64,000 bases of DNA, taken from Victivallis lenta. GTDB lineage: Bacteria > Verrucomicrobiota > Lentisphaeria > Victivallales > Victivallaceae. A program made the translations under genes and the position numbers. The notes below the pieces were generated by a model, which ran no database searches, had not been told where the DNA came from, and saw only the letters and a program-made list of their open reading frames with translations. Each line of letters starts with the position of its first letter. Within the stretch, counting starts at the first letter, position 1. Shown here one piece after another: positions 1-64,000 of the stretch. The stretch is taken from assembly GCF_009695545.1 (NCBI RefSeq), contig NZ_VUNS01000001.1, forward strand, positions 62,001 through 126,000. The letters are read 5' to 3'.

Positions 1-363
1 CACTCCGAGGATGAACGCGGCAATATCGTCCGTCTGCTGAAGCCGGTGAAATTCCGGTTCCGCGAGAAAACGTTCATCGTGCATGCCGGATTCGAGTGCG
101 ACGGCGTGAGCGTCCCGCGTCCGGCATGGCCGCTGGTGTCGCCGCAGATCGATCCGCGCAGCCTCCGGGCCGGAATCGCGCACGACTACATTTACCGGGT
201 TCAGCCGGAGGGCTGGACGCGCGCCGAAGCCGACCTGATGTTTTTGTGTTTCCTGATTGAAGACGGCCTCGCTGTGCCGCGCGCACTGGCCGCCTACGCC
301 GCCGTCCGCGTTTGTGGCTGGAAGGCGTGGAACGACAACCGCAAACTGCTGGAGGGCGCGTAA
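1..363 (+). CDS. DUF1353-like phage protein, 5' end outside window
   Basis: The reading frame is open from the first base, so the true start lies upstream; a GTG at 46 is internal or an alternative start. The 120 visible residues show the pattern of the phage-associated DUF1353 family: a beta-rich opening, AGFECDGVSVPR (the family's AGFxTDxxSVPR segment), then an AHDYIY motif, an RAEADLMF helix and a closing AAVRVCGWKAW. The molecular function of the family is not settled; it is usually found in late tail or lysis-side phage modules. The stop codon overlaps the next start (TAATG), indicating translational coupling with the small membrane protein that follows. Confidence 0.75.
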   Translation, partial: HSEDERGNIVRLLKPVKFRFREKTFIVHAGFECDGVSVPRPAWPLVSPQIDPRSLRAGIAHDYIYRVQPEGWTRAEADLMFLCFLIEDGLAVPRALAAYAAVRVCGWKAWNDNRKLLEGA

Positions 364-578
364 TGGAAACAACCGTTGAAGCGATCGTGAAGCTGCTTGC
401 GGTGATCGTGCCGATTTGCGGCGGCCTGCTCTGGATCATCAAGCAGAACCGCCGGATCGAAAAAAGTCAGGCGGCCATGCTGAAGAAGGTAAACAAGATC
501 GACAAACATAAAGTGTCGTACAAAGTGTGCGACCAGCGCCGGGCTGAATGCCCGTGCAAAACCAGCAAAGGAGACTGA
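363..578 (+). CDS. Small single-span membrane protein of phage module
   Basis: This is a 71-residue protein starting at the ATG that overlaps the previous stop (TAATG). A longer in-frame start at 312 would sit inside the DUF1353-like gene and is less likely. Residues 7-27 form one hydrophobic span (IVKLLAVIVPICGGLLWIIK), followed by a charged, Lys-rich cytoplasmic tail ending in a short Cys-containing segment (CDQRRAECPCK). Size and position between a DUF1353-like gene and a small lipoprotein suggest a holin-accessory or spanin-like component, but no specific family is recognised. The Shine-Dalgarno sequence of the next gene (AAAGGAG) lies over its last codons. Confidence 0.6.
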   Translation: METTVEAIVKLLAVIVPICGGLLWIIKQNRRIEKSQAAMLKKVNKIDKHKVSYKVCDQRRAECPCKTSKGD

Positions 579-582
579 AACC

Positions 583-999
583 ATGAAAAAAATCATCATC
601 GCCCTCGCCGTCATCGCCGCCACGCTGCTGCTGCCGGGATGCAGCCACAACACGGGAGCCTTCACGCTCGGAACCCGGATCAATGCCGGGCTCGATCCGC
701 AGAACGCGACGGCGAACCTCAGCTATACGGACGGCCTGAACGTCGTCGACGTCAGCCGGGAGAACACAAGCTGGGATATCGAAATCGACGCCGACAACGG
801 CGTTTCGGTCGACGACAGTACCGGAACCGTCAAAGGCGTGAAACGCCTGCGCCGCGACGTCGGACCGCAGATCACCGGCTATCTGGTCGACCTCGCGGCC
901 AAAGACCCGGAAATGGCGAAAACGTATGTGAAATCGATGAAACTCTACTGGCAGTACCGCCTCGAAAAGCTGCGGGAGGCAGACAGCCGGACGGAGTGA
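583..999 (+). CDS. Small lipoprotein of phage module
   Basis: This 138-residue protein has a lipoprotein signal peptide: MKK, a hydrophobic run to residue 18, and a lipobox LLPGC with Cys at about 20. The mature part is hydrophilic, rich in Asn, Asp and Thr, and ends in a charged helix (KSMKLYWQYRLEKLREAD). The start is supported by AAAGGAG ten bases upstream. The gene follows the membrane protein by 4 bases in the same operon. A lipoprotein behind a single-span protein recalls two-component spanins, but Rz1 proteins are normally shorter and Pro-rich, so the role is left open. Confidence 0.6.
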   Translation: MKKIIIALAVIAATLLLPGCSHNTGAFTLGTRINAGLDPQNATANLSYTDGLNVVDVSRENTSWDIEIDADNGVSVDDSTGTVKGVKRLRRDVGPQITGYLVDLAAKDPEMAKTYVKSMKLYWQYRLEKLREADSRTE

Positions 1000-1116
1000 A
1001 CAGACCGCGGGACGCTCCGAAAGTGCAAACCGATCCACTCTGACCGTTATTTCCGGCAGGATCACGGATATGCGGAAAAAACATCCCCTGATCGTCGGAA
1101 TGGGCAGTACCATTCA

Positions 1117-1149
1117 ACGTCTCAACACGGCGTTGACAAGTTGAGACGT
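1117..1149. repeat. Perfect 10-bp inverted repeat next to phage genes
   Basis: ACGTCTCAAC at 1117-1126 and GTTGAGACGT at 1140-1149 are exact reverse complements separated by 13 bases. No T-tract follows on either strand, so a simple intrinsic terminator is unlikely. The repeat lies in the 273-base gap between the last phage-type gene and the convergent RRM gene. It could be an operator, an attachment-site arm or an RNA hairpin. Confidence 0.5.
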
Positions 1150-1201
1150 CCAAATCCGACCGGGGCTGAACGAATTCGAACAGAAGGAAACGGAAAGAAA
1201 C

Positions 1202-1242
1202 AAAAAACGGCACCGGTGAAGTTTTCTCCACCGGCGCCGTTT
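1202..1242 (-). terminator. Intrinsic terminator of the RRM gene
   Basis: A 14-bp stem with one mismatch (1205-1218 with 1229-1242, GC-rich core ACCGGTG/CACCGG) is followed on the minus strand by a run of T residues (the A-run at 1202-1207). It lies 31 bases beyond the stop codon of the RRM-protein gene. Confidence 0.85.
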
Positions 1243-1273
1243 CTAGTTCACTGATACGCGAAGCGTACCGGGG

Positions 1274-1576
1274 TCAGAAGCGACGGCCGCCGCCGAAACC
1301 GCCGCGGCTGCCGCCTTCACGACGCGGACGTTCCTCACGGGGACGCGCCTCGTTGACCACGAGCTCGCGGCCGCCCTGCTTCGTGCCGTTGATCGCCTCG
1401 ATCGCGGCCTGTGCTTCACCGGCATTGTCCATTTCGACGAAGCCGAAGCCCTTGGCGCGGCCGGTGTCACGGTCCATGACCAGACGGGCGCTCGAAACGC
1501 CGCCGTAGGTCCCGAACAGGTTCCGGAGGTCGTCTTCGCTCATCGAGTAAGGCATGTTTCCGACGTAGATATTCAT
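1274..1576 (-). CDS. RRM-type RNA-binding protein
   Basis: This is a 100-residue protein of the short bacterial RRM (RNA recognition motif) family found in cyanobacteria and the PVC group. RNP2 is IYVGNM at residues 2-7 and RNP1 is KGFGFVEM at about 42-49, the aromatic core that stacks on RNA bases. After the single RRM (about 1-78) comes an Arg/Gly-rich tail (RREGGSRGGFGGGRRF), typical of RNA-chaperone relatives of cold-shock proteins. The start at 1576 is chosen because AAGGAAG lies just upstream and the RRM begins there; the frame stays open further upstream without family similarity. A paralogue lies at 28005-28304 with a different tail. Confidence 0.9.
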   Translation of the reverse strand: MNIYVGNMPYSMSEDDLRNLFGTYGGVSSARLVMDRDTGRAKGFGFVEMDNAGEAQAAIEAINGTKQGGRELVVNEARPREERPRREGGSRGGFGGGRRF

Positions 1577-1968
1577 TTTTCTTCCTTTTCCGCGGCAAAT
1601 ATGCACGCTTTTTCTCTCCCCGTACTTCGTTATGACACAATTGAATATACTTCCGCATTGCGACACCGGACAGAGGGGGAGAGAAATAATCTGCAACCAT
1701 CTGGAATGAGCCTGCGGAATATCCTGAAACGGCCTTATGACCGGAGGACCTTTGGCATCGGCGCTTTCGGAAGCGCCTGCTTACGGTAGGAACGTACCAA
1801 ATCAAAAACTTTCTGAAAATGCCCGGAGGGGGGTGCTTATTCCATAAAAATGCCGACGCCGGCAAATCGTTCACCCGGAAATTCCGAACTTTGGTTAAGA
1901 ATATAACTGCCGTTTCCGCAATTACAACCGAAATTTCAGATATTTTGCGTTTATTTTTAAGAGACCGC
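1577..1968. other. Intergenic region between RRM gene and GntR regulator
   Basis: These 392 bases contain no ORF I can support. The part adjoining the RRM gene is its 5' leader; a TATATT box on the minus strand near 1652 could serve as its -10, but no convincing -35 is visible. Nothing else recognisable was seen. Confidence 0.4.
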
Positions 1969-3024
1969 TCAAAAGCGCTCCGAATCCCCGGCTTTCCACT
2001 CCCGGATGATCCGCGGGATCAGGCAGTCCCGGCGCGGTCCGCCCCGCATCTCCGAAAAAAGCCGGTTGCAGGCGGCGGTGGCAAGCGCGTCGAAATCCTG
2101 ATCGACAACCCAGCCGCTGAAATCCGGCTCCCAGACCGAAGCCTCCCCGATCAGGCGGCAGCGGCCGCAATCAAGCTTGTGCCGGCGCAGCAGGGGCGCA
2201 ATGTCGCGCAACATCCCGCCGACGGCGTAAATCGCCTGCGGCGCGTCGAGCAGATCAAGCATCGTGCCGAGCCGCTCCTCCATCCCCGCTCCGCGAAGCA
2301 CGAGAAGCCTGTCGTTGAACGGCACACCGGCCTCGCGGAACGCGCGTTCCAGCCCGGCGATCTGGAGCATGCCGCGCCGTTTGGCGACGACGATCGGAGA
2401 AGTGCGCCCTTCGGCCAGCAGCCTCCGGCCGACTTCATACCCTTCCTGCTCGACATCCATCGAAACGCACGAAAATCCCTCACGCCGGTCGTTGACCGTG
2501 ACGACCGGAACCTTCAGAGCCCGGGCGAATCCGTCGGCGGCGGCGGACGGCGCGAAATCCGGCCCGAGCCAGATCATGCCCGCCATGGATGAAAGCTCCA
2601 TGCTCCCGAGCACCCGCTCCGTCGTGTACATGAGGCTGACGTTATAGAGCAGCCGGCGCGTACCGGTGACGGCCCGGCCGGTGGAGGCGAGCAGATTCCA
2701 CAGGAAATTCTCGAAATAGATCTGCCGGCCGTCCGCGGCCAGCACGCCGATCACGTCGCATTTCCCGCGCAGCCACGCGCGGTCCGGATTCGTGAAAAGG
2801 CCGATCCCCTTCCGGGCGGTCAGATATCCGTCGTCCGTCAGCTCCTTCAGCGCCCGCTGCACTGTCGCGATGCTGACGCCGAACTCTCCGGCCAGTTCCC
2901 GCATCGAAGCAAGCCGCACCGGCATATTTCCGGCCGCCAGCACCGAGTCGATGACATATTTCCGGATCCGCTGATATTCGGCCACGGAAGGCGTTTTGGT
3001 GATGCTCGGTCTCTTTCCGGTCAT
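1969..3024 (-). CDS. GntR/LacI-type transcriptional regulator
   Basis: This 351-residue regulator has a GntR-type winged helix-turn-helix at about residues 14-80 (RIRKYVIDSV, then the SMRELAGEFGVSIATVQRALKEL recognition region and the DGYLTARKGIGLF wing). A periplasmic-binding-protein-like effector domain of the LacI type fills the rest (RGKCDVIGVLAAD, VVTVNDRREGFSCVSMD, EGYEVGRRLLAEG). Such hybrids respond to sugars and repress or activate catabolic genes. The start is supported by GAGGAG four to five bases upstream. It lies 33 bases after the MEMO-like gene and in line with pheA, so the three may share a transcript; its own targets are not evident here. Confidence 0.85.
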   Translation of the reverse strand: MTGKRPSITKTPSVAEYQRIRKYVIDSVLAAGNMPVRLASMRELAGEFGVSIATVQRALKELTDDGYLTARKGIGLFTNPDRAWLRGKCDVIGVLAADGRQIYFENFLWNLLASTGRAVTGTRRLLYNVSLMYTTERVLGSMELSSMAGMIWLGPDFAPSAAADGFARALKVPVVTVNDRREGFSCVSMDVEQEGYEVGRRLLAEGRTSPIVVAKRRGMLQIAGLERAFREAGVPFNDRLLVLRGAGMEERLGTMLDLLDAPQAIYAVGGMLRDIAPLLRRHKLDCGRCRLIGEASVWEPDFSGWVVDQDFDALATAACNRLFSEMRGGPRRDCLIPRIIREWKAGDSERF

Positions 3025-3057
3025 ATTCTCCTCGTCTCATCCGGGTGCGGAAACAGG

Positions 3058-3939
3058 TCAATGCGTGAAACAGATCGATTCATAGCCGACCGCATTCGAG
3101 CAGTCGCCGGTCAGCTCGCCGCTGTTCGATTCAGCCGCGATGCGCCCTTTGATTTCATGCGCCGGGTCGAGCACGTCCAGAATGCCGAGAAAGAGCGCAA
3201 TCGGGTTCATGCCGCAGATCGTCGCGCCGGTCCGGCCGAGAAACGCCGCAAAGCCGGGCAGGTCGCGGTTTGCAATGAGTTCGGCGGCAGCGTGGTCCTG
3301 CTCCCGCAGCCGCTCCAAAACATTTTCCGTAAATGGAACATAGCGGAAACGGCTGCCGTAATGCGTGAAGTCCGAGCTCACGATCCAGAGCGTACCGGGC
3401 GCATCGAGCGAGGCCATGAGCGACGCGAGAGAGTGCACGTCCTGCATCGACAGCGAACCGACCACGAGCGGCAGAACCTCGGGCTGCCCGCAGATGTACT
3501 GCACCAGCGGCAGCTGCACCTCGAGCGAATGCTCCTTGATATGCGCGTCATCGCGGACCGCCACGAGCGGGGAGTTCCATTCCCCCATCGTCCCGATCAG
3601 CTCGACGGCGGTCGACAGGTCGCCGAACGGCGTCCGCCAGCGGTTGAAAGTCGGCACGGCGATTCCGCGGAACCCGATATAATGCGAGGGGCCGAGCAGG
3701 ATGACCCGGCTGACCTGCCGCTTCCGCAGAGGCGCCATGGCCGCCATCGCGGTCGGCAGCGAAAAGAGGTAACCGGCATGCGGCAGGACCACGCCCCGGA
3801 CGGCGGGAGCCTGCGGATCCGGCGGGGGGAGCTTGCCCTCCGCCTCCGCCAGCCGGCGGCGCAGCAGCAGAGAATCCCCTTCGTAAAACGTTCCGGCCAC
3901 GGCGGAAAGCCGCACCTTCTGCTGATCGCGGATCGCCAT
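3058..3939 (-). CDS. AmmeMemoRadiSam system protein B (MEMO1 family)
   Basis: This 293-residue protein of the MEMO family is structurally related to class III non-haem-iron extradiol dioxygenases. Family landmarks are present: LPHAGYLFS near residue 52, GPSHYIGF near 84, HIKEHSLEVQLP near 134, and SSDFTHYG near 190, giving the conserved His set of the putative metal site. In bacteria and archaea the gene usually goes with an AMMECR1-domain protein and a radical SAM enzyme; neither is in this window. GGGGGG just upstream of the ATG acts as ribosome site. It sits 20 bases after pheA. The biochemical role of this family in bacteria is unknown. Confidence 0.88.
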   Translation of the reverse strand: MAIRDQQKVRLSAVAGTFYEGDSLLLRRRLAEAEGKLPPPDPQAPAVRGVVLPHAGYLFSLPTAMAAMAPLRKRQVSRVILLGPSHYIGFRGIAVPTFNRWRTPFGDLSTAVELIGTMGEWNSPLVAVRDDAHIKEHSLEVQLPLVQYICGQPEVLPLVVGSLSMQDVHSLASLMASLDAPGTLWIVSSDFTHYGSRFRYVPFTENVLERLREQDHAAAELIANRDLPGFAAFLGRTGATICGMNPIALFLGILDVLDPAHEIKGRIAAESNSGELTGDCSNAVGYESICFTH

Positions 3940-3959
3940 CGTCCCCCCTTCCCTTACGG

Positions 3960-5024
3960 TTACTGCAGGATTCTCGGATAGCTGCCGAACACCTTGAACA
4001 TCGCGCAGTCCTGCTTGAGCTCCGCGCAGGCGGCGGCGATTTCGGGCTCGTCCCGGTGTCCGAGGATATCGACGAAGAAGCAGTATTCCCAGTTGCCGCT
4101 CTTGAGCGGCCGGCTCTCGATCATGGTCATCGAAATGTTGTGGTTGCGGAACGGCCGCAGCGCGTCGTAAAGCGCACCGGCACGGTCGTGCAGCGCGAAA
4201 CAGAGACTCGTCTTGTCATCGCCGGAGGGTTTGTTCTCCTGGCGGCCGATCACAAGGAAGCGCGTGATGTTCCGCGAATTGTCCTCGATGTTCTCGGCGA
4301 TGCAGGGCAGCTCGGAATATTCGCGCGCGAGGGCGCCGGCAATGGCGGCCGCGTCGCTTTCTCGTTCGGCCAGCTCGATCGCGCGGGTCGTGCTGGTCAC
4401 CTCGATCAGCGTGGCGTTGCGCAGATTCGCCTGCAGGTATTCGCGGCACTGGCCGAACGGCTGGGGATGGCTGTAAATGCAGCGGATCTCCGACACCGGG
4501 CTCGCGCTGTAAAGGAAGAGATGCACCGGCAGGTTGAACTCCGCCACGGCCTTCACGTTCGACGCGGTAAGCGAATCAAGCGTCGGATTCACGACACCTT
4601 CGGTCGTGTTCTCAACCGGCACCATGCCGTAGTCGGCGCGGCCCGATTCGACGGCGCGGAACACGTCTCCGATCGCCGCCTCCGGCTGCGCGACGACGCC
4701 GCGGCCGAATTTCTCAAGCACGGCCAGATGCGAAAAAGTGCCTTCCGGCCCCATGTAAGCGACGGTGACCGGCCGTTCGAGCTTGATCGTCGCAGACATG
4801 ATTTCGCGGTAGATCGCCAGCAGCGACTCCCGGTCGAGCGGGCCCGGATTGAGGTTGGCCAGACGCTCGAGAAGAATCCGTTCGCGTTCCGGCACATAAA
4901 TGGGCTGATTGTTCTCGTGCTTCCAGACGCCGATCTGACGGCCGAGTTCGCACCGCTCGTTCAGCAGGCGGACGATTTCGGCGTCGATGGCATCGATTCC
5001 GGTCCTCAGTTTCTCAATATCCAT
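3960..5024 (-). CDS. pheA: Bifunctional chorismate mutase / prephenate dehydratase
   Basis: This 354-residue P-protein converts chorismate to prephenate and then to phenylpyruvate, the committed steps of phenylalanine synthesis. Residues 1-85 form an AroQ chorismate-mutase helix bundle (RTGIDAIDAEIVRLLNERCELGRQIG). Residues 90-270 are the prephenate dehydratase domain (VAYMGPEGTFSHLA, GMVPVENTTEGVV, and the catalytic NITRFLVI, which carries the TRF motif). A C-terminal ACT domain (RAGALYDALRPFRNHNISMTMIESRP) is the expected site of phenylalanine feedback. The ATG at 5024 is chosen because the mutase helix starts there; the frame remains open upstream with unrelated, basic sequence. A possible attenuator precedes it (5059-5086). 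Confidence 0.95.
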   Translation of the reverse strand: MDIEKLRTGIDAIDAEIVRLLNERCELGRQIGVWKHENNQPIYVPERERILLERLANLNPGPLDRESLLAIYREIMSATIKLERPVTVAYMGPEGTFSHLAVLEKFGRGVVAQPEAAIGDVFRAVESGRADYGMVPVENTTEGVVNPTLDSLTASNVKAVAEFNLPVHLFLYSASPVSEIRCIYSHPQPFGQCREYLQANLRNATLIEVTSTTRAIELAERESDAAAIAGALAREYSELPCIAENIEDNSRNITRFLVIGRQENKPSGDDKTSLCFALHDRAGALYDALRPFRNHNISMTMIESRPLKSGNWEYCFFVDILGHRDEPEIAAACAELKQDCAMFKVFGSYPRILQ

Positions 5025-5058
5025 ACCATATCCGATTATTTGGTTATTCGATTTTGCG

Positions 5059-5086
5059 AAAAAATCGCAGGTGCGATCCCGATCGC
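5059..5086 (-). promoter_or_regulatory. Possible transcription attenuator upstream of pheA
   Basis: On the minus strand the order is GCGAT (5086-5082), a CGGG loop, ATCGC (5077-5073), an ACCT loop, GCGAT (5068-5064), then five or more T residues. The middle ATCGC can pair with either flanking GCGAT: with the downstream copy it makes a hairpin plus U-tract (terminator), with the upstream copy it blocks that hairpin. No Phe-rich leader peptide or T-box sequence was found, so the sensing mechanism is unknown. The stems are only 5 bp. Confidence 0.4.
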
Positions 5087-5155
5087 TCCGGAACGGGGTT
5101 GAATTAATAAACTTTGGAATGTACTTTATTTCAATGGCATAATTGGAGGAAACCG

Positions 5156-6202
5156 ATGTTTTTTTTGAAAATTTTCGCTTTTGCGGTATTTTGCGCCCTG
5201 TTTGCGGCCGGCTGCACGAGTTCCGGGACGGGGGAAGGCATCGTCTACGCCCCTCCCCGCGCCGACGCCGCGACACTGGCGAAGCGCAGCGGCGAACTGG
5301 CCGCGGCGCTTGCGCCCTGCGAAGTGCGCGGGCTCGCGTTCTACCCCGAAAACCTGCGCAAGCTCCACCTCGACTCGCCGGATGAGTTTCTGAACCTGGC
5401 CGGACAATTCGGCTTCAACCGGTTCTATGTCTGCCTGACAAGCCCCGATTCGCTCGAACACCCGGGACTGCCGGTCTTGCTCGAAGCGGCGGAGCGGGCC
5501 GGTTACCCGGTCGAAGCGGTGCTTCCCGAGAGCAATTATGTGATCGGGCGGCGCGGCAACTGGCTGCTGAAGCTGTTCGTCCCGGGCGGAACGACGCTGG
5601 AGAAGATGCTTGAGCACATCCGCGAATTCGAGGCGGAGTCGAAGGGTTTCCGTTTCTCCGGCATCACCGTCATCGCCGAGCCGCATCTGTTCACGATGTC
5701 GAACATCCACCGCCCGAAGGAACAGGTCTATGCCTGGAGCGAAAGCACCTACGGTCCGGGGCTCGACAACGACATGATGATGAAGCTTACGCTCGACAAG
5801 CTCGAAGCATTCTCGACCATGCTCGGCGGAACTCCGCTCACGGTCGCGATTCCGGATTTCTACCAGGAGCTGGCGGAAGACGGCAAACTGACCTGCGGCT
5901 CCGTGGAGGATTTCGAAAAGTTCGCGTCGAAGGTCATGATCCTGAATGCCGGCAACAAACCGACCGAAGCGATCGAGGCGGTGCGGAACGAACTGAGGGG
6001 AGCCCGTCCCGATTCGCTGCTCGTCTCGGTGACGCTGGCGGAACATACGTCGGTCACCACCGGGGCTCTGCGCCGCCGCAACTGGACCGACTTCACCCGT
6101 TCGCTGGGCCATGCGATTTCCGACTGGAAACAATCTCCGGCTTTCGACGGCATCGTGCTCGGCCCGTTTTCCCAAATCGAAACGCTGTACCAGGAGAAAT
6201 AA
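5156..6202 (+). CDS. Lipoprotein of unknown function
   Basis: This 348-residue protein has a lipoprotein signal (FFLKIFAFAVFCALFAAGC, lipobox AAGC, Cys at about 20), so it should be membrane-anchored outside the cytoplasm. The start at 5156 is fixed by GGAGGA six bases upstream; an upstream in-frame ATG at 5114 lacks a ribosome site. The mature protein alternates predicted strands and helices (GFNRFYVCLTSPDS, GITVIAEPHLF, TVAIPDFYQELAEDG, FDGIVLGPFSQ), resembling a TIM-barrel glycosidase-like fold, but no family motif is recognised. Its stop lies 3 bases before nrdR, so it is co-transcribed with nrdR and the methyltransferase. Confidence 0.7.
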   Translation: MFFLKIFAFAVFCALFAAGCTSSGTGEGIVYAPPRADAATLAKRSGELAAALAPCEVRGLAFYPENLRKLHLDSPDEFLNLAGQFGFNRFYVCLTSPDSLEHPGLPVLLEAAERAGYPVEAVLPESNYVIGRRGNWLLKLFVPGGTTLEKMLEHIREFEAESKGFRFSGITVIAEPHLFTMSNIHRPKEQVYAWSESTYGPGLDNDMMMKLTLDKLEAFSTMLGGTPLTVAIPDFYQELAEDGKLTCGSVEDFEKFASKVMILNAGNKPTEAIEAVRNELRGARPDSLLVSVTLAEHTSVTTGALRRRNWTDFTRSLGHAISDWKQSPAFDGIVLGPFSQIETLYQEK

Positions 6203-6205
6203 ACC

Positions 6206-6652
<447 letters not shown>

Positions 6653-6665
6653 ACGGGGAACCATT

Positions 6666-7856
6666 GTGAAAGAACCGATGCTTGTGCTGTTGCCCGGGCG
6701 CGAGAAATCGCTGCTCCGCCGTCATGTCTGGATCTTCTCGGGAGCCGTCGCCGCGCTGGAAGGAGAAGCGGCCCCCGGCGAAACCGTCGTCGTAACCGAT
6801 TCGAAACGCCGCTTCCTCGCCCGGGCGGCCTGGTCGCCGGAGTCGCAGCTCGCGGCGCGGATCTGGAGTTTCGACCCGGAGGAGACGATCGACGCGGCGT
6901 TCTTCCGCCGCCGGATCGAAAATGCGGTCGAGTACCGGAAATTTCTCGGGCTCGATGCGCCGGAAGGCGGCTGCCGCCTGATCCATTCCGAGGGCGACGC
7001 GCTGCCCGGACTGATCGTCGACCGCTACGGCGAATATCTGGTCGTCCAGTTCCTGAGCACAGGCGTCGAACGCTTCCGCGCCGAGATCGTCGCCGCGCTG
7101 CAGGCGGCGACCGGGGCAAAGGGGATCTACGAACGCTCCGACGTCGGCGTCCGGGCGAAGGAGGGACTGCCGGAGAGAAGCGGGCTGCTGGCCGGCGCGG
7201 AGCCGCCGAATCCCCTCGTCATCACCGAAAACGGTGCGAAGTTCGCGGTGGATGTGCGCCACGGGCAGAAGAGCGGCTTTTATTTCGACCAGCGGGATTC
7301 CCGCCGGGCGGTCCGCGAATTCGCCGCAGGACGCCGGGTGCTGAACGCGTTTTCGTACACCGGCGGCTTCGGGGCGGCGGCGGTGCTGGCCGGCGCGGAA
7401 CACGTGGTCAACATCGACTCATCGGCGCCGGCGCTGAAGCTGGCCCGGCATAATATGGAAATGAATCGCATTCCGCCGGAGCGGTACGAAAACCGCGAAG
7501 CGGATGTGTTCGGCGAGTTGCGCCGCTTTGCGGAAGAGGGGCGGAAGTTCGACCTGGTGGTGCTCGATCCGCCGAAGTTCATCGAATCGCAGCGGGCGCT
7601 GACGCGCGGCTGCCGGGCGTATCAGGACATTGCGCGGCTCGGCTTCGGGCTGCTCGCGCCGGGCGGACTGCTCTTCAACTTCTCCTGTTCGGGGCTGATG
7701 ACGCCGGAGCTGTTCCAGAAGATCACGGCCGACGCGGCGGTCGAAGCCGGGGTGCGCGGCCGGCTCGTCAGGCATCTCGAACAGGCGCCGGACCACCCGA
7801 CCGCGCTGGCAGTGCCGGAAGGCTTCTACCTGAAGGGCCTGGTCACGCGGATCTGA
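6666..7856 (+). CDS. Class I SAM-dependent rRNA methyltransferase, RlmI type
   Basis: This 396-residue protein has the architecture of RlmI-type 23S rRNA m5C methyltransferases: an N-terminal PUA domain (about 1-75), a linker domain, and a Rossmann methyltransferase domain from about 200. SAM-binding and catalytic motifs are visible: NAFSYTGGFGAAAVLAGA (motif I), VVLDPPKF (motif IV) and LLFNFSCSG, containing the Cys expected to attack the base. A GTG start at 6666 is used because GGGGAA lies just upstream; an ATG at 6678 is the alternative. Methylation of C1962-equivalent is the family activity; site specificity is not proven here. Confidence 0.88.
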   Translation: MKEPMLVLLPGREKSLLRRHVWIFSGAVAALEGEAAPGETVVVTDSKRRFLARAAWSPESQLAARIWSFDPEETIDAAFFRRRIENAVEYRKFLGLDAPEGGCRLIHSEGDALPGLIVDRYGEYLVVQFLSTGVERFRAEIVAALQAATGAKGIYERSDVGVRAKEGLPERSGLLAGAEPPNPLVITENGAKFAVDVRHGQKSGFYFDQRDSRRAVREFAAGRRVLNAFSYTGGFGAAAVLAGAEHVVNIDSSAPALKLARHNMEMNRIPPERYENREADVFGELRRFAEEGRKFDLVVLDPPKFIESQRALTRGCRAYQDIARLGFGLLAPGGLLFNFSCSGLMTPELFQKITADAAVEAGVRGRLVRHLEQAPDHPTALAVPEGFYLKGLVTRI

Positions 7857-7983
7857 ACGACCAGACCTTCCCCGGAGAGGCCGGCCGGACCGGCCGTCTT
7901 TCCGGAGAAGTCCCGGTTCCGCCTCTCACGCCCGCGGTTCGACAGCCGCCGGAACGCTGATTCGCGCAACACGCTTCCACGGA
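7857..7983. other. Convergent intergenic spacer
   Basis: This lies between the methyltransferase stop and the end of the broken PqqD-like gene. A GC-rich near-palindrome (CGGCCGGACCGGCCG, about 7881-7895) followed by GTCTTTCC could act as a weak terminator for the plus-strand operon. No gene is supported. Confidence 0.35.
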
Positions 7984-8230
7984 TCAAGGCTGTTCCGACA
8001 GAAAGCCCGGTTCCAGCAGGGAGCTGAAAATTTCGCCGATATCGTCCCGCGCGGATTCCGGAACTTCGGAGAACTCCCGCCGGAGTATGAAAAAAAACAT
8101 GTTCCCGGTCGGCGCCCGGCGAAGCATTCTCCCATATGATTTCAGCCACGACGTTCATACCGAACGACTTGCCGGTTTCGGCGCTGAAAAGTACCGCACC
8201 TATCTCTTCTTCGTCGCGGTAAACCGTCAT
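7984..8230 (-). pseudogene. PqqD-like (RiPP recognition element) gene, frameshifted at an 8-base homopolymer
   Basis: From the ATG at 8230 the first frame reads a PqqD-type N-terminal half (EEIGAVLFSAETGKSFGMN, then VVAEIIWE). It loses similarity immediately after a run of eight A/T bases at 8090-8097. One base out of frame, the rest of the domain follows: ILRREFSEVPESARDDIGEI, FSSLLEPGFL, then TGA at 7984-7986. Deleting one base of the run restores a continuous domain of about 81 residues. PqqD-family proteins bind RiPP leader peptides and present them to modifying enzymes. The cause could be a true disabling mutation, a sequencing error in the homopolymer, or +1 slippage. The ATG overlaps the stop of the upstream ORF (ATGA), as in an operon. 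Confidence 0.72.
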
Positions 8231-8493
8231 GGGAGCAGCCTGACCGCGTCGACGGCAAAGCCGATCACCGATTCATTGCAGGAGATCAATCCATGCGCCA
8301 TGACGACTTTCACGGCACGAAGCGCTCCCTCGGCAGAAACCGGAGCACCGCCGCCAATTGTCGCGGCCGGGTTCCGCGGCCGGCCGCGACAACTCCTCCC
8401 GAAGCCATATTTTACCGAACCCGGCGAAGAGCGTCCGCCGCTCTTTCGCCGTTTCGCATGCGCGGTTGGAGGCGCCGCTGCTGCTGGAGCAGT
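8227..8493 (-). pseudogene. Unrecognised degraded ORF in the RiPP-like locus
   Basis: In the frame whose TGA (8227-8229) overlaps the PqqD-like ATG, translation is open from 8493 but has no good start codon upstream. The last 35 residues look protein-like (ALRAVKVVMAHGLISC, then NESVIGFAVDAVRLLP), while the upstream part is low-complexity and Arg/Pro-rich. A GTG at about 8310 would give only a 28-residue peptide. I interpret this as the 3' end of a decayed gene translated just before the PqqD-like gene; the family is not recognised. Other frames across 8300-8560 are broken by stops. Confidence 0.3.
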
Positions 8494-8564
8494 TCAAATC
8501 GCAACGCGCAGCCGGTGCCCTTCCGGCAAAATAAGATGTGAAAAAGCGGACGCTTGATTCGAAC

Positions 8565-8738
8565 CTACTCCGGCCCGCCGTCCGAACCGGAGATGCAGGG
8601 GTCCGGCCCCGGATCATCATCCGGGCCTCCGATGCAGCTGTTTCCTTTGACTGCGAACGCCTTCCAGTGTTCAAAATCGATGATTTCCGGTTTTTCATAG
8701 ACCAATTTGGCTTCTGCTTCTCTCATCTTGGCAAACAT
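8565..8738 (-). CDS. Putative RiPP precursor peptide
   Basis: This 57-codon ORF begins 8 bases after the stop of the 1855-residue gene; a perfect AAGGAGGT lies directly after that stop. The ATG at 8738 is very close to the ribosome site and the in-frame ATG at 8726 is 13 bases from it; either may be used. The N-terminal half is leader-like, with the motif LVYEKPEIIDFEHWKAF; KPxI/KPxV leaders of this kind precede cores modified by radical SAM or similar enzymes. The C-terminal half is a small core rich in Gly, Asp and Pro with two Cys (NSCIGGPDDD and PDPCISGSDGG). A PqqD-like leader-binding gene lies downstream on the same strand. The assignment rests on pattern and context; no modifying enzyme is in the window. 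Confidence 0.6.
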   Translation of the reverse strand: MFAKMREAEAKLVYEKPEIIDFEHWKAFAVKGNSCIGGPDDDPGPDPCISGSDGGPE

Positions 8739-8746
8739 TACCTCCT

Positions 8747-11700
8747 TTACACTATTTTACTCACACCCAGCGTATTGTCGCCGACAATGCCGAACTGCCA
8801 CTTGCGGTCCGAGTCGACCCAGGCGTTGAGATCGGAGTCCCATGCGCCTGTCGTGCCGTTGAAGAACACGGTATTGCTCAGGTTATTCCAGCCGTTGATG
8901 ACGTTTGCGCTTCCGCCGGCGATCACCGTCGCCGACCTGAAGCCGTCCGTGTTGAAGTTGAGATTGAATGTGTCGCCGGCAAAACCGCCGTTTCCGGAAT
9001 CCCAGGTCAATGCCGTCCGGCCGTCGGCCAGTCCGAAATTCCATTCCGCGACACCGCTCAGATAACCGCCATGGTTGCTCGACAGATGCACTGCGCTGTC
9101 GGCGGAAACGGTCACCGTGTCGAAATAGGCGAGAGTGGCGGTGATGGTCCCTGTGAAACCGGTCAGATTCAAAGTCCGGGTTCCGCCTACGCCGCCGCCC
9201 TGGTTGGAAGGAGCGCCGCCGACCACAAACGCGCCGGTACTGAAGACAAGATTCGAACCGAGACCGGTAATTGTGATCGAGGCGTCTCCGGTGACTGTCG
9301 CATTATTCGAGCCGCCGGCATAGACGGAGTTTGTGGTAATCACGTTGGCGCCGCTGCAATTCAGCGTGATGCCGGTGCTGCCGTTCACAATCGAGACCCC
9401 GCTTCCGGTGGTGATGCCGCCGCCGAAGATGTGCCCGAAGGTCCCCCCGTTGATTACAATCTCCGTGTCGCCATAGACATAGGAAGCCCCGCCATCCGCC
9501 GCATGCCCGCCGCCGTAAAGCTTGCCGGAGACGCTGCCGCCGTTGATGGTAATCGAAGTCCCCCCGTAGACGGTTGTACTGCCGGTTCCGAAAGCTGCGC
9601 CGCCGCCGGCGACCGTCAGGACGGATGTCGTGCCGTCGATGGTGACAACCGCGCCCTTTTCGCTCATGCCGGAATTGCCGACAATGACGGTGCCGTTCGA
9701 CTGGCTCCGGCCTCCGCCATAGATGCCGATATCGCCGCGGGTGTAATTGGTCAGCCTGATCGCAGCGCCGCCGATGAGCGTGGACGTGCTGTCGGCTCCG
9801 GCATAACCGCCGCCGTAGATATAATTGAGCTGTGCATTGCCGCCGTTCACGGAGATATCGGTTCTTCCCGTATTGACAGCCGTCCCGCCGAGCGCATAGC
9901 CGCCGCCGTAGATCATTCCGACTCGGGCCGCGTCGGAAATTGTGATGGCCGCATCGCCGTAGACGGTCGCGCTGCCGCCGCTGACCGCATAACCGCCGCC
10001 GGTGATGCTGCCGAGCCGGCTGCCGCCGCTGACTGTCAACGACACTCCGGCATTGTTCGACGACGTTCCGATTTCGGAGTGCGCCCCCGCACCGGTGGCG
10101 TAGCCGCCGAGCATGGTGAAACCGGAAGTGTCCGTTCCGTTCAAAGTCAATACCGAACCGCCCTCGATGGTGACGACCGCTCCGCTGCCGGAGGCGTAAC
10201 CGCCGGCAAACAGAATGCCGGACAAGGTAACCGCGCCGATCGACAGATAAGCTTTCCCGGTCACCGTGGTGGTTCCGGAGACAGTGCGGTAACCGCCCAT
10301 GTAAATCCGGCCGGAAGCCGCGCCGGAGGCCGCGCCGTTCCGGATCAGGTTGAGCCGGATGTCGCCGTATATCGTGGAGTTTCCGCCGGCGCCGCTGCCG
10401 TTGCGGGTACCGAGAACGATATTGTAGGCGCTGCCGTAGGCCGGGGAGTCGATCGTAACCGTGATCGCGTCTCCGGTTCCGGCCGCGGTATTGACGTCGC
10501 CGGTTCCTCCGGCGTAAATGAACTTGTCCGCGGCGGCGCAGCCGGCGGTGAGCGCGATGCTGATTTTCCCGAACACGTCGCCGCCGCTGCCTCCGCCGTA
10601 GATGTCGCCCTTGAAGTCGGCGTTGATCTCCAGTGCGGTGCTGCCGTAGACGTCGCCGTTTCTGCCGCCGCCGTAAATGTCGCCGTCCACCGTGGTGTTG
10701 AGAACCAGTCTGGCATTGCCCGTCACGTTTCCGCCGTTGCCGCCGGCAAACGCTTCACCGGTGATGTTGCCGCCGGTCAGAGTCAGGGTCGTGTCGCCTT
10801 CGACCAGAGAGTTCTTTCCGCCGCCGTAAACATCGGTCACGGAACCGTTCAGAATGTTGACGACAGCTCCGCCGGAGACCACCGCACCATCCCGGCCGCC
10901 GCCGTAAATGCCGCCGGAAATCCTGGTGCCTGCGTTATCCAGAGTCACCTCGGTTCCCTTCAGGACTGCCGCGCCGCTGCCGTGACCGCCGCCGTAAACG
11001 TCGCCGGTGATTTCACTGTAGTCCAGCGTGACCGCGGCGCTGCCGCCTACGACGCCGTTGAAGCCGCCGCCGTAGATGTTGCCCGTCAGACCGCCCCAGC
11101 TGCCGCTGTTTCCGATCAACACGTCGACAAGCGTATCACCGCTTACGTTGCCGTTCAGCCCGCCGCCGTAAACATTGCCGGTCAACTGAGTCCAGCCCAG
11201 CACGACCGTCGCGCCGCCGGTGACATCGGCCGTGTTGCCGCCGCCGTAGATGTCGAAGCCCGGCGCGCCGCCGTCCACCTCGACCCGTGCATCGCCGACA
11301 ACCTCGGCTCCGTCGCAGCCGCCGCCGAAAACCGCGCCGGTGATGTTGTCGCTCTGCTTGATCACGACCTGCGTTCCGCCTGTAACGGCGGCGGCCGTGC
11401 CGCTGCCGCCGCCGTAGACATCGGCCGCGCCGCCGCCGCTGATGTTGACGACGGCTCCACTTGCAACGCTCGCGTCTCTGCCGCCGCCGAAGACGTCTCC
11501 GTGAACGGTCGCGCCGGTCAGGGTCACCTTCGTGCCGCCGCCTATGCCGCCTGAACTGCCGCCGCCGTAAACGCTGCCGGAGACAACAGCTCCGCTGCCA
11601 AGCGCAACCGTCGCGCCGCCGGTCACGGCGGCCGTTCCGCCTCCTCCGTAGACACTGCCGGTCACCACCCCCGCATTGACGCCGACGGCCGTTGTTCCAT

Positions 11701-14314
11701 TGACGGTAGCGCCGGTTCCGGTTCCGCCGCCGTAGACATCGCCGCCGACGCTGCCGCCGCCGATGGTGACGACGGCTCCGCCCGTGACGGACGCGCCGAC
11801 GCCGCCGCCGTAAACATTGCCGGTCACGCGTCCCGCGGCAACGGTGACGGCCGTTCCGCCGGTGACCGCGCCGCCTTCGCCGCCGCCGTAGACATTGGCT
11901 GCGGTGCCGTTCCTGATATTGACGACAGTGCCGTTCTGAACCGCCGCGCCGTTCCGGCCGCCGCCGTAAATGCCGCCGGAAACAACAGCTCCGGCATTAT
12001 CCAGATTGATCAGAGTCCCGCCGGCGACCACCGAGGCGCTGCCGGTTCCGCCGCCGTAAATATTGCCCTCGATATTACCGTAATCCAGAAAAATCTCGGC
12101 CTTTCCGCCGACTCTTCCGTTGCTGCCGCCGCCGTGGACATCGCCCGTCAAACCGCCCCAGGCGTCATTTCCGGCGTTTATTCTGACATAAGTGCCGCTG
12201 GACACATTGCCGTTTTTGCCGCCGCCGTAGACATTGCCGGTCAGCTTGCTCGCATCCACCAGCACATTCGTGCTTCCGCCCACATCAGACGCATCGCCTC
12301 CGCCGTAAACGTCATATTTCGGCGCACTGCCGGTCACGGTGACCTTGGTATCGCCCGTAACGGTCGCGCCGTTTTTGCCGCCGCCGTAAACCGTGCCGCT
12401 GCTTAAAGAGCGGGAAAGCGTGACTTCCGTGCCGGCAACGGTCGCACCGGTTCCGTTGCCGCCGCCGTAAATCGCGGCGGAAAACCCGCCGGCGGCATCC
12501 AGCAGAACGGTCGCCTTGCCGCCGACCTTCCCGCTGCTGCCGCCGCCGAACAGCTGCCAGCCGGCAGCGGCAATCGTGCTTTGCTTGAGATGAAGCAACG
12601 TGCCGCCCTGCACATCGGCATTGTCGCCGCCCGCGTAAATCGTGCCGGAAAAATTCATCTGCCCTTCGACCAGTTCGACGGTCGTGCCGCCGTTCACCTT
12701 CGCGCCGTCTTTGCCGCCGCCGTAAATCGCGCCGGAGAATGACCGGTCTCCGCTCAACGTCACCAGGGTATTTCCCGCGACCGTGCCGCCGGCGCCTCTG
12801 CCGCCGCCGTAAACCGCCGCATTGTCAATATTCACCGTGACGGAAACGGAAGTGTTCTGGCCGACGGCACCGCCGTCGCCGCCGCCGTAAATGACCGCAC
12901 CGTTCAGATTGCTGTTCCTCAGCACCAGATAGGTGCTGCCGCCGACATTCGCGTTCCGGCCTCCGCCGAAAATCGAACCGGTCACGGTGGCGCTCCAGAC
13001 GATGACGAGCGTATTCTTATCGACTGCGGCACCGTTGTCGCCGCCGCCGTAAATATACTGGTAGGTGCCGGTCCCCAGGCTCATAAAAGTTCCGGCCTGA
13101 TAGGTGATTCCATTGTCCGTATAGGAGGCCTCTCCGTACACGGCCGCTCCGGCGCCTTTGCCGCCGCCGAAGAGATTGCCCACGGAAAGAGTGCCGCCTT
13201 CGGGCGATCCGTAGAAGTGGGTATGGCCGACGCGGGAGGAGCCGGAAGTTCCGTCGCCGCCGCCGTAGACATTCGCATAATCGCCGCCGGCAAGCGTCAG
13301 CTCGGATCCGGCGATATGGGAGCCGCTCCTGCCGCCGCCGTAAAGAGTGCCGATCGTGCCGCTGTCGCCTTTGTAAGCGGATTTCTCGGTGCCGGTGCCG
13401 CCGTTCCCGGCGTAAATCGTTTCGATCCCGGTCACTACGCTGCCATCCAGCTTGCCGACGAAAAGCTTGGTTTCAGTGCTGCCGACCGTCAGCGTGACGG
13501 TGCGGATGGCCGCATCCCAGATATAGATGCCGTCAGACACATTTGAAAAGACGAACTCCATATCCGCCGCCTTGACCCCCCACTCGCTCCCGACCCGCGT
13601 CGTGCCGACTTCGACCATCCTGTAACCGGGAATCACGAACGTGGAACCGCTGACCGAGGCGTTCATGGTTGCAACCATGAAACTGAGCACATTGCTGCTG
13701 TAATCGCCCTCGGCAAAGGTCAGGCGGTACACTCCCCATTCGAGAAGCGCATAAACATACTTATCGGCGCCGGGAGAGGCAGTATCGTCATTTACGCCTG
13801 CATCGGCATAGTCGTAGATGGTACCGTTTCCGGTTTCATGGCTTTCGCCGAGAAGGTGGCCGGCCTCATGCGCGACAACCGAAACGACCTCGTCGATTCC
13901 GCCGCGGATATGGTTGATCAGCACAAAGGCGTTGTCGTCGTCGATCCGGTTGCCGACATCGATGGTCTCCGAGATGCCGCGAAAAAGTCCGTACGAGTCG
14001 AAAGCATCGGTGGAGCCGACATAAATGGTGGAGTAACTGCCGGCATCTTCCGGAAGTTCGGCCGTAAAGACGATACTCCCGTCCGCAAAAAGTTCGTTCA
14101 ACGCGGCGACGACATACGCCTGCTCCTCTCCGGAAAAAGAGGCGGCGTGCAAGGTAATATCGCTCAGCGACACCAGTTCGTTGTCGAATTCCAGATCGGT
14201 GCCGCCGGAAAAGTCGACATAGAAATACTTCTTCTCGTAAGAAGAATTTTCATATGTCGCGCTGTCGCCGATTGCGATATCGCCGAGCCGGTGTCTGGCT
14301 AAAGTAGATTGCAT
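8747..14314 (-). CDS. Giant metzincin-motif protein with YGGG repeats
   Basis: This is a 1855-residue protein. The N-terminal region (1-320) carries HEAGHLLGESH at 149-159, an exact HExxHxxGxxH zinc signature of metzincin proteases. From about 320 to 1560 there are roughly 45 repeats of 20-35 residues, each opening with YGGG, FGGG or YAGG and continuing VxGxTxVxVxxGxVxG; this Gly/Val/Thr pattern suggests a beta-helix or beta-roll stalk. The C-terminal 250 residues are non-repetitive (DSDLNAWVDSDRKWQFGIVG). There is no N-terminal signal peptide and no autotransporter barrel, so export could be by a type I-like route. The start at 14314 lacks a strong ribosome site. Two copies of a promoter-like element lie upstream, and a RiPP-precursor-like ORF follows. 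Confidence 0.8.
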   Translation of the reverse strand: MQSTLARHRLGDIAIGDSATYENSSYEKKYFYVDFSGGTDLEFDNELVSLSDITLHAASFSGEEQAYVVAALNELFADGSIVFTAELPEDAGSYSTIYVGSTDAFDSYGLFRGISETIDVGNRIDDDNAFVLINHIRGGIDEVVSVVAHEAGHLLGESHETGNGTIYDYADAGVNDDTASPGADKYVYALLEWGVYRLTFAEGDYSSNVLSFMVATMNASVSGSTFVIPGYRMVEVGTTRVGSEWGVKAADMEFVFSNVSDGIYIWDAAIRTVTLTVGSTETKLFVGKLDGSVVTGIETIYAGNGGTGTEKSAYKGDSGTIGTLYGGGRSGSHIAGSELTLAGGDYANVYGGGDGTSGSSRVGHTHFYGSPEGGTLSVGNLFGGGKGAGAAVYGEASYTDNGITYQAGTFMSLGTGTYQYIYGGGDNGAAVDKNTLVIVWSATVTGSIFGGGRNANVGGSTYLVLRNSNLNGAVIYGGGDGGAVGQNTSVSVTVNIDNAAVYGGGRGAGGTVAGNTLVTLSGDRSFSGAIYGGGKDGAKVNGGTTVELVEGQMNFSGTIYAGGDNADVQGGTLLHLKQSTIAAAGWQLFGGGSSGKVGGKATVLLDAAGGFSAAIYGGGNGTGATVAGTEVTLSRSLSSGTVYGGGKNGATVTGDTKVTVTGSAPKYDVYGGGDASDVGGSTNVLVDASKLTGNVYGGGKNGNVSSGTYVRINAGNDAWGGLTGDVHGGGSNGRVGGKAEIFLDYGNIEGNIYGGGTGSASVVAGGTLINLDNAGAVVSGGIYGGGRNGAAVQNGTVVNIRNGTAANVYGGGEGGAVTGGTAVTVAAGRVTGNVYGGGVGASVTGGAVVTIGGGSVGGDVYGGGTGTGATVNGTTAVGVNAGVVTGSVYGGGGTAAVTGGATVALGSGAVVSGSVYGGGSSGGIGGGTKVTLTGATVHGDVFGGGRDASVASGAVVNISGGGAADVYGGGSGTAAAVTGGTQVVIKQSDNITGAVFGGGCDGAEVVGDARVEVDGGAPGFDIYGGGNTADVTGGATVVLGWTQLTGNVYGGGLNGNVSGDTLVDVLIGNSGSWGGLTGNIYGGGFNGVVGGSAAVTLDYSEITGDVYGGGHGSGAAVLKGTEVTLDNAGTRISGGIYGGGRDGAVVSGGAVVNILNGSVTDVYGGGKNSLVEGDTTLTLTGGNITGEAFAGGNGGNVTGNARLVLNTTVDGDIYGGGRNGDVYGSTALEINADFKGDIYGGGSGGDVFGKISIALTAGCAAADKFIYAGGTGDVNTAAGTGDAITVTIDSPAYGSAYNIVLGTRNGSGAGGNSTIYGDIRLNLIRNGAASGAASGRIYMGGYRTVSGTTTVTGKAYLSIGAVTLSGILFAGGYASGSGAVVTIEGGSVLTLNGTDTSGFTMLGGYATGAGAHSEIGTSSNNAGVSLTVSGGSRLGSITGGGYAVSGGSATVYGDAAITISDAARVGMIYGGGYALGGTAVNTGRTDISVNGGNAQLNYIYGGGYAGADSTSTLIGGAAIRLTNYTRGDIGIYGGGRSQSNGTVIVGNSGMSEKGAVVTIDGTTSVLTVAGGGAAFGTGSTTVYGGTSITINGGSVSGKLYGGGHAADGGASYVYGDTEIVINGGTFGHIFGGGITTGSGVSIVNGSTGITLNCSGANVITTNSVYAGGSNNATVTGDASITITGLGSNLVFSTGAFVVGGAPSNQGGGVGGTRTLNLTGFTGTITATLAYFDTVTVSADSAVHLSSNHGGYLSGVAEWNFGLADGRTALTWDSGNGGFAGDTFNLNFNTDGFRSATVIAGGSANVINGWNNLSNTVFFNGTTGAWDSDLNAWVDSDRKWQFGIVGDNTLGVSKIV
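9440..13370 (-). repeat. Tandem YGGG-coding repeat array
   Basis: This DNA segment inside the giant gene has a GCCGCCGCCGTA-type unit recurring every 60-100 bases, encoding (V/I)YGGG. Within it a higher-order duplication is visible: about 10,805-11,260 and about 11,875-12,325 encode the same order of units, including WGGLTG, LDY, LDNAG and ISGGIYGGGR or VSGGIYGGGR. Units differ enough that this is an old array, not a recent slippage expansion. Confidence 0.85.
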
Positions 14315-14351
14315 AATGATTGTCGCCTGTCTGTTATAAAGAACCAGTAAA

Positions 14352-14376
14352 ATTATATGTTACAATATATGCGGAT
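14352..14376 (-). promoter_or_regulatory. Promoter-like element, proximal copy, before giant gene
   Basis: On the minus strand this reads ATCCGCATATATT, six variable bases, then TATAAT, ending 37 bases before the ATG at 14314. The TATAAT is a perfect -10. The same 25-base arrangement recurs at 14633-14657. No good -35 hexamer is visible, so ATCCGCATATATT may be an activator site or an alternative recognition element. Confidence 0.5.
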
Positions 14377-14632
14377 CATGATGTAATATCAATACTGCCG
14401 AGCAACATTTTACTGTTTTTTTTCGAAATATTTTTCCGAAATACCGACACGGTGAAAAAGAATTTCATTCATCATTGCCGGCAAATGGATTACAAACTCC
14501 TAATCCTCAAGTTCATATTGATTTTTTCAGATAAAACCCGGCATCATTCCGGAAATATCCTGCCCGTCCCCCCCTGTTTCCCGGAACCAGCCGGGATGCG
14601 GACATCACTGCCGCGGCCGGAATGGAAAACGG

Positions 14633-14657
14633 ATTATAATATGTAATATATGCGGAT
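14633..14657 (-). promoter_or_regulatory. Promoter-like element, distal copy, before giant gene
   Basis: The minus strand reads ATCCGCATATATT, six bases (ACATAT), TATAAT: identical to the proximal copy in the first 13 and last 6 bases and in spacing. It lies 319 bases upstream of the giant gene's ATG and could start a long leader transcript. Confidence 0.45.
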
Positions 14658-14754
14658 GGCGCCTGATGTTGCGTCTTTACTTCGGGATGACGCATATGCA
14701 TATAAAGAAAGAACCGGAGGAGCCGCCGCTCCTCCGGCCGTTCCGCCCGCCTGT

Positions 14755-17061
14755 TCAGAACTTATCCCCGGAGACGCTCCGGTTTCCTTCGGCGACCAGC
14801 CGGGTCACCGACCTGCCGTCGCTCCAGACACCGGGAAACGGCACAAGCGGGGAAGCGATGTAACAATTGTCGACAATGCTCACCGAGTCGGCATTTTCCA
14901 CAAAAAAACCGGAACGGCGGGGAAACGGGATTTTACGTTCCGTCTGATCCGCGAATGTATTGTTGCGGAATATGACGTTCCGGGCGGAGCTGATGGAGGC
15001 GATCAGCCCGAAACTGTCGATAAACAGATTGTCTTCAAACAGAATATCCGACAGAATCCGGCATTCCGTTTTCAGAATCGAGTCCATATAGACCCCGATC
15101 GTAACCGCTCGCGGCATTCCGTCGTTTTCCGTGTCACACATATGCCGCTTATGCACCTGTTCGAAACGGTTGCCCCGGACCACGATATTGGAGGCGCCGT
15201 AACCTTCGCACCAGGCAGGCCCGTAGCCGGTTTCGATTTTGATCGCCTCCATCTCGTGATGCCGGAACAAATTGTTTTCAACCGTAACATCCCGCGCCAG
15301 CAGAAGAATGCCGCGGGCGCGGTTGTGGTGAAACGAACTGTTCCGGATCATGATGTTGCGGGAATCATAAGCCCGGTTGAAAATGAGCAGGCCGTCTCCC
15401 GGCGTGAGAGGCTGCGGAACCGCCGGGGAATCGAATACGATCTCATAAATGCCGTTCCGGGCGTCTGCCGTGCCGACCTGTTTTATCACCGCCGATTTGC
15501 CGGTGGGTGAGAGGTCGCTGTAACGGAATTCGATCCGGTCGCCCACCCGGTAGTAGCCGTCGTATACGCCCCGCGCTTCTATGCGGTCCGGTTTCATTTG
15601 CGTTATATAAGCAGAATTGTCGTGAATGTTGATGCAGTCATCTCCGGATCTGCCGAACTCGCAATCCTCGATTTTCAGGTATCCCTTGGACCGGAAGACA
15701 TGCAGGATATCCGCCGTACAGGTGATGGCGCGACGCGGTTCGTTTTCAGGGGGAGCTACACGGACCCGGCGGAACTGCCCATACTGCACCCCGTCCGCGA
15801 TGAAACCAATGCCGGCGCAGGAATAGAGATTGATGTCTTCGAAAGTGATATGACGGCTTTGCCTGATTGAAAAACAATGCATCTCATAATTGTAATGCCG
15901 CATCACAAAAAGACTGCCGGGCACATACTTGCCGGAGTTGCCGACCTGAACCCGCAAAATGTTGTCCGCCAACCAGGTTTTCGGGGCAGGATGCAAACAG
16001 TCAAATCCATTCTCAATTCCGATCGAACGGGAAACCGGGTCATAACTGCTGAGGACGCTGACCCGAACATCCCGGCGCGGAAAACGATCATATTCGACAA
16101 ACTTGAAATCGACCGTCCCGGGATCGGTACGCATTACCTCAACGACACTGGCCAGCGGGTCCGCGGCCCAATCCCAGTCGCAGGATAAATTGCGCAGCAG
16201 GAGCCTTTCGCAATCATTGATCAGAAAAGACTCTTTCTCCGTTCTCAGAAATATGAACTTCGCCCCTTTTCCATCCAATTCGAAATCCCGCATTCCGTCA
16301 AGCATGATCGAAGCGTCGGCGGTAAACCGGTAACTGCCGGGAGCAAGTTCGAGTTTCGCCGCATTCTTTTCCCGGCAGAATGCCAGAGCCCGGTTCAGAG
16401 CGGCGGTATTGTCGGCACTCTCCGGGGAGAAACCGAAGTCGGCTGCGGCAACGACCATTCCCCGGGCGTTTTTCGGCCGTTCCACCTCGAACTCCTTTGC
16501 ACCGGAAGGCAAATTCCGTACCGTTCCGGAAGCCGGAGCCGCATCCGCCACTGCCGGTATGAAAAGCGGCTCGGCAGCAGGGGTGAACCGAAGATTCCTG
16601 ACGGCACCCTTCAGCCGTTTGCTGATATGAATCTGGAATGCGCAATCCTGCTGCGTCCCGGTGCGGAACTGCAGTTCGACCGGCCTGAACTTCGTGCCGT
16701 TGTTCGGCAGGAACCCCGACATCGTGTCGAGCGAATGGTCGCCGGCATGATACGGCCGCGACAGAAGGAAGAAGCGTCCGGCAGCCGCATCCGGTGCAGC
16801 CGCCCGGTATTCAAAGCTGACGAGATAGGAAGTATCCGGCCTGAGCACCCCCGGACGGGTGCGCAGCATCCAGTTCCACTCGCCGTCCAGCCGTGTCGTA
16901 TCGACTTCCAGATTTTCGCCGTGGCCGGAAAGCCGGGCGACGGCCGGGTTCAGGTCGATCCGCTCCCGGTTGCCCAAGTCCTCCGGCTTCGCGCTCCAGC
17001 CGGTCTCCCACCCGAGAGCGACCACGGCAATCACAAGAATCCATTTCCGCATGGCAGTCAT
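14755..17061 (-). CDS. Secreted right-handed beta-helix glycosidase, GH110-like
   Basis: This 768-residue protein has a Sec signal peptide (MRKWILVIAVVALGWETGWSA). After a beta-sandwich-like N-terminal part (to about 200), the ADFGFSPESADNTAALNRAL segment opens a pectate-lyase-superfamily beta-helix with repeated turns (IMIRNSSFHHN, VTVENNLFRHHE, IVVRGNRFEQVH, VIFRNNTF). The stretch RAITCTADILHVFRSKGYLK followed by IEDCEFGRSGDDCINIHD matches the layout of GH110 alpha-1,3-galactosidases, whose paired Asp residues are catalytic. GH110 is the best guess; another beta-helix family is possible. GAGGAG precedes the ATG at 17061; an ATG nine bases in is the alternative. It follows the pseudopilin gene by 12 bases. 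Confidence 0.75.
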   Translation of the reverse strand: MTAMRKWILVIAVVALGWETGWSAKPEDLGNRERIDLNPAVARLSGHGENLEVDTTRLDGEWNWMLRTRPGVLRPDTSYLVSFEYRAAAPDAAAGRFFLLSRPYHAGDHSLDTMSGFLPNNGTKFRPVELQFRTGTQQDCAFQIHISKRLKGAVRNLRFTPAAEPLFIPAVADAAPASGTVRNLPSGAKEFEVERPKNARGMVVAAADFGFSPESADNTAALNRALAFCREKNAAKLELAPGSYRFTADASIMLDGMRDFELDGKGAKFIFLRTEKESFLINDCERLLLRNLSCDWDWAADPLASVVEVMRTDPGTVDFKFVEYDRFPRRDVRVSVLSSYDPVSRSIGIENGFDCLHPAPKTWLADNILRVQVGNSGKYVPGSLFVMRHYNYEMHCFSIRQSRHITFEDINLYSCAGIGFIADGVQYGQFRRVRVAPPENEPRRAITCTADILHVFRSKGYLKIEDCEFGRSGDDCINIHDNSAYITQMKPDRIEARGVYDGYYRVGDRIEFRYSDLSPTGKSAVIKQVGTADARNGIYEIVFDSPAVPQPLTPGDGLLIFNRAYDSRNIMIRNSSFHHNRARGILLLARDVTVENNLFRHHEMEAIKIETGYGPAWCEGYGASNIVVRGNRFEQVHKRHMCDTENDGMPRAVTIGVYMDSILKTECRILSDILFEDNLFIDSFGLIASISSARNVIFRNNTFADQTERKIPFPRRSGFFVENADSVSIVDNCYIASPLVPFPGVWSDGRSVTRLVAEGNRSVSGDKF

Positions 17062-17073
17062 TTTCTCCTCGCT

Positions 17074-17793
17074 TTAATTCACCAGTTTCTTCACGCTTCC
17101 CGCCTCGTCATACACCTCTTTGAACTGCATCGGAGAAGCCTGAAGTTCAGCATCGGAGCGGGCAGCCACATGGCCGTCGGGATATCCGGCCACCGCCCTG
17201 TTGCGGTGGAGAAGCCCGGCGGCACCTTTCCAGTCCGGAAGAATCTGCGCCGGAGAGAACGCATAAATCATCTTGTTCGATCCCATCACCCCGCAGGAGG
17301 TGTCGATCATGATCTCCGTCCGGGAAGGCAATTTCATTCGGTGCAGGCTCATCACCCGGATCTCCGTCGTGACGCCGGGATGGGAGAAAGCCGAAATCTC
17401 GAGATAAAAATCTCCCAGCACGGCTTTCTTGGTCGCGTAATCAGGATCATACCAGCCATCCTGTATCCGGTACACACCGTACGTCATAGTCGGCCATCCC
17501 CAGTCCGCAGAGGAAGGGAAGGAAGCCGGGCAGGTGAGTACATTTTTTCCGATATACCCCTGGTTGACAAGCACTTCCCCCCAGAACTCCACACTCTGGC
17601 TCACAATGAAGTTGTTGTTGTCGTCCGCATACAGCAGTTGAGCAGTCATGCACTGTTTCTGATTATTGATGCACTGGGAGGTTTTTGCCTTCGCACGCGC
17701 CATATTCAGCGCCGGCAGCAGCATCGAGGCGAGAATCGCGATGATCGCAATAACAACCAGCAACTCGATCAAAGTGAACTTTTTTCTCCGCAT
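17074..17793 (-). CDS. Type II pseudopilin-like protein with C-terminal DGH motif
   Basis: This 239-residue protein begins [20 protein letters not shown], the prepilin peptidase site and hydrophobic helix of type IV pilin / type II secretion pseudopilins (cleavage before Phe, Glu at +5). A globular domain with paired Cys follows, and near the end comes [17 protein letters not shown], the H...DGH motif shared by the other three pilin-like genes here. The start at 17793 is chosen because the prepilin signal begins there, with GGACGGAG upstream. It is directly upstream of, and co-directional with, the secreted beta-helix glycosidase. Confidence 0.9.
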
Positions 17794-18141
17794 AATTGCA
17801 CTCCGTCCTATAATAGTTAATAAGTGATGCGGAAAATAACGGAGAATGAATTGCGCGCGACAGTCCCGGCCAAAAGCGCGGCAGGAGAGCTGCTGCACGA
17901 TGACGAACCCGTTGCGTGAGCATAGAAAACGGAGGACGGGAAATGAATTCTCCCTGCGATTCCCCGAACAAAACATACAGGCGCCGCAGACGGAATGCAA
18001 TCGAAACGGTGCAGCCGCAGAAGGCTGAAAAAAACGGGAGAGCAGCAAGCCGTATCTGGGCGATAACCGGATGAACAGAAATAAATCAGGAAAAATGACA
18101 TCAGGTGTCATTTACATAACATACTAACTATTATAAGACTT
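17794..18141. other. Intergenic region upstream of pseudopilin
   Basis: This 348-base region contains a near-repeat in inverted orientation: TATAATAGTTAATAAGTGATG on the plus strand at 17809-17829 and TATAATAGTTAGTATGTTATG on the minus strand at 18135-18115 (18 or so of 21 bases match). It also holds the AAATGACA/TGTCATTT hairpin at 18093-18113. No ORF inside has family similarity. Confidence 0.45.
18093..18113 (-). terminator. Possible terminator or operator hairpin (AAATGACA / TGTCATTT)
   Basis: This is an exact 8-bp inverted repeat with loop CCTGA on the minus strand, ending in a short T-run. It follows the stop of the 57-residue ORF by 28 bases, so it may terminate that transcript; the stem is AT-rich, so an operator for the pseudopilin gene is also possible. 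Confidence 0.4.
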
Positions 18142-18315
18142 TTATCCTTCTGCGGCGGCAATGGAACCGGAATGGGGGGCAATCCGCCGCCGCGCTGCAG
18201 CAAGCATCACCCGCGCCAGATCCGTACTCGGCAGTAATCCGGCCCGAACCATGCCGGCGCCGGGCTGTTCGACGATATTCGCCGCCTCCACCGCCGTTGA
18301 AGCTTTCTCCGCCAT
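18142..18315 (-). CDS. Small 57-residue ORF behind a consensus promoter
   Basis: The ATG at 18315 has AAAGGA eight bases upstream; an in-frame ATG at 18348 would make the message leaderless. The product (MAEKASTAVEAANIVEQPG at the N-terminus, DLARVMLAAARRRIAPHSG later) is Ala-rich and hydrophilic with no recognised family, signal peptide or membrane span. A perfect TTGACA-17-TATAAT promoter lies immediately upstream, so this stretch is very probably transcribed. Whether the product is the peptide or a small RNA is undecided. Confidence 0.4.
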   Translation of the reverse strand: MAEKASTAVEAANIVEQPGAGMVRAGLLPSTDLARVMLAAARRRIAPHSGSIAAAEG

Positions 18316-18354
18316 TCCCACCATCCTTTCCGGTTGCCTTTGTTTCATAATATA

Positions 18355-18383
18355 ATTATACCAAAAAACTTCCGTTTTGTCAA
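18355..18383 (-). promoter_or_regulatory. Perfect consensus sigma-70 promoter
   Basis: On the minus strand TTGACA (18383-18378), a 17-base spacer and TATAAT (18360-18355) match consensus at all twelve positions. Transcription would start near 18348. An AT-rich tract upstream (to about 18455) could act as an UP element. Confidence 0.85.
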
Positions 18384-18838
18384 CCGTTTTTTTAAAAAAC
18401 TTTATATTTTATTTCAATTTTAATATTTAAAGTAAATATATATATTTAAAGTAAAAACACCCAAAAAAAGAACTGCCTGACAACCGTACTTATGCAAACG
18501 GGCATCAACCCGGACAAAGCCCTGCGCAAGAAATCCGCAACAAAGCTGCACCGCTTCCCCTGTGCGGGCGGCCGCATCGAAGAGACTATCACATTGCAAT
18601 TCCGGCAGACAGGGATTGGCCGGGGCCGCCGACCTTGTAATCCGGGGGCGGCACTGTCGCCGGCGAGTTTGCGCGCCGTTTCCGAAAGCGCGCTCCTTCT
18701 GCGGTTTGCGCAGCAGACCGTTCGTGTTCCCGCGCCCGAATCATCGATTCGATCTGCAGGCGGCCCGTTCCGCACACCGGCGCCGGCGACGGCTTCGCCG
18801 CCTTTTTGCGCGCACGGACGAAAGGCGGGTTTGCCCGG
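18384..18838. other. Intergenic region between promoter and phosphoesterase
   Basis: The first 90 bases are extremely AT-rich and contain the direct repeat ATATTTAAAGTAAA at 18423-18436 and 18442-18455. From about 18480 the composition returns to GC-rich, but no ORF on either strand shows protein-like sequence; the reading frames there are Arg/Pro/Ser-rich noise. I see no RNA gene. Confidence 0.4.
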
Positions 18839-19687
18839 TCAGACGATCTCGTATTCCCGGACGTCCCCGCGGAAGTTCCCGCCGGCCGTATACTGCACAA
18901 CATCCCCGTACAGCACGGAGTCGAAATTGAAATGCAGATGCCCGGTCAGCACCGCCTTCACCAGCGTCTGCTGCTTCAGGTAATCGATGAAGGCCAGCGT
19001 CGGCCCGTCCGCCCGCTGCTGGCTGCGCCGTTCCTCCGGATACGGCTCCAGCAGCTCCTCCGGCGTTCCGACCAGATATGCGCACTCGTTCCGCCGGTTG
19101 ACCATCATCTCACGGTACAGGGCGTCGGTATGAAGCGGGTTGTGCAGCAGCAGCAGGATCGGATATCCTCTCTCCACCTCGCGCCTGAACGCCTCCAGCT
19201 CCTCCGGGCGGAACAGATAGTAGGAATTGTCCACCGCCACGAGATTGACCCCGCCGACCAGGCGCGACGCAAAGCGCAGGTCGTTCCCGATGTACCGCTG
19301 CACCAGCGGCAGGCTGTCGAGCTTGTACGCCTCATCCTCGACGGCTTCACCGACATATTTGCTGAATTCATGGTTTCCGGCCGCAAAAAAGTAATCCGTG
19401 CCGGAGAGCATCTCCTTTGCCGTGTCGAGATTCTTCGCCGACACGAAATCGATCAGGTCCCCGGTGCAGATCATGAGATCACAGCAGTTCCGGGCATAAG
19501 CGACCGCCTCGGAGAAGTACCGGAGGCAGTCTCCCTCCTTTCCGAACGCCGCGGAACGCCGGGCGGCCAGCGCCTGCTTGCGCTCGCCGTCGCGCCCGTC
19601 AGCCAGCGCGAGGTGGGTATCGGAAACATGCAGGAGCCGAAGCGGCGCGGGCAGACCGATCTCAATACGGACTTTCGACAGATTCAT
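18839..19687 (-). CDS. Calcineurin-like metallophosphoesterase
   Basis: This 282-residue cytoplasmic protein has the full metallophosphoesterase motif set: HVSDTHLA (DxH), CTGDLIDF (GD), AAGNHEFS (GNHE), LLLLHNPLH and a final LTGHLHFNF (GHxH), giving a two-metal site. The substrate is not predictable from sequence; relatives act on phosphodiesters, nucleotides or peptidoglycan-linked phosphates. The start at 19687 is preferred (GAGG upstream, and the fold begins there) over a longer frame reaching 19804, which would run through the terminator of the upstream gene. Confidence 0.88.
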   Translation of the reverse strand: MNLSKVRIEIGLPAPLRLLHVSDTHLALADGRDGERKQALAARRSAAFGKEGDCLRYFSEAVAYARNCCDLMICTGDLIDFVSAKNLDTAKEMLSGTDYFFAAGNHEFSKYVGEAVEDEAYKLDSLPLVQRYIGNDLRFASRLVGGVNLVAVDNSYYLFRPEELEAFRREVERGYPILLLLHNPLHTDALYREMMVNRRNECAYLVGTPEELLEPYPEERRSQQRADGPTLAFIDYLKQQTLVKAVLTGHLHFNFDSVLYGDVVQYTAGGNFRGDVREYEIV

Positions 19688-19772
19688 TTTTACCTCATCC
19701 CATGATTGGCAGAACCGAAAAGCGATTGTGCATAAAAAAGCACTTCTTCCATGCTCTTTCAAGCCGGAGAGC

Positions 19773-19798
19773 AAAAAAAACGCCCGGCGAACCGGGCG
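19773..19798 (-). terminator. Intrinsic terminator of the dehydrogenase operon
   Basis: CGCCCGG / CCGGGCG stem with a four-base loop (19781-19798), followed on the minus strand by eight T residues (19773-19780). It lies just after the zinc dehydrogenase stop codon and separates that operon from the phosphoesterase. Confidence 0.9.
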
Positions 19799-19824
19799 AA
19801 CCAATGCATTCCGTCATGGAACGG

Positions 19825-20808
19825 TCAGCACCTGACCGCGCCTTTGATGAAGCCGTCGCGGTGCAGTTCCATGTCCTCGTTGGCCTTGTCGAACTCCTCC
19901 ATCGAGTAGATATGGTTCGTCACGCCGGTGAACTTCCAGATTCCGCGCGAAAGAAGCATGAGACACCGCTTGCAGAGCCCCGCCTCGTACATGATCCGGC
20001 GCTCGTGGCAGTTGATCGTATCCATCGCCTTGAAGTTCCAGAGCTTGTAGTCGATCGTGCGGGGTCCGTCGTTGTGATATCCGCCGATGCCGAGACGGCC
20101 GTGCGCGCAGACGAGTTCGCCCGCCAGCTGCAATCCGTCCTGCGTGCCGGTGAATTCCATGACGTGCGGGAAACCGATGCCGAAGATATCGGTCTTGTGG
20201 CCGTCGCGGGTCAGGTCCGGCGTGCCGATCGCCTTCCAGTCCAGCCGGTATTCCGCCGGAATCTCTTCCGGAGCAAGCACCTCGGTCGCCCCCATCTTCC
20301 GCGCGTTCTCGCGCGCTTCGGGCCGCTTGTCGATCGCGATGATGTCGCCGTAGCCCATCGCCTTGAACAGCGTGATCATGCCGAGCCCCATATAGCCGGC
20401 TCCGACCACCGCAACCGGGTCGCCGAGCGTGGTCCACGGCATCTTCATGGCGGCCGAAAGCAGGCAGGCCAGCGGCTCGACGATCGCGTCCTCATCCTTC
20501 AAGTTATCCGGCACACGGCAGGTCTTGTCCGGCTCCATGACGATGTACTCCCTGTACCCGCCGCCGCCGAGCCCGGTCACCCGGTCCCCCTCCCGGAACT
20601 CCGTCACGTTCCGGCCGCACTTCGCGACGACGCCGACCGTCTCGTGGCCGAAGACCTCGCCCGGGCGGGCGACGGTCCACGGATACCACTCCGAATGGCA
20701 CATCCCGGTATAAGTGACTTTCACCAGCAGCTGGTCGTCGGTGATCTCCGGAATCGGCACATCGATGATCCTGCTTTTGCGGGGTCCGGCCATCACAATC
20801 TGTTTCAT
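19825..20808 (-). CDS. Zinc-dependent alcohol/sugar dehydrogenase (MDR family)
   Basis: This 327-residue medium-chain dehydrogenase has the catalytic zinc region TGMCHSEWYPW and FGHETVGVV, and a Rossmann NAD(P) site VAVVGAGYMGLGMI with a downstream acidic residue (IIAIDKR). The Cys cluster for structural zinc is absent and the protein is shorter than yeast-type enzymes, as in glucose- or polyol-dehydrogenase relatives. It follows the Gfo/Idh gene by 16 bases and ends in a terminator, so the pair probably acts on one sugar or polyol pathway. The exact substrate is unknown. Confidence 0.85.
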   Translation of the reverse strand: MKQIVMAGPRKSRIIDVPIPEITDDQLLVKVTYTGMCHSEWYPWTVARPGEVFGHETVGVVAKCGRNVTEFREGDRVTGLGGGGYREYIVMEPDKTCRVPDNLKDEDAIVEPLACLLSAAMKMPWTTLGDPVAVVGAGYMGLGMITLFKAMGYGDIIAIDKRPEARENARKMGATEVLAPEEIPAEYRLDWKAIGTPDLTRDGHKTDIFGIGFPHVMEFTGTQDGLQLAGELVCAHGRLGIGGYHNDGPRTIDYKLWNFKAMDTINCHERRIMYEAGLCKRCLMLLSRGIWKFTGVTNHIYSMEEFDKANEDMELHRDGFIKGAVRC

Positions 20809-20824
20809 GCGTTCAACTCCCTTT

Positions 20825-21922
20825 TTATAATATGTGGTATGATTCTTTCCCCAGCTCCACCGGACGGCCCGAGGAGGCTGAAAGATAAACCGCGTCGATG
20901 AGCCGCATCAGCGTCACCGCCTCGTCAGCCGTGGTGAGCGGCTCCGCCTCCCCGTTCAGGGTGCGGATGAAATTTTCGGGGGCGCGCGTCCGTCCCATAT
21001 CGTGATCGTGCTGGAAGCGGTAGCTTTTGTCCATCGACACGCCGTTCTTCTGCGCGTAAAGCTCGCAGCTGTTCTGCCCGTTCACGCAGCGGATCCGCAC
21101 GCCGGTCTTCTTCGCCTGCAGCGCTACGAAGATATCCTCCTCCTTCACAAGCTCGGCCCAGGAGTTGTGGATGCTCAGCACCTGCCCGGTTTTGAAACGG
21201 ACGAAGCCGTGGCAGGCCGATTCGACATCAGTGGTCCCGGTCGTCGACACGACGCTGCCCCAGCTGCCGTGAAAATCGGGATCGTCCATAAAGTCGTGCG
21301 TGGTCTGCGCCAGAACGAATTCCGGTTCCGGGTAGTCCATGAACCAGAGCGCGAGGTCGATCATGTGCAGCAGGTCGATCAGCGGGCCGCCGCCGGAGAT
21401 CGCCTTCGTGGTGAACCAGCCGCCGAAGCCCGGAATGCCGGTGCGGCGCATCCAGGTCGCCTGCGCCGAATTCACCGTGCCGATCCGGCCGGTCCGGATC
21501 TGCCGTTTGACGAACTGCGAATCGAGCCGGGCGCGGTTGTTCAGATTGAACATGAGCCTGAGCTTCTTCTCTTTCGCCTTGTCCGCCATCTCCTTCGTCT
21601 CGGCGGCGTTCAGCGCCGGCGGCTTCTCACAGAAAACATGAAGCCCGCGCTCAAGCGCCTCCAGCACGAGCGGACGGTGAAACTTGTTCGGCGTGATGAC
21701 CGAAACCGCCTGCACCTCCGGCGCCGTGCGCTGCAGCTCCCCGAGCGTTTCCACGACCGGAATCTTCCCGAGCTGACACTTCTCCGCAAATTTCCGGCCC
21801 GCCTCGGGGTTCCGGTCCACAATCGCGACGACCTCGGCGCCGGCTTCGTGATAGCCGCGGACGTGGCACTCCGCCATCGCCCCGGCACCGACCAATGCAA
21901 CTTTTCCGACTTTTTCGCCCAT
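20825..21922 (-). CDS. Gfo/Idh/MocA family oxidoreductase
   Basis: This 365-residue protein has an N-terminal Rossmann domain (VALVGAGAMAECHVRGYHEAG), the family EKP motif (VFCEKPPALN) that places the catalytic Lys near the nicotinamide, and the C-terminal alpha/beta sugar-binding domain (GGGPLIDLLHMIDLALWF). Members oxidise or epimerise sugars and inositols with NAD(P). It is the first gene of a two-gene operon with the zinc dehydrogenase and is divergent from an AraC regulator across an 85-base gap. Confidence 0.9.
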   Translation of the reverse strand: MGEKVGKVALVGAGAMAECHVRGYHEAGAEVVAIVDRNPEAGRKFAEKCQLGKIPVVETLGELQRTAPEVQAVSVITPNKFHRPLVLEALERGLHVFCEKPPALNAAETKEMADKAKEKKLRLMFNLNNRARLDSQFVKRQIRTGRIGTVNSAQATWMRRTGIPGFGGWFTTKAISGGGPLIDLLHMIDLALWFMDYPEPEFVLAQTTHDFMDDPDFHGSWGSVVSTTGTTDVESACHGFVRFKTGQVLSIHNSWAELVKEEDIFVALQAKKTGVRIRCVNGQNSCELYAQKNGVSMDKSYRFQHDHDMGRTRAPENFIRTLNGEAEPLTTADEAVTLMRLIDAVYLSASSGRPVELGKESYHIL

Positions 21923-22007
21923 ATGATCTCTTCCGCACTTGAATTTTCGTTACATATATTATACCTTCCTGAAAACAACATGACTTCGCAAAAACAATCA
22001 AAAAACT

Positions 22008-22922
22008 ATGCGTATTCGATCAAGAAAAGACAATCCGTACCGGACCGAGCAATTTCAGCGGATTCCGGTGGACGACGAGTTCCCGGTGGGCGTTCCGGAC
22101 TTCAACACGCGGGACGAGCACCCCGACATCGGTCCGCATATCCACGACCTGCTCGAAATCGGCTACTGCTTCGACGGTTCCGGGCTCTTTCTGATCGGAG
22201 ACAAGATCTTCACCTTCAAAGGGGGAGACGCGGTCGTCATCAATACGCACGAGGTCCACATCGCGCGCGGAAGCCCGGGGGACACGACCAGCTGGGGATT
22301 CCTGCACCTCGACCCGGTCCGGCTGCTGGCGGACAACGTCGGCAGCTACTCCGACAGCCTGAAGCTGTCGCAATACTGCGGCGCGGCGTTCAAGAACATC
22401 ATCGACGGCGACGAACACCCGGAGATCACGAACTGCATCCGCCAGATTCTGGTCGAAGTCCGCGACCGGCCGAAGAACTACCGGGCGATGGTCCGCAGTC
22501 TGACCTGGCGGCTCATGCTGCTGCTGAACCGCTATTACAACGTCAACGAAGCGATCGACGCGCTGCAGGATTATCAGGACATCGAACGCATCGTCCCGGC
22601 GCTGCGGTTCCTGAACGACAACTACAGCGCCGATGTGGACATGGCGAAGCTCGCGGAGCTGTGCTTCACGAGCGAATCGAATTTCCGCAAGCTGTTTCAC
22701 CGCGCGATGGGCTGCGCGCCGCAGCCGTATCTGCTGCGGCTGCGGCTCAACGCGGCCTGCACGCTGCTGAAGAATTCGACCACGTCGATCCTCGAAATCG
22801 CGCAGCGCTGCGGCTACAACAATCTGTCGAACTTCAACCGGCAGTTCAAGGAGCGCTTCGGGGTCTCACCGCGTGACTACCGCAACGGCAGGCCTGAGCC
22901 GCAGCGGCAAGAGCCGGGATAA
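22008..22922 (+). CDS. AraC-family transcriptional regulator
   Basis: This 304-residue regulator has an N-terminal cupin-type sensing domain (GPHIHDLLEIGYCFDGSG, GGDAVVINTHEVHIA) and a C-terminal double helix-turn-helix (DMAKLAELCFTSESNFRKLF, then EIAQRCGYNNLSNFNRQFKE). Divergence from the Gfo/Idh - dehydrogenase pair points to control of that operon by its sugar. No strong ribosome site precedes the ATG at 22008; the upstream A-rich leader may compensate. Confidence 0.9.
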   Translation: MRIRSRKDNPYRTEQFQRIPVDDEFPVGVPDFNTRDEHPDIGPHIHDLLEIGYCFDGSGLFLIGDKIFTFKGGDAVVINTHEVHIARGSPGDTTSWGFLHLDPVRLLADNVGSYSDSLKLSQYCGAAFKNIIDGDEHPEITNCIRQILVEVRDRPKNYRAMVRSLTWRLMLLLNRYYNVNEAIDALQDYQDIERIVPALRFLNDNYSADVDMAKLAELCFTSESNFRKLFHRAMGCAPQPYLLRLRLNAACTLLKNSTTSILEIAQRCGYNNLSNFNRQFKERFGVSPRDYRNGRPEPQRQEPG

Positions 22923-22925
22923 GAT

Positions 22926-23606
22926 TCAGACGCGGCGGAAACGCGGTTCCACGACCGGATGACGCAGCGGGAAACCGCCCGGAATCCGGTTCCTCGTCCA
23001 TGCCGGCCGGGCTGCCTCCCCGCTGCCGAGCTCGCCGAAAATCGGGCCGATGGAGGTGCGGCGCACGATCCGGCACGCAACGCGCCGGCCCCGGAAGCGT
23101 TCGGGGACGTTCCAGAAGAAAGGCGGCCACAGCCGGGTTCCGAGCGACTCGCCGTCGAAGCTGATCTCCGTGACGAATTCATCGCAGTCAAGGTCGAACC
23201 CGGCCGCATCGACCGGAATTTCGAGGATTCCGGACTGAATCACCTCCCCCGCGAAGCCGGAGAGGCCGCGGCCGTCGCCGCGATCCGGCTCCGGAGTTCC
23301 GGCGGAATTCTCCACCGGCAACCTGCGCGGCAAGAGCCGGTCGAGAAGCGCAACCGCTTCGTCCACAGATGAAACCGCCTCTCTTCTCCGCTCGAACCGG
23401 ATGCCGGAGACGGAGCCGCCCAGCACCTCCGGCGCTTCCGGCGAAGGCGCCGCCTCCGAAGCGATCAGCCGTCACGGGCGCTGCGCCCGGACCAGCGCCT
23501 CAAGCAGCGGATGCAGCTCGTATTCATCGGCCGGATAACGCACTTCCAGCTCCGGAACCGCCCGAAGCTGCCGGGCGAATGTACATTCAGCACAGAAGGC
23601 GCCCTT
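22926..23606 (-). pseudogene. Remnant of a large glycosidase-like gene (C-terminal part)
   Basis: A single minus-strand frame carries protein-like sequence broken by in-frame TAA (23607-23609) and TGA (23472-23474). Before the TGA it reads TFARQLRAVPELEVRYPADE and YELHPLLEALVRAQRP; after it, ASEAAPSPEAPEVLGG and SVDEAVALLDRLL. A final beta domain contains ISFDGESLGTRLWPPFFWNV and RRTSIGPIFGE, as seen at the ends of large sugar-active proteins with jelly-roll domains. The upstream catalytic portion is missing. The stop codon at 22926 is convergent with the AraC gene. I call it a decayed gene; a short functional fragment cannot be ruled out. Confidence 0.6.
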
Positions 23607-23660
23607 TTATGATTCGGGGATAAATTCCGGCTGTTTCCGGCACTTTTTTCTTCTTTTTCC

Positions 23661-23688
23661 TTGACACCGCGGATATCTGTGATATCTG
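23661..23688 (+). promoter_or_regulatory. Promoter with tandem GATATCTGT repeats before arginine decarboxylase
   Basis: TTGACA at 23661-23666 and TATCTG at 23683-23688 are 16 bases apart. The -10 lies within the second of two exact tandem copies of GATATCTGT (23672-23680, 23681-23689), a likely regulator site. A hairpin-forming sequence (GATTCGACAG 23713-23722 with CTGTCATCGAATC 23728-23740) lies in the 150-base leader. Confidence 0.5.
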
Positions 23689-23835
23689 TATCAGGGAAGA
23701 GAGAAGAGTTGCGATTCGACAGGTTCTCTGTCATCGAATCAGTGAATGACCGTTCCGCCGGCTGCGGCGGAGCGGTGCGCCTGTCATTGCGGGCCCGGAA
23801 TGTCCGGCCGCCCGATCAGAAGAGGAGGAGCAGAC

Positions 23836-26133
23836 ATGAGAGACGAAAAAAAGCAGTGGCCGGTCCTGCTGGTGTCAGGACAGTTCGGCATGGAGAACGA
23901 CGACGCGTTCCGCCTGCGCGAGCTGGCCGCCGAACTCGAACAGGCGCAGGAGTGCAGCGTCATCCCGTCCAATTCGTATGAGGACGCGCTTGAGGTTTTC
24001 CTGTCGCGCGCCGACCTCGGCTGCGTGATCACCGACTGGGACATCCCGGAAGAGAGCGCCGAGAAAATGTATCCCGAAGCGTTCGTCAAGGTGATTCGGC
24101 AGCGCAACCGGACCATTCCGATCGTCCTGCTGACCGACCGGCTCGAAACCGAAAATCTGACCGCCGAAATCCTCGAACAAATCGACAGCTGCCTCTGGAA
24201 AACCGCCGACACGATCCCGTTCCTGGCCGGGCGCATCTCGGATCTCGTCGAAACCTATTGCCGGAGCGTTTTTCCGCCGTTCTTCGGCGAACTGGTCAAA
24301 TATGCCGAAAAATACAAGTACGCCTGGCATACGCCCGGACATCTCGGCGGGCAGGGATTCCTGCGCAGCCCGGCCGGGGTCGCATTCTATAAGTATTTCG
24401 GAGAAAACGTGTTCCGGTCCGACTTGTCGATCTCGGTCCCGGAGCTCGGCTCCCTGCTCGATCACGAGGGCGTGGTGCGCGATGCCGAAAGGAACTCCGC
24501 GCGCGCCTTCCATGCCGACCAGACCTACTACGTGCTGAACGGCACCTCGACCGTGAACCAGATCGTCTGGCGCAGCCAGGTGCTGCCCGGCGACATCGCG
24601 TTCGTCGACCGGAACTGCCACAAATCGCTGAACTATGCGATGGTCATCACCGGGGCGCTCCCGGTCTACATGATCCCGCGCCGGAACAGGCGCGGCATCA
24701 TCGGCCCGGTCCGGCTGTCGGAGTTCACGCCGGAGTCGATCCGGGCGAAGATCGACGCAAGCACGCTGATCCCGGACGGGCGGAAATCGAATGCGGTCCG
24801 GATGTCGGCTCTGACCAACTCGACCTACGACGGCGTCTGCTACAACGTCGTCACCATCAAAAAGCAGCTCGAGCGCAGCGTCGAAAACCTGCATTTCGAC
24901 GAAGCGTGGTACGCCTACGCCTGTTTCAGCCCGATGTACCGCAACCACTACGGCATGACGCCGGACGAAGTGGAGGCCGGACACCCGCCGATCTTCTGTT
25001 CGCAGTCGACCCACAAACTGCTGACCGCCTTCTCGCAGGCCTCCATGCTGCATATCCGGAACGGCGGAACCGTCAGAATCGATCCGGCCGAGTTCAACGA
25101 ATCGTACATGATGCACGGCTCGACCTCGCCGCAGTACAACATGATCGCCTCGCTCGACGTAGCGACCAGGATGATGCAGGACAACGGGGAAGTCATGATG
25201 CAGGACATCATCGGGGAAGCCGTCCAGCTCCGCCGCAAGACCGCGTCGCTCGCCCGTGAATTCGCGGCGAAGGGCGACTGGTTCTTCGACCTGTGGCAGC
25301 CGCGCCAGATCACGATCGACGGGCGGCGGATCGACTTCTGCGACGCCCCGGCGGAGTATCTGTCCACCCGTCAGGAGCCGTGGATCATGAGCAGCGCGGA
25401 CAACTGGCACGGTTTCGAAGGGATCGAGGAAAATTACGTCATGCTCGACCCGATCAAACTGACCTTCACGACGCCCGGCATCGCGGACGACGGCACGATG
25501 CAGCCGACCGGCATTCCGGCCTCGATCGTGACCAACTACCTCATCAGCCACAATATCGTCTGCGAAAAGACCGACTACTACTCGTTCCTCATGCTGAACT
25601 CGCTCGGCACGACGCGCGCCAAACAGGGCACGCTGCTCGCCGCACTGCTGCAGTTCAAGCGCGACTACGACAACAACACGCCGCTGGAAGAGATCTTCCC
25701 GGAGCTCGTCGCGGCGCATCCGGTACAATACGCCGGAACCGGCCTGCGCGACCATGCGCAGCGCATGCACGAGTACCTGAAGAGTCACGACGTGCTCGGC
25801 AAGATGCAGGCGGCGTTCGAAGTGATTCCGGACCAGAAGCTGAAACCGGCGGACGCCTATCATGAGGTCGTCCGCCGCAATGTCGAATTCGTTTTCCTCG
25901 ACGACATGATGAACCGGATTCCGGCGGTCATGATGGTTCCGTATCCGCCCGGAATTCCGATCATCATGGGCGGCGAGATCCTGAATGAAAAGGCGCGGCC
26001 GATCTTCGACTATCTGAAAACCCGCGAAGAGTTCGAAAACGAATTCCCGGGCTACGAGGGCGACATCCACGGCGTCGAACGGGAGGCGAAAGACGGCCGA
26101 ACATGCTTTAAAACCATGTGCATCAAGGCTTAA
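23836..26133 (+). CDS. adiA: Biodegradative arginine decarboxylase
   Basis: This 765-residue PLP enzyme converts arginine to agmatine and CO2, consuming a cytoplasmic proton. An N-terminal wing domain with a receiver-like fold (about 1-140) precedes the catalytic domain. Landmarks agree closely with AdiA: AWHTPGHLGG, FVDRNCHKS, TYDGVCYN, HFDEAWYAYA, and SQSTHKLLTAFSQASMLH with the PLP Lys at about residue 394. The ending TMCIKA mirrors the AdiA ending MCVKA, and the length is close to AdiA and longer than lysine decarboxylase. AGGAGGAG precedes the ATG. The antiporter gene follows by 23 bases, forming an acid-resistance pair. Confidence 0.93.
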   Translation: MRDEKKQWPVLLVSGQFGMENDDAFRLRELAAELEQAQECSVIPSNSYEDALEVFLSRADLGCVITDWDIPEESAEKMYPEAFVKVIRQRNRTIPIVLLTDRLETENLTAEILEQIDSCLWKTADTIPFLAGRISDLVETYCRSVFPPFFGELVKYAEKYKYAWHTPGHLGGQGFLRSPAGVAFYKYFGENVFRSDLSISVPELGSLLDHEGVVRDAERNSARAFHADQTYYVLNGTSTVNQIVWRSQVLPGDIAFVDRNCHKSLNYAMVITGALPVYMIPRRNRRGIIGPVRLSEFTPESIRAKIDASTLIPDGRKSNAVRMSALTNSTYDGVCYNVVTIKKQLERSVENLHFDEAWYAYACFSPMYRNHYGMTPDEVEAGHPPIFCSQSTHKLLTAFSQASMLHIRNGGTVRIDPAEFNESYMMHGSTSPQYNMIASLDVATRMMQDNGEVMMQDIIGEAVQLRRKTASLAREFAAKGDWFFDLWQPRQITIDGRRIDFCDAPAEYLSTRQEPWIMSSADNWHGFEGIEENYVMLDPIKLTFTTPGIADDGTMQPTGIPASIVTNYLISHNIVCEKTDYYSFLMLNSLGTTRAKQGTLLAALLQFKRDYDNNTPLEEIFPELVAAHPVQYAGTGLRDHAQRMHEYLKSHDVLGKMQAAFEVIPDQKLKPADAYHEVVRRNVEFVFLDDMMNRIPAVMMVPYPPGIPIIMGGEILNEKARPIFDYLKTREEFENEFPGYEGDIHGVEREAKDGRTCFKTMCIKA

Positions 26134-26156
26134 ACCATCCGGAAGAGAGGTGCGTT

Positions 26157-27590
26157 ATGACCAAAGCAAACAAAGGCATGAGCGTGTTCACCATGACCAT
26201 GCTCACCGTCGCGGCGGTGCTGTCGCTGCGCAATCTGCCGACCCAGGCGGATTTCGGCTACTCCATCATCTTCTACATCACGGCGGCGGCGATCTGCTTC
26301 TTCGTCCCCTCGGCGCTCATATCGGCCGAGCTCGCCTCCGGCTGGCCGGAGGACGGCGGCGTCTACCTGTGGGTCAAACAGGCGTTCGGGCCGAAGTGGG
26401 GCTTCGTCGCGATCTTCATGCAGTGGGTCGAAAACCTGCCGTGGTTCCCGATGGTGCTGACTTTCGTGGCCGCGGCGCTCGCCTACGCATTCGACATGCC
26501 GGGACTCTCCGACAACAAATACTTCGTGTTCGGGGCGATCATCGTCACGCTCTGGCTGTCGACCTGGCTCAACTTTCACGGCATCAAGCTGTCGGCGTTC
26601 CTGAGCAGTTCGGGCGCGCTGTTCGGAACCGTGATTCCGGGAATCCTCATCATCCTGCTGGCGATCTGGTATTTTTCGGCGGGCAACGCGCCGGTGATCC
26701 GCTTTTCGCCGGGGAAGCTCGTGCCGGCACTCGACAATTTCGGGCAGCTCGTCCTGCTGACGAACATGATGGTCGCCCTCTCCGGCATGGAGATGTCGGG
26801 CGTCCACGTGACCGAGATGCGCAATCCGGCCAGGCAGTTTCCGAAGGCGATCTTCATCGCAACCGGACTGGTGATCGTACTTTCGATCCTCGGCGCGCTC
26901 GCCATCGCGCTGGTGATTCCTGAGAAGAACATCGGCCTCGCCGCCGGCGTCTGCCAGGCGTTCGACAAGATGTTCACCCTCTTTCACCTGAACTGGCTCA
27001 CTCCGGTCGTCAGCATCCTGCTGGCCTACGGCGCGCTGACCATGGTCGTAACCTGGGTGCTCGGGCCGTCGAAGGGAATGCTCGAGGTTGCGAAAGAGGG
27101 CTACCTGCCGAAATACTGGCAGCAGCGCAACAGGAGCGGCATGCCGACCCGGATTCTGATCCTGCAGGGAGCACTCTCCTCGCTGCTGGCCACCGCCGTG
27201 CTGTTCATGCCGACCATCAACGGCGCCTTCATCCTGATGGCGGCGCTGACCGCGCAGCTCTACATGATCATGTACCTGCTGATGTTCGCGGCCGTGATCA
27301 AGCTTCGCTATTCGCAGCCGGACAAACCGCGGCCGTACCGGATTCCGGGAGGCCGGACCGGCATCTGGATCGTCGGCGGCATCGCCTTGCTGACCGCGCT
27401 GGCGGCGATTCTGGTCGGCTTCATCCCGACGGCCGACGTGCGGGCGAAGGGAGCGGAGGCGAGCTTTCTTTATATCGCCTTCCTGCTCTTCGGCATGGCG
27501 TTCTTCGTCACGCTGCCGCTGCTCTGCTATCACTTCTACCTGAAGAAGGATGAGAGAAAGGAAAAAGCGGCGGCGCCTCCCGCCAGGTAA
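26157..27590 (+). CDS. GadC/AdiC-like amino acid antiporter
   Basis: This 477-residue APC-superfamily transporter has about 12 membrane segments. The start region (VFTMTMLTVAAVLSLRNLPTQ), FWIP-like FFVPSALISAELASGWPEDGG, WVKQAFGPKWGF, HVTEMRNPARQFP, VLGPSKGMLEVAKEGYLP and YRIPGG follow GadC-type exchangers more closely than AdiC. Beside an arginine decarboxylase it most likely swaps external arginine for internal agmatine, though glutamate/GABA exchange cannot be excluded from sequence. AGAGAGG precedes the ATG. A terminator follows. Confidence 0.88.
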   Translation: MTKANKGMSVFTMTMLTVAAVLSLRNLPTQADFGYSIIFYITAAAICFFVPSALISAELASGWPEDGGVYLWVKQAFGPKWGFVAIFMQWVENLPWFPMVLTFVAAALAYAFDMPGLSDNKYFVFGAIIVTLWLSTWLNFHGIKLSAFLSSSGALFGTVIPGILIILLAIWYFSAGNAPVIRFSPGKLVPALDNFGQLVLLTNMMVALSGMEMSGVHVTEMRNPARQFPKAIFIATGLVIVLSILGALAIALVIPEKNIGLAAGVCQAFDKMFTLFHLNWLTPVVSILLAYGALTMVVTWVLGPSKGMLEVAKEGYLPKYWQQRNRSGMPTRILILQGALSSLLATAVLFMPTINGAFILMAALTAQLYMIMYLLMFAAVIKLRYSQPDKPRPYRIPGGRTGIWIVGGIALLTALAAILVGFIPTADVRAKGAEASFLYIAFLLFGMAFFVTLPLLCYHFYLKKDERKEKAAAPPAR

Positions 27591-27598
27591 GCGGACAG

Positions 27599-27630
27599 AC
27601 GCCCCGGTTCGAATGCCGGGGCGTTTTCTT
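27599..27630 (+). terminator. Intrinsic terminator of adiA-antiporter operon
   Basis: ACGCCCCGG (27599-27607) pairs perfectly with CCGGGGCGT (27616-27624) around an 8-base loop, followed by TTTCTT. It starts 9 bases after the antiporter stop. Confidence 0.9.
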
Positions 27631-28004
27631 CCGGCGGCACCACCGCCGGCGAGGAAGCGAAAATAATTTCGATCTTTTATTTAAAAACGCTTGTATTCCT
27701 GCTTTCCGGGGATATGTTAACAGAAGTAAGACATCCGGAACACAACATACGATCCGGCAGCTCAAGACGGAGCGGCCGCTTTAAACAGTATGGCCGGGTG
27801 TGTGACGAAAGTTCACATTATTTTGGTTTGATCTCCTGATTTTTTTCAGAAATCCTGATTTCTTCGCAGCATTTTTCCTGATGGTCTCTGCACTGATATG
27901 CTTTCTCCATTTTCTGTCGGGCAATCCGCAACGTCGATTTCCAAAACTTGTCTATTTTTGTCCCGGGAAAGCCATGCGGTAGCCAATCCGCGAAAGGAAA
28001 AACC
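27631..28004. other. Intergenic region and leader of second RRM gene
   Basis: These 374 bases, AT-richer than the flanks, carry no ORF with family similarity. A 41-codon frame from 27714 lacks a good ribosome site. The 3' part is the leader of the RRM gene, ending in AAAGGAAAAACC before its ATG. Long leaders are common for cold-regulated RRM genes, but no defined structure was recognised. Confidence 0.4.
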
Positions 28005-28304
28005 ATGAATATCTATGTGGGAAACATGCCGTTCACCATGTCCGAAGCCCAGCTCAGCGATGCCTTCAGCGCTCACGGCGCCGTCAGCAGCGCCCGGCTC
28101 GTCACCGACCGTGACAGCGGCCGCCCGAAGGGGTTCGGCTTTGTCGAAATGGCCGATACAGCCGAGGCCGGCAGCGCCATCGAAGCTCTGAACGGCACCG
28201 AATATGACGGCCGCAAACTCGTCGTCAACGAAGCGAGGCCGCGCGAAGAGCGCACCGGCAGCTCCATGCACGGCGGCCGGCGCTCCGGCGGAAACCGCTG
28301 GTAA
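28005..28304 (+). CDS. RRM-type RNA-binding protein, paralogue
   Basis: This 99-residue protein has RNP2 IYVGNM and RNP1 KGFGFVEM in the same places as the protein at 1274-1576; most of the RRM core is shared (SSARLV, DRD, GRKLVVNEARPREER). The tail is shorter and less Gly-rich (SSMHGGRRSGGNRW). It probably binds single-stranded RNA as a chaperone or stability factor. AAAGGA precedes the ATG, and a strong terminator follows directly, so it is a single-gene transcript. Confidence 0.9.
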   Translation: MNIYVGNMPFTMSEAQLSDAFSAHGAVSSARLVTDRDSGRPKGFGFVEMADTAEAGSAIEALNGTEYDGRKLVVNEARPREERTGSSMHGGRRSGGNRW

Positions 28305-28324
28305 ACAGCGAAAGCAAGAAAAGC

Positions 28325-28352
28325 AGGACCGTCCGAACGGTCCTCTTTTTTT
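28325..28352 (+). terminator. Intrinsic terminator of second RRM gene
   Basis: AGGACCGT (28325-28332) and ACGGTCCT (28337-28344) form a perfect 8-bp stem with loop CCGA, followed by CTTTTTTT. Confidence 0.93.
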
Positions 28353-28367
28353 ATCAGAACAAAATCC

Positions 28368-29147
28368 ATGTCTCATCTATTTTCAGAAAACAGCTACGAT
28401 ACGCCGGACAACCGGCGCGACCTGCGCTCCCGCCTTCTCCTGAACTGCCGGCTGAACTTTCACCTGCAGATCTGGCAAAACTTCTACCGGATCGGCAGAC
28501 AAGCGAAAAACGGCCTGCTGAGCCGCGGGGAGCAGATCCGGTTCAGCGAAAAGAACGTCGATATCCTCGAGCGCTGCGGAGCGAAGATCCACCTGCGCGG
28601 ACTTGAAAACCTCTCCGCCGGAGACGGCCCGTTCGTGCTCGCCGGGAATCATATGAGCGCGGTGGAGAGCCTTGTGCTGAATGCGATCATCTCCCCCCGG
28701 CTCGACTTCACCTACGTCATCAAGAGCAACACCTTTTCGGTTCCGTTTCTGCGCCAGGCGATGCGGGCGATGAACGCCATCGGCATCGACCGAAACAATC
28801 CGCGCGAGGATCTGCGGACCGTACTGTCGGAGGGGCGCAGGCGCCTCGAAAGCGGCAGTTCCGTCCTGATCTTTCCGGAAGGCGGCCGCCACGCCGAATT
28901 CGTTCCGGAGCGGTTCAACTCCATCGCGGTCAAACTGGCCCGCGCCGCCAAAGTCGAACTCCTGCCGTTCGCACTCAAAACCGATTTCCTGCCGCGGGGG
29001 AAAATTTTTTCCGACTTCAGCGCGCTGCACCCCGGACGGCACATACACTTTTCCTTCGGGCCTCCGGTCGCGGTCGAAGGCAACGGCCGGGAGGCGCAGG
29101 AAAGAATCATCCGTTTCATCCGGGAACAAACCGCCCGCTGGAATTAA
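28368..29147 (+). CDS. PlsC-like 1-acyl-glycerol-phosphate acyltransferase
   Basis: This 259-residue acyltransferase of the PlsC/LPLAT family should transfer an acyl group to lysophosphatidate or a related acceptor at the membrane. The catalytic block is NHMSAVESL: His95 is followed four residues later by Glu100 where the family usually has Asp (HX4D), so the catalytic dyad is HX4E here. The phosphate-binding block is FPEGGRHAEF (about 169-178) in place of FPEGTRS. No Shine-Dalgarno sequence precedes the ATG, which lies only 15 bases after a strong terminator, so translation initiation is unusual. Confidence 0.82.
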   Translation: MSHLFSENSYDTPDNRRDLRSRLLLNCRLNFHLQIWQNFYRIGRQAKNGLLSRGEQIRFSEKNVDILERCGAKIHLRGLENLSAGDGPFVLAGNHMSAVESLVLNAIISPRLDFTYVIKSNTFSVPFLRQAMRAMNAIGIDRNNPREDLRTVLSEGRRRLESGSSVLIFPEGGRHAEFVPERFNSIAVKLARAAKVELLPFALKTDFLPRGKIFSDFSALHPGRHIHFSFGPPVAVEGNGREAQERIIRFIREQTARWN

Positions 29148-29193
29148 CTGATTCCGATTCCCCCCGGAACTCCGGAAAAACGGATTCACACGG

Positions 29194-29221
29194 TTGCATT
29201 CTCCGGTTCCCATGGTATATT
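29194..29221 (+). promoter_or_regulatory. Sigma-70-type promoter of mgtC gene
   Basis: TTGCAT (29194-29199), a 16-base spacer and TATATT (29216-29221), 41 bases before the MgtC-family start codon. Confidence 0.65.
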
Positions 29222-29262
29222 GATTTGTTTATTACCGGGAAACATGAAAGGAAACAGAGAAA

Positions 29263-29940
29263 ATGGTGACGACTGACCTGACCATCCAATTCATCATCCG
29301 GCTGGCGGTGGCCGGCCTTCTCGGAGCGTTGATCGGACTCGACCGGGAATACCGGGCGAAGGAGGCCGGCACCCGGACCCATTTTCTCGTTTCGCTCGGC
29401 AGCGCGCTCATCATCATCGTTTCGCAGTGGGGATTCGGCGACGTGGTCGGACATCCCGGCATCGGACTCGACCCGAGCCGCGTCGCGGCGCAGGTGGTCA
29501 GCGGCATCGGCTTCATCGGCGCCGGAACGATCATGATGCAGAAACAGTTCGTGCGCGGGCTCACGACCGCCGCCGGACTCTGGGCGACGGCCGGAATCGG
29601 CCTGGCCATCGGCGGCGGACTCTATACAGTCGGCATCGCGGCAACCCTGCTGACGCTGATCGGGCTCGAAGCGCTCCGCTACCTGCTGCGGAACTTCCGG
29701 AGCAAATGCTCGATCGTCAAATTCGTGACCCGTGACCGCAGCAATCTGATCCGGATCACGAACGAACTGAATTCGAACGGATTCAGCATCCTGACCTACG
29801 CCGTCAACAGCGATTGCGCGGGGGAGTGCGAACGCCTCCGCGTGACGATGAACATCCGCGAAAAACTGCACAACGACGAAAATCAGCTGACCATCTTCAT
29901 GCAGCAGTTCGAGGGGATCGAGATCGAAAAAATCGAGTGA
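29263..29940 (+). CDS. MgtC/SapB family membrane protein
   Basis: This 225-residue inner-membrane protein has an MgtC domain of about five helices (residues 8-140), with family blocks GLLGALIGLDREYRAKEAGTR, RVAAQVVSGIGFIGAGTIM and RGLTTAAGLWATAGIGLAIG. A soluble C-terminal ACT-like domain (150-225) follows, as in MgtC proper. MgtC proteins act in magnesium-limited growth and can modulate ATP synthase and phosphate uptake; the bacterial-specific role is not predictable. AAAGGA precedes the start. Confidence 0.9.
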   Translation: MVTTDLTIQFIIRLAVAGLLGALIGLDREYRAKEAGTRTHFLVSLGSALIIIVSQWGFGDVVGHPGIGLDPSRVAAQVVSGIGFIGAGTIMMQKQFVRGLTTAAGLWATAGIGLAIGGGLYTVGIAATLLTLIGLEALRYLLRNFRSKCSIVKFVTRDRSNLIRITNELNSNGFSILTYAVNSDCAGECERLRVTMNIREKLHNDENQLTIFMQQFEGIEIEKIE

Positions 29941-29949
29941 CCGCCTGAA

Positions 29950-31614
29950 TCAGTCGTACGTACAGGCAAACGCGCTCTGCGAAACCTCGAGTTCCCCCCA
30001 CCGCACCCGATACATGCGGCCGTCCTCCAGCAGAACCGGACCGGCGCTTGCGGCAGCCGCCTCCGCCGGCAGGATTTCGACGCCGCCGCCGGCGACGGTT
30101 TTCAAAGCTTCGTCAAAAACAAGCCGTTTTTCGGGGCCTTCGTAAAGAACCGCCTCAACCCAGACCCGGTCGGCGTCACGGCCCCCCTGCCAGCGAACCG
30201 GATTTCCGGCGAAGCTGCCGGGCAGCCCGTGGATGACCGCCCTGAATGCGCCGGCCGCCAGAATATGCCCGTCGATGAGTTCCGCGCAATCCGCCGCAAG
30301 CTCGAACCGCAGCGCCAGCTTCGAGAAGCCGAAAGCGCCGTCCGCCGGACGGCCGAGACCGATATGCCAGTCGCCGCGGTCGGTCAGCATGCTGACGGCG
30401 AAAACCGCCCGGTTCTTCGACTGCGCGATCCGGATGCCCGCCGAGGAGAAATCGAGTCCGTCCTTCAGGAAACGCATGCGGAACATGGCCGGGCGCCCTT
30501 CCCCCGCCGGCCAGTAGCCGAGCATCGGGCGGCGCTGCGTCCAGAAACATTCGCGGTTGATCGAACCGAAAATGAGCTCCGGCGTCACATAGGTCGTCCC
30601 GATGAAATTCATGGCCGGATCGGACCGTCTGACGAAACGCTGCACGATCTCGCGCTCCGGCTCCGCCACGGCCGCGAAACGGCCGCGCAGCTCCTCCGGA
30701 CACGGCAGATGGCGGACGCCGTCGTAGGTGAACGACAACAGCCCGGCCTCCTTCGCCTCCGGCACGGCCCGGCGGATCGGCACACCGGCCGCTTCGCTCA
30801 GGAACGCAACCGTGTTCGCCGAAAGATATTCGGCATACGCGCGCGACTGCGGGCCGCCGAGCTGCCCGGTAGCCGGGTGGAACTGCTTTGCGAGCTCTCC
30901 CCAGATGAAAGCATGGAGTTTCCGGGCGGCGTCGATCAGCCTCCGGTTCCCGCCGACCAGCTGGAGGATGCGCTCCGTCTCATGCAGGGCGACGAAGCTG
31001 TAGGTCGGACTGTTGTACTCGTTGAGTCCGCCCTGCTCTTCCGTGTAGGCCAGAAATGTTTCGAGCCGCCGCGCCGCATACTCCGACAGAAGCGGATTGT
31101 TCAACACCTCGCCCGCACAGCCGGTCACCGCCGCTCCCATGATCGCGATATTCGTGTAACCCGGCCGGACATTGCGCCGGAAAATCGACCAGGCGGCCCG
31201 CTCAAGCGCCGCGGTGATCTCAGCGGTCAGGCCGTCCCCGAGCCGGTCGCGGTGCTCCTTGAGCATATGGCAGAGCGCGGCGCCGATGAAATCGGCCCAG
31301 TTCCAGTCCGGCGGCGCCATCATCGGCACCGGTTCCTCGCAGTTCCACGGCCAGATGCCGAAAGCCGGGTCATACGGATCGGTCACCTGAAGCGCCAGGA
31401 TGTTCCGGATCACCGCTGCCGCGCGGTCGCGGTACGCTTCGTCGCCGAGCTCGAGCAGCGCCAGCGCATAGTAGATGTTCGTGCGGGTCGAATGCACCCA
31501 CGTGCCGGATGGAATCCGGCTGTGGTAGCCCGGCGAATTGAACACGCCGCCGAGCAGGTTCAGTTCGGGGTTGAAATTCGGCTCCTGCGATTCCACCTGT
31601 TCCCGGAGATTCAT
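29950..31614 (-). CDS. Cytoplasmic alpha-barrel (six-hairpin-like) protein of unknown function
   Basis: This 554-residue protein lacks a signal peptide. The first half is helical with a repeating pattern (TNIYYALALLELGDEAYRD, WNWADFIGAALCHMLKEHRD, EYAARRLETFLAYTEEQGG, LHETERILQLVGGNRRL), like (alpha/alpha)6 barrels of glycosidases and heparinase-type lyases. The second half (from about 330) is beta-rich. Aromatic and acidic residues are frequent (WPWNCEEP, NEYNSPTYS), but no catalytic signature is recognised. It lies 39 bases after the NifA-like regulator, probably in the same transcript. Confidence 0.6.
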   Translation of the reverse strand: MNLREQVESQEPNFNPELNLLGGVFNSPGYHSRIPSGTWVHSTRTNIYYALALLELGDEAYRDRAAAVIRNILALQVTDPYDPAFGIWPWNCEEPVPMMAPPDWNWADFIGAALCHMLKEHRDRLGDGLTAEITAALERAAWSIFRRNVRPGYTNIAIMGAAVTGCAGEVLNNPLLSEYAARRLETFLAYTEEQGGLNEYNSPTYSFVALHETERILQLVGGNRRLIDAARKLHAFIWGELAKQFHPATGQLGGPQSRAYAEYLSANTVAFLSEAAGVPIRRAVPEAKEAGLLSFTYDGVRHLPCPEELRGRFAAVAEPEREIVQRFVRRSDPAMNFIGTTYVTPELIFGSINRECFWTQRRPMLGYWPAGEGRPAMFRMRFLKDGLDFSSAGIRIAQSKNRAVFAVSMLTDRGDWHIGLGRPADGAFGFSKLALRFELAADCAELIDGHILAAGAFRAVIHGLPGSFAGNPVRWQGGRDADRVWVEAVLYEGPEKRLVFDEALKTVAGGGVEILPAEAAAASAGPVLLEDGRMYRVRWGELEVSQSAFACTYD

Positions 31615-31653
31615 GCCGTATTGCCTTTCTGTAACTGCCGCCCTTCCCCGTCC

Positions 31654-33177
31654 TTACCGATATGCGGCGGGGTCGAGACCGAGCTTTCTGATTTTATAAT
31701 GGATGATGCGAATTGTCAGGTTCAGGGAGCGGGCGGCGGCGGCGACATTGCCGCGGTGCGCCTTCAGCGCCTCGTCGAGCATTTCGCGCTCGAACGCCTC
31801 GACCCGGGCTGTGAAGTCCCCGAACACCGGCGCGCGCGGCCCGGCCGGCCGGACGCCCTGAAGCGCGGCGGGCAGGCAGAAAGTGTGGATCGTGTCGTCC
31901 GTCGCCGACAGTACCGCGCGCTCCATGCAGTTTTCGAGCTCCCGGATATTGCCGGGCCAGGCGTAATCGACCATCAGATTCATGGCCGGCGCCGAAATGC
32001 GCCGGACCCGGCGGTGATGCAGTTTGCTGAACTTCTCGCGGAAATGTTCGGCCAGCAGCGGGATATCCGACCGCCGTTCCGCCAGGTCCGGCAGCACGAT
32101 CGGAAACACGTTGAGCCGGTAATACAGATCCTCCCGGAACAACCCCTGCTCCATAAGTTTCTCGAGATTCCGGCTGGTCGCGGCGATGATGCGGACATCG
32201 GCGGAGAGCTCCTCGTTGCCGCCGACCCGCTGGAACGTGCGCTCCTGCAGGAACCGCAGCAGCTTGACCTGCACCTGCGGACCGACGTCGCCGATTTCGT
32301 CGAGAAACAGCGTTCCGGAAGACGCCGCCTCGACCCGCCCGATGCGGCGGTTCACCGCCCCGGTGAAAGCGCCCTTCTCATGGCCGAAAAGCTCGCTCTC
32401 GATCAGGTTTTCCGGCAGGGCCGCCGAATTGACCACGACGAACGGCTTGTCGCGGCGGTCGCCGGAGCGCTGAAGCGCCCGGGCCAGCAGTTCCTTGCCG
32501 GTCCCCGAAGCACCGCGGATCAGTACAGTCGCGCTGCTCGAGGCGACCTGCCGGATCATCGTATAAACCCGCCGCATCGCCTGACAGTTGCCGATGATTT
32601 CAGAGGGACCCGAAATGCGGTCAAGCTCCTCCTTGAGCCGCTCGTTCTCCTCGATGAGCCGGGAACGCTCCTCGTGCTCGGAGAGTCCGAGCGAAATCGC
32701 CTCGGCCGTCAGATTCGCAACGATTTCGAGCAGATTGAAATCGCGTTCCAGGTCCGCGCCGTCGACCATCTCGCGGTCGATGCTCAAGGTGCCGATGACT
32801 TCGTCCAGATGGATGATCGGCACGCAGATGAAAGCGACGTGCGAATCGCGGCCGCGCGCGCCGGTGCGGTCGAGGAACTCCGGCTCCAGCGAAACGTCCG
32901 GAATGATCCGGGGGCGGCCAGAGAGCGCGACCTGCCCGGTGATCCCCTCGCCGAGCCGGTAGCGCCCGCGCTTCTTCGCCTCCTCGGAGAGCCCGTGCGA
33001 AGCCTCGATGAACAGCAGGTCGCCGCGCCGCAGCGTCACCGTGCCGCGCAGCAGCCCCATCTCGCGGTAGAGAATCTCGAGCACCCAGCGCAGCAGCGCC
33101 GAGACATCCTTCTCGCGCAGCACGGCCTGGCTGATCTGGTTCAGCACTGCTATTTCGAGATTCTTGCCGCGGTTCAT
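31654..33177 (-). CDS. Sigma-54-dependent NifA-like transcriptional activator
   Basis: This 507-residue enhancer-binding protein has a GAF domain (about 10-160; LLRGTVTLRRG, GEGITGQVALSGRPRII), a AAA+ domain with Walker A GASGTGKE, the sigma-54 contact motif GAFTGA within ELFGHEKGAFTGA, Walker B GTLFLDEIGD and arginine fingers (LFREDLYYRLNVFPI), and a C-terminal Fis-type helix-turn-helix (GNVAAAARSLNLTIRIIHYK). NifA-type GAF regulators sense small molecules. The start at 33177 is chosen for its GGGGAAG site and because the domain begins there; an upstream ATG at 33225 would overlap the aminotransferase gene. Target promoters were not identified in the window. Confidence 0.9.
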   Translation of the reverse strand: MNRGKNLEIAVLNQISQAVLREKDVSALLRWVLEILYREMGLLRGTVTLRRGDLLFIEASHGLSEEAKKRGRYRLGEGITGQVALSGRPRIIPDVSLEPEFLDRTGARGRDSHVAFICVPIIHLDEVIGTLSIDREMVDGADLERDFNLLEIVANLTAEAISLGLSEHEERSRLIEENERLKEELDRISGPSEIIGNCQAMRRVYTMIRQVASSSATVLIRGASGTGKELLARALQRSGDRRDKPFVVVNSAALPENLIESELFGHEKGAFTGAVNRRIGRVEAASSGTLFLDEIGDVGPQVQVKLLRFLQERTFQRVGGNEELSADVRIIAATSRNLEKLMEQGLFREDLYYRLNVFPIVLPDLAERRSDIPLLAEHFREKFSKLHHRRVRRISAPAMNLMVDYAWPGNIRELENCMERAVLSATDDTIHTFCLPAALQGVRPAGPRAPVFGDFTARVEAFEREMLDEALKAHRGNVAAAARSLNLTIRIIHYKIRKLGLDPAAYR

Positions 33178-33208
33178 GCCAAAACTTCCCCGGAGCCGGA
33201 GCGACGGA

Positions 33209-34399
33209 TTATCCGAGTTTCGCAACCGCGTTTTTGACGCCCTGCCGCGCCCCTTCGATCACCTTCGTATCGACGCAGAACGCGAAACGCACGTAGCCGG
33301 GGCAGCCGAACCCGCGGCCGGGCACTGCCAGAACGCGCTCCTCGAGCAGCGCCTGAATGAACGCTCCCTCGTCCGCCGTCGGCGATTTCGGGAAAAAGTA
33401 GAAGGCGCCGCGCGGCATCGTAAACTCGATCCCGGCGTCGGAGAGGATGCTCGCCATCGCATCGCGCCGCTCGCGGTAGATGTCCAGGTCGACCTGGGAA
33501 TCCATACACTCCATCAGGATCTGCTGCGCGAGCGCCGGAGCGTTCACGAAGCCGAGAATCCGGTTGCAGAGAATGAGCGCCGCCATAAGCTCCGCGGCAT
33601 CCTCAAGCCGCGGTGAAACCGCGATATAGCCGAGCCGCTCCCCGGCCAGCGAAAGGTTCTTCGAATAAGAACCGATCACGACACCGTGCGGAAACACTTC
33701 AAGCGCCCCGGGCAGTTCGACGCCGTCGAAATTCAAAAAACGGTACGGTTCGTCCGACACGACGTAGATCACGCGCCCGAACTTCTTCTCGGCGGCGGCG
33801 AGAATTTCCGCCAGCCGGGTCAGCTCGGCCCGGCTGTAAATCTGGCCGGTCGGATTGTTCGGAGTATTGATGATGACCGCCCGGGTTTTCGCGGTGATCG
33901 CCTTCTCGATGCCGTCGAGATCCAGCTCGAAGGTGAACTCCTTCGATTTGACCGGAACGAGTCTGCCGCCCGCGTTGGCCGCGTAAAAGCCGTACTCGAC
34001 GAAATACGGCGCCGGGCAGATGACCTCATCCCCGGCCGAGAGCACGGCGCGGAAAAACACATTGATGCCGCCCGCGGCGCCGCAGGTCATGATGACGTTG
34101 CTCTCCGGAATCTCAATCTTCTGCTCCTTCGACAGATAACCGGCCAGCTTCTTCCGCAGCGCCGGATATCCGGCGTTCGGCATATAGCCGATCGCGAACG
34201 GGCGGTCGGCCCGCCCGGCGATTCCGGCCAGCGCCTGCTTCACGGCCGGCGGCGGCGGCAGGTCGGGATTGCCGATGCTGAAGTCGTAAACATTCTCCTC
34301 GCCGTACTGCTTTTTGAGCTCGAGTCCGGCCTCAAACATCTTCCGAATCCAGGAACCGTTCGAAAGATATCCCCTGATTTCATCGGTGATCAGCTGCAT
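33209..34399 (-). CDS. PLP-dependent class I/II aminotransferase
   Basis: This 396-residue fold-type I aminotransferase (AspC/AlaT-like) transfers an amino group between an amino acid and a 2-oxo acid. Family motifs are FSIGNPDLPPPP, NTPNNPTGQIYS, VSDEPYRFLNFDG and the PLP Lys at about 247 in IGSYSKNLSLAGERLGY. A C-terminal FYFFPKSP and PGRGFGCPGYVRFAFC complete the small domain. The AAGGAG site is about 11 bases before the ATG at 34399. The specific substrate pair is not certain. The NifA-like gene follows by 31 bases. Confidence 0.9.
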   Translation of the reverse strand: MQLITDEIRGYLSNGSWIRKMFEAGLELKKQYGEENVYDFSIGNPDLPPPPAVKQALAGIAGRADRPFAIGYMPNAGYPALRKKLAGYLSKEQKIEIPESNVIMTCGAAGGINVFFRAVLSAGDEVICPAPYFVEYGFYAANAGGRLVPVKSKEFTFELDLDGIEKAITAKTRAVIINTPNNPTGQIYSRAELTRLAEILAAAEKKFGRVIYVVSDEPYRFLNFDGVELPGALEVFPHGVVIGSYSKNLSLAGERLGYIAVSPRLEDAAELMAALILCNRILGFVNAPALAQQILMECMDSQVDLDIYRERRDAMASILSDAGIEFTMPRGAFYFFPKSPTADEGAFIQALLEERVLAVPGRGFGCPGYVRFAFCVDTKVIEGARQGVKNAVAKLG

Positions 34400-34736
34400 A
34401 TGTCGTAAAACTCCTTCCAAATTTCCTTATAATTTACCACAGACCGGAGACTCCTGCAAGGCGGGGTTGACAAAATTGTCACAAATACAACGAATCCGGT
34501 CACGAAAGAAGAACGGCAACTTTTCGGGAAAACCTTGACAATGCCTTTCTCGCAGGTGCGAGTACGGCGGAGCCGCATGAAACATCGGAGACGGGCACGA
34601 TACACAGTGTCGGGCACGGTCTTTTCAGTGAGCGGAGCCCCCGAAAAGTACCCGGAATTTTCGGGCGGCAAGCCCGAAAGAGCCGAGGCCGGTGACCGAA
34701 GATAAAGCAACTTTTCGGAGGAGGAAAGGAGATGGT
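34400..34736. other. Intergenic region with operator-like palindrome and foldable leader
   Basis: These 337 bases lie between divergent genes. TGACAA-AA-TTGTCA at 34468-34481 is a two-fold symmetric site. From 34519 to 34718 there are several copies of ACTTTTCGG and its complement that allow alternative RNA hairpins; these are described separately. Confidence 0.5.
34519..34718 (+). promoter_or_regulatory. Possible structured leader RNA with competing pairings
   Basis: CCCGAAAAGT at 34640-34649 can pair with ACTTTTCGGG at 34519-34528 (10 bp), with TTTTCGGG at 34658-34665 (8 bp, local hairpin) or, over nine bases, with ACTTTTCGG at 34710-34718. The last partner ends right against the ribosome site GGAGGAGGAAAGGAG. 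A second perfect stem TTTCGGGC (34659-34666) / GCCCGAAA (34672-34679) with a five-base loop lies inside. The mutually exclusive options resemble a translational switch, but no known riboswitch class is recognised. Confidence 0.4.
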
Positions 34737-35039
34737 ATGGCGGAACGCAAATTCGTAAATCCGGACGAACGTCCGGCCGATGCGGTGGAGAAGGCCCTGC
34801 TGAAGCGGGCGCTCGGCTTCACGCACAAGGAGGTACAGACCGAGGAGATGTTCGACAAAGAGACCGGCGAGGTACTCTCGACCGGCAAACGCCGGGTGGT
34901 CTCGAAGGAGGTGCTGCCGGATGTGCGCGCCCTTCTCTTCTGGCTCAAGAACCGGCGCCCGGCGCGCTGGCGCGAGCGGATCGAACCGCCGGGCGACACC
35001 CCGGAATTCGAATTCGACGAAGACGACGAAAAGCTCTGA
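34737..35039 (+). CDS. Orphan phage terminase small-subunit-like protein
   Basis: This 100-residue, highly charged protein has a middle part (EKALLKRALGFTHKEVQTEE, then KRRVVSKEVLPDVRALLFWL followed by KNRRPARWRERIE) that matches the C-terminal block of small phage packaging proteins, where LPDxxAxxFWLKNRRPxxW is characteristic. The N-terminal DNA-binding helix-turn-helix of such proteins is absent or reduced, so this may be a truncated or domesticated copy. The ATG at 34737 has AAAGGAG five bases upstream. No other packaging gene is adjacent; the gene stands alone between aminotransferase and groEL. Confidence 0.55.
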   Translation: MAERKFVNPDERPADAVEKALLKRALGFTHKEVQTEEMFDKETGEVLSTGKRRVVSKEVLPDVRALLFWLKNRRPARWRERIEPPGDTPEFEFDEDDEKL

Positions 35040-35043
35040 TCCA

Positions 35044-35081
35044 CAAAAAAACGCGCCTCCGGGAAACCGGAGACGCGTTTT
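35044..35081 (-). terminator. Bidirectional terminator after groEL
   Basis: A stem of about 11 bp with one mismatch (CGCGCCTCCGG 35052-35062 / CCGGAGACGCG 35067-35077) is followed by T7 on the minus strand and T4 on the plus strand. It serves groEL and probably also the convergent terminase-like gene. Confidence 0.88.
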
Positions 35082-35108
35082 GCTTCATTCGGCCGGAGCC
35101 GGCATGAA

Positions 35109-36743
<1,635 letters not shown>

Positions 36744-36803
36744 AATACCGGTTAATCTCCTGAATTGTTTGTTTTATTGTCAGAAAGTGAAATCAAAGCG
36801 GGA

Positions 36804-37100
36804 TTACCCGACCACCGCGAGGATATCGTCCTGATTGACGACCTTGTACTCCTTGCCGTCGACTTTGACTTCGGTCCCGCCGTAACGGCTGGTAAGGACG
36901 ATATCGCCGACCTTCACGTCGAACGGGATCTTCTTGCCGTTGTCATCATTCTTGCCGGTGCCGAGCGCCACAACCTGGTATTCCTGCGGCTTCTCCTTGG
37001 CGGTATCCGGAATGAGGATGCCGCCCTTCATCTCGTCCTTGCACTCGCAGATCTCCAAGAGGACACGATCGCCAAGCGGCTTGATGTTGACTTTTGCCAT
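36804..37100 (-). CDS. groES: 10 kDa co-chaperonin GroES
   Basis: This 98-residue lid of the GroEL chamber contains [11 protein letters not shown], the mobile loop region [19 protein letters not shown], and a final [14 protein letters not shown]. The start at 37100 has AAAGGAG nine bases upstream; the open frame further upstream is unrelated. It lies between dnaK and groEL in the same direction. No CIRCE-type TTAGCACTC/GAGTGCTAA repeat was found in front of it. Confidence 0.98.
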
Positions 37101-37172
37101 TTCCGACTCTCCTTTTTGTTGTTTGTTGGAACGAAAACCTGTTTTTCTGCTTTTCAAAACAAACCCCTCCGC

Positions 37173-37194
37173 CCGGCGGCATTTCCGCCGCCGG
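37173..37194 (-). terminator. GC-rich hairpin between dnaK and groES
   Basis: CCGGCGGC (37173-37180) and GCCGCCGG (37187-37194) form a perfect 8-bp stem with a 6-base loop, 23 bases after the dnaK stop. The T-rich stretch comes only after a further GC-rich segment, so it may be a partial terminator or an RNA-processing/stability hairpin that sets different levels of dnaK and groESL. Confidence 0.5.
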
Positions 37195-37217
37195 AGCAAA
37201 GAGTGTCTGCCGTACCG

Positions 37218-39125
<1,908 letters not shown>

Positions 39126-39443
39126 AATCAATCCTCCTTGCGTATAGTGATCAATTTGTCATTCCAAAATCATGCCAGTAATCTCAGCAAAGGGCGTGCC
39201 AACCCGGAAAATTCCCCTCAAAACGGAAGAAAACGCGCTTTTTGCCGGATTCGCCGCCCCGGATGGCACACTTTGCCGCGTCATTTTGTCCCACCTGCGA
39301 CAATCTGACCCGCCCGCAGGTTCCGGCCTCGCCCTTCCGCAAAAAAACGGAATTTTTCATTTTGATTTCCGGCAATTCGTGCTATATTCACTGGTATGGA
39401 CCCTTCACCGGGAACAAACGCTTAAGAGAAGGAGAAAGCGAAA
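39126..39443. other. Divergent region between dnaK and trxA
   Basis: This 318-base gap has no supported ORF. A TATATT box at 39383-39388 with TTTGAT 16 bases upstream is a plausible trxA promoter. No CIRCE element or clear heat-shock promoter for dnaK was recognised on the minus strand. Confidence 0.45.
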
Positions 39444-39758
39444 ATGGCTGAAATCAAAGAATTGAATGCGGCGAATTTTGACGAAACCGTAAAATCCGGC
39501 GTGGTGCTGGTCGACTTCTGGGCTCCGTGGTGCAATCCGTGCCGGATGCTCGGGGGCATTCTCGAACAGGTCGCGGCCGAGCTTCCGGCCGATGTGACGA
39601 TCGGCAAGGTCAATATCGACGAAAACCGCGACCTCGCCGTCAAGTTCGAGGTCATGAACATTCCGCGCATCTTCATCTACAAAGACGGTAAAATCGTCAA
39701 CGACATGTCCGGCGTGCAGAGCAAGCCGAAGCTGCTCGATGCGCTGAAGAACGCGTAG
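39444..39758 (+). CDS. trxA: Thioredoxin with CNPC active site
   Basis: This 104-residue thioredoxin is of typical length and fold. The active site is WAPWCNPCRML with C30-N31-P32-C33, where classical thioredoxins have Cys-Gly-Pro-Cys; the middle residue influences redox potential. The cis-Pro loop is present as NIPRIFIYKDG, and KVNIDENRDLAVKF is the usual central helix. It should reduce protein disulfides with thioredoxin reductase (not in the window). GAGAAGGAG precedes the ATG; a strong terminator follows. Confidence 0.9.
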   Translation: MAEIKELNAANFDETVKSGVVLVDFWAPWCNPCRMLGGILEQVAAELPADVTIGKVNIDENRDLAVKFEVMNIPRIFIYKDGKIVNDMSGVQSKPKLLDALKNA

Positions 39759-39783
39759 GCTGTTCCGGGCAAGACACAGCCGA

Positions 39784-39817
39784 ATGCCGCCGGGATTGTC
39801 TTCCCGGCGGCATTTTT
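39784..39817 (+). terminator. Intrinsic terminator of trxA
   Basis: ATGCCGCCGGG (39784-39794) pairs perfectly with CCCGGCGGCAT (39803-39813) around an 8-base loop, followed by TTTT. Confidence 0.92.
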
Positions 39818-39837
39818 GCTCTGTTTCCGGCCCCGCT

Positions 39838-39866
39838 TTGAATTTCGGGCCGGCCGGGTCTATATT
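39838..39866 (+). promoter_or_regulatory. Promoter of queDE
   Basis: TTGAAT (39838-39843), a 17-base spacer and TATATT (39861-39866), 23 bases upstream of the queD ATG. No preQ1 riboswitch fits in the very short leader. Confidence 0.7.
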
Positions 39867-39889
39867 AATAGGCAAAAAGGAATGAAATC

Positions 39890-40261
39890 ATGTTTGAAAT
39901 TGAAATCGACCGAACGTTTTCGGCGGCGCACCAGCTGCGCGGCTACAACGGCGACTGCTGCAAACTGCACGGACACAACTACAAAGTCACCGTCGTGGTC
40001 CGTTCGCCGGAGCAGGATGAGATCGGCATCGCGCTGGACTTCAAGAAGCTCAAGAGTGAACTGGATTCTCTTCTGGCGGTCTACGACCACTCGAATCTCT
40101 CCGAGCTGCCGGAGTTCCGCGAGATCAACCCGACCAGCGAGAATCTCGCCAAGACCATCTACCGCAAAATCAGCGAGAAGATGAACGGCGGCGCGATCCG
40201 CGTGCACCGGGTCCGCATCGGCGAATCCGACCACTCCGCCGTCACCTATTTCGAGGAGTAG
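39890..40261 (+). CDS. queD: 6-carboxy-5,6,7,8-tetrahydropterin synthase QueD
   Basis: This 123-residue enzyme of the tunnel-fold PTPS family converts 7,8-dihydroneopterin triphosphate to 6-carboxytetrahydropterin, the first committed step to 7-deazaguanines (queuosine). Zinc ligands are H14, H27 and H29 (SAAHQLRGY, KLHGHNY); the catalytic Cys is C23 or C24 in GDCCKLHG, with H67 (YDHSNL) and E112 (GESDHSAVTY). The downstream queE gene starts 7 bases after the stop. Confidence 0.95.
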   Translation: MFEIEIDRTFSAAHQLRGYNGDCCKLHGHNYKVTVVVRSPEQDEIGIALDFKKLKSELDSLLAVYDHSNLSELPEFREINPTSENLAKTIYRKISEKMNGGAIRVHRVRIGESDHSAVTYFEE

Positions 40262-40268
40262 TATTGCC

Positions 40269-40910
40269 GTGCGTCTCGTCGAATCGTTTACGAGCCTTCA
40301 GGGAGAATCGACCCATGCCGGGCGGATCTGTTTTTTCATCCGGCTGGCGGGGTGCAACCTCGACTGCAATTACTGCGATACAAGATACGGCCGCAGTTTC
40401 GGAGCGGGCGAACCGGCCTCCGTGGACGAACTGGTCCGCAGAGCGCAGGAGTCGGGGACGAAGCTCGTCGAAATCACCGGCGGGGAACCGCTGGCGACGC
40501 CGGAGACGCCGGAACTCTGCCGCCGGCTTCTCAACGCCGGTTTCGAGGTCCTGCTCGAAACCAACGGCTCGCTGCCGATTGCGGAGATTCCGCGCGAGGT
40601 CCGGAAGATTCTCGACTGCAAGCTGCCGGGCTCCGGAATGGCGGAACGGAACGATTTTTCGAATTACGCTCTTCTCGCGCCGCACGACGAAGTGAAGTTC
40701 GTGATCTCCTGCCGCACCGATTTCGACGCGATGCTTGAAGTGATCCGCCGATACGACCTGCCGTCGAAGACCGCCAACTTGCTGGCCAGCCCGGTCTGGG
40801 GGCGAGTCGCCTTCACCGACCTGGCGGAGTGGGTGGTGAGCAGCCGCGCGCCGGTCCGCATGCAGTTCCAGATGCACAAGCTGATCTGGGGCGACAGGCC
40901 CGGCGTCTGA
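40269..40910 (+). CDS. queE: 7-carboxy-7-deazaguanine synthase QueE
   Basis: This 213-residue radical SAM enzyme turns 6-carboxytetrahydropterin into 7-carboxy-7-deazaguanine. The cluster motif is C29-x3-C33-x2-C36 (AGCNLDCNYCDTRY), preceded by the family hallmark ESFTSLQGESTHAGR, and EITGGEPLATPE is the SAM-binding GGE motif. A GTG start at 40269 is used; the region before it is only the queD stop. It completes the two steps after QueD; queC and tgt are not in the window. Confidence 0.95.
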   Translation: MRLVESFTSLQGESTHAGRICFFIRLAGCNLDCNYCDTRYGRSFGAGEPASVDELVRRAQESGTKLVEITGGEPLATPETPELCRRLLNAGFEVLLETNGSLPIAEIPREVRKILDCKLPGSGMAERNDFSNYALLAPHDEVKFVISCRTDFDAMLEVIRRYDLPSKTANLLASPVWGRVAFTDLAEWVVSSRAPVRMQFQMHKLIWGDRPGV

Positions 40911-40924
40911 GAGCAGGCAGCTGC

Positions 40925-41716
40925 CTACAAAGAACCGGCAACGGTCGGAGCTTCGGCCTGTCCGAGTCTGCCGAAGGCGAGAACCTTGTCATTCTCCCAG
41001 TCCCGGATGCCGGTCAAAGTCCCCGCATGGCCGTCGGCATAGAGGCCGTTTACCGAACGATTGCTGCCATGCCGGTAATCAAGGCGGGTCTTTTCATACG
41101 ACCAGATGTTGGCGCCGCTTGAATTCTCTATCAGAAAGTTCATCTGTCCCACGGTGCGGTTCAAGTAATCCAGACAGAGTCCTCCCGAGGAAGGATTCCG
41201 CAGCGAACCCAGTTTGATCGATTTCACACACTTGAAATCGCCGCGCGAAGTCTGGCCGCAAATTCCGTTCCATGCGTAATTCGTTACGGGCTCGCCGGCC
41301 TGGGAACCTCCCGAAGCAGTCTGGAACGGACCGGCATCGCAAATATAAGATTTTTTCCTCATTGAATTGCCATAGGACATCGTGTCGCCGATCAGGTAGG
41401 GCCAGATTCCGGCGACCCAGGAGAGATTCGTAATATTGCCGATGATGCCGACCGTTCCGGCGCCGGTGATCTGGGCGGGCGGCAACACTCCCGCATAATC
41501 TCCGACGTAGAGATTCGCGGCCTGTCCGATCTGCCTGAGCTTCCCGACGCAGCTGATGCTCTTCGCCCTCTCCCGCGCCTGATTCAGCGCAGGCAGCAGC
41601 ATCGAGGCGAGAATGGCGATGATCGCTATCACGATGAGCAGTTCAATCAAGGTGAAACTGCGCCTCCTCCGGGAATGAGGGCTAACGCCCCTTAAACTGA
41701 AAATATCCATTTTCAT
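40925..41716 (-). CDS. Type II pseudopilin-like protein with DGH motif
   Basis: This 263-residue protein has a short basic leader (HSRRRR) before [16 protein letters not shown], the prepilin cleavage site and helix. The globular part has several Cys, and the end carries [20 protein letters not shown], the H...DGH motif. The start at 41716 is set by GGAAGGAG seven bases upstream; an ATG at 41749 would overlap the previous gene. It is the last gene of the minus-strand run and directly follows the 939-residue secreted protein (16-base gap). Confidence 0.88.
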
Positions 41717-41732
41717 CCGCTTTCTCCTTCCA

Positions 41733-44552
41733 TCATTCTTGGTTGTCATTCAGGAAGCCCGCCAGTTCTTCCGTTACATATCGATTCAGAAACGCGTGGC
41801 GCGCTTCCGCTCCGGTCAGTTCGGCTTTCCCCTGCGGAGTCTCCGGCAGCAGGAAATAGAGCCGGGCGCTTTTCCCTGCCGTGTCCAGCGTAAGTTCCCC
41901 GCCGTCAAAGGGACGTTTTTCTCCTGAAATCAGTTCATACAGAATTCCCCTGCCTCCCGAAACCGTGACCGTTGCCGGGGGCAGCCCGGTTTCGTACCGC
42001 ATGAAATTCTCCCGCGACGGTGCTCCGCTCCGGAAGACGAATCCATTCCAGGGCCGCCGGTCGAAAAGCGCGAATACTTTTCCGCCCGAAGGCAGATCGA
42101 ATTCCTGGACCAGCAGATCCGCATCCCCTTTGCCAAAGGGCATGACCTGCGCTTTCTCCAGGATTCCGGCGATCAGGGCGCGGTCGGCATCAGTCGCTTC
42201 CCGGTGAAACAAATAGAGCGACGCGCCGTTGGCGAGCGTTTTGACGGAAAGCAGCGGCCGCCCGTTTTCCTGCGCAACGGTTTTAAAACCATCAAGCCGA
42301 AAGGAATATGCTCCGTTTTTTCCTGCGGCCGAAATTCCGAAACCGGCATAAGCTTCGCCGTCGTTGAGCTCGGTGTCTTCGCCGTAGTAGGCGCTCAGCA
42401 GGTCGGAACCGTCGAAGCGGCGTCCCGCCGACAGCGGAGAAAGCACGAGCGTACGGTTGCCGCCGCGCTTCAGGTAAGCGGTCAGGCTCTGCACTTCACG
42501 ATCGGTATGGCCTTTGCCGTCCGCAAAAATGACGCGGGTTTTCTCCGCGACGAAGGGAGCGTCGAGCATCGCCCGATCCAGAAACTCCACCGGATAAAGC
42601 AGTTTCCGCCATGCGACATCCCCGATGCCGGCCTCTTCCCTAACCGCGAAATAATCCGCGGAACGGACAATGGAAATCACCTCTCCCCGATTGTCCGGCG
42701 CTTTGAGACCGGCGTCGAATGCGTCCCGGAACGCAGCGGCAACGACGAGCTGATCAACCAGGCGGCTGTGATGGAAACGCTGCTCGGGATCGTTCAGCAG
42801 TGCCCATGTCGGCAGGCCGCGATGCGTGTAGGTCGACAGGAAATCAATCTGCATGCTGTCCGCCCCGGTCGCCCCGGTCAACGCATAATTCAATACATAG
42901 TTGAGGCGCGGATCGCGATAGGGGATGGTCGCTCCGGCCTGTCCGGTTTCATGGATCAGCCTGAGCTTCGTACCGGAAGCCTTCGCCGCTTCCGACCGGC
43001 TCATGCCGCGCGCGATCATGCCGAAAAGCCCGGCTTCGGCAGGCAGTTCTCCCGGACGTCCGTAAGCGGGCGATTCCGGCGAATTGAAGCTGTTGACGTC
43101 GCAAAGATCGAAATTGACCGCCAGCAGGCCGTCCAGCCGCGCCATTCCCTGTCCGAAGCAGGAACAGTTCAGCGGCATCGCCACGACATTGACTCCCTTA
43201 CTTTTGCCGTAGGCGCCGATTTCGTCGAAGAACCGGAGCAGCGCATAACGTTTCAGCGCATAGAAGACCGCCAGCCGCAGCCGGTACTGCGGCGATTCCC
43301 CGCCCGGAGCACGCGAACGGGGCGCGGCAAATCCGTCATAAGAGTCCAATCCGAGCTTCTGCGGCGTAAGTTCCACGCCGAACGTCCATTTGAAATATTC
43401 CGGGAATCTGATCCGGCGGCGCCCCTCCGGGAAGAGGGCGAATTCGACGCCGGGATCATTTCCGGCAAGACAGGCGCGAAACGCGGTTTCATCGGCCTTG
43501 GAAAATCCCGCCGTGGAACTCTCCCACCAGCCGACATCGGGCATGATGTAGTCGGCAATCCCCGCCGCCGCCAGCTTGTCGATGATCTTCTTGTGCGCTT
43601 CGGCCGCCGCCGGATGACAGAAGCTGCCGCCGTGGTACTGGGCTCCGCCGGGCCATTTGCGCCGGTCGAGTTCACGGTTGCGGCTGAAGCCGGACAGTCC
43701 TTCGCCGAACGCCCCGTGCGCGCCGAAAAATCCGCCGACTTCGCGGACCAGCGTGGTCTGGTAACTCATCGGCAGGTCCCGCCTGAGGTAGTCGTTGCGC
43801 AGCGGCGCGATCTGGCCGTAATCGAAATCCGGCGCGATCGCGAACCGGTCATTGCCGAAAATTCCGGCGATTTTTTCGATTGCGTCGATCGAAGCGGGAA
43901 TCGCGGCATAGCCGCCGCCCATTCCGAGGATCACGCGCCCGTTCATCGACGGGCTTTTTCCCTCCGGCGCGGGAACGGCGGCCGAATCGAAAGCGAGGAA
44001 ATGGCGTTCCGGCGCGATCGCATCGATCACGTTTCCCTCCGGTGTGCGGACCTTGAGCCCGGCAACTTCAAACAGCAGCGGCTCCCCTTCGGTGACGAAA
44101 GCGATCGTCACACAGGTGAGGTCACGGATACGTTCATCGGCATAGGAGACTTCTTTCCAGCCGCCGTCCCCCGGATCAAGCGTCACTTCCCGCTGCCGGT
44201 AGTTTTCGCCGGAACCGAGGCCGAGGATCAGTTTGCCCCTGCCGGATAACGCGCGGTACCGGAGTTCCGCACCGGCGACCCGGCTGCGCGGGAACGCGAC
44301 AAGGATATTTTCCCTCCGTCCGGCAGGCGAGGAGCCTTCCACCAGCAGCGCACAGGAGATTCCCTCCGGCAGCTCCCGCGTGGAAAGCGCGCAGCGTATC
44401 GCGTTGCCGCCGAACATCAGCGCCGACATGTTGTTGAGCCAGGCCCGCTCCGCCGCAGTACCGGAATAACGGAATGCCGGAACATCCGCCCCATGCGAGA
44501 CGATGGCGCCCAGCAGCATCGCCGCGCCGGTCAACTTCAACCTGAACTTCAT
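41733..44552 (-). CDS. Large secreted glycosidase-like protein
   Basis: This 939-residue protein has a Sec signal peptide ([22 protein letters not shown]). Residues 25-190 form a beta-sandwich; 200-620 look like a TIM barrel ([54 protein letters not shown]); around 700 comes a glutamine-amidotransferase-like fold ([28 protein letters not shown]) as in the trimerisation domain of GH42 beta-galactosidases; and a closing beta domain follows. A GH42-like or related GH-A enzyme is likely, but the catalytic Glu pair is not assigned. It sits in an operon with two oxidoreductases and a pseudopilin. Confidence 0.6.
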
Positions 44553-44576
44553 GGATTCGACTCCTTTCTTGTTCCG

Positions 44577-45290
44577 TCAGAACGGAATAATCTCCTGAAC
44601 CAGCGGCTGAACCATGATCTCCGGAAATTCGAGATGTTCCGGGAAGTCGCAGATATAGCGCACCAGCTCTCCCATCTGATCGGGAGACATCATCTTCGCC
44701 GCCAGCTCCTTTTCCGTCGGCGGCAACTTGGCGGCGATGCCGAATTCCGTCGCGCCCCACGACGGCGTGAGAACCGTCACGCGGACATTGTGCGGACGCA
44801 GTTCGGTATAGAGCGCCCGGCTGAACATATCCAGCCCTGCCTTGGCCGCCGTATAGCAGGCGAAGCCCGGCCAGCCGTAATGGGAGCAGACGCTGGTCAC
44901 ATTGATGATAAGCCCGGATTTGCGCGCGACCATCTTCTCCGCCACCCGGCGGCATCCCAGAATCGCGCCGGTCAGATTGCCGTTGATCGAACGGAATATC
45001 TCCTCGTCGCTGAAGGAAAGCAGCGGTTCGACTTTCACGGCGACTCCGGCGTTGTTGACCAGGATGTCGACCTCCCCGACCGTTTCCATGATGCGGTCCC
45101 AGTCCTCCCCGCGGGTGATATCGCCCTGAATGAACCGGACTCCCAGCTCCTCCGCAGCTTTCCGGAGCCTTTCAAGGCGGCGGCCGACGATCCAGACTTC
45201 ACCGCCGGCGGCTTTCAGTGCCCTGGCATCCCCGTAGCCGTAGCCGGTTGCTCCGCCGGTGATGATGATTTTTTTCCCTTCGATGCTCAT
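44577..45290 (-). CDS. Short-chain dehydrogenase/reductase
   Basis: This 237-residue classical SDR has TGGATGYGYG (cofactor), DILVNNAG, and the catalytic Ser-Tyr-Lys set in VTSVCSHYGWPGFACYTAAK. It should oxidise or reduce a sugar- or polyol-like alcohol with NAD(P). ATG at 45290 is favoured (AAAGGA nine bases upstream); the ATG at 45317, which overlaps the stop of the upstream FAD gene as TAATG, would add nine residues and remains possible. It is the second gene of the operon. Confidence 0.88.
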   Translation of the reverse strand: MSIEGKKIIITGGATGYGYGDARALKAAGGEVWIVGRRLERLRKAAEELGVRFIQGDITRGEDWDRIMETVGEVDILVNNAGVAVKVEPLLSFSDEEIFRSINGNLTGAILGCRRVAEKMVARKSGLIINVTSVCSHYGWPGFACYTAAKAGLDMFSRALYTELRPHNVRVTVLTPSWGATEFGIAAKLPPTEKELAAKMMSPDQMGELVRYICDFPEHLEFPEIMVQPLVQEIIPF

Positions 45291-45316
45291 TTTGCACATT
45301 CCTTTCGTTGTTTTCA

Positions 45317-46678
45317 TTACAATTCGACGCCGCCGGCCCGAAGAAGCTCACGGACAACTCCGGGCGGCAATACCGGAAAATCCTCCCGCCGTTCCAGACT
45401 CAGGTACGCCGCCGTTCCCGCCGCCTCTCCGAGCTGCAGCATGGTCCGCGACAGGCGGCAGCTCGAAGCCGCCAGCGCGCTGAATCCCGCCATCCGTCCC
45501 GCCACCAGCAGGTTTTTCATCCCCGCCGGAACCAGCGAATGATAGGGAATGCCGTACAGGGAACCGCTTCGCCCTCCCCCGCCGCGACCATGAAAATCCA
45601 GCGGATGGTCGCACAAAGCAATGATTTCGTCGCGCTTCTGGCGGCCGAGGCCGCCCAGGATATCGCGTTCGGTCAGCATGCCGCGGCACAGCACGCGATA
45701 GCCGTCGCGGCAGCCCGGACGCGGAAAAATATGGTGCAGCCGGAAACGCCGGAACTCCGGAAATCCCGTCTGCAAATAGTGCCAGTACGCATAAACCCGC
45801 CGTTTCAATTCCGCCTGCGCCGCATCGGTTCCGAGCGCATAAAATTCCAATCCGCTCATGGTCGGCAGCATATTGCAGTTGAAATCCCCATTCGGATACT
45901 CCGTGAAGCAGGCAGCCGGGAACTGTGCCGCCCACCAGCACGCGGCGGGAAGCGGCTCCACCGCGTCGCCGGCCGCCGGCCGGATGCGGAAAATCTGCGA
46001 TACGCCGTTCAGCACCGGTTCCGGAAACTTCGGCGCTCCGGATTCGCCGAACCGGCCTGAAGCCTCCCGCCCGAAAAGCATCCGGCAGCCGCACTGCGCC
46101 GCGACCGCCCCGGAACAATCGATCCAGCGCGCCGCTTCAAGCCGCGTCCCATCCGTCAATACCATCCGCCGCAGCACGCCGTCCCTGCAATCGAGCGCCG
46201 CCGGTGCGACGCCTGTGCGGATGCGGCAGCAGCCGGATCCGGCCAGCATTCCTTCCACGGTACGGCAGAAAAGCTCCGGCTCAAAGATGACTCCGCTCCG
46301 GAGCAGAAACGCTTTCCGCGGCTCCCGTTCCTCCACATGCGAACAGAGCGTATCCTCATAGCGTCCCGCCGGGTTGATCCGCTGCTCCGCACCGGGGAAC
46401 GGCGGTTCGTCCCCGGCCGGAACCGCACAATGCCGCGCCATCCGGTAAATACCGACACCGGCGGGATCGTTCCGCCGCATCTCCTCAAAAAGCAGCCGGG
46501 AAATCCCGGTCGCCCCCGCCACAGGTTCATAGCAGTTCACACCTGCGAACGTTGAAATTCCGCCGATGCGCGGATAATTTTCCACCAGCACCGTATCGAT
46601 TCCCAGCCGCGAAGCCGCGAGAGCGGCCCCGCAGCCGGCCGAACCGGCACCGATCACCGCAAGTTGACAAGAAAGCAT
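45317..46678 (-). CDS. FAD-dependent oxidoreductase (FAD_oxidored type)
   Basis: This 453-residue flavoprotein has a dinucleotide fold at the very N-terminus (LAVIGAGSAGCGAALAASRL), then ENYPRIGGISTFAGVN and a late FAD contact LVAGRMAGFSALAASSCRL. This arrangement is typical of the FAD-dependent oxidoreductases common beside glycosidase genes in PVC bacteria and Bacteroidetes. The substrate is probably a sugar derivative, but nothing in the sequence fixes it. It is the first gene of the operon and is divergent from the AraC regulator at 46813. Confidence 0.82.
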   Translation of the reverse strand: MLSCQLAVIGAGSAGCGAALAASRLGIDTVLVENYPRIGGISTFAGVNCYEPVAGATGISRLLFEEMRRNDPAGVGIYRMARHCAVPAGDEPPFPGAEQRINPAGRYEDTLCSHVEEREPRKAFLLRSGVIFEPELFCRTVEGMLAGSGCCRIRTGVAPAALDCRDGVLRRMVLTDGTRLEAARWIDCSGAVAAQCGCRMLFGREASGRFGESGAPKFPEPVLNGVSQIFRIRPAAGDAVEPLPAACWWAAQFPAACFTEYPNGDFNCNMLPTMSGLEFYALGTDAAQAELKRRVYAYWHYLQTGFPEFRRFRLHHIFPRPGCRDGYRVLCRGMLTERDILGGLGRQKRDEIIALCDHPLDFHGRGGGGRSGSLYGIPYHSLVPAGMKNLLVAGRMAGFSALAASSCRLSRTMLQLGEAAGTAAYLSLERREDFPVLPPGVVRELLRAGGVEL

Positions 46679-46812
46679 CTTATTTTATCCTTTCTTTTAT
46701 ATTATGCCGGAATGCCTCCGAAAAACAACAGTAAAAAATCCAATCTTTTGGCATATCTGGTATTTGCTTTTGCCTCTTTGCAGGTATATTAAAAAATCAG
46801 GAGGGAAACAGC

Positions 46813-47772
46813 ATGAAAGCCATACAGCATCTGCAGTTGAGGAGCAACTGCCTTTATCTCGGCAGCGGGGAGGATCACGCGGAAAAACTTTCCGGCGGCT
46901 TTTACGACCACACCTTCATTCCGGAATACGCGGGGGGATACTCCCGGCACAAATATTTCGCTATCACCTACATTATAAAAGGATACGGAATCTTCAAGGA
47001 CCACCTGTCCCGGAGTTTCGACTACCGGGAGGGAGACCTGGTCCTCCGGCATGCCGACACCCCGTTTTACATGTCCAAGCACTTTCGGGCGGACGGCTGG
47101 CTGGAATTTTCCGCAGCTCTGCCGCAAAGCCTTTCCGACGCTCTGCTGGCGGCAGGCATTCTGAGCAAAGATTTGACTTTTTTATCGCCCGGCATTTCCC
47201 CGGCTCTTCTGGGCGCGGCGGAAGCTTATACGGACTCTCTGTTCTGCATAAACAAAAGCACGGGAGCCGCACGGGCTTATGCGGCGATTCTGAATTTCTT
47301 CGACGAATTGGCCGGCTCGACAACGCCGGGCGTTGCCTCCGGGAACCGGAAGGAGATGCAGCGGCTGGAACGGATCAAACAACTGCTCGACGACGTCTCC
47401 GACACCACTCCGCTGCCGCAACTGGCCCGGTCGATCGGCATGGGCTACGAAAACTTCCGGAAATCCTTCCGTCGCTGGACCGGGCTCTCTCCGCAGGATT
47501 ACCGCATTCAGCGGCGACTCAACCAGGCCGATGCGCTGCTGCTGCACACCAGGCTCTCAATCAAGGAGATCGCCGAACGGCTCGGCTACTCCGACATCAC
47601 CGCATTCTCCCGGCAATACCGGAAATTCCGCCGCGTTCCCCCCTCTTCCAAACGGGACCTCCTGCCTCCGGCGGCCGGGAGTGCGCTTCCCCCCGGTACG
47701 CCTCTTCAGGACACCGATGCCGGGTACGGCTTCGAGCCTGCCGCGCGGCCCAAAGCTCCCGGCCAGGAGTGA
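46813..47772 (+). CDS. AraC-family transcriptional regulator
   Basis: This 319-residue regulator has an N-terminal cupin-like sensor (YSRHKYFAITYIIKGYGIFKD, REGDLVLRHADTPFYMS) and a C-terminal AraC DNA-binding domain (LARSIGMGYENFRKSFRRWT, then KEIAERLGYSDITAFSRQYR). A Pro-rich extension of about 45 residues after the second helix-turn-helix is unusual. AGGAGGG lies before the ATG and a TATATT box about 25 bases upstream. Divergence from the FAD oxidoreductase - SDR - glycosidase - pseudopilin operon makes that operon the probable target. Confidence 0.88.
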   Translation: MKAIQHLQLRSNCLYLGSGEDHAEKLSGGFYDHTFIPEYAGGYSRHKYFAITYIIKGYGIFKDHLSRSFDYREGDLVLRHADTPFYMSKHFRADGWLEFSAALPQSLSDALLAAGILSKDLTFLSPGISPALLGAAEAYTDSLFCINKSTGAARAYAAILNFFDELAGSTTPGVASGNRKEMQRLERIKQLLDDVSDTTPLPQLARSIGMGYENFRKSFRRWTGLSPQDYRIQRRLNQADALLLHTRLSIKEIAERLGYSDITAFSRQYRKFRRVPPSSKRDLLPPAAGSALPPGTPLQDTDAGYGFEPAARPKAPGQE

Positions 47773-47786
47773 GGCGTCCCGGCCGA

Positions 47787-50243
47787 TCACACTTTTTTCG
47801 GCTTGACGGTACGGAGCATCGGGTCGGCGGAGGCCGGGTCGTCCGGCCAGAAGTGTTTCGGGTAGCGGCTCTTCATCTCCTTCTGCACCAGCGGCCAGTT
47901 TCCGCGCCAGAAGCCCGGCAGATCCGTCGTGACCTGCACCGGCCGCTGCGCCGGAGAAAGCAGCTCGATCCGCAGCGGAATCCGTTTCCGGCCGACCGCC
48001 GGGTGCGATCCGACCCCGTAAAACTCCTGCACCTTCGCGGAAAGGGTCGGGATCTCATTGTCGTAGTCGATCCGATGGCGCGCCCCGGCCGGAGTCGTAA
48101 ACGCCTCCGGGTAATTCGCATCGAGCGCGCGAAGCCGTTCAAATCCGAGCAGATTCCGCAGCAGCTCCAGCCAGTCGAAGCGGTCGAGGTCCGCAAAGGA
48201 ACGGATTCCGGCAAGAAACGGAGCCGCCTGCGCGGCGAAGCCGCTGCCCCAGTCCGGATACTCCTCCGGCTCCTGCCGCCGGGCGAACGCCACGCGCTCG
48301 AAGAGCTGCCGCGCCGCTTTCGCCCCTTCCGGAGGCAGCGGCCGGTTCCGGCCGGCGGCGGCGTTCAGCACGGCCTCGGCGAGCGCCTGCTCCGGCGGGT
48401 TCTCCTGCATCGTCGAACGAAGGACGACCGCGCCGAGCCGGAGTTCGCGCCGGGCGTACACCCGTTCGCGCTCCGGGTCGAATTCAACTGCATCGACCTC
48501 GCGGAGCCGCTCTTTGAAAAGTGAGACCAATGCCGCCTCCTCCACCGGAGCCGCGAGCCGGATCGCCGGCTCGCGCCCGGCTCCCCCCTCAAGCCGCGCC
48601 ACTGCCAGAAATTCGTACCCGGCCAGATCGTCCCCCTCCGCCAGCACGCCGCCGGAGCCGCCGCAGAGCAGATAGCTTCGTCCGTGGCGGCTCCGCGCCT
48701 TGCCGACCCAGTCCGGAAACGCCGAAGCGACCAGAAGTCCGGCTGCCTCGGCATCGCAAACCGCGTCCTTCGCACCCATGAGTTCCAGCAGCTGCCGCCT
48801 GATGACGAGCTGATTCCGGAATGCGCCGGGATTCGAACACATCCCGGCCAGCCGCTCGCGCAAATCCGCTCCCCGCGCCCCGCGGAACGTGTCGCGCTCC
48901 TCAAGCAAAGCGGCGATCCCGCAGCCGAGCGGCAGAAGCCCGCGCTCCCGCGCCGTCAGCAGCATCGCACCGAGGCGGGGATGGACCGGCAGCCGGACGA
49001 GTTCCCGGCCGCGCGCCGTCAGCCGGCCGCCGCCGTCGAAGGCGCCGAGTTCCGTCAGGAGCGTCCGCGCCGCAGCCAGCCGGGCGGAAGGCGGAGCATC
49101 GAGCCAGCGCAACGCTTCGGCGGGAGTCCCCCACGCTGCGGTCTCCAAAGCAAAACCGGCCAGATCGGCTTCGAGGATTTCGGGCTGCGTCCGCTCCGGG
49201 CGGCTCCGTTCTTCGAATGCGTTCCAGAGCCGGACGGCGACGCCGGGGCGCGTCCGCCCGGCGCGTCCGCTCCGCTGCGCCGCCGACGCCTTCGATACCG
49301 GCCCGACCTCAAGAAACGGGATTCCGGCGGCGGGATCGAAGCGCATGCGCCGTTCGAGCCCGGAATCGACCACGCCGGTGATTCCGTCGATCGTGATGCT
49401 GCTTTCGGCGACGTTCGTCGCGAGAACGACCTTCCGCATGCCGGGCGGAGCCGGAACGAGCGCCCGGTCCTGTTCCGCCGCGCCGAGCGAGCCGTGCAGT
49501 TTCAGGAGCAGCGCCTGCTCCGGCAGCATTCCGGCCAGCAGTGCGGCGCATTCGTCGATCTCCCGCATTCCGGGCAGAAAAACGAGCAGATCGCCGTCAC
49601 TCTCCCGATAGAGCTTCACCACGGCGCGCGCCGTTCCGGAGGCCGGCCGGAAGCGGTCAAGCCCTCCCTCATCGTAACGGATTTCAACCGGAAACTGTCT
49701 CCCCGGCGCCTCGACAACCGGGACGCCGCCCAGAAGCGCGGCGATCCGGCCGGTTTCAAGCGTGGCGGACATGATCAGGATCTTCAGCTCCGGCCGCAGA
49801 TTCTCCTGCACGTCGAGCACGAAGGCGAGGTCGAGATCGTTCTCAAGGCTGCGCTCGTGGAACTCGTCGAAGATGACGAGCGAAACGCCGCCGAGCTCCG
49901 GGTCCGCCTGAAGCTTCCGCAGCAGGACGCCCGGAGTCATGACCGTGAGCCGGTTCGACGGCGAAGTCCGGCTTTCGCCGCGGACGACATAACCGACCCT
50001 GCCGCCGATGCTCTCGCCCAGCAGCGACGCGATGCGGCGGGCGGCGGCGCGCACGGCAACCCGGCGCGGCTCAAGCAGGAGGATTCCGCCGTCGACCGCA
50101 TCGAGCAGCGCGGGCGGGACCAGCGTGGTCTTGCCCGCACCCGGCGCGGCCGCAAGCACGGCTCCGGAGTGCGAATCGAGCGCGGCAACGAGCTCCGGCA
50201 GGACGGAACGCACCGGCAGATCGGTGTAATCAGAATCATTCAT
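47787..50243 (-). CDS. hrpB: ATP-dependent helicase HrpB
   Basis: This 818-residue DEAH-box helicase is of the HrpB length. Motif I is AAAPGAGKTT (about 31-40), motif II is DEFH (126-129; HrpB proteins have DEFH or DEAH/DERH variants), motif III is IMSATLE, and motif VI lies in QRSGRAGRTRPG. The helicase-associated domain and the HrpB C-terminal domain (FWRGNWPLVQKEMKSRYPKH) follow. Its cellular role is poorly defined. The start at 50243 follows a TATATT box by about 10 bases with no ribosome site, so the message may have a very short leader; upstream open frame is unrelated. Confidence 0.93.
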   Translation of the reverse strand: MNDSDYTDLPVRSVLPELVAALDSHSGAVLAAAPGAGKTTLVPPALLDAVDGGILLLEPRRVAVRAAARRIASLLGESIGGRVGYVVRGESRTSPSNRLTVMTPGVLLRKLQADPELGGVSLVIFDEFHERSLENDLDLAFVLDVQENLRPELKILIMSATLETGRIAALLGGVPVVEAPGRQFPVEIRYDEGGLDRFRPASGTARAVVKLYRESDGDLLVFLPGMREIDECAALLAGMLPEQALLLKLHGSLGAAEQDRALVPAPPGMRKVVLATNVAESSITIDGITGVVDSGLERRMRFDPAAGIPFLEVGPVSKASAAQRSGRAGRTRPGVAVRLWNAFEERSRPERTQPEILEADLAGFALETAAWGTPAEALRWLDAPPSARLAAARTLLTELGAFDGGGRLTARGRELVRLPVHPRLGAMLLTARERGLLPLGCGIAALLEERDTFRGARGADLRERLAGMCSNPGAFRNQLVIRRQLLELMGAKDAVCDAEAAGLLVASAFPDWVGKARSRHGRSYLLCGGSGGVLAEGDDLAGYEFLAVARLEGGAGREPAIRLAAPVEEAALVSLFKERLREVDAVEFDPERERVYARRELRLGAVVLRSTMQENPPEQALAEAVLNAAAGRNRPLPPEGAKAARQLFERVAFARRQEPEEYPDWGSGFAAQAAPFLAGIRSFADLDRFDWLELLRNLLGFERLRALDANYPEAFTTPAGARHRIDYDNEIPTLSAKVQEFYGVGSHPAVGRKRIPLRIELLSPAQRPVQVTTDLPGFWRGNWPLVQKEMKSRYPKHFWPDDPASADPMLRTVKPKKV

Positions 50244-50319
50244 TTCATTAATATAGCAGGCAAAAAGCGCGATTTCCACTTCGCCGCCGAACTGAAACCG
50301 GCCGAACGGGCCCGCTTCT

Positions 50320-51432
50320 TTATTTCCACCGGTTCGCTTCGCGCCAGTCGGCGGGGGTCTGGCCGCAGCGGGCCCGGAAAAGCTCAAAGAGCGCGCCGGG
50401 CGACGGGAAGCCGCACTCGGCAGCCACCGTGACGATCGTGTCGTCCGAATCGACCAGCCGGGTCCGGGCGAGGTTCAGCCGGACATCGGTCAGGAACTCC
50501 TTCGGCGACAGGCCGATCCCGCTCCGGAACAGCCGGTAGATCTTCGACTCGCTCATGCGGAAGCGGCGCGCGAGCCCGGCCACCTGCACCGGCGAAGCGG
50601 CGTGCTTCCGCAGATACTCGAGCATCTTCCGCAGCTGCCGGTCCCCGACCGCGAAGAAGTCGCTGCTGGCCCGCTCCACCACCTGTCCCGGCTCCACGAG
50701 GATCGGCTCGTCGCGCGGCGGCGCCCCCTCCATCACCCGGTCGAGCTCCTCCGCCGCGCGCAGGCCGCGCAGGTACAGCCGGGTTTCGATGCTCGACAGC
50801 GGCGGCGATGACGTCGTGCAGATCAGCTCCTCGTTGCCGACGCCGACGACGGCGATTCCGTCCGGCACCGGAATTCCGGCGAGGTCCGCCGCGTTCAGCG
50901 CCGAAACGGACTCCCAGTCATTGTTGCAGAACAGCGCACACGGCGCCGGAAGCTGCGCAAGCCGTTCGGCCATCCGCTTCAGCGCCTGCGGAGAACGGAA
51001 ATAGCGCGGCAGCGCAATGCGCTCGGCGCGGAACCCCTCGCGTTCGACCCGCGCCGCAAACGCATCGTCCCGGCCGTAAACATCTTCGCAGGCCGCGAAA
51101 TTCCGATAACCGCGCGCGAGGTAATACTCGGCGACGGCCTCCCCGATACGGCGGTTGTCCGGCCCGACGATCGCATCGGAGTTCCTGACGAGCTTCGGAT
51201 CGAGCGACAGTCCGACAATCTTCACTCCCTCGGAATGAAGCTTTTCCGTATAGTACCCGGTGTCGGTCAGCAGCCCCGCGCCGCGCCAGTTCCGGACGTG
51301 TCCGGGCAGGCCGTACATCTGCGGAATCTCCAGCTGCCAGCCGTGGCCGCGCGCAAAATCCATGATCCCGCGCAGTTCCTGCTGCAAATAAAAATTCTTC
51401 GCATATAAAACGGTTTTACGGCTGCTGTTCAT
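50320..51432 (-). CDS. XylR-like regulator (LacI-type sensor + AraC DNA-binding domain)
   Basis: This 370-residue protein has the XylR layout. A periplasmic-binding-protein-like sensor occupies residues 1-260 (VKIVGLSLDPKLVRNSDAIVGPD, ACEDVYGRDDAFAARVE, IAVVGVGNEELICTTSSPPL). An AraC-type double helix-turn-helix occupies about 265-365 (VAGLARRFRMSESKIYRLF, VAAECGFPSPGALFELFR). It should bind a monosaccharide and activate divergently transcribed catabolic genes, here the GH5-like to SDR run. An inverted repeat TTTCAG-N11-CTGAAA in the divergent region is a candidate operator. Confidence 0.9.
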   Translation of the reverse strand: MNSSRKTVLYAKNFYLQQELRGIMDFARGHGWQLEIPQMYGLPGHVRNWRGAGLLTDTGYYTEKLHSEGVKIVGLSLDPKLVRNSDAIVGPDNRRIGEAVAEYYLARGYRNFAACEDVYGRDDAFAARVEREGFRAERIALPRYFRSPQALKRMAERLAQLPAPCALFCNNDWESVSALNAADLAGIPVPDGIAVVGVGNEELICTTSSPPLSSIETRLYLRGLRAAEELDRVMEGAPPRDEPILVEPGQVVERASSDFFAVGDRQLRKMLEYLRKHAASPVQVAGLARRFRMSESKIYRLFRSGIGLSPKEFLTDVRLNLARTRLVDSDDTIVTVAAECGFPSPGALFELFRARCGQTPADWREANRWK

Positions 51433-51484
51433 AAAAATGGAATATATCCTTTATTTTCAACAAATTCAAATAAAAATTGAATGA

Positions 51485-51507
51485 TTTCAGCATATTGATA
51501 ACTGAAA
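51485..51507. promoter_or_regulatory. Candidate operator for XylR-like regulator
   Basis: TTTCAG at 51485-51490 and CTGAAA at 51502-51507 are exact inverted repeats with an 11-base centre. The site is seven bases upstream of the -35 of the GH operon promoter, a position suited to activation. Confidence 0.45.
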
Positions 51508-51513
51508 ACAGTA

Positions 51514-51542
51514 TTGCGATTGCGGTCCGACTTCGGTATAAT
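51514..51542 (+). promoter_or_regulatory. Promoter of the glycoside hydrolase operon
   Basis: TTGCGA (51514-51519), a 17-base spacer and a perfect TATAAT (51537-51542), 41 bases before the start codon of the first hydrolase gene. The weak -35 fits an activator-dependent promoter. Confidence 0.7.
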
Positions 51543-51583
51543 ATTATTGACGCGCAATCATCAACCAACCGCGAGGAATCAAT

Positions 51584-52678
51584 ATGGCGACGCAATGGAC
51601 GAAGGAACGAATCCGGGAATGGTATCATGAAATGCCGTGGCTGCGCGGCTGCAACTACCTCCCGGCAGACTGCTGCAACCGGATCGCGTTCTGGCAGGAG
51701 CTCGACTGGGAACAGCATCTGGCGACGGCGGACCGCGAGCTGGAGCTTGCGGCGGCGACCGGCTTCAATTCGGTCCGGGTGCTGCTGGAGTTCATCGTCT
51801 GGGACGAGCAGCACGACGGCTTTCTGCTGCGGTTCGAGCAGTTCCTCGCCGTCGCCGCGAAACATGGGATCTCGGTCATGGTCTGCTTCGCAAACGACTG
51901 CACCGTGCCGAAGGATGAAAATTACCGGCCGCAGCAGCTCGGCCCGCAGCCCTGTGACTGGGGGTATCACGGGGGAAGGAGGAATTCCCCGCACAGCACG
52001 ACCGACCAGATCGGCTACTACCCGGCGCTGGACGAACCGGAGAACGCCGGGCGCTTCTATGCCATGGTAGAGGAAATCGTCACGAAATACGCCGCTGATC
52101 CGCGCATCGTGATCTGGGACCTTTACAACGAAGCCGGCGCCGCGAACCGCGGCGACGTATCGGTTCCGCATGTGAAACGAATCTTCGACGTCGCCCGTTC
52201 CGTCGATCCCGTCCAGCCGCTCACATCGTGCGTCTGGCGCGGCCTCGGCCACTTCTCCGCCGCGGAAAAAACCGCGCTCGAGCTCTCGGACCTCGTCTCC
52301 TATCACAACTACAGCAGCTACGCCGACAATGTCGTCATGATCGATTTCCTCCGCCGGTACGGGCGGCCGATCATCAACACCGAATGGCTGCACCGGCAGC
52401 AGCGCAACACCGTCCAGGAGATGTTCCCGCTCTTCTTCCTCGAAAAAATCGGCTGCTGGAACTGGGGATTCGTCGCCGGGCTGTCGCAGACCTATGAACC
52501 GTGGGAATACATGTACCAGCGTTACAGCGCCGGAGAGCGCGACATCGACTTCACCAAGTGGCAGCACGACCTGTTCCGCCCGAGCCTGCGGCCGTACGAC
52601 CCGCGCGAAATCGAACTCATCGAACGTTTCTGCCTCCTGGCCGACACCCGGCACGGGCAGAAGAAGCAGCAGCCGTGA
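51584..52678 (+). CDS. Cytoplasmic GH5/GH2-like clan A glycosidase
   Basis: This 364-residue TIM-barrel protein has no signal peptide. LRGCNYLPADC and TGFNSVRVLLEF are typical early strands. The strand-4 motif VIWDLYNEAG supplies Asn-Glu (acid/base) and the strand-7 motif PIINTEWLHR supplies the nucleophile Glu, as in clan GH-A. The barrel alone resembles GH5 or the catalytic domain of GH2. It likely splits imported oligosaccharides; linkage is unknown. GAGGAA precedes the ATG. It is the first gene of the plus-strand run. Confidence 0.82.
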   Translation: MATQWTKERIREWYHEMPWLRGCNYLPADCCNRIAFWQELDWEQHLATADRELELAAATGFNSVRVLLEFIVWDEQHDGFLLRFEQFLAVAAKHGISVMVCFANDCTVPKDENYRPQQLGPQPCDWGYHGGRRNSPHSTTDQIGYYPALDEPENAGRFYAMVEEIVTKYAADPRIVIWDLYNEAGAANRGDVSVPHVKRIFDVARSVDPVQPLTSCVWRGLGHFSAAEKTALELSDLVSYHNYSSYADNVVMIDFLRRYGRPIINTEWLHRQQRNTVQEMFPLFFLEKIGCWNWGFVAGLSQTYEPWEYMYQRYSAGERDIDFTKWQHDLFRPSLRPYDPREIELIERFCLLADTRHGQKKQQP

Positions 52679-52710
52679 CCGGACAAACCGCAACGAAATA
52701 AGGAGAACGC

Positions 52711-53457
52711 ATGAAACGGTATTTCACCCTGATCGAACTTCTCATCGTCATCGCGATCATCGCCATTCTGGCCTCCATGCTGCTGCCGGCGCTCCAGCAG
52801 GCCCGGGAGCGCGCCCGCACGATCACCTGCGCGAGCAACCAGAAGCAGGTCCTGACCACACTCGCCATGTACACCGACGACAACCGGGGGCAGATTCTGC
52901 CGTGGAGCGGCAGCATCAACGGCGGCAGTTCCGGCAAATGGGCTTCGATGCTCTACGCCTACCAGTCCGGAACCAAAGCGGCGGACTGGGGATACTTCGG
53001 CTCCGACAACCGGCCGTACAATCCGTTCCGCTGCCCCTCGACCACCGAACGGCTCTCACCGGCGGGCGGCGGCGGCGGCATCCATTACGGAGCCAATGCG
53101 CATGTCGGCAAAACCTCCGACGGCAAGCAGAGCGGGGGCTACTTTCCGAATGCGTCCTACTCCAACACCCGGTACCGCTCGATCGGCATGATCCGCAATC
53201 CGTCCCGGCTCGCCGCGATCGCGGACCTGAACCGTCCCGGCAACTGGTCGTCGCCCGCCGTTTTCGCCGGGCGCGGCGAACTCTGCGGGCTGATCGGAGA
53301 AGACTTCGACTTCTCCATGGATATCCTGAAAGGCGCGGTATGGCGGCACTCCGGCGGCGCCAACATCGGAATGGGCGACGGCCATGTGGAGTTCCGTCAC
53401 GCCCGCTCGATTCCAAAACTGGGCGGAGACGATCCGTTCTGGTTCTACACGAAATAA
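52711..53457 (+). CDS. Type II pseudopilin-like protein with DGH motif
   Basis: This 248-residue protein starts [19 protein letters not shown] with the prepilin cleavage site directly at the N-terminus. The globular domain is Gly/Ser/Tyr-rich, and the C-terminal part holds [25 protein letters not shown] is 6 bases before the ATG. It lies 32 bases after the GH5-like gene and 14 bases before the gene for a large secreted enzyme. Confidence 0.9.
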
Positions 53458-53471
53458 CCAAGGATCATTTC

Positions 53472-56400
53472 ATGCGCTGTTTTTTCCACCGATTGCCGGC
53501 CGTCATCGCGGCCGGATGGCTCGCGCTGTCCGCGGGGGCCGCAGATATGCCGGAACCGACCGCCAAAGGATCGCTCCGGATCGGCGAAGTCCTCTTCACG
53601 GTCCGCTGTTTCGACGGAAACTGGCGGAACTTCACGCAGGAGTCGCCCGCCTTCACGGTGACCGGACGAAAGACGGAGGCGTCGCGCTTCTCCCTCGAAG
53701 CCGGCTTCCGGCACGCCGGGTTTCCGGACGGAACCTTCTCGGAAACCCTCGAGCGGAAGTCACCCGGCGTTTATCGTTACCGCGCCGGATTCGCCTTCGC
53801 CTCCCCGGCGAAATTCAATGATATCGCTTTCGCGGCCGCGGCGCTGCCGGTCGACCGGTTCGCCGGGCGCGAACTTGTCGTCAACGGCAAGACGAAGATC
53901 ACGCTGCCGGCCTCATACCGTGAAAAATCACCGGCAGCCCTGTTCCGCGGGGAAGCGACGGAACTCCGGTTCCCCCTCGCCGACAGCAAGCTCGTGTTCC
54001 GCGGCAAGTTCGGCGTGCTGATCCAGGACGACCGCGCCTACGGGCACGACGTCTACACGCTCCGGCTCTACTTCTCTCCGGCGCGCGGCGAGGTCACCCG
54101 CACCTCGATCGACCTTGAAATCGAAACCGGGCGCTACCGCAGCACGCCGCTCGATCTCACCGCGGCCGCAAACGCCGGCTTCTCCGACGAAACCGCCGAC
54201 GACCGCAAAGGGGGCTGGACCGACCAGGGCAGCGAAAACGATCTGTCGATTCTCCCCCTCGGGCGGCAGCGCTGGAACGGCGCCGATTTCCACATCATCG
54301 ATCCGAAGCAGAACAACGGGAAAAGCTGCATCATGCTGGCCGGGCCGTACCGCCACTATTTCGCCTCCGACGCCGTCGCCGGACAGAAGCGGCCGGTGCA
54401 GGGCGATTACCTGCATCTGCTGCACGCCACGGCATGGCCGACACCCGACAAAACGGTCGGCACGGTGGAAGTCGCCTACACGGACGGAACCGCCTCGACC
54501 GTCACGGTAACCGGTTACGACGTCGGCAACTGGTGGGGGCCGGTGCCGCGGCGCAGCGGCGAAGTGGTCTGGACCGGCGAAAACAAAAAATCGGAAATCG
54601 GCCTTTACCGTTCCAGCCACCCGATCGAAAACAAACCGGTCCGCTCCGTCACCTTCCGGTCGACCGGCGTGTCGGTGTGGGGAATCGTCGCGGCATCGGT
54701 CGGAGACGGCCCGCTGCCGCGGCTCGGACGGCAGCCGCACGTGATCGCCGCCGGCGCGGAATGGCAGCCGATCGATTCCGCCCGCGACATCGAGAAAGGC
54801 TCCGTACTCGATTTTTCGGCCCGGCTCGACGCCCCGGCCGGCAAATACGGTCCGCCGGTCATCCGCGACGGGCATTTCGTGTTCCGCGACCGGCCGGACA
54901 AACCGGTCCGTTTCTACGGGACCAACCTCTGCCGCTCCGCCCAGTACCTCGACAAGGAACAGGCCGAACGGCTGGCCGACCGCATGGCGGCATGGGGAAT
55001 CAACGCGGTCCGCATCCACCATCACGACAACGAACTCGTGCGCAAGACCTCCGAATCGAGCACGGAACTCAATCCGGAGGCGCTCGACCGGCTCGACTAC
55101 CTGATCGCCTGTTTCAAAAAACGCGGCATCTACATCACGACCGACCTGTACGTCTCCCGCATGCTCGTCCGGGGGGAGCTGACCGAAACTCCCGACAAAA
55201 CCGCCTGGCAGCCGACCTTCAAGCCGCTCGTATTCGTACTCGATTCGGCGATGGAGAACTGGAAAAGGTTCGCGCGAAACTGGCTCACGCACGTGAATCC
55301 GTATACGGGTCTCGCCCTGAAGGACGACCCGGCGCTGATCTCCCTCTCGCTCATCAACGAGGACAATATCGCCTCCACCTGGAACGCCGCGCCGTACGTG
55401 GCCGACATCTATAAACAACGTTTCGGGGAATGGAAAAAACGCAGGGGCGTCACAAGCGGCAGCGCCGACAGCAACGACCCGGTGTTTTCGGCTTTCCTCG
55501 TGGATATCTACGGGCGCGCTTATGCCGAAATGGAACGGTTCCTCCGGGAGGAGCTGGAAATCAACGTGCCGATTTCGGATCAGAACATGCTCCCCAAGGT
55601 GCTGCTTTCGGTCATGCGCGACCGGTACGACTTCGTCGAAAACCATTTTTACTGGGATCACCCGAATTTCCCGGAGACGCCGTGGCAGCTGCCCAGCGCG
55701 CTGGCCAACACCTCGGCGATTCCGCAGGAGGCGGTCGCGCCGGGACGGATGTTCCCGAGCCGCATCTTCGGCAAGCCGATGATGATCACCGAATTCGACT
55801 ACGCCGCGCCGAATGCGTTCCGGGCCGAGGGGGCGGTCCTGACCGGCGCTTATGCCGCGCTGCAGGAGTGGGACGGATTGTTTCAGTTCTGCTATTCGCA
55901 CTCGGACGACAACGTCATCTCCGACGGCTTCAATCCGCGCGGAAACTTCTTCAACTCCTCGACCGACGCCGTCAAGGCCCTGTCGCAGAGAATCGGGCTG
56001 CGGCTCTTTCTCGACCGCGAACTTGCTCCGGCCCCGCTCGCGTTTGCCGTCCCGCTGACCGGCGGGAAGGATCTCAGCTTCGCGGCCGAATATCCGTCCG
56101 ACCTCGCCCGGCTCGGGCTCATCGCGAAAGTCGGCACGGTCATCGTGCCGGAAGGCGGAAAACTCTCCGGGAATTATGCGGGAGCGCTCGACGCCGGATA
56201 CGGTTTTCCGTCCGATTCCGGCGGCTGCCCGGTGTTCCGGACCTCGGAGGCGGAAAAGGGGCTTCTGCCGCGGCTGACGGCGGCCGGGCTTCTCCGTCCC
56301 GGCTGGCATGACGCGGACCGGGGCATCTTCCACGCCTCGACCGGCCAGATCTCGCTCTCCGCGAAGGCGGAGACCTTCCGGGCAGAGACGCCGGGCTGCG

Positions 56401-56819
56401 AAGCGCTGATCCTGCCCGCGGGAAAAGCCGGGGAAGCCGCCTTCCTGAAAGTCGAAAACCGGATCGGCCGCGGCGTATTCTCGATCATGTCCGCCGACGG
56501 ACGGCCGCTGCAGAAATCCGGACGTCTGCTGTTCCTGCACCTGACCGACCTGCTGCCGAGCCGGACCCGGTTCGGGAACAAGCGCATGACACTGCTCTCC
56601 CGGTGGGGATCCCTGCCGTTTCTCGCCGCGCGCGGGGAGGCCCGGATCACCCTCAAGGCCGAACCGGGCGCCCGTTACCGGCTGTATGCGGCGAATACCG
56701 GCGGCAAACGGCTGGCCGAGCTGCCGCTGGAACAATCGCCGGACGGAACCGTCCGTTTCACAGCCGAAGTGTTCCGCAAGGAAGGGTCGGTATTCGTCTA
56801 CGAGCTGGTCCGCCGGTAA
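53472..56819 (+). CDS. Large secreted clan GH-A-like glycosidase
   Basis: This 1115-residue protein has a signal peptide ([19 protein letters not shown]). Residues 30-450 are beta-rich and probably carbohydrate-binding. A TIM barrel spans about 470-830, with [48 protein letters not shown] (Asn-Glu acid/base) and [12 protein letters not shown] (nucleophile Glu). The C-terminal 250 residues form beta domains. It resembles GH5-like or cellulase-superfamily enzymes of PVC bacteria; substrate unknown. AAGGA precedes the ATG at 53472; an open frame extends far upstream through the pilin gene but is noise. Confidence 0.75.
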
Positions 56820-56878
56820 GATGGCCCCCGCCCGCCCCGAAAACGCCCGGAAATAAACCGATACGAAAGGAGATTTCA

Positions 56879-57676
56879 ATGAAACGCCGCTTTACGCTGA
56901 TCGAACTGCTGGTCGTGATAGCGATCATCGCGATCCTGGCTTCGATGCTGCTGCCCGCACTGCAGCAGGCCCGGGAACGGGCGCGGGCGATTCAGTGCAT
57001 CAACAACCTGAAGCAGATCGGCAACGCCGTCGCTTTCTATTCCGACGAAAACAACGACTGGTTTCATGTGGACGGCGCCGGAACCTGTTACGGCAACCAG
57101 ACCGTGATGAACCTGCTGACCCACGCTTATACCAGGCCGAACGCCTACAATACCGCCGTCCAGGAGGCCGCGCTGCTGGGCTCCCCCGGCTATTTATCGG
57201 AAAAGATGGCGGTCTGCCCCTCCGCGTCGCCCCACCTCCGCTATACCTCGGATGCGTCCAAAGGCGGTGTCGGGTACACCTACAGCTTCGGATTTTACCA
57301 GCCGCCGAAAGAGTTCGGCATGTTCATGTACTCTTATTCAACCTCCGCCGGTTATTACCGGATCACCTCCGGCGCGCAGTATACGAACCGCCTGGTTTAC
57401 TCCATGAAGCGCATCCGGCAGCCGGGAGCCCTGCCGATGACCCTCGACGGGTTCTCCGGGCAGCGGAACCAATTCTATTTCGGGTTCAGCTACCGGGATT
57501 TCTCGGGTCCGTCCCAGCAGACGGCTTTCCCGTCTCTGCATCACAGCGGCATGGGCTCCGTTCTCTACGCGGACGGCCATGCCGTACGGACCGGCATCAA
57601 CGAAATACGAACCGGCCGGCTCAAATTCGAGGCGGTCTACACAACGAACAGCAAAGAGAGCTATGTCAGGCTTTAA
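56879..57676 (+). CDS. Type II pseudopilin-like protein with DGH motif
   Basis: This 265-residue protein starts [19 protein letters not shown]. The body is Tyr-rich ([20 protein letters not shown]) and the end carries [27 protein letters not shown] is 6 bases upstream. Its last 14 bases overlap the start of the GH50-like gene, which indicates translational coupling with that secreted enzyme. Confidence 0.9.
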
Positions 57677-60293
57677 GAACATCCTCGCACGGCTTGCCGT
57701 CCTGCCGGCCGTCTGTCTGGTGGCCCTCTCCGGTTTCGCGGCCCGGGAGCGCGGCGTCTCCGCAACTCCGGCCGAGTGGCGTTTCAGCAACGGCCCGGAA
57801 TTTCCGGGGGCGACAGGCAAGCTTGAAAAAAACGGCGGCGCTCTCCGGCTGGACGGCGATTTCACGAAGGGCGGCGGCTATGTCGCGGCCTTCCGGCGCT
57901 TCGACTTTCCCGAAGCGAACCGGCTCGTATTCAGGGTGAAGACCGATGCCTCCACCGTGGCGGTCCGGCTCCGAGACAAAACCGGACAGGTTCACCAGCA
58001 TCATTTTCCCATCGGCCGGAAAGGGGAATGGCAGGAGATCATCGTGCCGTTTCTCCCGGCGCGGAAGCACTTCTGGGGCGGCAGAGCCGACGGTACGCTG
58101 ACGCTCCCGGTCACGGAATTCGGCATCCTGATTCACAAACGCCACGTGAACATTCGCGGCTGCTGCGAAATTTCCGGCGTCCGGCTCATTGCCGCTCCGG
58201 AAAGCAGGCCGGAGGAGCCGCTTGACCTTGCCCGGTACGACGCATCGAAGGTTTCGGTCAACGGAAACGCCTCCGTCTCCGGAAACGGCAGCGCGCTTCT
58301 CGTCACAATTCCGGCGGAACAGACCATATCGTGGCCCGGAATCAACCTGCGGCCGCAGAACGGTTCGCCCTTCTTCGACCTGTCCCGCTGCTCGGTGCTC
58401 GCGATGGATGTGAAAAATCTCAGCGGCCGCCAGATCGCCGTCAAATGCCAGATCGAAAACCTCGGCGCGAACGGCAGGGAATTCTGCATCCGGGGCGGGC
58501 GCGCATTCGACGCGGGCGAAACCGCCACGCTGAGAGTCCGCTATTACCGCAGCGGCATCGCGCCGGACGACGTGAAGTTCGAAGGCGTCCTGAGCCCGTT
58601 CGAGGGGCTGAGCGGGCGCAACACGCTCGATGTGGAGAAGATCACGAACATCATGCTCTTCACGCGCCCGTCCGGAAAAGAGGTGAAGTTCGAAGTGTCG
58701 AACATCCGGCTGGAAGAGCCGTTTGCAGGTGTTTCGGATGCTGTCGGAAGCGCGGCGGCCTTCTATCCCGCCATCGACCGTTTCGGCCAGTACAAGCATA
58801 AGGAGTGGCCCGGCAAAACCCATTCCGAAGCCGATCTCGTCGAAGCGGAAAAACGCGAACGGGCCGATCTCTCCGCACACCCGCGTCCGGCAGGCCGGAA
58901 CCGGTTCGGCGGCTGGGCGGCCGGCCCTTCGCTCGAAGCGACCGGAAGCTTCCGCACGGCGAAACACGACGGCAGATGGTATCTCGTCGACCCGGAGGGA
59001 AAACTCTTCTTCTCGCACGGCATCTGCCAGTTCGAGCAGGTGCAGTATTCCGGCGTCACATTCCGCGAACATTATTTCGAAGGCATTCCCCTGCCCGGCG
59101 AGGCGGCCGGGAAGGAGTTCTACCGGAAAATGGATTACGCCCCCGGCAACGACAACTTTTACCGCCGGATGAAAACCAGGCCGGACGTATTCGACTTCTT
59201 CGGCTGGAACCTCCGCAAAAAATACGGCGGGGATTTCCGGGAACGATACCGGGAGCGGCTGTTCGAGCGGGCCGCAAGCTGGGGGATCAACACCATGGGC
59301 AACTGGTCGCTGGCCGGCTATGCCCGGCAGGGCAGGCTGCCTTACGTCCTCCAGGCTTACAGCCGGGGAGCGCCGGCAATTCAGGGGCATCGCGGCATCT
59401 GGCAGCACTTTCAGGACGTATTCGATCCGCGTTTCGAAAAAGCGGTCGAAACATATCTCAGAACCGCATGGGCCTTCGCGGCAGACGACCCGATGTGCCT
59501 CGGCATCTTCGTCGACAACGAACATGCGTGGGGAAACGAAACCGCACTCGCGGAGGCCGTGCTGGCCAGTCCGGCCGGACAGGCGGCCAAGCGGGAGTTC
59601 CGCCGCCGCCTCGAGGCGAAATACGGACCGGTCGAAAAGCTCAACGAAGCGTGGAACACGGCTTACGCCTCCTACGACGCATTTCTGGAATCGACAGCGC
59701 TCCCCGATCCGGACCGCGCCCGGAGCGACCTGCTCGCCTTCAACGACGCGATCGTCGAACGCTACTTCGAAGGCGCGCGAAACGCCGTGAAACGGTTCGC
59801 TCCGGACAAACTTTACCTCGGCTGCCGGTTTGCCGGCACCCCGAACACCCGGATCGTGAAAACCGCGGCGCGCTACTGCGATGTGCTGAGCTTCAACATC
59901 TACGAATACTCCGTGGAGGATTTCCGGCTGCCGGACAATATCGACATGCCGGTCATCATCGGGGAATTCCATTTCGGCACGCTGGCGGACGGGCACTCCT
60001 ATCCGGGGCTTCAGGGCAGCGCGAGCCAGCCGGAGCGCGGAAGCGACTATCTCCGCTATGTGGAAGGCGCGCTGCGCAATCCGCTGCTTGTCGGGACGCA
60101 CTATTACCGCCTGATCGACCAGTCTCCCGCCGGCCGGAGTCAGGACAACGAAAACATCGGTTTCGGCTTCCTCGACATCTGCGACCGCCCCTGCCCAGAG
60201 ATGGTGCGGGCGGCGCGGGAGGCGGCGGAGAAGCTTTACGAAATCCGATCCGGAAAACAAAAACCGTCAAACAGAAAATTCAGACAACCATGA
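57663..60293 (+). CDS. Secreted GH50 (agarase-like) glycoside hydrolase
   Basis: This 876-residue protein has a signal peptide ([19 protein letters not shown]). Residues 40-370 contain two carbohydrate-binding-like beta domains; the catalytic part starts at [18 protein letters not shown] and [19 protein letters not shown], as in GH50. Acid/base Glu lies in [12 protein letters not shown] and the nucleophile in [31 protein letters not shown] and [20 protein letters not shown] complete the pattern. GH50 enzymes cut beta-galactosidic bonds in agar; a related gut or mucin galactan is equally possible. The ATG lies inside the pilin gene's end, and the stop overlaps the next start (ATGA). Confidence 0.75.
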
Positions 60294-61453
60294 AAATCAC
60301 ACAAGTCGAAGCCGTCCTGGTCGGTGCGCCGACGCCGGGATGCGGGCTTCTGTCGAACCGCAACTATTTCTACATTCTCCTGCACACCGACGAGGGACTC
60401 ACCGGGCTCGGGGAGGCGACGCTCGAAAGCCATGACGAGTCGGTCCTCGGCAGCCTGCGCGACCTTGAGGACCTCATCATCGGCCAGGACCCGCGGCAGG
60501 TCGGCAAACTCATGCAGACGCTGATCCGCCAGCGCTTCTGGAAAGGGGGCGTCGTCAAAGCTTCGGCCGTTTCCGGCGTCGAGCTCGCCTGCTGGGATCT
60601 CATCGGCAAGGCCGCGGGGAAGCCGGTCTGCGAACTTCTCGGCGGTGCGGTGCGCGACCGGGTCCGCGTCTACGCGAACGGCTGGACCGGCGGAGCGACC
60701 GACCCCGCGATCATCCGCGAAAAGGCCGCCGCCGCGCTCGAATACGGTTACTCGGCCTTCAAGTTCAGCCTCGCCGTCCCGAGCTGGCCGGTCCGCGATC
60801 TCGAAACGGTGCGCCGCATCCGCCGGGCGGCCGAGACGATCCGCGAAGCGGTCGGCCCTGACTCCCCGCTGCTCTTCGACGGACACGGGCGTTACGACTC
60901 CCGTCTTGCGATCCAGGTCGGGCAGGCGCTCGAGGAACTGAACCTGATGTTCTTCGAGGAACCGGTCCAGCCCGAGGACGAGGAGGGCATGGCGCTCGTG
61001 GCCGACAAGGTGAACATCCCGATCGCGGCGGGCGAGCGTCTGACCCGGCTCCAGGAGTTCCGGCGGCTCTTCGAGAAGCGGGCGATCTGCATCGCCCAGC
61101 CGGATCTCGCGCACTGCCACGGCTTCGGCGAGGGGCTGAAAGTCGCGCATCTGGCCGAGGCGTTCGACGGTTTCGTCGCGCCGCACTGCCCGATGAGCCC
61201 GGTCATCACGGCGATCTCGCTGCACCTCGACGCGGTCGCGCCGAACTTCCTGATCCAGGAACGGCTTTTCCTCGACGACTGGCGCAACGAAATCATCACG
61301 GAACCGCTGAAGGTGAAGGAGGGATATCTCGAACTCCCGTCCGGACCGGGCTGGGGAATCGAACTCGATATGGAGATGGTGAGGAAACATCCGCGCATCG
61401 TCGCCGGAACTCCGCGGCTCTTCCGCCCGGACGGCGCGGTCTGCGACTGGTAG
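60290..61453 (+). CDS. Enolase-superfamily sugar acid dehydratase, DgoD-like
   Basis: This 387-residue protein is of the mandelate racemase/muconate lactonising enzyme family. It follows D-galactonate dehydratase closely: SGVELACWDLIGKAAGKPV, LLFDGHGRYDSR (DxH catalytic block), LMFFEEPVQPEDEEGM and PIAAGERL (metal ligands), and VAPHCPMSPVITAISLHLDA with the second catalytic His; it ends PGWGIELDMEMV. The probable reaction is dehydration of a sugar acid to a 2-keto-3-deoxy acid. ATGA overlap with the GH50-like gene shows coupled expression. Other family members with different acids remain possible. Confidence 0.85.
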   Translation: MKITQVEAVLVGAPTPGCGLLSNRNYFYILLHTDEGLTGLGEATLESHDESVLGSLRDLEDLIIGQDPRQVGKLMQTLIRQRFWKGGVVKASAVSGVELACWDLIGKAAGKPVCELLGGAVRDRVRVYANGWTGGATDPAIIREKAAAALEYGYSAFKFSLAVPSWPVRDLETVRRIRRAAETIREAVGPDSPLLFDGHGRYDSRLAIQVGQALEELNLMFFEEPVQPEDEEGMALVADKVNIPIAAGERLTRLQEFRRLFEKRAICIAQPDLAHCHGFGEGLKVAHLAEAFDGFVAPHCPMSPVITAISLHLDAVAPNFLIQERLFLDDWRNEIITEPLKVKEGYLELPSGPGWGIELDMEMVRKHPRIVAGTPRLFRPDGAVCDW

Positions 61454-61470
61454 AGGAGAACAGAAAAATC

Positions 61471-62199
61471 ATGAGTGAATTCAAGGGAAAAACCGTCCTC
61501 GTCACCGGCGGTTCGCGCGGACTCGGCGAAGCGGTCTGCCGGAAATTCACGGCCGAAGGGTGCCGGGTCGTCGTGAATTATGCCCACGGCCGCGAGGCCG
61601 CCGAAGCCGTCGCCCGGTCGATCGGCGGAACGGCTTACGGCTGCGACATCTCCGACGAAGCCGCCGTGGAGACGATGTTCCGCGAAATCGGCAGCATCGA
61701 CATCCTCGTCAACAACGCCCGGATCGACCCCTACAAACGCAGCGCCGGCATGCGCGACGGCGAGTGGTGGGACGCCGTCATGGCCGTGAATCTGAAGGGC
61801 GCTTACCTCTGCGGCAAACTCGCCCTGGAACAGATGAAAACGAAACGCTGGGGACGCATGGTGCACATCTCAAGCATCTGGGCCTACCAGCCGCCGAACG
61901 AACGCATGCTCTCCTACGCGGCTGCAAAGTCGGCCATGCACGCGCTGTCGCGCGGATTCGCGGCGCTCGGCGCGCCGTACGGCGTCACCTCGAATGTGCT
62001 CGCTCCGGGATTGATCCTGACCGACCTCTGCACCGAACGGCTCACGCCGGAGATGATGCAGCGCGAACTCGACACGATTCCCCTCCGGCGCGGCGCGCCG
62101 CCCGGAGAGGTGGCCGAAGCGGTTTTCGACCTCGCCAAGTCCGGTTTCCTGACCGGAGAGGTCGTGAACCTCAACGGCGGCGCCTTCATGCGTCCCTGA
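61471..62199 (+). CDS. Short-chain dehydrogenase/reductase, FabG-like
   Basis: This 242-residue classical SDR has VLVTGGSRGLGEAV (cofactor), HISSIWAYQPPNERMLSYAAAK (Ser-Tyr-Lys) and the terminal GEVVNLNGGAFM. The usual NNAG is NNAR here (ILVNNARIDPY), a substitution next to the adenine/ribose contact. In this operon, oxidation of a sugar or sugar acid is more likely than fatty acid synthesis. GAGGAGAA precedes the ATG, 17 bases after the dehydratase. Its last 14 bases overlap the end of the convergent GH2 gene. Confidence 0.87.
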   Translation: MSEFKGKTVLVTGGSRGLGEAVCRKFTAEGCRVVVNYAHGREAAEAVARSIGGTAYGCDISDEAAVETMFREIGSIDILVNNARIDPYKRSAGMRDGEWWDAVMAVNLKGAYLCGKLALEQMKTKRWGRMVHISSIWAYQPPNERMLSYAAAKSAMHALSRGFAALGAPYGVTSNVLAPGLILTDLCTERLTPEMMQRELDTIPLRRGAPPGEVAEAVFDLAKSGFLTGEVVNLNGGAFMRP

Positions 62200-64000
62200 C
62201 GCCTCCTCCGAAAAAGGAGTTGCCGGTAGTCAGGATGACCGGCAGCTCCTCACGGTCCCACGGAATTTCGTACGGAACTCCGGGAATCAGGTCGAAGGCG
62301 TTGTCCGGCAGTTCGCATTCGCCGTCGATGTCGAGGCAGACGCGCCAGACGTACCGCCCGGACTCGAATCGCGCCCGGTTCCCGGCGCGGGAGATGCGGA
62401 TTTCCGGATCCGGGTCGAGCCCGAGCTCCCCGAAGCGGCGCTCGAAGAGCCGGTGCTGCGCCGCCGGGCGGCCGCCGGAAAGAAGCTGCGCGAAAACGCC
62501 GCTCCGCCCGGAGCCGGCCGCCTCCCACTCGCTTTTCGGGAATTCGGCCAGCAGCGTCGAGGCGTCGGGGGCGAGTTCGACCGGGATGGTCCGCTCCCGC
62601 GCGATTCCGCCGCAGACCTGAAAAACACCGCAGCGGAGTTCGCCGCTCCACGGCTCGAAGGTGTCGTTGACGCCGAAGATTTTCACGCTGCCGTGTTCAC
62701 TCACGACCGCCGCGGCGACCGGGGCGAAGGCGCGCTTCACGGGGTAGTAGGCGAGCTTCTTCCGCCGGTAGCAGTCGACGATGGTCCAGCCGTGGGTGAC
62801 CGGCCACGAATCGTTGTACATCCAGAAAATCGCCGAGGCGGTCGAGAACATGCGGCGGCGGTAGTTCATGATGTACTCCTCAAGCCCCTCCGCCTGCAGG
62901 AGCCCCGAAACGACGGCATAGCGCTCCATCGGCAGCGTCCGCGGGTCGAGCCCGGTCCAGAGCTCGACGGTCGCGTAGGCGTGGCCGAGCCGCCGCTCCG
63001 GGCTGAAGCTGCCGAAGGTGTCCTCGAGCCGCGCGAACGGATTGTCGTGGTGATCCCACGAGAACGACCAGAGCTCCCGCTCGTTTTCCGGCAGGAACTG
63101 CCGCAGCGTCGCCGGAGTCGAACAGCCGAGAACACCCCCCTCGTTCGGAAAACGGTCGACATAGGAGCGGAACGTCCAGAAATCGGTGCCGCCGGGCGTT
63201 TCGAGCGTCGCCTTCCACGGATGCTGGTCGCCGGTGGTCGGATCGGACGGCTCCTTGAAGCCGGGCGAATACGGCGAACTCGGCCAGTAGAACACCTGCG
63301 GCGATTCGTCGTGCACGACCTTCGCCAGCAGGTGGTGGAAGATGTAGTGGTCGCTCCAGCCGACTTCGCAGTCGCAGTACTGCCGCCATGACCGGTTGCC
63401 GAGCTCAAGCTCGTTGTTGCCGCACCAGACCACCAGCGACGGATGATGATTCAGCGCGCGGACAACCGTCAGCGCCTCCTTCCGCACGGCCCGGCTGAAC
63501 GCCTCGTTTTCGCCCGGATATTTGGCACAGGCGAAAATGAAGTCGTGCCAGAGCATGATCCCGGCCTCGTCGCACGCGTCGCAGAACTCCTCCGTCGCGT
63601 AGATGCCGCCGCCCCAGATGCGGAGCAGATTGAAGTTCGCGCCTGCCGCAAGCCGGACGAGCTCGCGGCAGCGCCCCGCGTCGACCTCGCTGTAATAGAG
63701 GTCCGCCGGTACGAAGTTGCCGCCCTTGCAGAAGATCCGCCGGTTGTTGATTTCGAGAATGAAATAGGTCCCCTCGACCGGATGTTCCGACTGATCGACC
63801 GCCACCTTGCGGACGCCGAATTTCCGCGTGACGCGCTTGCCGAGGAATTCGATTTCGGCCGTGTAGCGGAACGGCTCGCCCGCGCCGCGCGGGAACCAGA
63901 GCTTCGGACGGTCGAGCGTCAGTTCGACTGCGCACTGCGCATGCCCTTCCGGCAGCTCGAAGCTCTCTTCGACGGAGTTGCCGGTTTCGGCGATGCGGAG
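62186..64000 (-). CDS. GH2 beta-mannosidase-like enzyme, 5' end outside window
   Basis: 604 C-terminal residues are visible; the frame remains open to the window edge, so the N-terminal sugar-binding domain is missing. DRPKLWFPRGAGEPFRYT and RKFGVRKVAV are domain-2 landmarks of beta-mannosidases. The catalytic TIM barrel follows: FCKGGNFVPADLYYSEV, NFNLLRIWGGGIYA, HPSLVVWCGNNELELGN (acid/base Glu), and RFPNEGGVLGCST at the nucleophile position. A C-terminal beta domain closes it. No export signal can be judged. It is convergent with, and overlaps, the SDR gene by 14 bases. Confidence 0.88.
   Translation of the reverse strand, partial: LRIAETGNSVEESFELPEGHAQCAVELTLDRPKLWFPRGAGEPFRYTAEIEFLGKRVTRKFGVRKVAVDQSEHPVEGTYFILEINNRRIFCKGGNFVPADLYYSEVDAGRCRELVRLAAGANFNLLRIWGGGIYATEEFCDACDEAGIMLWHDFIFACAKYPGENEAFSRAVRKEALTVVRALNHHPSLVVWCGNNELELGNRSWRQYCDCEVGWSDHYIFHHLLAKVVHDESPQVFYWPSSPYSPGFKEPSDPTTGDQHPWKATLETPGGTDFWTFRSYVDRFPNEGGVLGCSTPATLRQFLPENERELWSFSWDHHDNPFARLEDTFGSFSPERRLGHAYATVELWTGLDPRTLPMERYAVVSGLLQAEGLEEYIMNYRRRMFSTASAIFWMYNDSWPVTHGWTIVDCYRRKKLAYYPVKRAFAPVAAAVVSEHGSVKIFGVNDTFEPWSGELRCGVFQVCGGIARERTIPVELAPDASTLLAEFPKSEWEAAGSGRSGVFAQLLSGGRPAAQHRLFERRFGELGLDPDPEIRISRAGNRARFESGRYVWRVCLDIDGECELPDNAFDLIPGVPYEIPWDREELPVILTTGNSFFGGGVRDA

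Follow-up and report, generated by a model that had tools for sequence, protein, structure and literature searches.

As judged from its sequence, the stretch of Victivallis lenta DNA analysed here (64,000 nucleotides of contig 1, from a genome of 5.5 Mb; hereafter the window) probably holds a decayed SCM-like (SynChlorMet-like) peptide-modification operon, the first gene of which encodes a giant and probably type-I-secreted surface protein. Relatives of this operon elsewhere in the genome and across the order Victivallales point to a recurrent gene set, comprising the giant, a peptide, a PqqD-like protein, a kinase, often a radical-SAM enzyme, and sometimes a type I exporter; these giant-linked operons may be read as a recurrent, RiPP-type variant of the SCM cassette.

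Intact and broken genes of the window operon

The first gene of the operon (8747-14314, minus strand) is an intact ORF for a giant exoprotein of 1855 residues, in which an N-terminal metzincin-like domain is followed by 37 [YFA]GGG repeats of ~27 residues each; the protein lacks a Sec signal and is poor in cysteine (3 residues), and Gly, Ser, Thr, and Asn account for 47% of it. The segment HEAGHLLGESH matches the metzincin signature HExxHxxGxxH and predicts a peptidase, with a marginal Pfam score for the domain (0.034); AlphaFold, run without alignment on residues 1-329, gave a pLDDT of 33.5, and the model was left unused. A candidate sigma-70-like promoter, TTGATA-17-TATATT (14364-14392, minus strand), precedes the ATG of the giant by 50 bases and scored 10/12 in a consensus scan, in which matches of this type were not more numerous than in shuffled sequence.

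The giant's stop codon is followed, after the 8-base gap reported in the initial annotation, by an intact ORF for a precursor-type peptide of 57 residues (8565-8738, minus strand). Its consensus-type ribosome-binding site, AAAGGAGG, overlaps that stop codon; as judged from sequence, the two intact genes are coupled. The peptide has the leader motif YEKPEIIDF, a conserved G-x-S followed by Cys (KGNSC), and a tail that is acidic, rich in Gly and Pro, and contains a second Cys. Since a paralogue with 57% identity (E = 6.6e-16) occupies the equivalent place in a sister locus on contig 3, the peptide is real beyond chance. Pfam gave no match for it; a peptide-family profile, which itself includes the window peptide, matched it with E = 1.5e-17. 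More widely, 0/10 peptides matched an NCBIfam model and 0/9 a Pfam model.

The genes that follow are broken. An internally deleted N-terminal part of the radical-SAM enzyme ScmE was located at 8351-8533 (minus strand) by tblastn with the contig-3 ScmE (E = 9e-6); its CxxxCxxC motif has degenerated to CDLNCSSS, with the third Cys gone. The 3' end of the gene for the HPr kinase-like (HPrK-like) protein ScmC remains at 8227-8283 (minus strand), in a frame different from that of the ScmE remnant, as an 18-residue match with 50% identity to residues 249-266 of the contig-3 ScmC, which is short and weak on its own (E = 0.012). The stop codon of this remnant overlaps the ScmD start in the ATGA reported previously, which we place at 8230-8227, and the contig-3 locus has an identical 4-base ScmC/ScmD overlap; the distance from peptide to ATGA is 334 bases in the window, and the contig-3 locus has two whole enzyme genes there. 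The ScmD pseudogene (7984-8230, minus strand), of the PqqD family, opens at 8230; a stretch of eight T (8097-8090) marks the frame change, and the homologous C-terminal half beyond it runs to 7984. The two frames are 64% and 53% identical to the contig-3 ScmD (joint E = 6e-22), and when joined they match Pfam PqqD (8e-6) and the NCBIfam ScmD model TIGR04248 (9e-10), which bears out the earlier PqqD assignment.

What had been described as four consecutive minus-strand ORFs is therefore a set of two intact and three broken genes: the giant and the peptide stand, and the supposed third gene is the fossil end of ScmC, with a collapsed radical-SAM gene between it and the peptide. Because ScmE is degenerate and deleted, and ScmC is reduced to its last residues at the ATGA junction, the window locus is, on the evidence of its sequence, a fossil cassette with only two genes still open, those for the giant and the peptide. 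An assembly error might account for the T8 frameshift by itself, but hardly for the loss of ScmE and ScmC. Neither the dead maturation genes nor the radical-SAM enzyme and HPrK-like kinase of the complete copies had figured in the initial annotation.

Complete copies and their distribution in the order

Sister loci were found in the V. lenta genome by sequence search. The operon on contig 3 is complete and encodes a giant (1923 residues), a peptide (54 residues), a radical-SAM/SPASM protein (359 residues), an HPrK-like protein (286 residues), and a PqqD protein (93 residues), with 312 bases between giant and peptide. On contig 4 the genes are arranged likewise, the giant being at most 974 residues long; contig 15 carries a giant, a peptide, a radical-SAM enzyme, and an HPrK-like protein; contig 33 carries a giant, an HPrK-like protein, a PqqD protein, and an S24/S26-like protein; and contig 6 has a giant and a peptide with no further cassette genes. 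A precursor with leader and core beside an RRE and a modifying enzyme, the arrangement that marks a RiPP locus, is present on contigs 3 and 4 and, without ScmD, on contig 15; the enzyme genes of the window copy are dead. HMM searches gave ScmE (TIGR04250, 1e-79), ScmC (TIGR04249, 8e-30), and ScmD (TIGR04248, 2e-13) as the nearest families of the contig-3 proteins; the lead was many orders of magnitude in the case of ScmE and of ScmC. The proposal that a RiPP-type precursor, a PqqD-type protein, and a giant form one transcription unit was, as far as sequence goes, right.

A profile search of 137 genomes of the order matched the peptide family (YxxPxL ... G-x-S/T) in many genera. In an alignment of 12 peptides the Tyr and Pro of the leader were invariant, mostly within YxxPx[LI], as was a Gly; two positions beyond it, nearly all the peptides have Ser or Thr. 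Fifteen of the 33 peptide sites lie directly behind a giant (~970 to 2300 residues), 14 of them within ~90 bases, contig 3 being the exception; a further 6/33 are probable cases behind a giant that is fragmentary or cut by a contig end, and 12/33 have no giant of the Gly/Ser/Thr/Asn-rich class in front, several of these peptides standing alone before ScmE. The peptide-linked giants are rich in these four residues and poor in Cys, lack a Sec signal, and often end in -LA. The HPrK-like ScmC loci (n = 20) provided an entry point independent of the peptide search: a giant of this class lies immediately upstream in nine (one cut by a contig end), and a peptide is present in eight of the nine. Giant and peptide pairs without enzyme genes occur on contig 6 and in genome G028.

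The peptide core varies with the enzyme content of the genome. The starting pattern was that ScmE-adjacent peptides have a Cys after the invariant Gly, and that peptides beside ScmC without ScmE have none. A prediction recorded beforehand held in 8/8 genomes, with ScmE in G332 and G345 and none in G238, G161, G028, G009, G132, and G138; for four of these six negatives the absence had already been listed or implied by an earlier search, so G332 and G345 are the cleanest new tests. The association gave p = 2e-5 (Fisher) over all genomes and 0.036 within one genus, both uncorrected for kinship. The contig-6 peptide has no Cys although its genome encodes ScmE, and the rule is therefore one-way: a core Cys occurs only in ScmE-encoding genomes. 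Two peptides, L284 and L287, have a Cys before the conserved Gly; G312, the genome of L287, is without ScmE, and G311, that of L284, was outside the ScmE test.

The giants are probably type-I-secreted surface proteins. They have no Sec-like N terminus, with 13-residue hydropathy values of at most 1.55 versus 2.1 to 2.7 in three signal-peptide controls. On contig 21, genes for HlyD (TIGR01843) and for an HlyB-type exporter (TIGR01846), whose C39-like domain has no apparent catalytic Cys, adjoin a ScmD (PqqD-type) gene, and type I secretion genes share one gene run with Scm genes in eight genomes (that of V. lenta, G000, with contig 21, and G019, G064, G031, G073, G332, G034, and G309). In G034 the run consists of giant, peptide, ScmC, ScmD, an S24/S26 protease-nucleotidyltransferase fusion, HlyB, and HlyD, consecutively; G034 and G309 are the only genomes with the exporter in one run with both giant and peptide. 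The exporter is usually encoded away from the giant, so that export by HlyB/HlyD is no more than probable.

Relation to known systems

The SCM cassette (NCBIfam TIGR04248-TIGR04251; ScmD, ScmC, ScmE, and ScmF) resembles these loci in that a single operon encodes ScmE-, ScmC-, and ScmD-type proteins and that the precursor has a YxxPxL leader and core Cys. The differences are that all scores in the V. lenta genome fall below the curated NCBIfam cut-offs (268 of 400 bits for ScmE, 104 of 125 for ScmC, and 50 of 100 for ScmD in the best paralogue); that there is one radical-SAM enzyme (as on contigs 3, 4, and 15) or none, whereas SCM has two, ScmE and ScmF; that the core is short, with 0 to 3 Cys, in contrast to a multi-CxxG core; and that a giant exoprotein and an HlyB/HlyD type I secretion system are attached. 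In other phyla, the usual content of an SCM-type locus is a pair of radical-SAM genes together with ScmD and ScmC, and an ABC exporter is a frequent addition. A precursor was found in 18 of 43 SCM-type loci outside the order, many on cut contigs, typically reading KYExPxLxPLGE.AKGSGxC and then several CxxG units; a scan of named genomes found a Gly/Ser/Thr/Asn-rich giant of at least 1000 residues in none of the 43. To our knowledge, the NCBIfam SCM entries state that the precursor has not been identified.

Lasso peptide clusters with a split B1 (PqqD-like) protein and an HPrK-like kinase (paeninodin, pseudomycoidin, and Bradymonas bsf) share with our loci the YxxPxL leader, the PqqD-type RRE, the HPrK-like enzyme, and, in some loci, a nucleotidyltransferase (PMC8498205, PMC10368454). 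In those systems the PqqD-type protein binds the YxxPxL leader and stimulates the action of the HPr kinase-like enzyme towards the precursor (PMC10368454); extension of the phosphate by a nucleotidyltransferase is also possible (PMC8498205). However, neither a lasso cyclase (C; asparagine-synthetase-like) nor a transglutaminase-like B2 protease was found among the proteins scanned at intact loci, and lasso clusters have no counterpart of the radical-SAM enzyme or of the giant. Systems for HlyB/HlyD secretion of large repeat adhesins are alike in the HlyB-type ABC protein with its C39-like domain and in HlyD, found here in the Scm gene run, and in large, repetitive, Cys-poor giants without a Sec signal; they differ in that RiPP-type genes belong to the operon here, and in that a Pfam scan of giants revealed AIDA-type repeats in some but RTX repeats in none.

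The recurrent combination of giant, peptide, and Scm genes appears to be new to the literature. As the initial annotation had supposed, our search found no description of a giant in company with a RiPP-type peptide and a PqqD protein. In the collection of papers searched, none mentions SynChlorMet, and none was found that links radical SAM to Lentisphaerae, to HPr kinase, or to Syntrophobacter and Methanocella. The sole match for radical SAM with PqqD and type I secretion concerns graspetides.

Possible role of the peptide

By analogy with the systems above, ScmD would bind the YxxPxL leader and present the peptide to ScmE, which would modify core Cys residues, and to ScmC, which would phosphorylate a Ser or Thr, most likely that of the conserved G-x-S/T; some loci encode a nucleotidyltransferase that may decorate the phosphate and an S24/S26-like protease that may cut the leader. 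The product would leave with the giant, or via the HlyB/HlyD exporter that the giant uses. The window peptide, if made, would be matured in trans by the enzymes of contig 3, 4, or 15, as might the other pairs without enzyme genes. We suggest, tentatively and with considerable doubt, that the RiPP-type machinery (PqqD protein, HPrK-like kinase, radical-SAM enzyme or nucleotidyltransferase, and S24/S26-like protease) serves the type-I-secreted giants, the modified peptide being co-exported and attached to the giant or needed for its display.

The peptide could instead be an ordinary free RiPP, a bacteriocin or signal that shares transcript and exporter with an adhesin and has no functional link to it; this is a genuine possibility, if one we would sooner doubt than accept. 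The 12 peptides without such a giant directly in front, several alone before ScmE, and the lack of these giants in the 43 outside loci favour it, whereas the 15 (and 6 probable) peptides directly behind giants with unrelated N termini, in many genera, do not, and a giant directly upstream in 9/20 ScmC loci is not expected of a chance operon. That the Scm-modified peptide is a secretion accessory, which would gate or license the type I machinery through which the giant is exported, seems unlikely: HlyB/HlyD are immediate neighbours of ScmD on contig 21, as they are in three genomes from a different genus, but many giants with similar C termini have no peptide nearby. GC-rich DNA is prone to shadow ORF calls; spurious ORFs adjacent by chance are nevertheless refuted here by the paralogue and the order-wide peptide family, and the consensus ribosome-binding site also speaks against them.

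The initial annotation further suggested that the giant's metzincin domain processes the peptide, and the two do share one operon in the window and on contigs 3 and 6. Homologues of the domain occur in 35/137 genomes, with HExxH kept wherever the motif could be located and the third His often replaced by Asp. However, among 28 metzincin giants from the order's other genomes, a peptide follows only 2 (31 giant 3' ends, less L193, L203, and L215, which could not be placed in frame), and most peptide-preceding giants belong to genomes or loci without a metzincin-like domain, several of these genomes having no metzincin match at all. These neighbourhoods rule out the domain as the link between giant and peptide; the S24/S26-like protein of several loci is moreover a simpler leader protease, and processing by the metzincin is highly improbable. 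Homologues without peptide and PqqD genes, the outcome named beforehand as telling against a unit, are largely what was found for the metzincin N terminus, but not for the giant-plus-peptide arrangement.

The order-wide and SCM-type peptides are candidate precursors for SCM radical-SAM cassettes at large. If our reading of these loci is right, SCM-type machinery would be tied to giant secreted proteins in a bacterial order rich in uncultured members, here in a gut-type bacterium.

Giants with a metzincin-like N-terminus and tandem giant-peptide pairs

Giant exoproteins sharing the metzincin-like N-terminus have expanded into many paralogues in four genomes (G197, G252, G141, and G028), with 11 matches in G197; genome G329 has a 5099-aa open frame. 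Genome G025 has two giants in tandem (L145:5856-9473 and L145:10926-15704), each with a 39-aa peptide behind it; the two peptides are almost identical, and ScmE accompanies one giant-peptide pair and is absent from the other.

Other genes of the window and of contig 21

At 14755-17793 of the window, a gene for a right-handed beta-helix protein adjoins a prepilin-type (pseudopilin) gene, and prepilin-type genes were found again close to many loci in the same genome. Small phage-type genes at the left edge of the window (46-999), one of them DUF1353-like by eye, are possibly the end of a prophage. On contig 21, the PqqD-HlyB-HlyD run is immediately preceded by anti-sigma-kinase-like and STAS-like genes (L018:8868-9605), both assigned by eye.

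Multi-CxxG peptides near ScmE and ScmF

Peptides combining a YxxPxL-type leader with multiple CxxG motifs occur close to the radical-SAM proteins ScmE/ScmF in many phyla (loci L024, L027, L028, L030-L032, L037, L038, L040, L043, L046-L048, L053, L054, L057, L059, and L060). Those that were searched gave no match in NCBIfam or Pfam. These peptides are candidate precursors of the SCM (SynChlorMet) cassette.

Follow-up and report, generated by a model that had tools for sequence, protein, structure and literature searches.

A short gene behind a giant repeat-protein gene in Victivallis lenta is predicted to encode a RiPP precursor that belongs to an RRE-dependent pathway of the Victivallaceae

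The stretch of Victivallis lenta DNA that was analysed (64,000 nucleotides, hereafter the window) is part of contig C1 of a 5.5 Mb genome in 78 contigs and carries a short gene directly behind the gene of a giant repeat protein. Judged from sequence, this short gene very probably encodes the precursor (A) peptide of a RiPP pathway of the Victivallaceae that depends on a RiPP recognition element (RRE). The original prediction had proposed a RiPP precursor at this place, and the proposal is supported by a conserved paralogue in the same genome, by an intact cassette with maturation genes and by a leader that is conserved while the core varies. The fuller explanation, in which the peptide would be modified, exported and put to work together with its giant neighbour, is likely as a whole, with its parts graded separately below. 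The components are known; what appears to be new is that RiPP machinery is linked with type I secretion and with giant proteins that are exported. The features of the locus are as follows.

8747..14314, minus strand: giant protein of 1,855 residues, with an N-terminal metzincin-motif domain, about 30 YGGG repeats and a C-terminal region common to other peptide-paired giants.
13838..13870, minus strand: zinc-metalloprotease (metzincin-type) motif HEAGHLLGESH, a single HExxHxxGxxH at residue 149 of the giant.
8740..8747, minus strand: Shine-Dalgarno sequence AAGGAGGT, overlapping the stop codon of the giant.
8565..8738, minus strand (8738→8565): predicted RiPP precursor peptide ORF, ATG start, exactly 57 codons, backed by the paralogue, the homologues and the substitution pattern.
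8682..8699, minus strand: leader motif YEKPEI (YxxP-phi), the proposed RRE-binding element, with Tyr and Pro invariant in the peptide alignment.
8637..8645, minus strand: Gly-Asn-Ser at the leader/core junction, the Gly invariant and a Ser/Thr usual shortly after it.
8595..8636, minus strand: core with Cys35 and Cys48, Cys being restricted to genomes with an ScmE-like radical SAM protein.
8351..8533, minus strand: putative radical SAM remnant of 183 bp, aligning to residues 8-84 of the radical SAM protein of contig C3 (33% identity), with no CxxxCxxC.
7987..8230, minus strand: PqqD/RRE gene (ScmD-like), frameshifted at the T8 run 8090-8097, with an identity to the PqqD of contig C3 of 53% in one frame and 51% in the other.

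The giant lies upstream of the peptide ORF on the same strand, and 8 nt separate its stop from the ORF. Both genes are where they had been predicted; the strand, which the prediction did not give, is minus. The ORF translates to MFAKMREAEAKLVYEKPEIIDFEHWKAFAVKGNSCIGGPDDDPGPDPCISGSDGGPE* (57 aa) and has the Gly/Asp/Pro-rich end and the two Cys ascribed to it. The perfect ribosome-binding site said to lie between the giant's stop and the ATG is present (8747-8740), but its description has to be corrected: it overlaps the stop, and it stands 2 nt from the first ATG, which is too close, and 14 nt from a second in-frame ATG (codon 5, 8726), which is rather far. Since the alignment with the paralogue on contig C3 begins at codon 5 of the window peptide, the true product may be a peptide of 53 aa that starts there (8726). 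Neither the peptide nor the window giant matches any Pfam or NCBIfam model. A chance origin could be argued from the shortness of the ORF and from its place in GC-rich DNA, where ORFs overlap in large numbers. Between the window peptide and the C3 peptide, however, 29.2 of 32 synonymous sites are changed (pS 0.91) versus 30.8 of 124 nonsynonymous ones (pN 0.25), so the conservation that had been named as a check on the prediction is found at nonsynonymous and not at synonymous sites. The ORF is a genuine gene with a coding-type substitution pattern, under purifying selection. Together with the 57% identity of a paralogue that is conserved in an intact cassette, and with some 42 homologues in the family, this pattern refutes the reading as a chance ORF, to which we give practically no probability.

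The search of the same genome with the peptide returned the C3 paralogue (57% identical, E 7e-16), which stands in an intact cassette, also on the minus strand, made up of a 1923-aa giant, the peptide, a radical SAM/SPASM protein, an HprK-like protein and a PqqD. The C3 giant shares the metzincin and YGGG architecture of the window giant. The three proteins encoded directly downstream of the C3 peptide are the kind of RiPP maturation genes whose existence the prediction depended on, and all of them resemble the SynChlorMet (Scm) families: the radical SAM/SPASM protein matches TIGR04250 (ScmE, 1.3e-79, 267.8 bits versus a cut-off of 400) along with PF04055 and PF13186, the HprK-like protein matches TIGR04249 (ScmC, 8e-30, 104.1 bits versus 125) and the PqqD matches TIGR04248 (ScmD, 4e-13, 49.5 bits versus 100) and PF05402 (7.8e-12). 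The best PDB profile matches of the HprK-like kinase are HPr kinases (1.6e-7), and its HG, GKST and DD motifs are invariant. Two further cassettes, on contigs C4 and C15, contain giant, peptide, radical SAM and ScmC, and no PqqD was found adjoining the C15 cassette; the Scm-family scores lie under the NCBIfam equivalog cut-offs, as compared for the C3 proteins. The combination of a SPASM radical SAM protein with a Cys-containing core, which is the trait of sactipeptides and ranthipeptides, is found in the intact paralogous cassettes. A fifth peptide, on contig C33, has no Cys. A giant of 2634 aa precedes it at a distance of 21 nt, and HprK-like, PqqD and S26 genes come after it; there, no peptide-maturase radical SAM gene was found beside the peptide, and a weak radical SAM match lies on the opposite strand about 3 kb away. 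S26 members occur on C24 and C33, with none beside the window peptide, and contig C21 carries PqqD, HlyB and HlyD. S26 and type I genes do not adjoin the C3, C4 and C15 cassettes, which speaks against the fuller explanation, and are located elsewhere in the genome (C21, C24, C33). The PqqD and S26 pair on C24 (L014:6912-9943) is near transposase-like genes and is likely another cassette fragment.

A profile built from 22 peptides was run on 78 genomes of the family Victivallaceae and on a sample of 388 genomes of the phylum (E<0.001). It matched 18 of the 78 family genomes, 16 of them convincingly and with about 42 peptides among them; the weak matches in two genomes (G023 and G071) were excluded from the counts. 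In the phylum sample, every match at this threshold fell within the Victivallaceae. Looking for the peptide by itself as a DNA pattern in named genomes returned nothing. PqqD genes are present in all 16 peptide-bearing genomes versus 13 of the 62 others (p 4e-9, a value that ignores shared ancestry). The relatives also show how the genes are arranged: four loci (L085, L086, L087, L090) have an operon HlyB-HlyD-RRE-S26-rSAM-HprK, and two (L247, L249) hold HprK-RRE-MsbA-S26-HlyB-HlyD in one operon. The HlyB/HlyD family genes linked to the RRE include a C39-like domain, the S26 protein of L090 belongs with the archaeal-type, SipW-like signal peptidases (TIGR02228, 2e-12), and MsbA-like ABC proteins were found in L096 (TIGR02203, 7e-78) as well as in L247, L249 and L256. 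Genome G007 has a second radical SAM gene, which is split across two frames (L101:4409-5342) and perhaps represents another decaying maturase.

The profile alignment changes what defines the leader and the core. The KPEI leader and the two Cys had been expected to be conserved, and neither is the general element: YxxP-phi is retained in 39 of 41 peptides, with Tyr and Pro invariant while the Lys and the last position of KPxI vary, and the leader is closed by a Gly, usually with a Ser/Thr at about +2, before cores that are variable. KPxI was accordingly rejected as the defining leader element, and so was the Cys pair, which is absent from genomes without the radical SAM gene. Peptides with Cys occur in 11 of 11 genomes with an ScmE-like radical SAM gene and in none of the five without it (Fisher p 2.3e-4, again ignoring shared ancestry). 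Given that the first profile was made from four Cys-containing peptides, the Cys-free peptides of the latter genomes are not an artefact of the query. One genome with a single radical SAM gene (G067) has Cys-free peptides as well, at loci where no radical SAM gene was detected. In four genomes (G029, G058, G059, G060), the core mostly reads SC[FYN].DC..D.[IVF]C. The YxxP motif is bound by the RRE in the systems of linear polyphosphorylated peptides (LPP) and of lasso peptides (PMC13381572).

The other recurrent feature is the giant. Among the 27 peptides with enough upstream sequence, 16 have an ORF of 500 aa or longer on the same strand no more than 100 nt from their start, versus a background of 9% for comparable ORFs (p 8e-11), and the gaps in the giant-then-peptide order are 5-59 nt across genera. 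Several other peptides lie at the ends of contigs, as repetitive giants next to them would lead one to expect, and about 10 peptides in relatives have no resolvable upstream giant. The N-termini of the giants differ (metzincin, AIDA-like and others), their bodies are repeat-rich with no obvious N-terminal signal peptide, and many end in short hydrophobic tails (KLA, QLA, KIV). The linked genes and the hydrophobic C-termini suggest that the giant may be a type I secretion substrate. The metzincin domain was rejected as the linking feature, since the giants of C4, C15 and C33 do not have it (two of the five peptide-paired giants do), and two more metzincin-type giants, on C6 (L023:5201-10603) and C37 (L024:5479-8775), were not found to be followed by a YxxP peptide. 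In two relatives, leader and core are part of a larger protein: two ORFs bearing exported-type repeats, one of 1138 aa at L224:4400-7816 (minus strand, G060) and one of 512 aa at L225:5671-7209 (minus strand, G029), have the leader and a three-Cys core as their N-terminal part. A third fusion of leader and core to an exoprotein (L226:779-901) is cut off. In one small genome (G057, L233-L237), up to 11 matches correspond to very similar Cys-free peptides of an amplified family, mostly at contig ends beside repetitive giants.

Taken together, we propose the following pathway, in which the steps of leader, RRE, kinase and peptidase are assigned by analogy with LPP (PMC13381572). The discrete PqqD-type RRE would bind the YxxP leader and present it; the HprK-like kinase would phosphorylate the Ser two residues past the conserved Gly at the end of the leader, which makes Ser34 of the window peptide the proposed site, by analogy with core Ser3 of LPP; and the ScmE-like radical SAM/SPASM protein would act on Cys where present, probably forming thioether crosslinks, with Cys35 and Cys48 as its proposed targets. 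We consider this kinase and radical SAM chemistry somewhat better than an even bet. The SipW-like S26 peptidase would then cut off the leader, and the product would leave through one or both of the exporters found in the same operon in relatives, the MsbA-like ABC protein and the type I pair. This machinery would also carry the giant partner, with which the modified peptide would work, probably by being exported along with it and serving as its cap, anchor or decoration. Such a role on the giant, for which we see an even chance, is suggested by the order of the genes, by the operons that they share and by the fusions; the export route is proposed in the same conditional sense.

Free-standing RiPPs, acting as secreted signals or inhibitors and found behind giants through co-transcription and a shared export machine, would be a less probable alternative. 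Core sequences that vary strongly between loci beside a conserved leader are what diversifying secreted peptides show, and five peptides have no nearby giant (L083, L088, L240, L242, L243). The tight and repeated giant-then-peptide order across genera speaks against it, as do the exported repeat proteins that carry leader and core as a fused part, and both suggest a physical partnership; we regard the free-standing reading as rather unlikely. A lasso peptide precursor is far less probable still. Its case lies in the YxxPxL leader and the PqqD-like B1, the PqqD matching the lasso B1 model NF033530 both in the window (3.5e-5, RRE read across the frameshift) and on C3 (4.8e-8). However, a radical SAM gene stands in place of the lasso genes, and the alignment shows no conserved ring-forming Asp/Glu position. 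Neither a cyclase nor the B2 transglutaminase-like protease was seen among the proteins of the intact C3 cassette or the listed ORFs that surround the peptides, and lasso membership was rejected for this reason. The lasso systems with paeninodin-type kinases do share a discrete PqqD-type RRE that binds a YxxP leader and HprK-like tailoring (PMC13381572); the differences here are the cyclase and B2 not being seen, the presence of radical SAM and the linked type I genes.

The locus in the window is itself a damaged cassette. The broken local RRE is shown by sequence: read across the frameshift, the window PqqD matches TIGR04248 (9e-10). The radical SAM remnant is collinear with the C3 gene, which begins 12 nt past its peptide; in the window the corresponding distance would be about 10 nt. 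Its alignment score was reached by none of 300 shuffles and by one of 300 random window segments, and because of the latter it is kept as probable, not proven, the evidence being suggestive only. No trace of ScmC was found behind the peptide. The maturation genes behind the window peptide are thus broken remnants, the locus holds no intact one and the peptide copy could be on its way out. Since the local genes have decayed, processing of the window peptide would be in trans, by the C3, C4 and C15 cassettes, and we consider it somewhat more likely than not that it is still matured in this way. The competing reading, that the window copy is an unprocessed relic whose peptide ORF has so far not decayed after the loss of radical SAM, ScmC and RRE, draws on the frameshifted PqqD, the probable radical SAM remnant and the missing ScmC. 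The pN of the broken PqqD is moreover still low (0.22 and 0.33), which implies that the decay is recent and that an intact peptide proves little on present use. Against it, giant and peptide are both intact, and the T8 frameshift could be an assembly error. Three relatives (G029, G059, G060) as a rule have orphan giant-peptide pairs and a single maturation operon at another place, and with enzyme-less pairs so common, service in trans would be normal. Over the motif, the C3 leader hardly differs from that of the window peptide, which the C3 RRE should therefore bind. We hold the relic reading to be improbable, though by no means negligible. Between the peptide and the broken PqqD lies a near-palindromic, very GC-rich stretch (8360-8400, GGCCGGCCGCGG...CCGGCCGCG).

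LPP and SynChlorMet are the closest known systems, and neither is fully matched. Experiments on LPP (Popov et al. 2026, PMC13381572) have shown that the RRE binds YxxP, that the HprK-like kinase phosphorylates core Ser3 and that the SipW-like peptidase removes the leader. The likeness extends to the discrete RRE, the HprK-like kinase, the SipW-like archaeal-type peptidase, the MsbA-like ABC protein, the YxxP leader and the highly variable cores (PMC13381572). Unlike in LPP, the leader here does not have the rest of YxxPxVLxHQxIxFETxxS (only YxxP, the hydrophobic position and the downstream Ser/Thr agree), a radical SAM gene often comes in addition, there is a link to type I genes and to giant exported proteins, and the hosts are Victivallaceae and not Bacillota. 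No NTP transferase was noticed in a by-eye reading of the neighbouring ORFs listed. The nearest families of the radical SAM, HprK-like and PqqD proteins are ScmE, ScmC and ScmD, and canonical SynChlorMet loci also have precursors with YxxP leaders; however, the cassettes here have no ScmF (one radical SAM gene each on C3, C4 and C15), score under the cut-offs and have a giant in front, and the canonical precursors consist of long Cys repeats, unlike the core here. For SynChlorMet itself, no literature was found. With giant repeat proteins of type I secretion, the giants here share the lack of an obvious N-terminal signal peptide, the repeats and the hydrophobic C-termini, and the RRE is linked with HlyB/HlyD genes that include a C39-like domain; no match combining type I secretion with a RiPP recognition element was found in the literature searched.

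The analysis joins RiPP maturation with the type I secretion of giant surface proteins, two fields that no paper in the searchable literature brought together. It extends the recently described machinery of the LPP type (RRE, HprK-like kinase and SipW-like peptidase) to gut and environmental Victivallaceae, with a radical SAM variant, and the peptides offer clear candidate substrates for ScmE-like enzymes along with a testable idea of their purpose. RiPP precursors could also be recognised by their pairing with a giant gene even where no maturase adjoins. As a generalisation, we suggest tentatively, and at somewhat less than even confidence, that peptides modified by phosphorylation and by radical SAM chemistry may be, instead of free natural products, partners (anchor, cap or decoration) of giant surface proteins secreted by the type I route, either as separate peptides encoded directly behind each giant or as the N-terminal part of the exported protein, with the RRE-guided enzymes physically linked to the exporter.

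Two minor observations were made along the way. Canonical SynChlorMet-type loci (L113:9089-9397, L127:1218-1547, L118:1945-2223, L077:6226-6528, L124:12248-12469 and others) contain a likely precursor with a KYExPxLxPLGExAKGxG leader and long Cys repeats, and the ones tested match no NCBIfam model. In the window, at 17074-18111 on the minus strand, lies a type IV pilin-like N-methylation protein whose ORF carries a 100-residue N-terminal extension, its start being probably internal.
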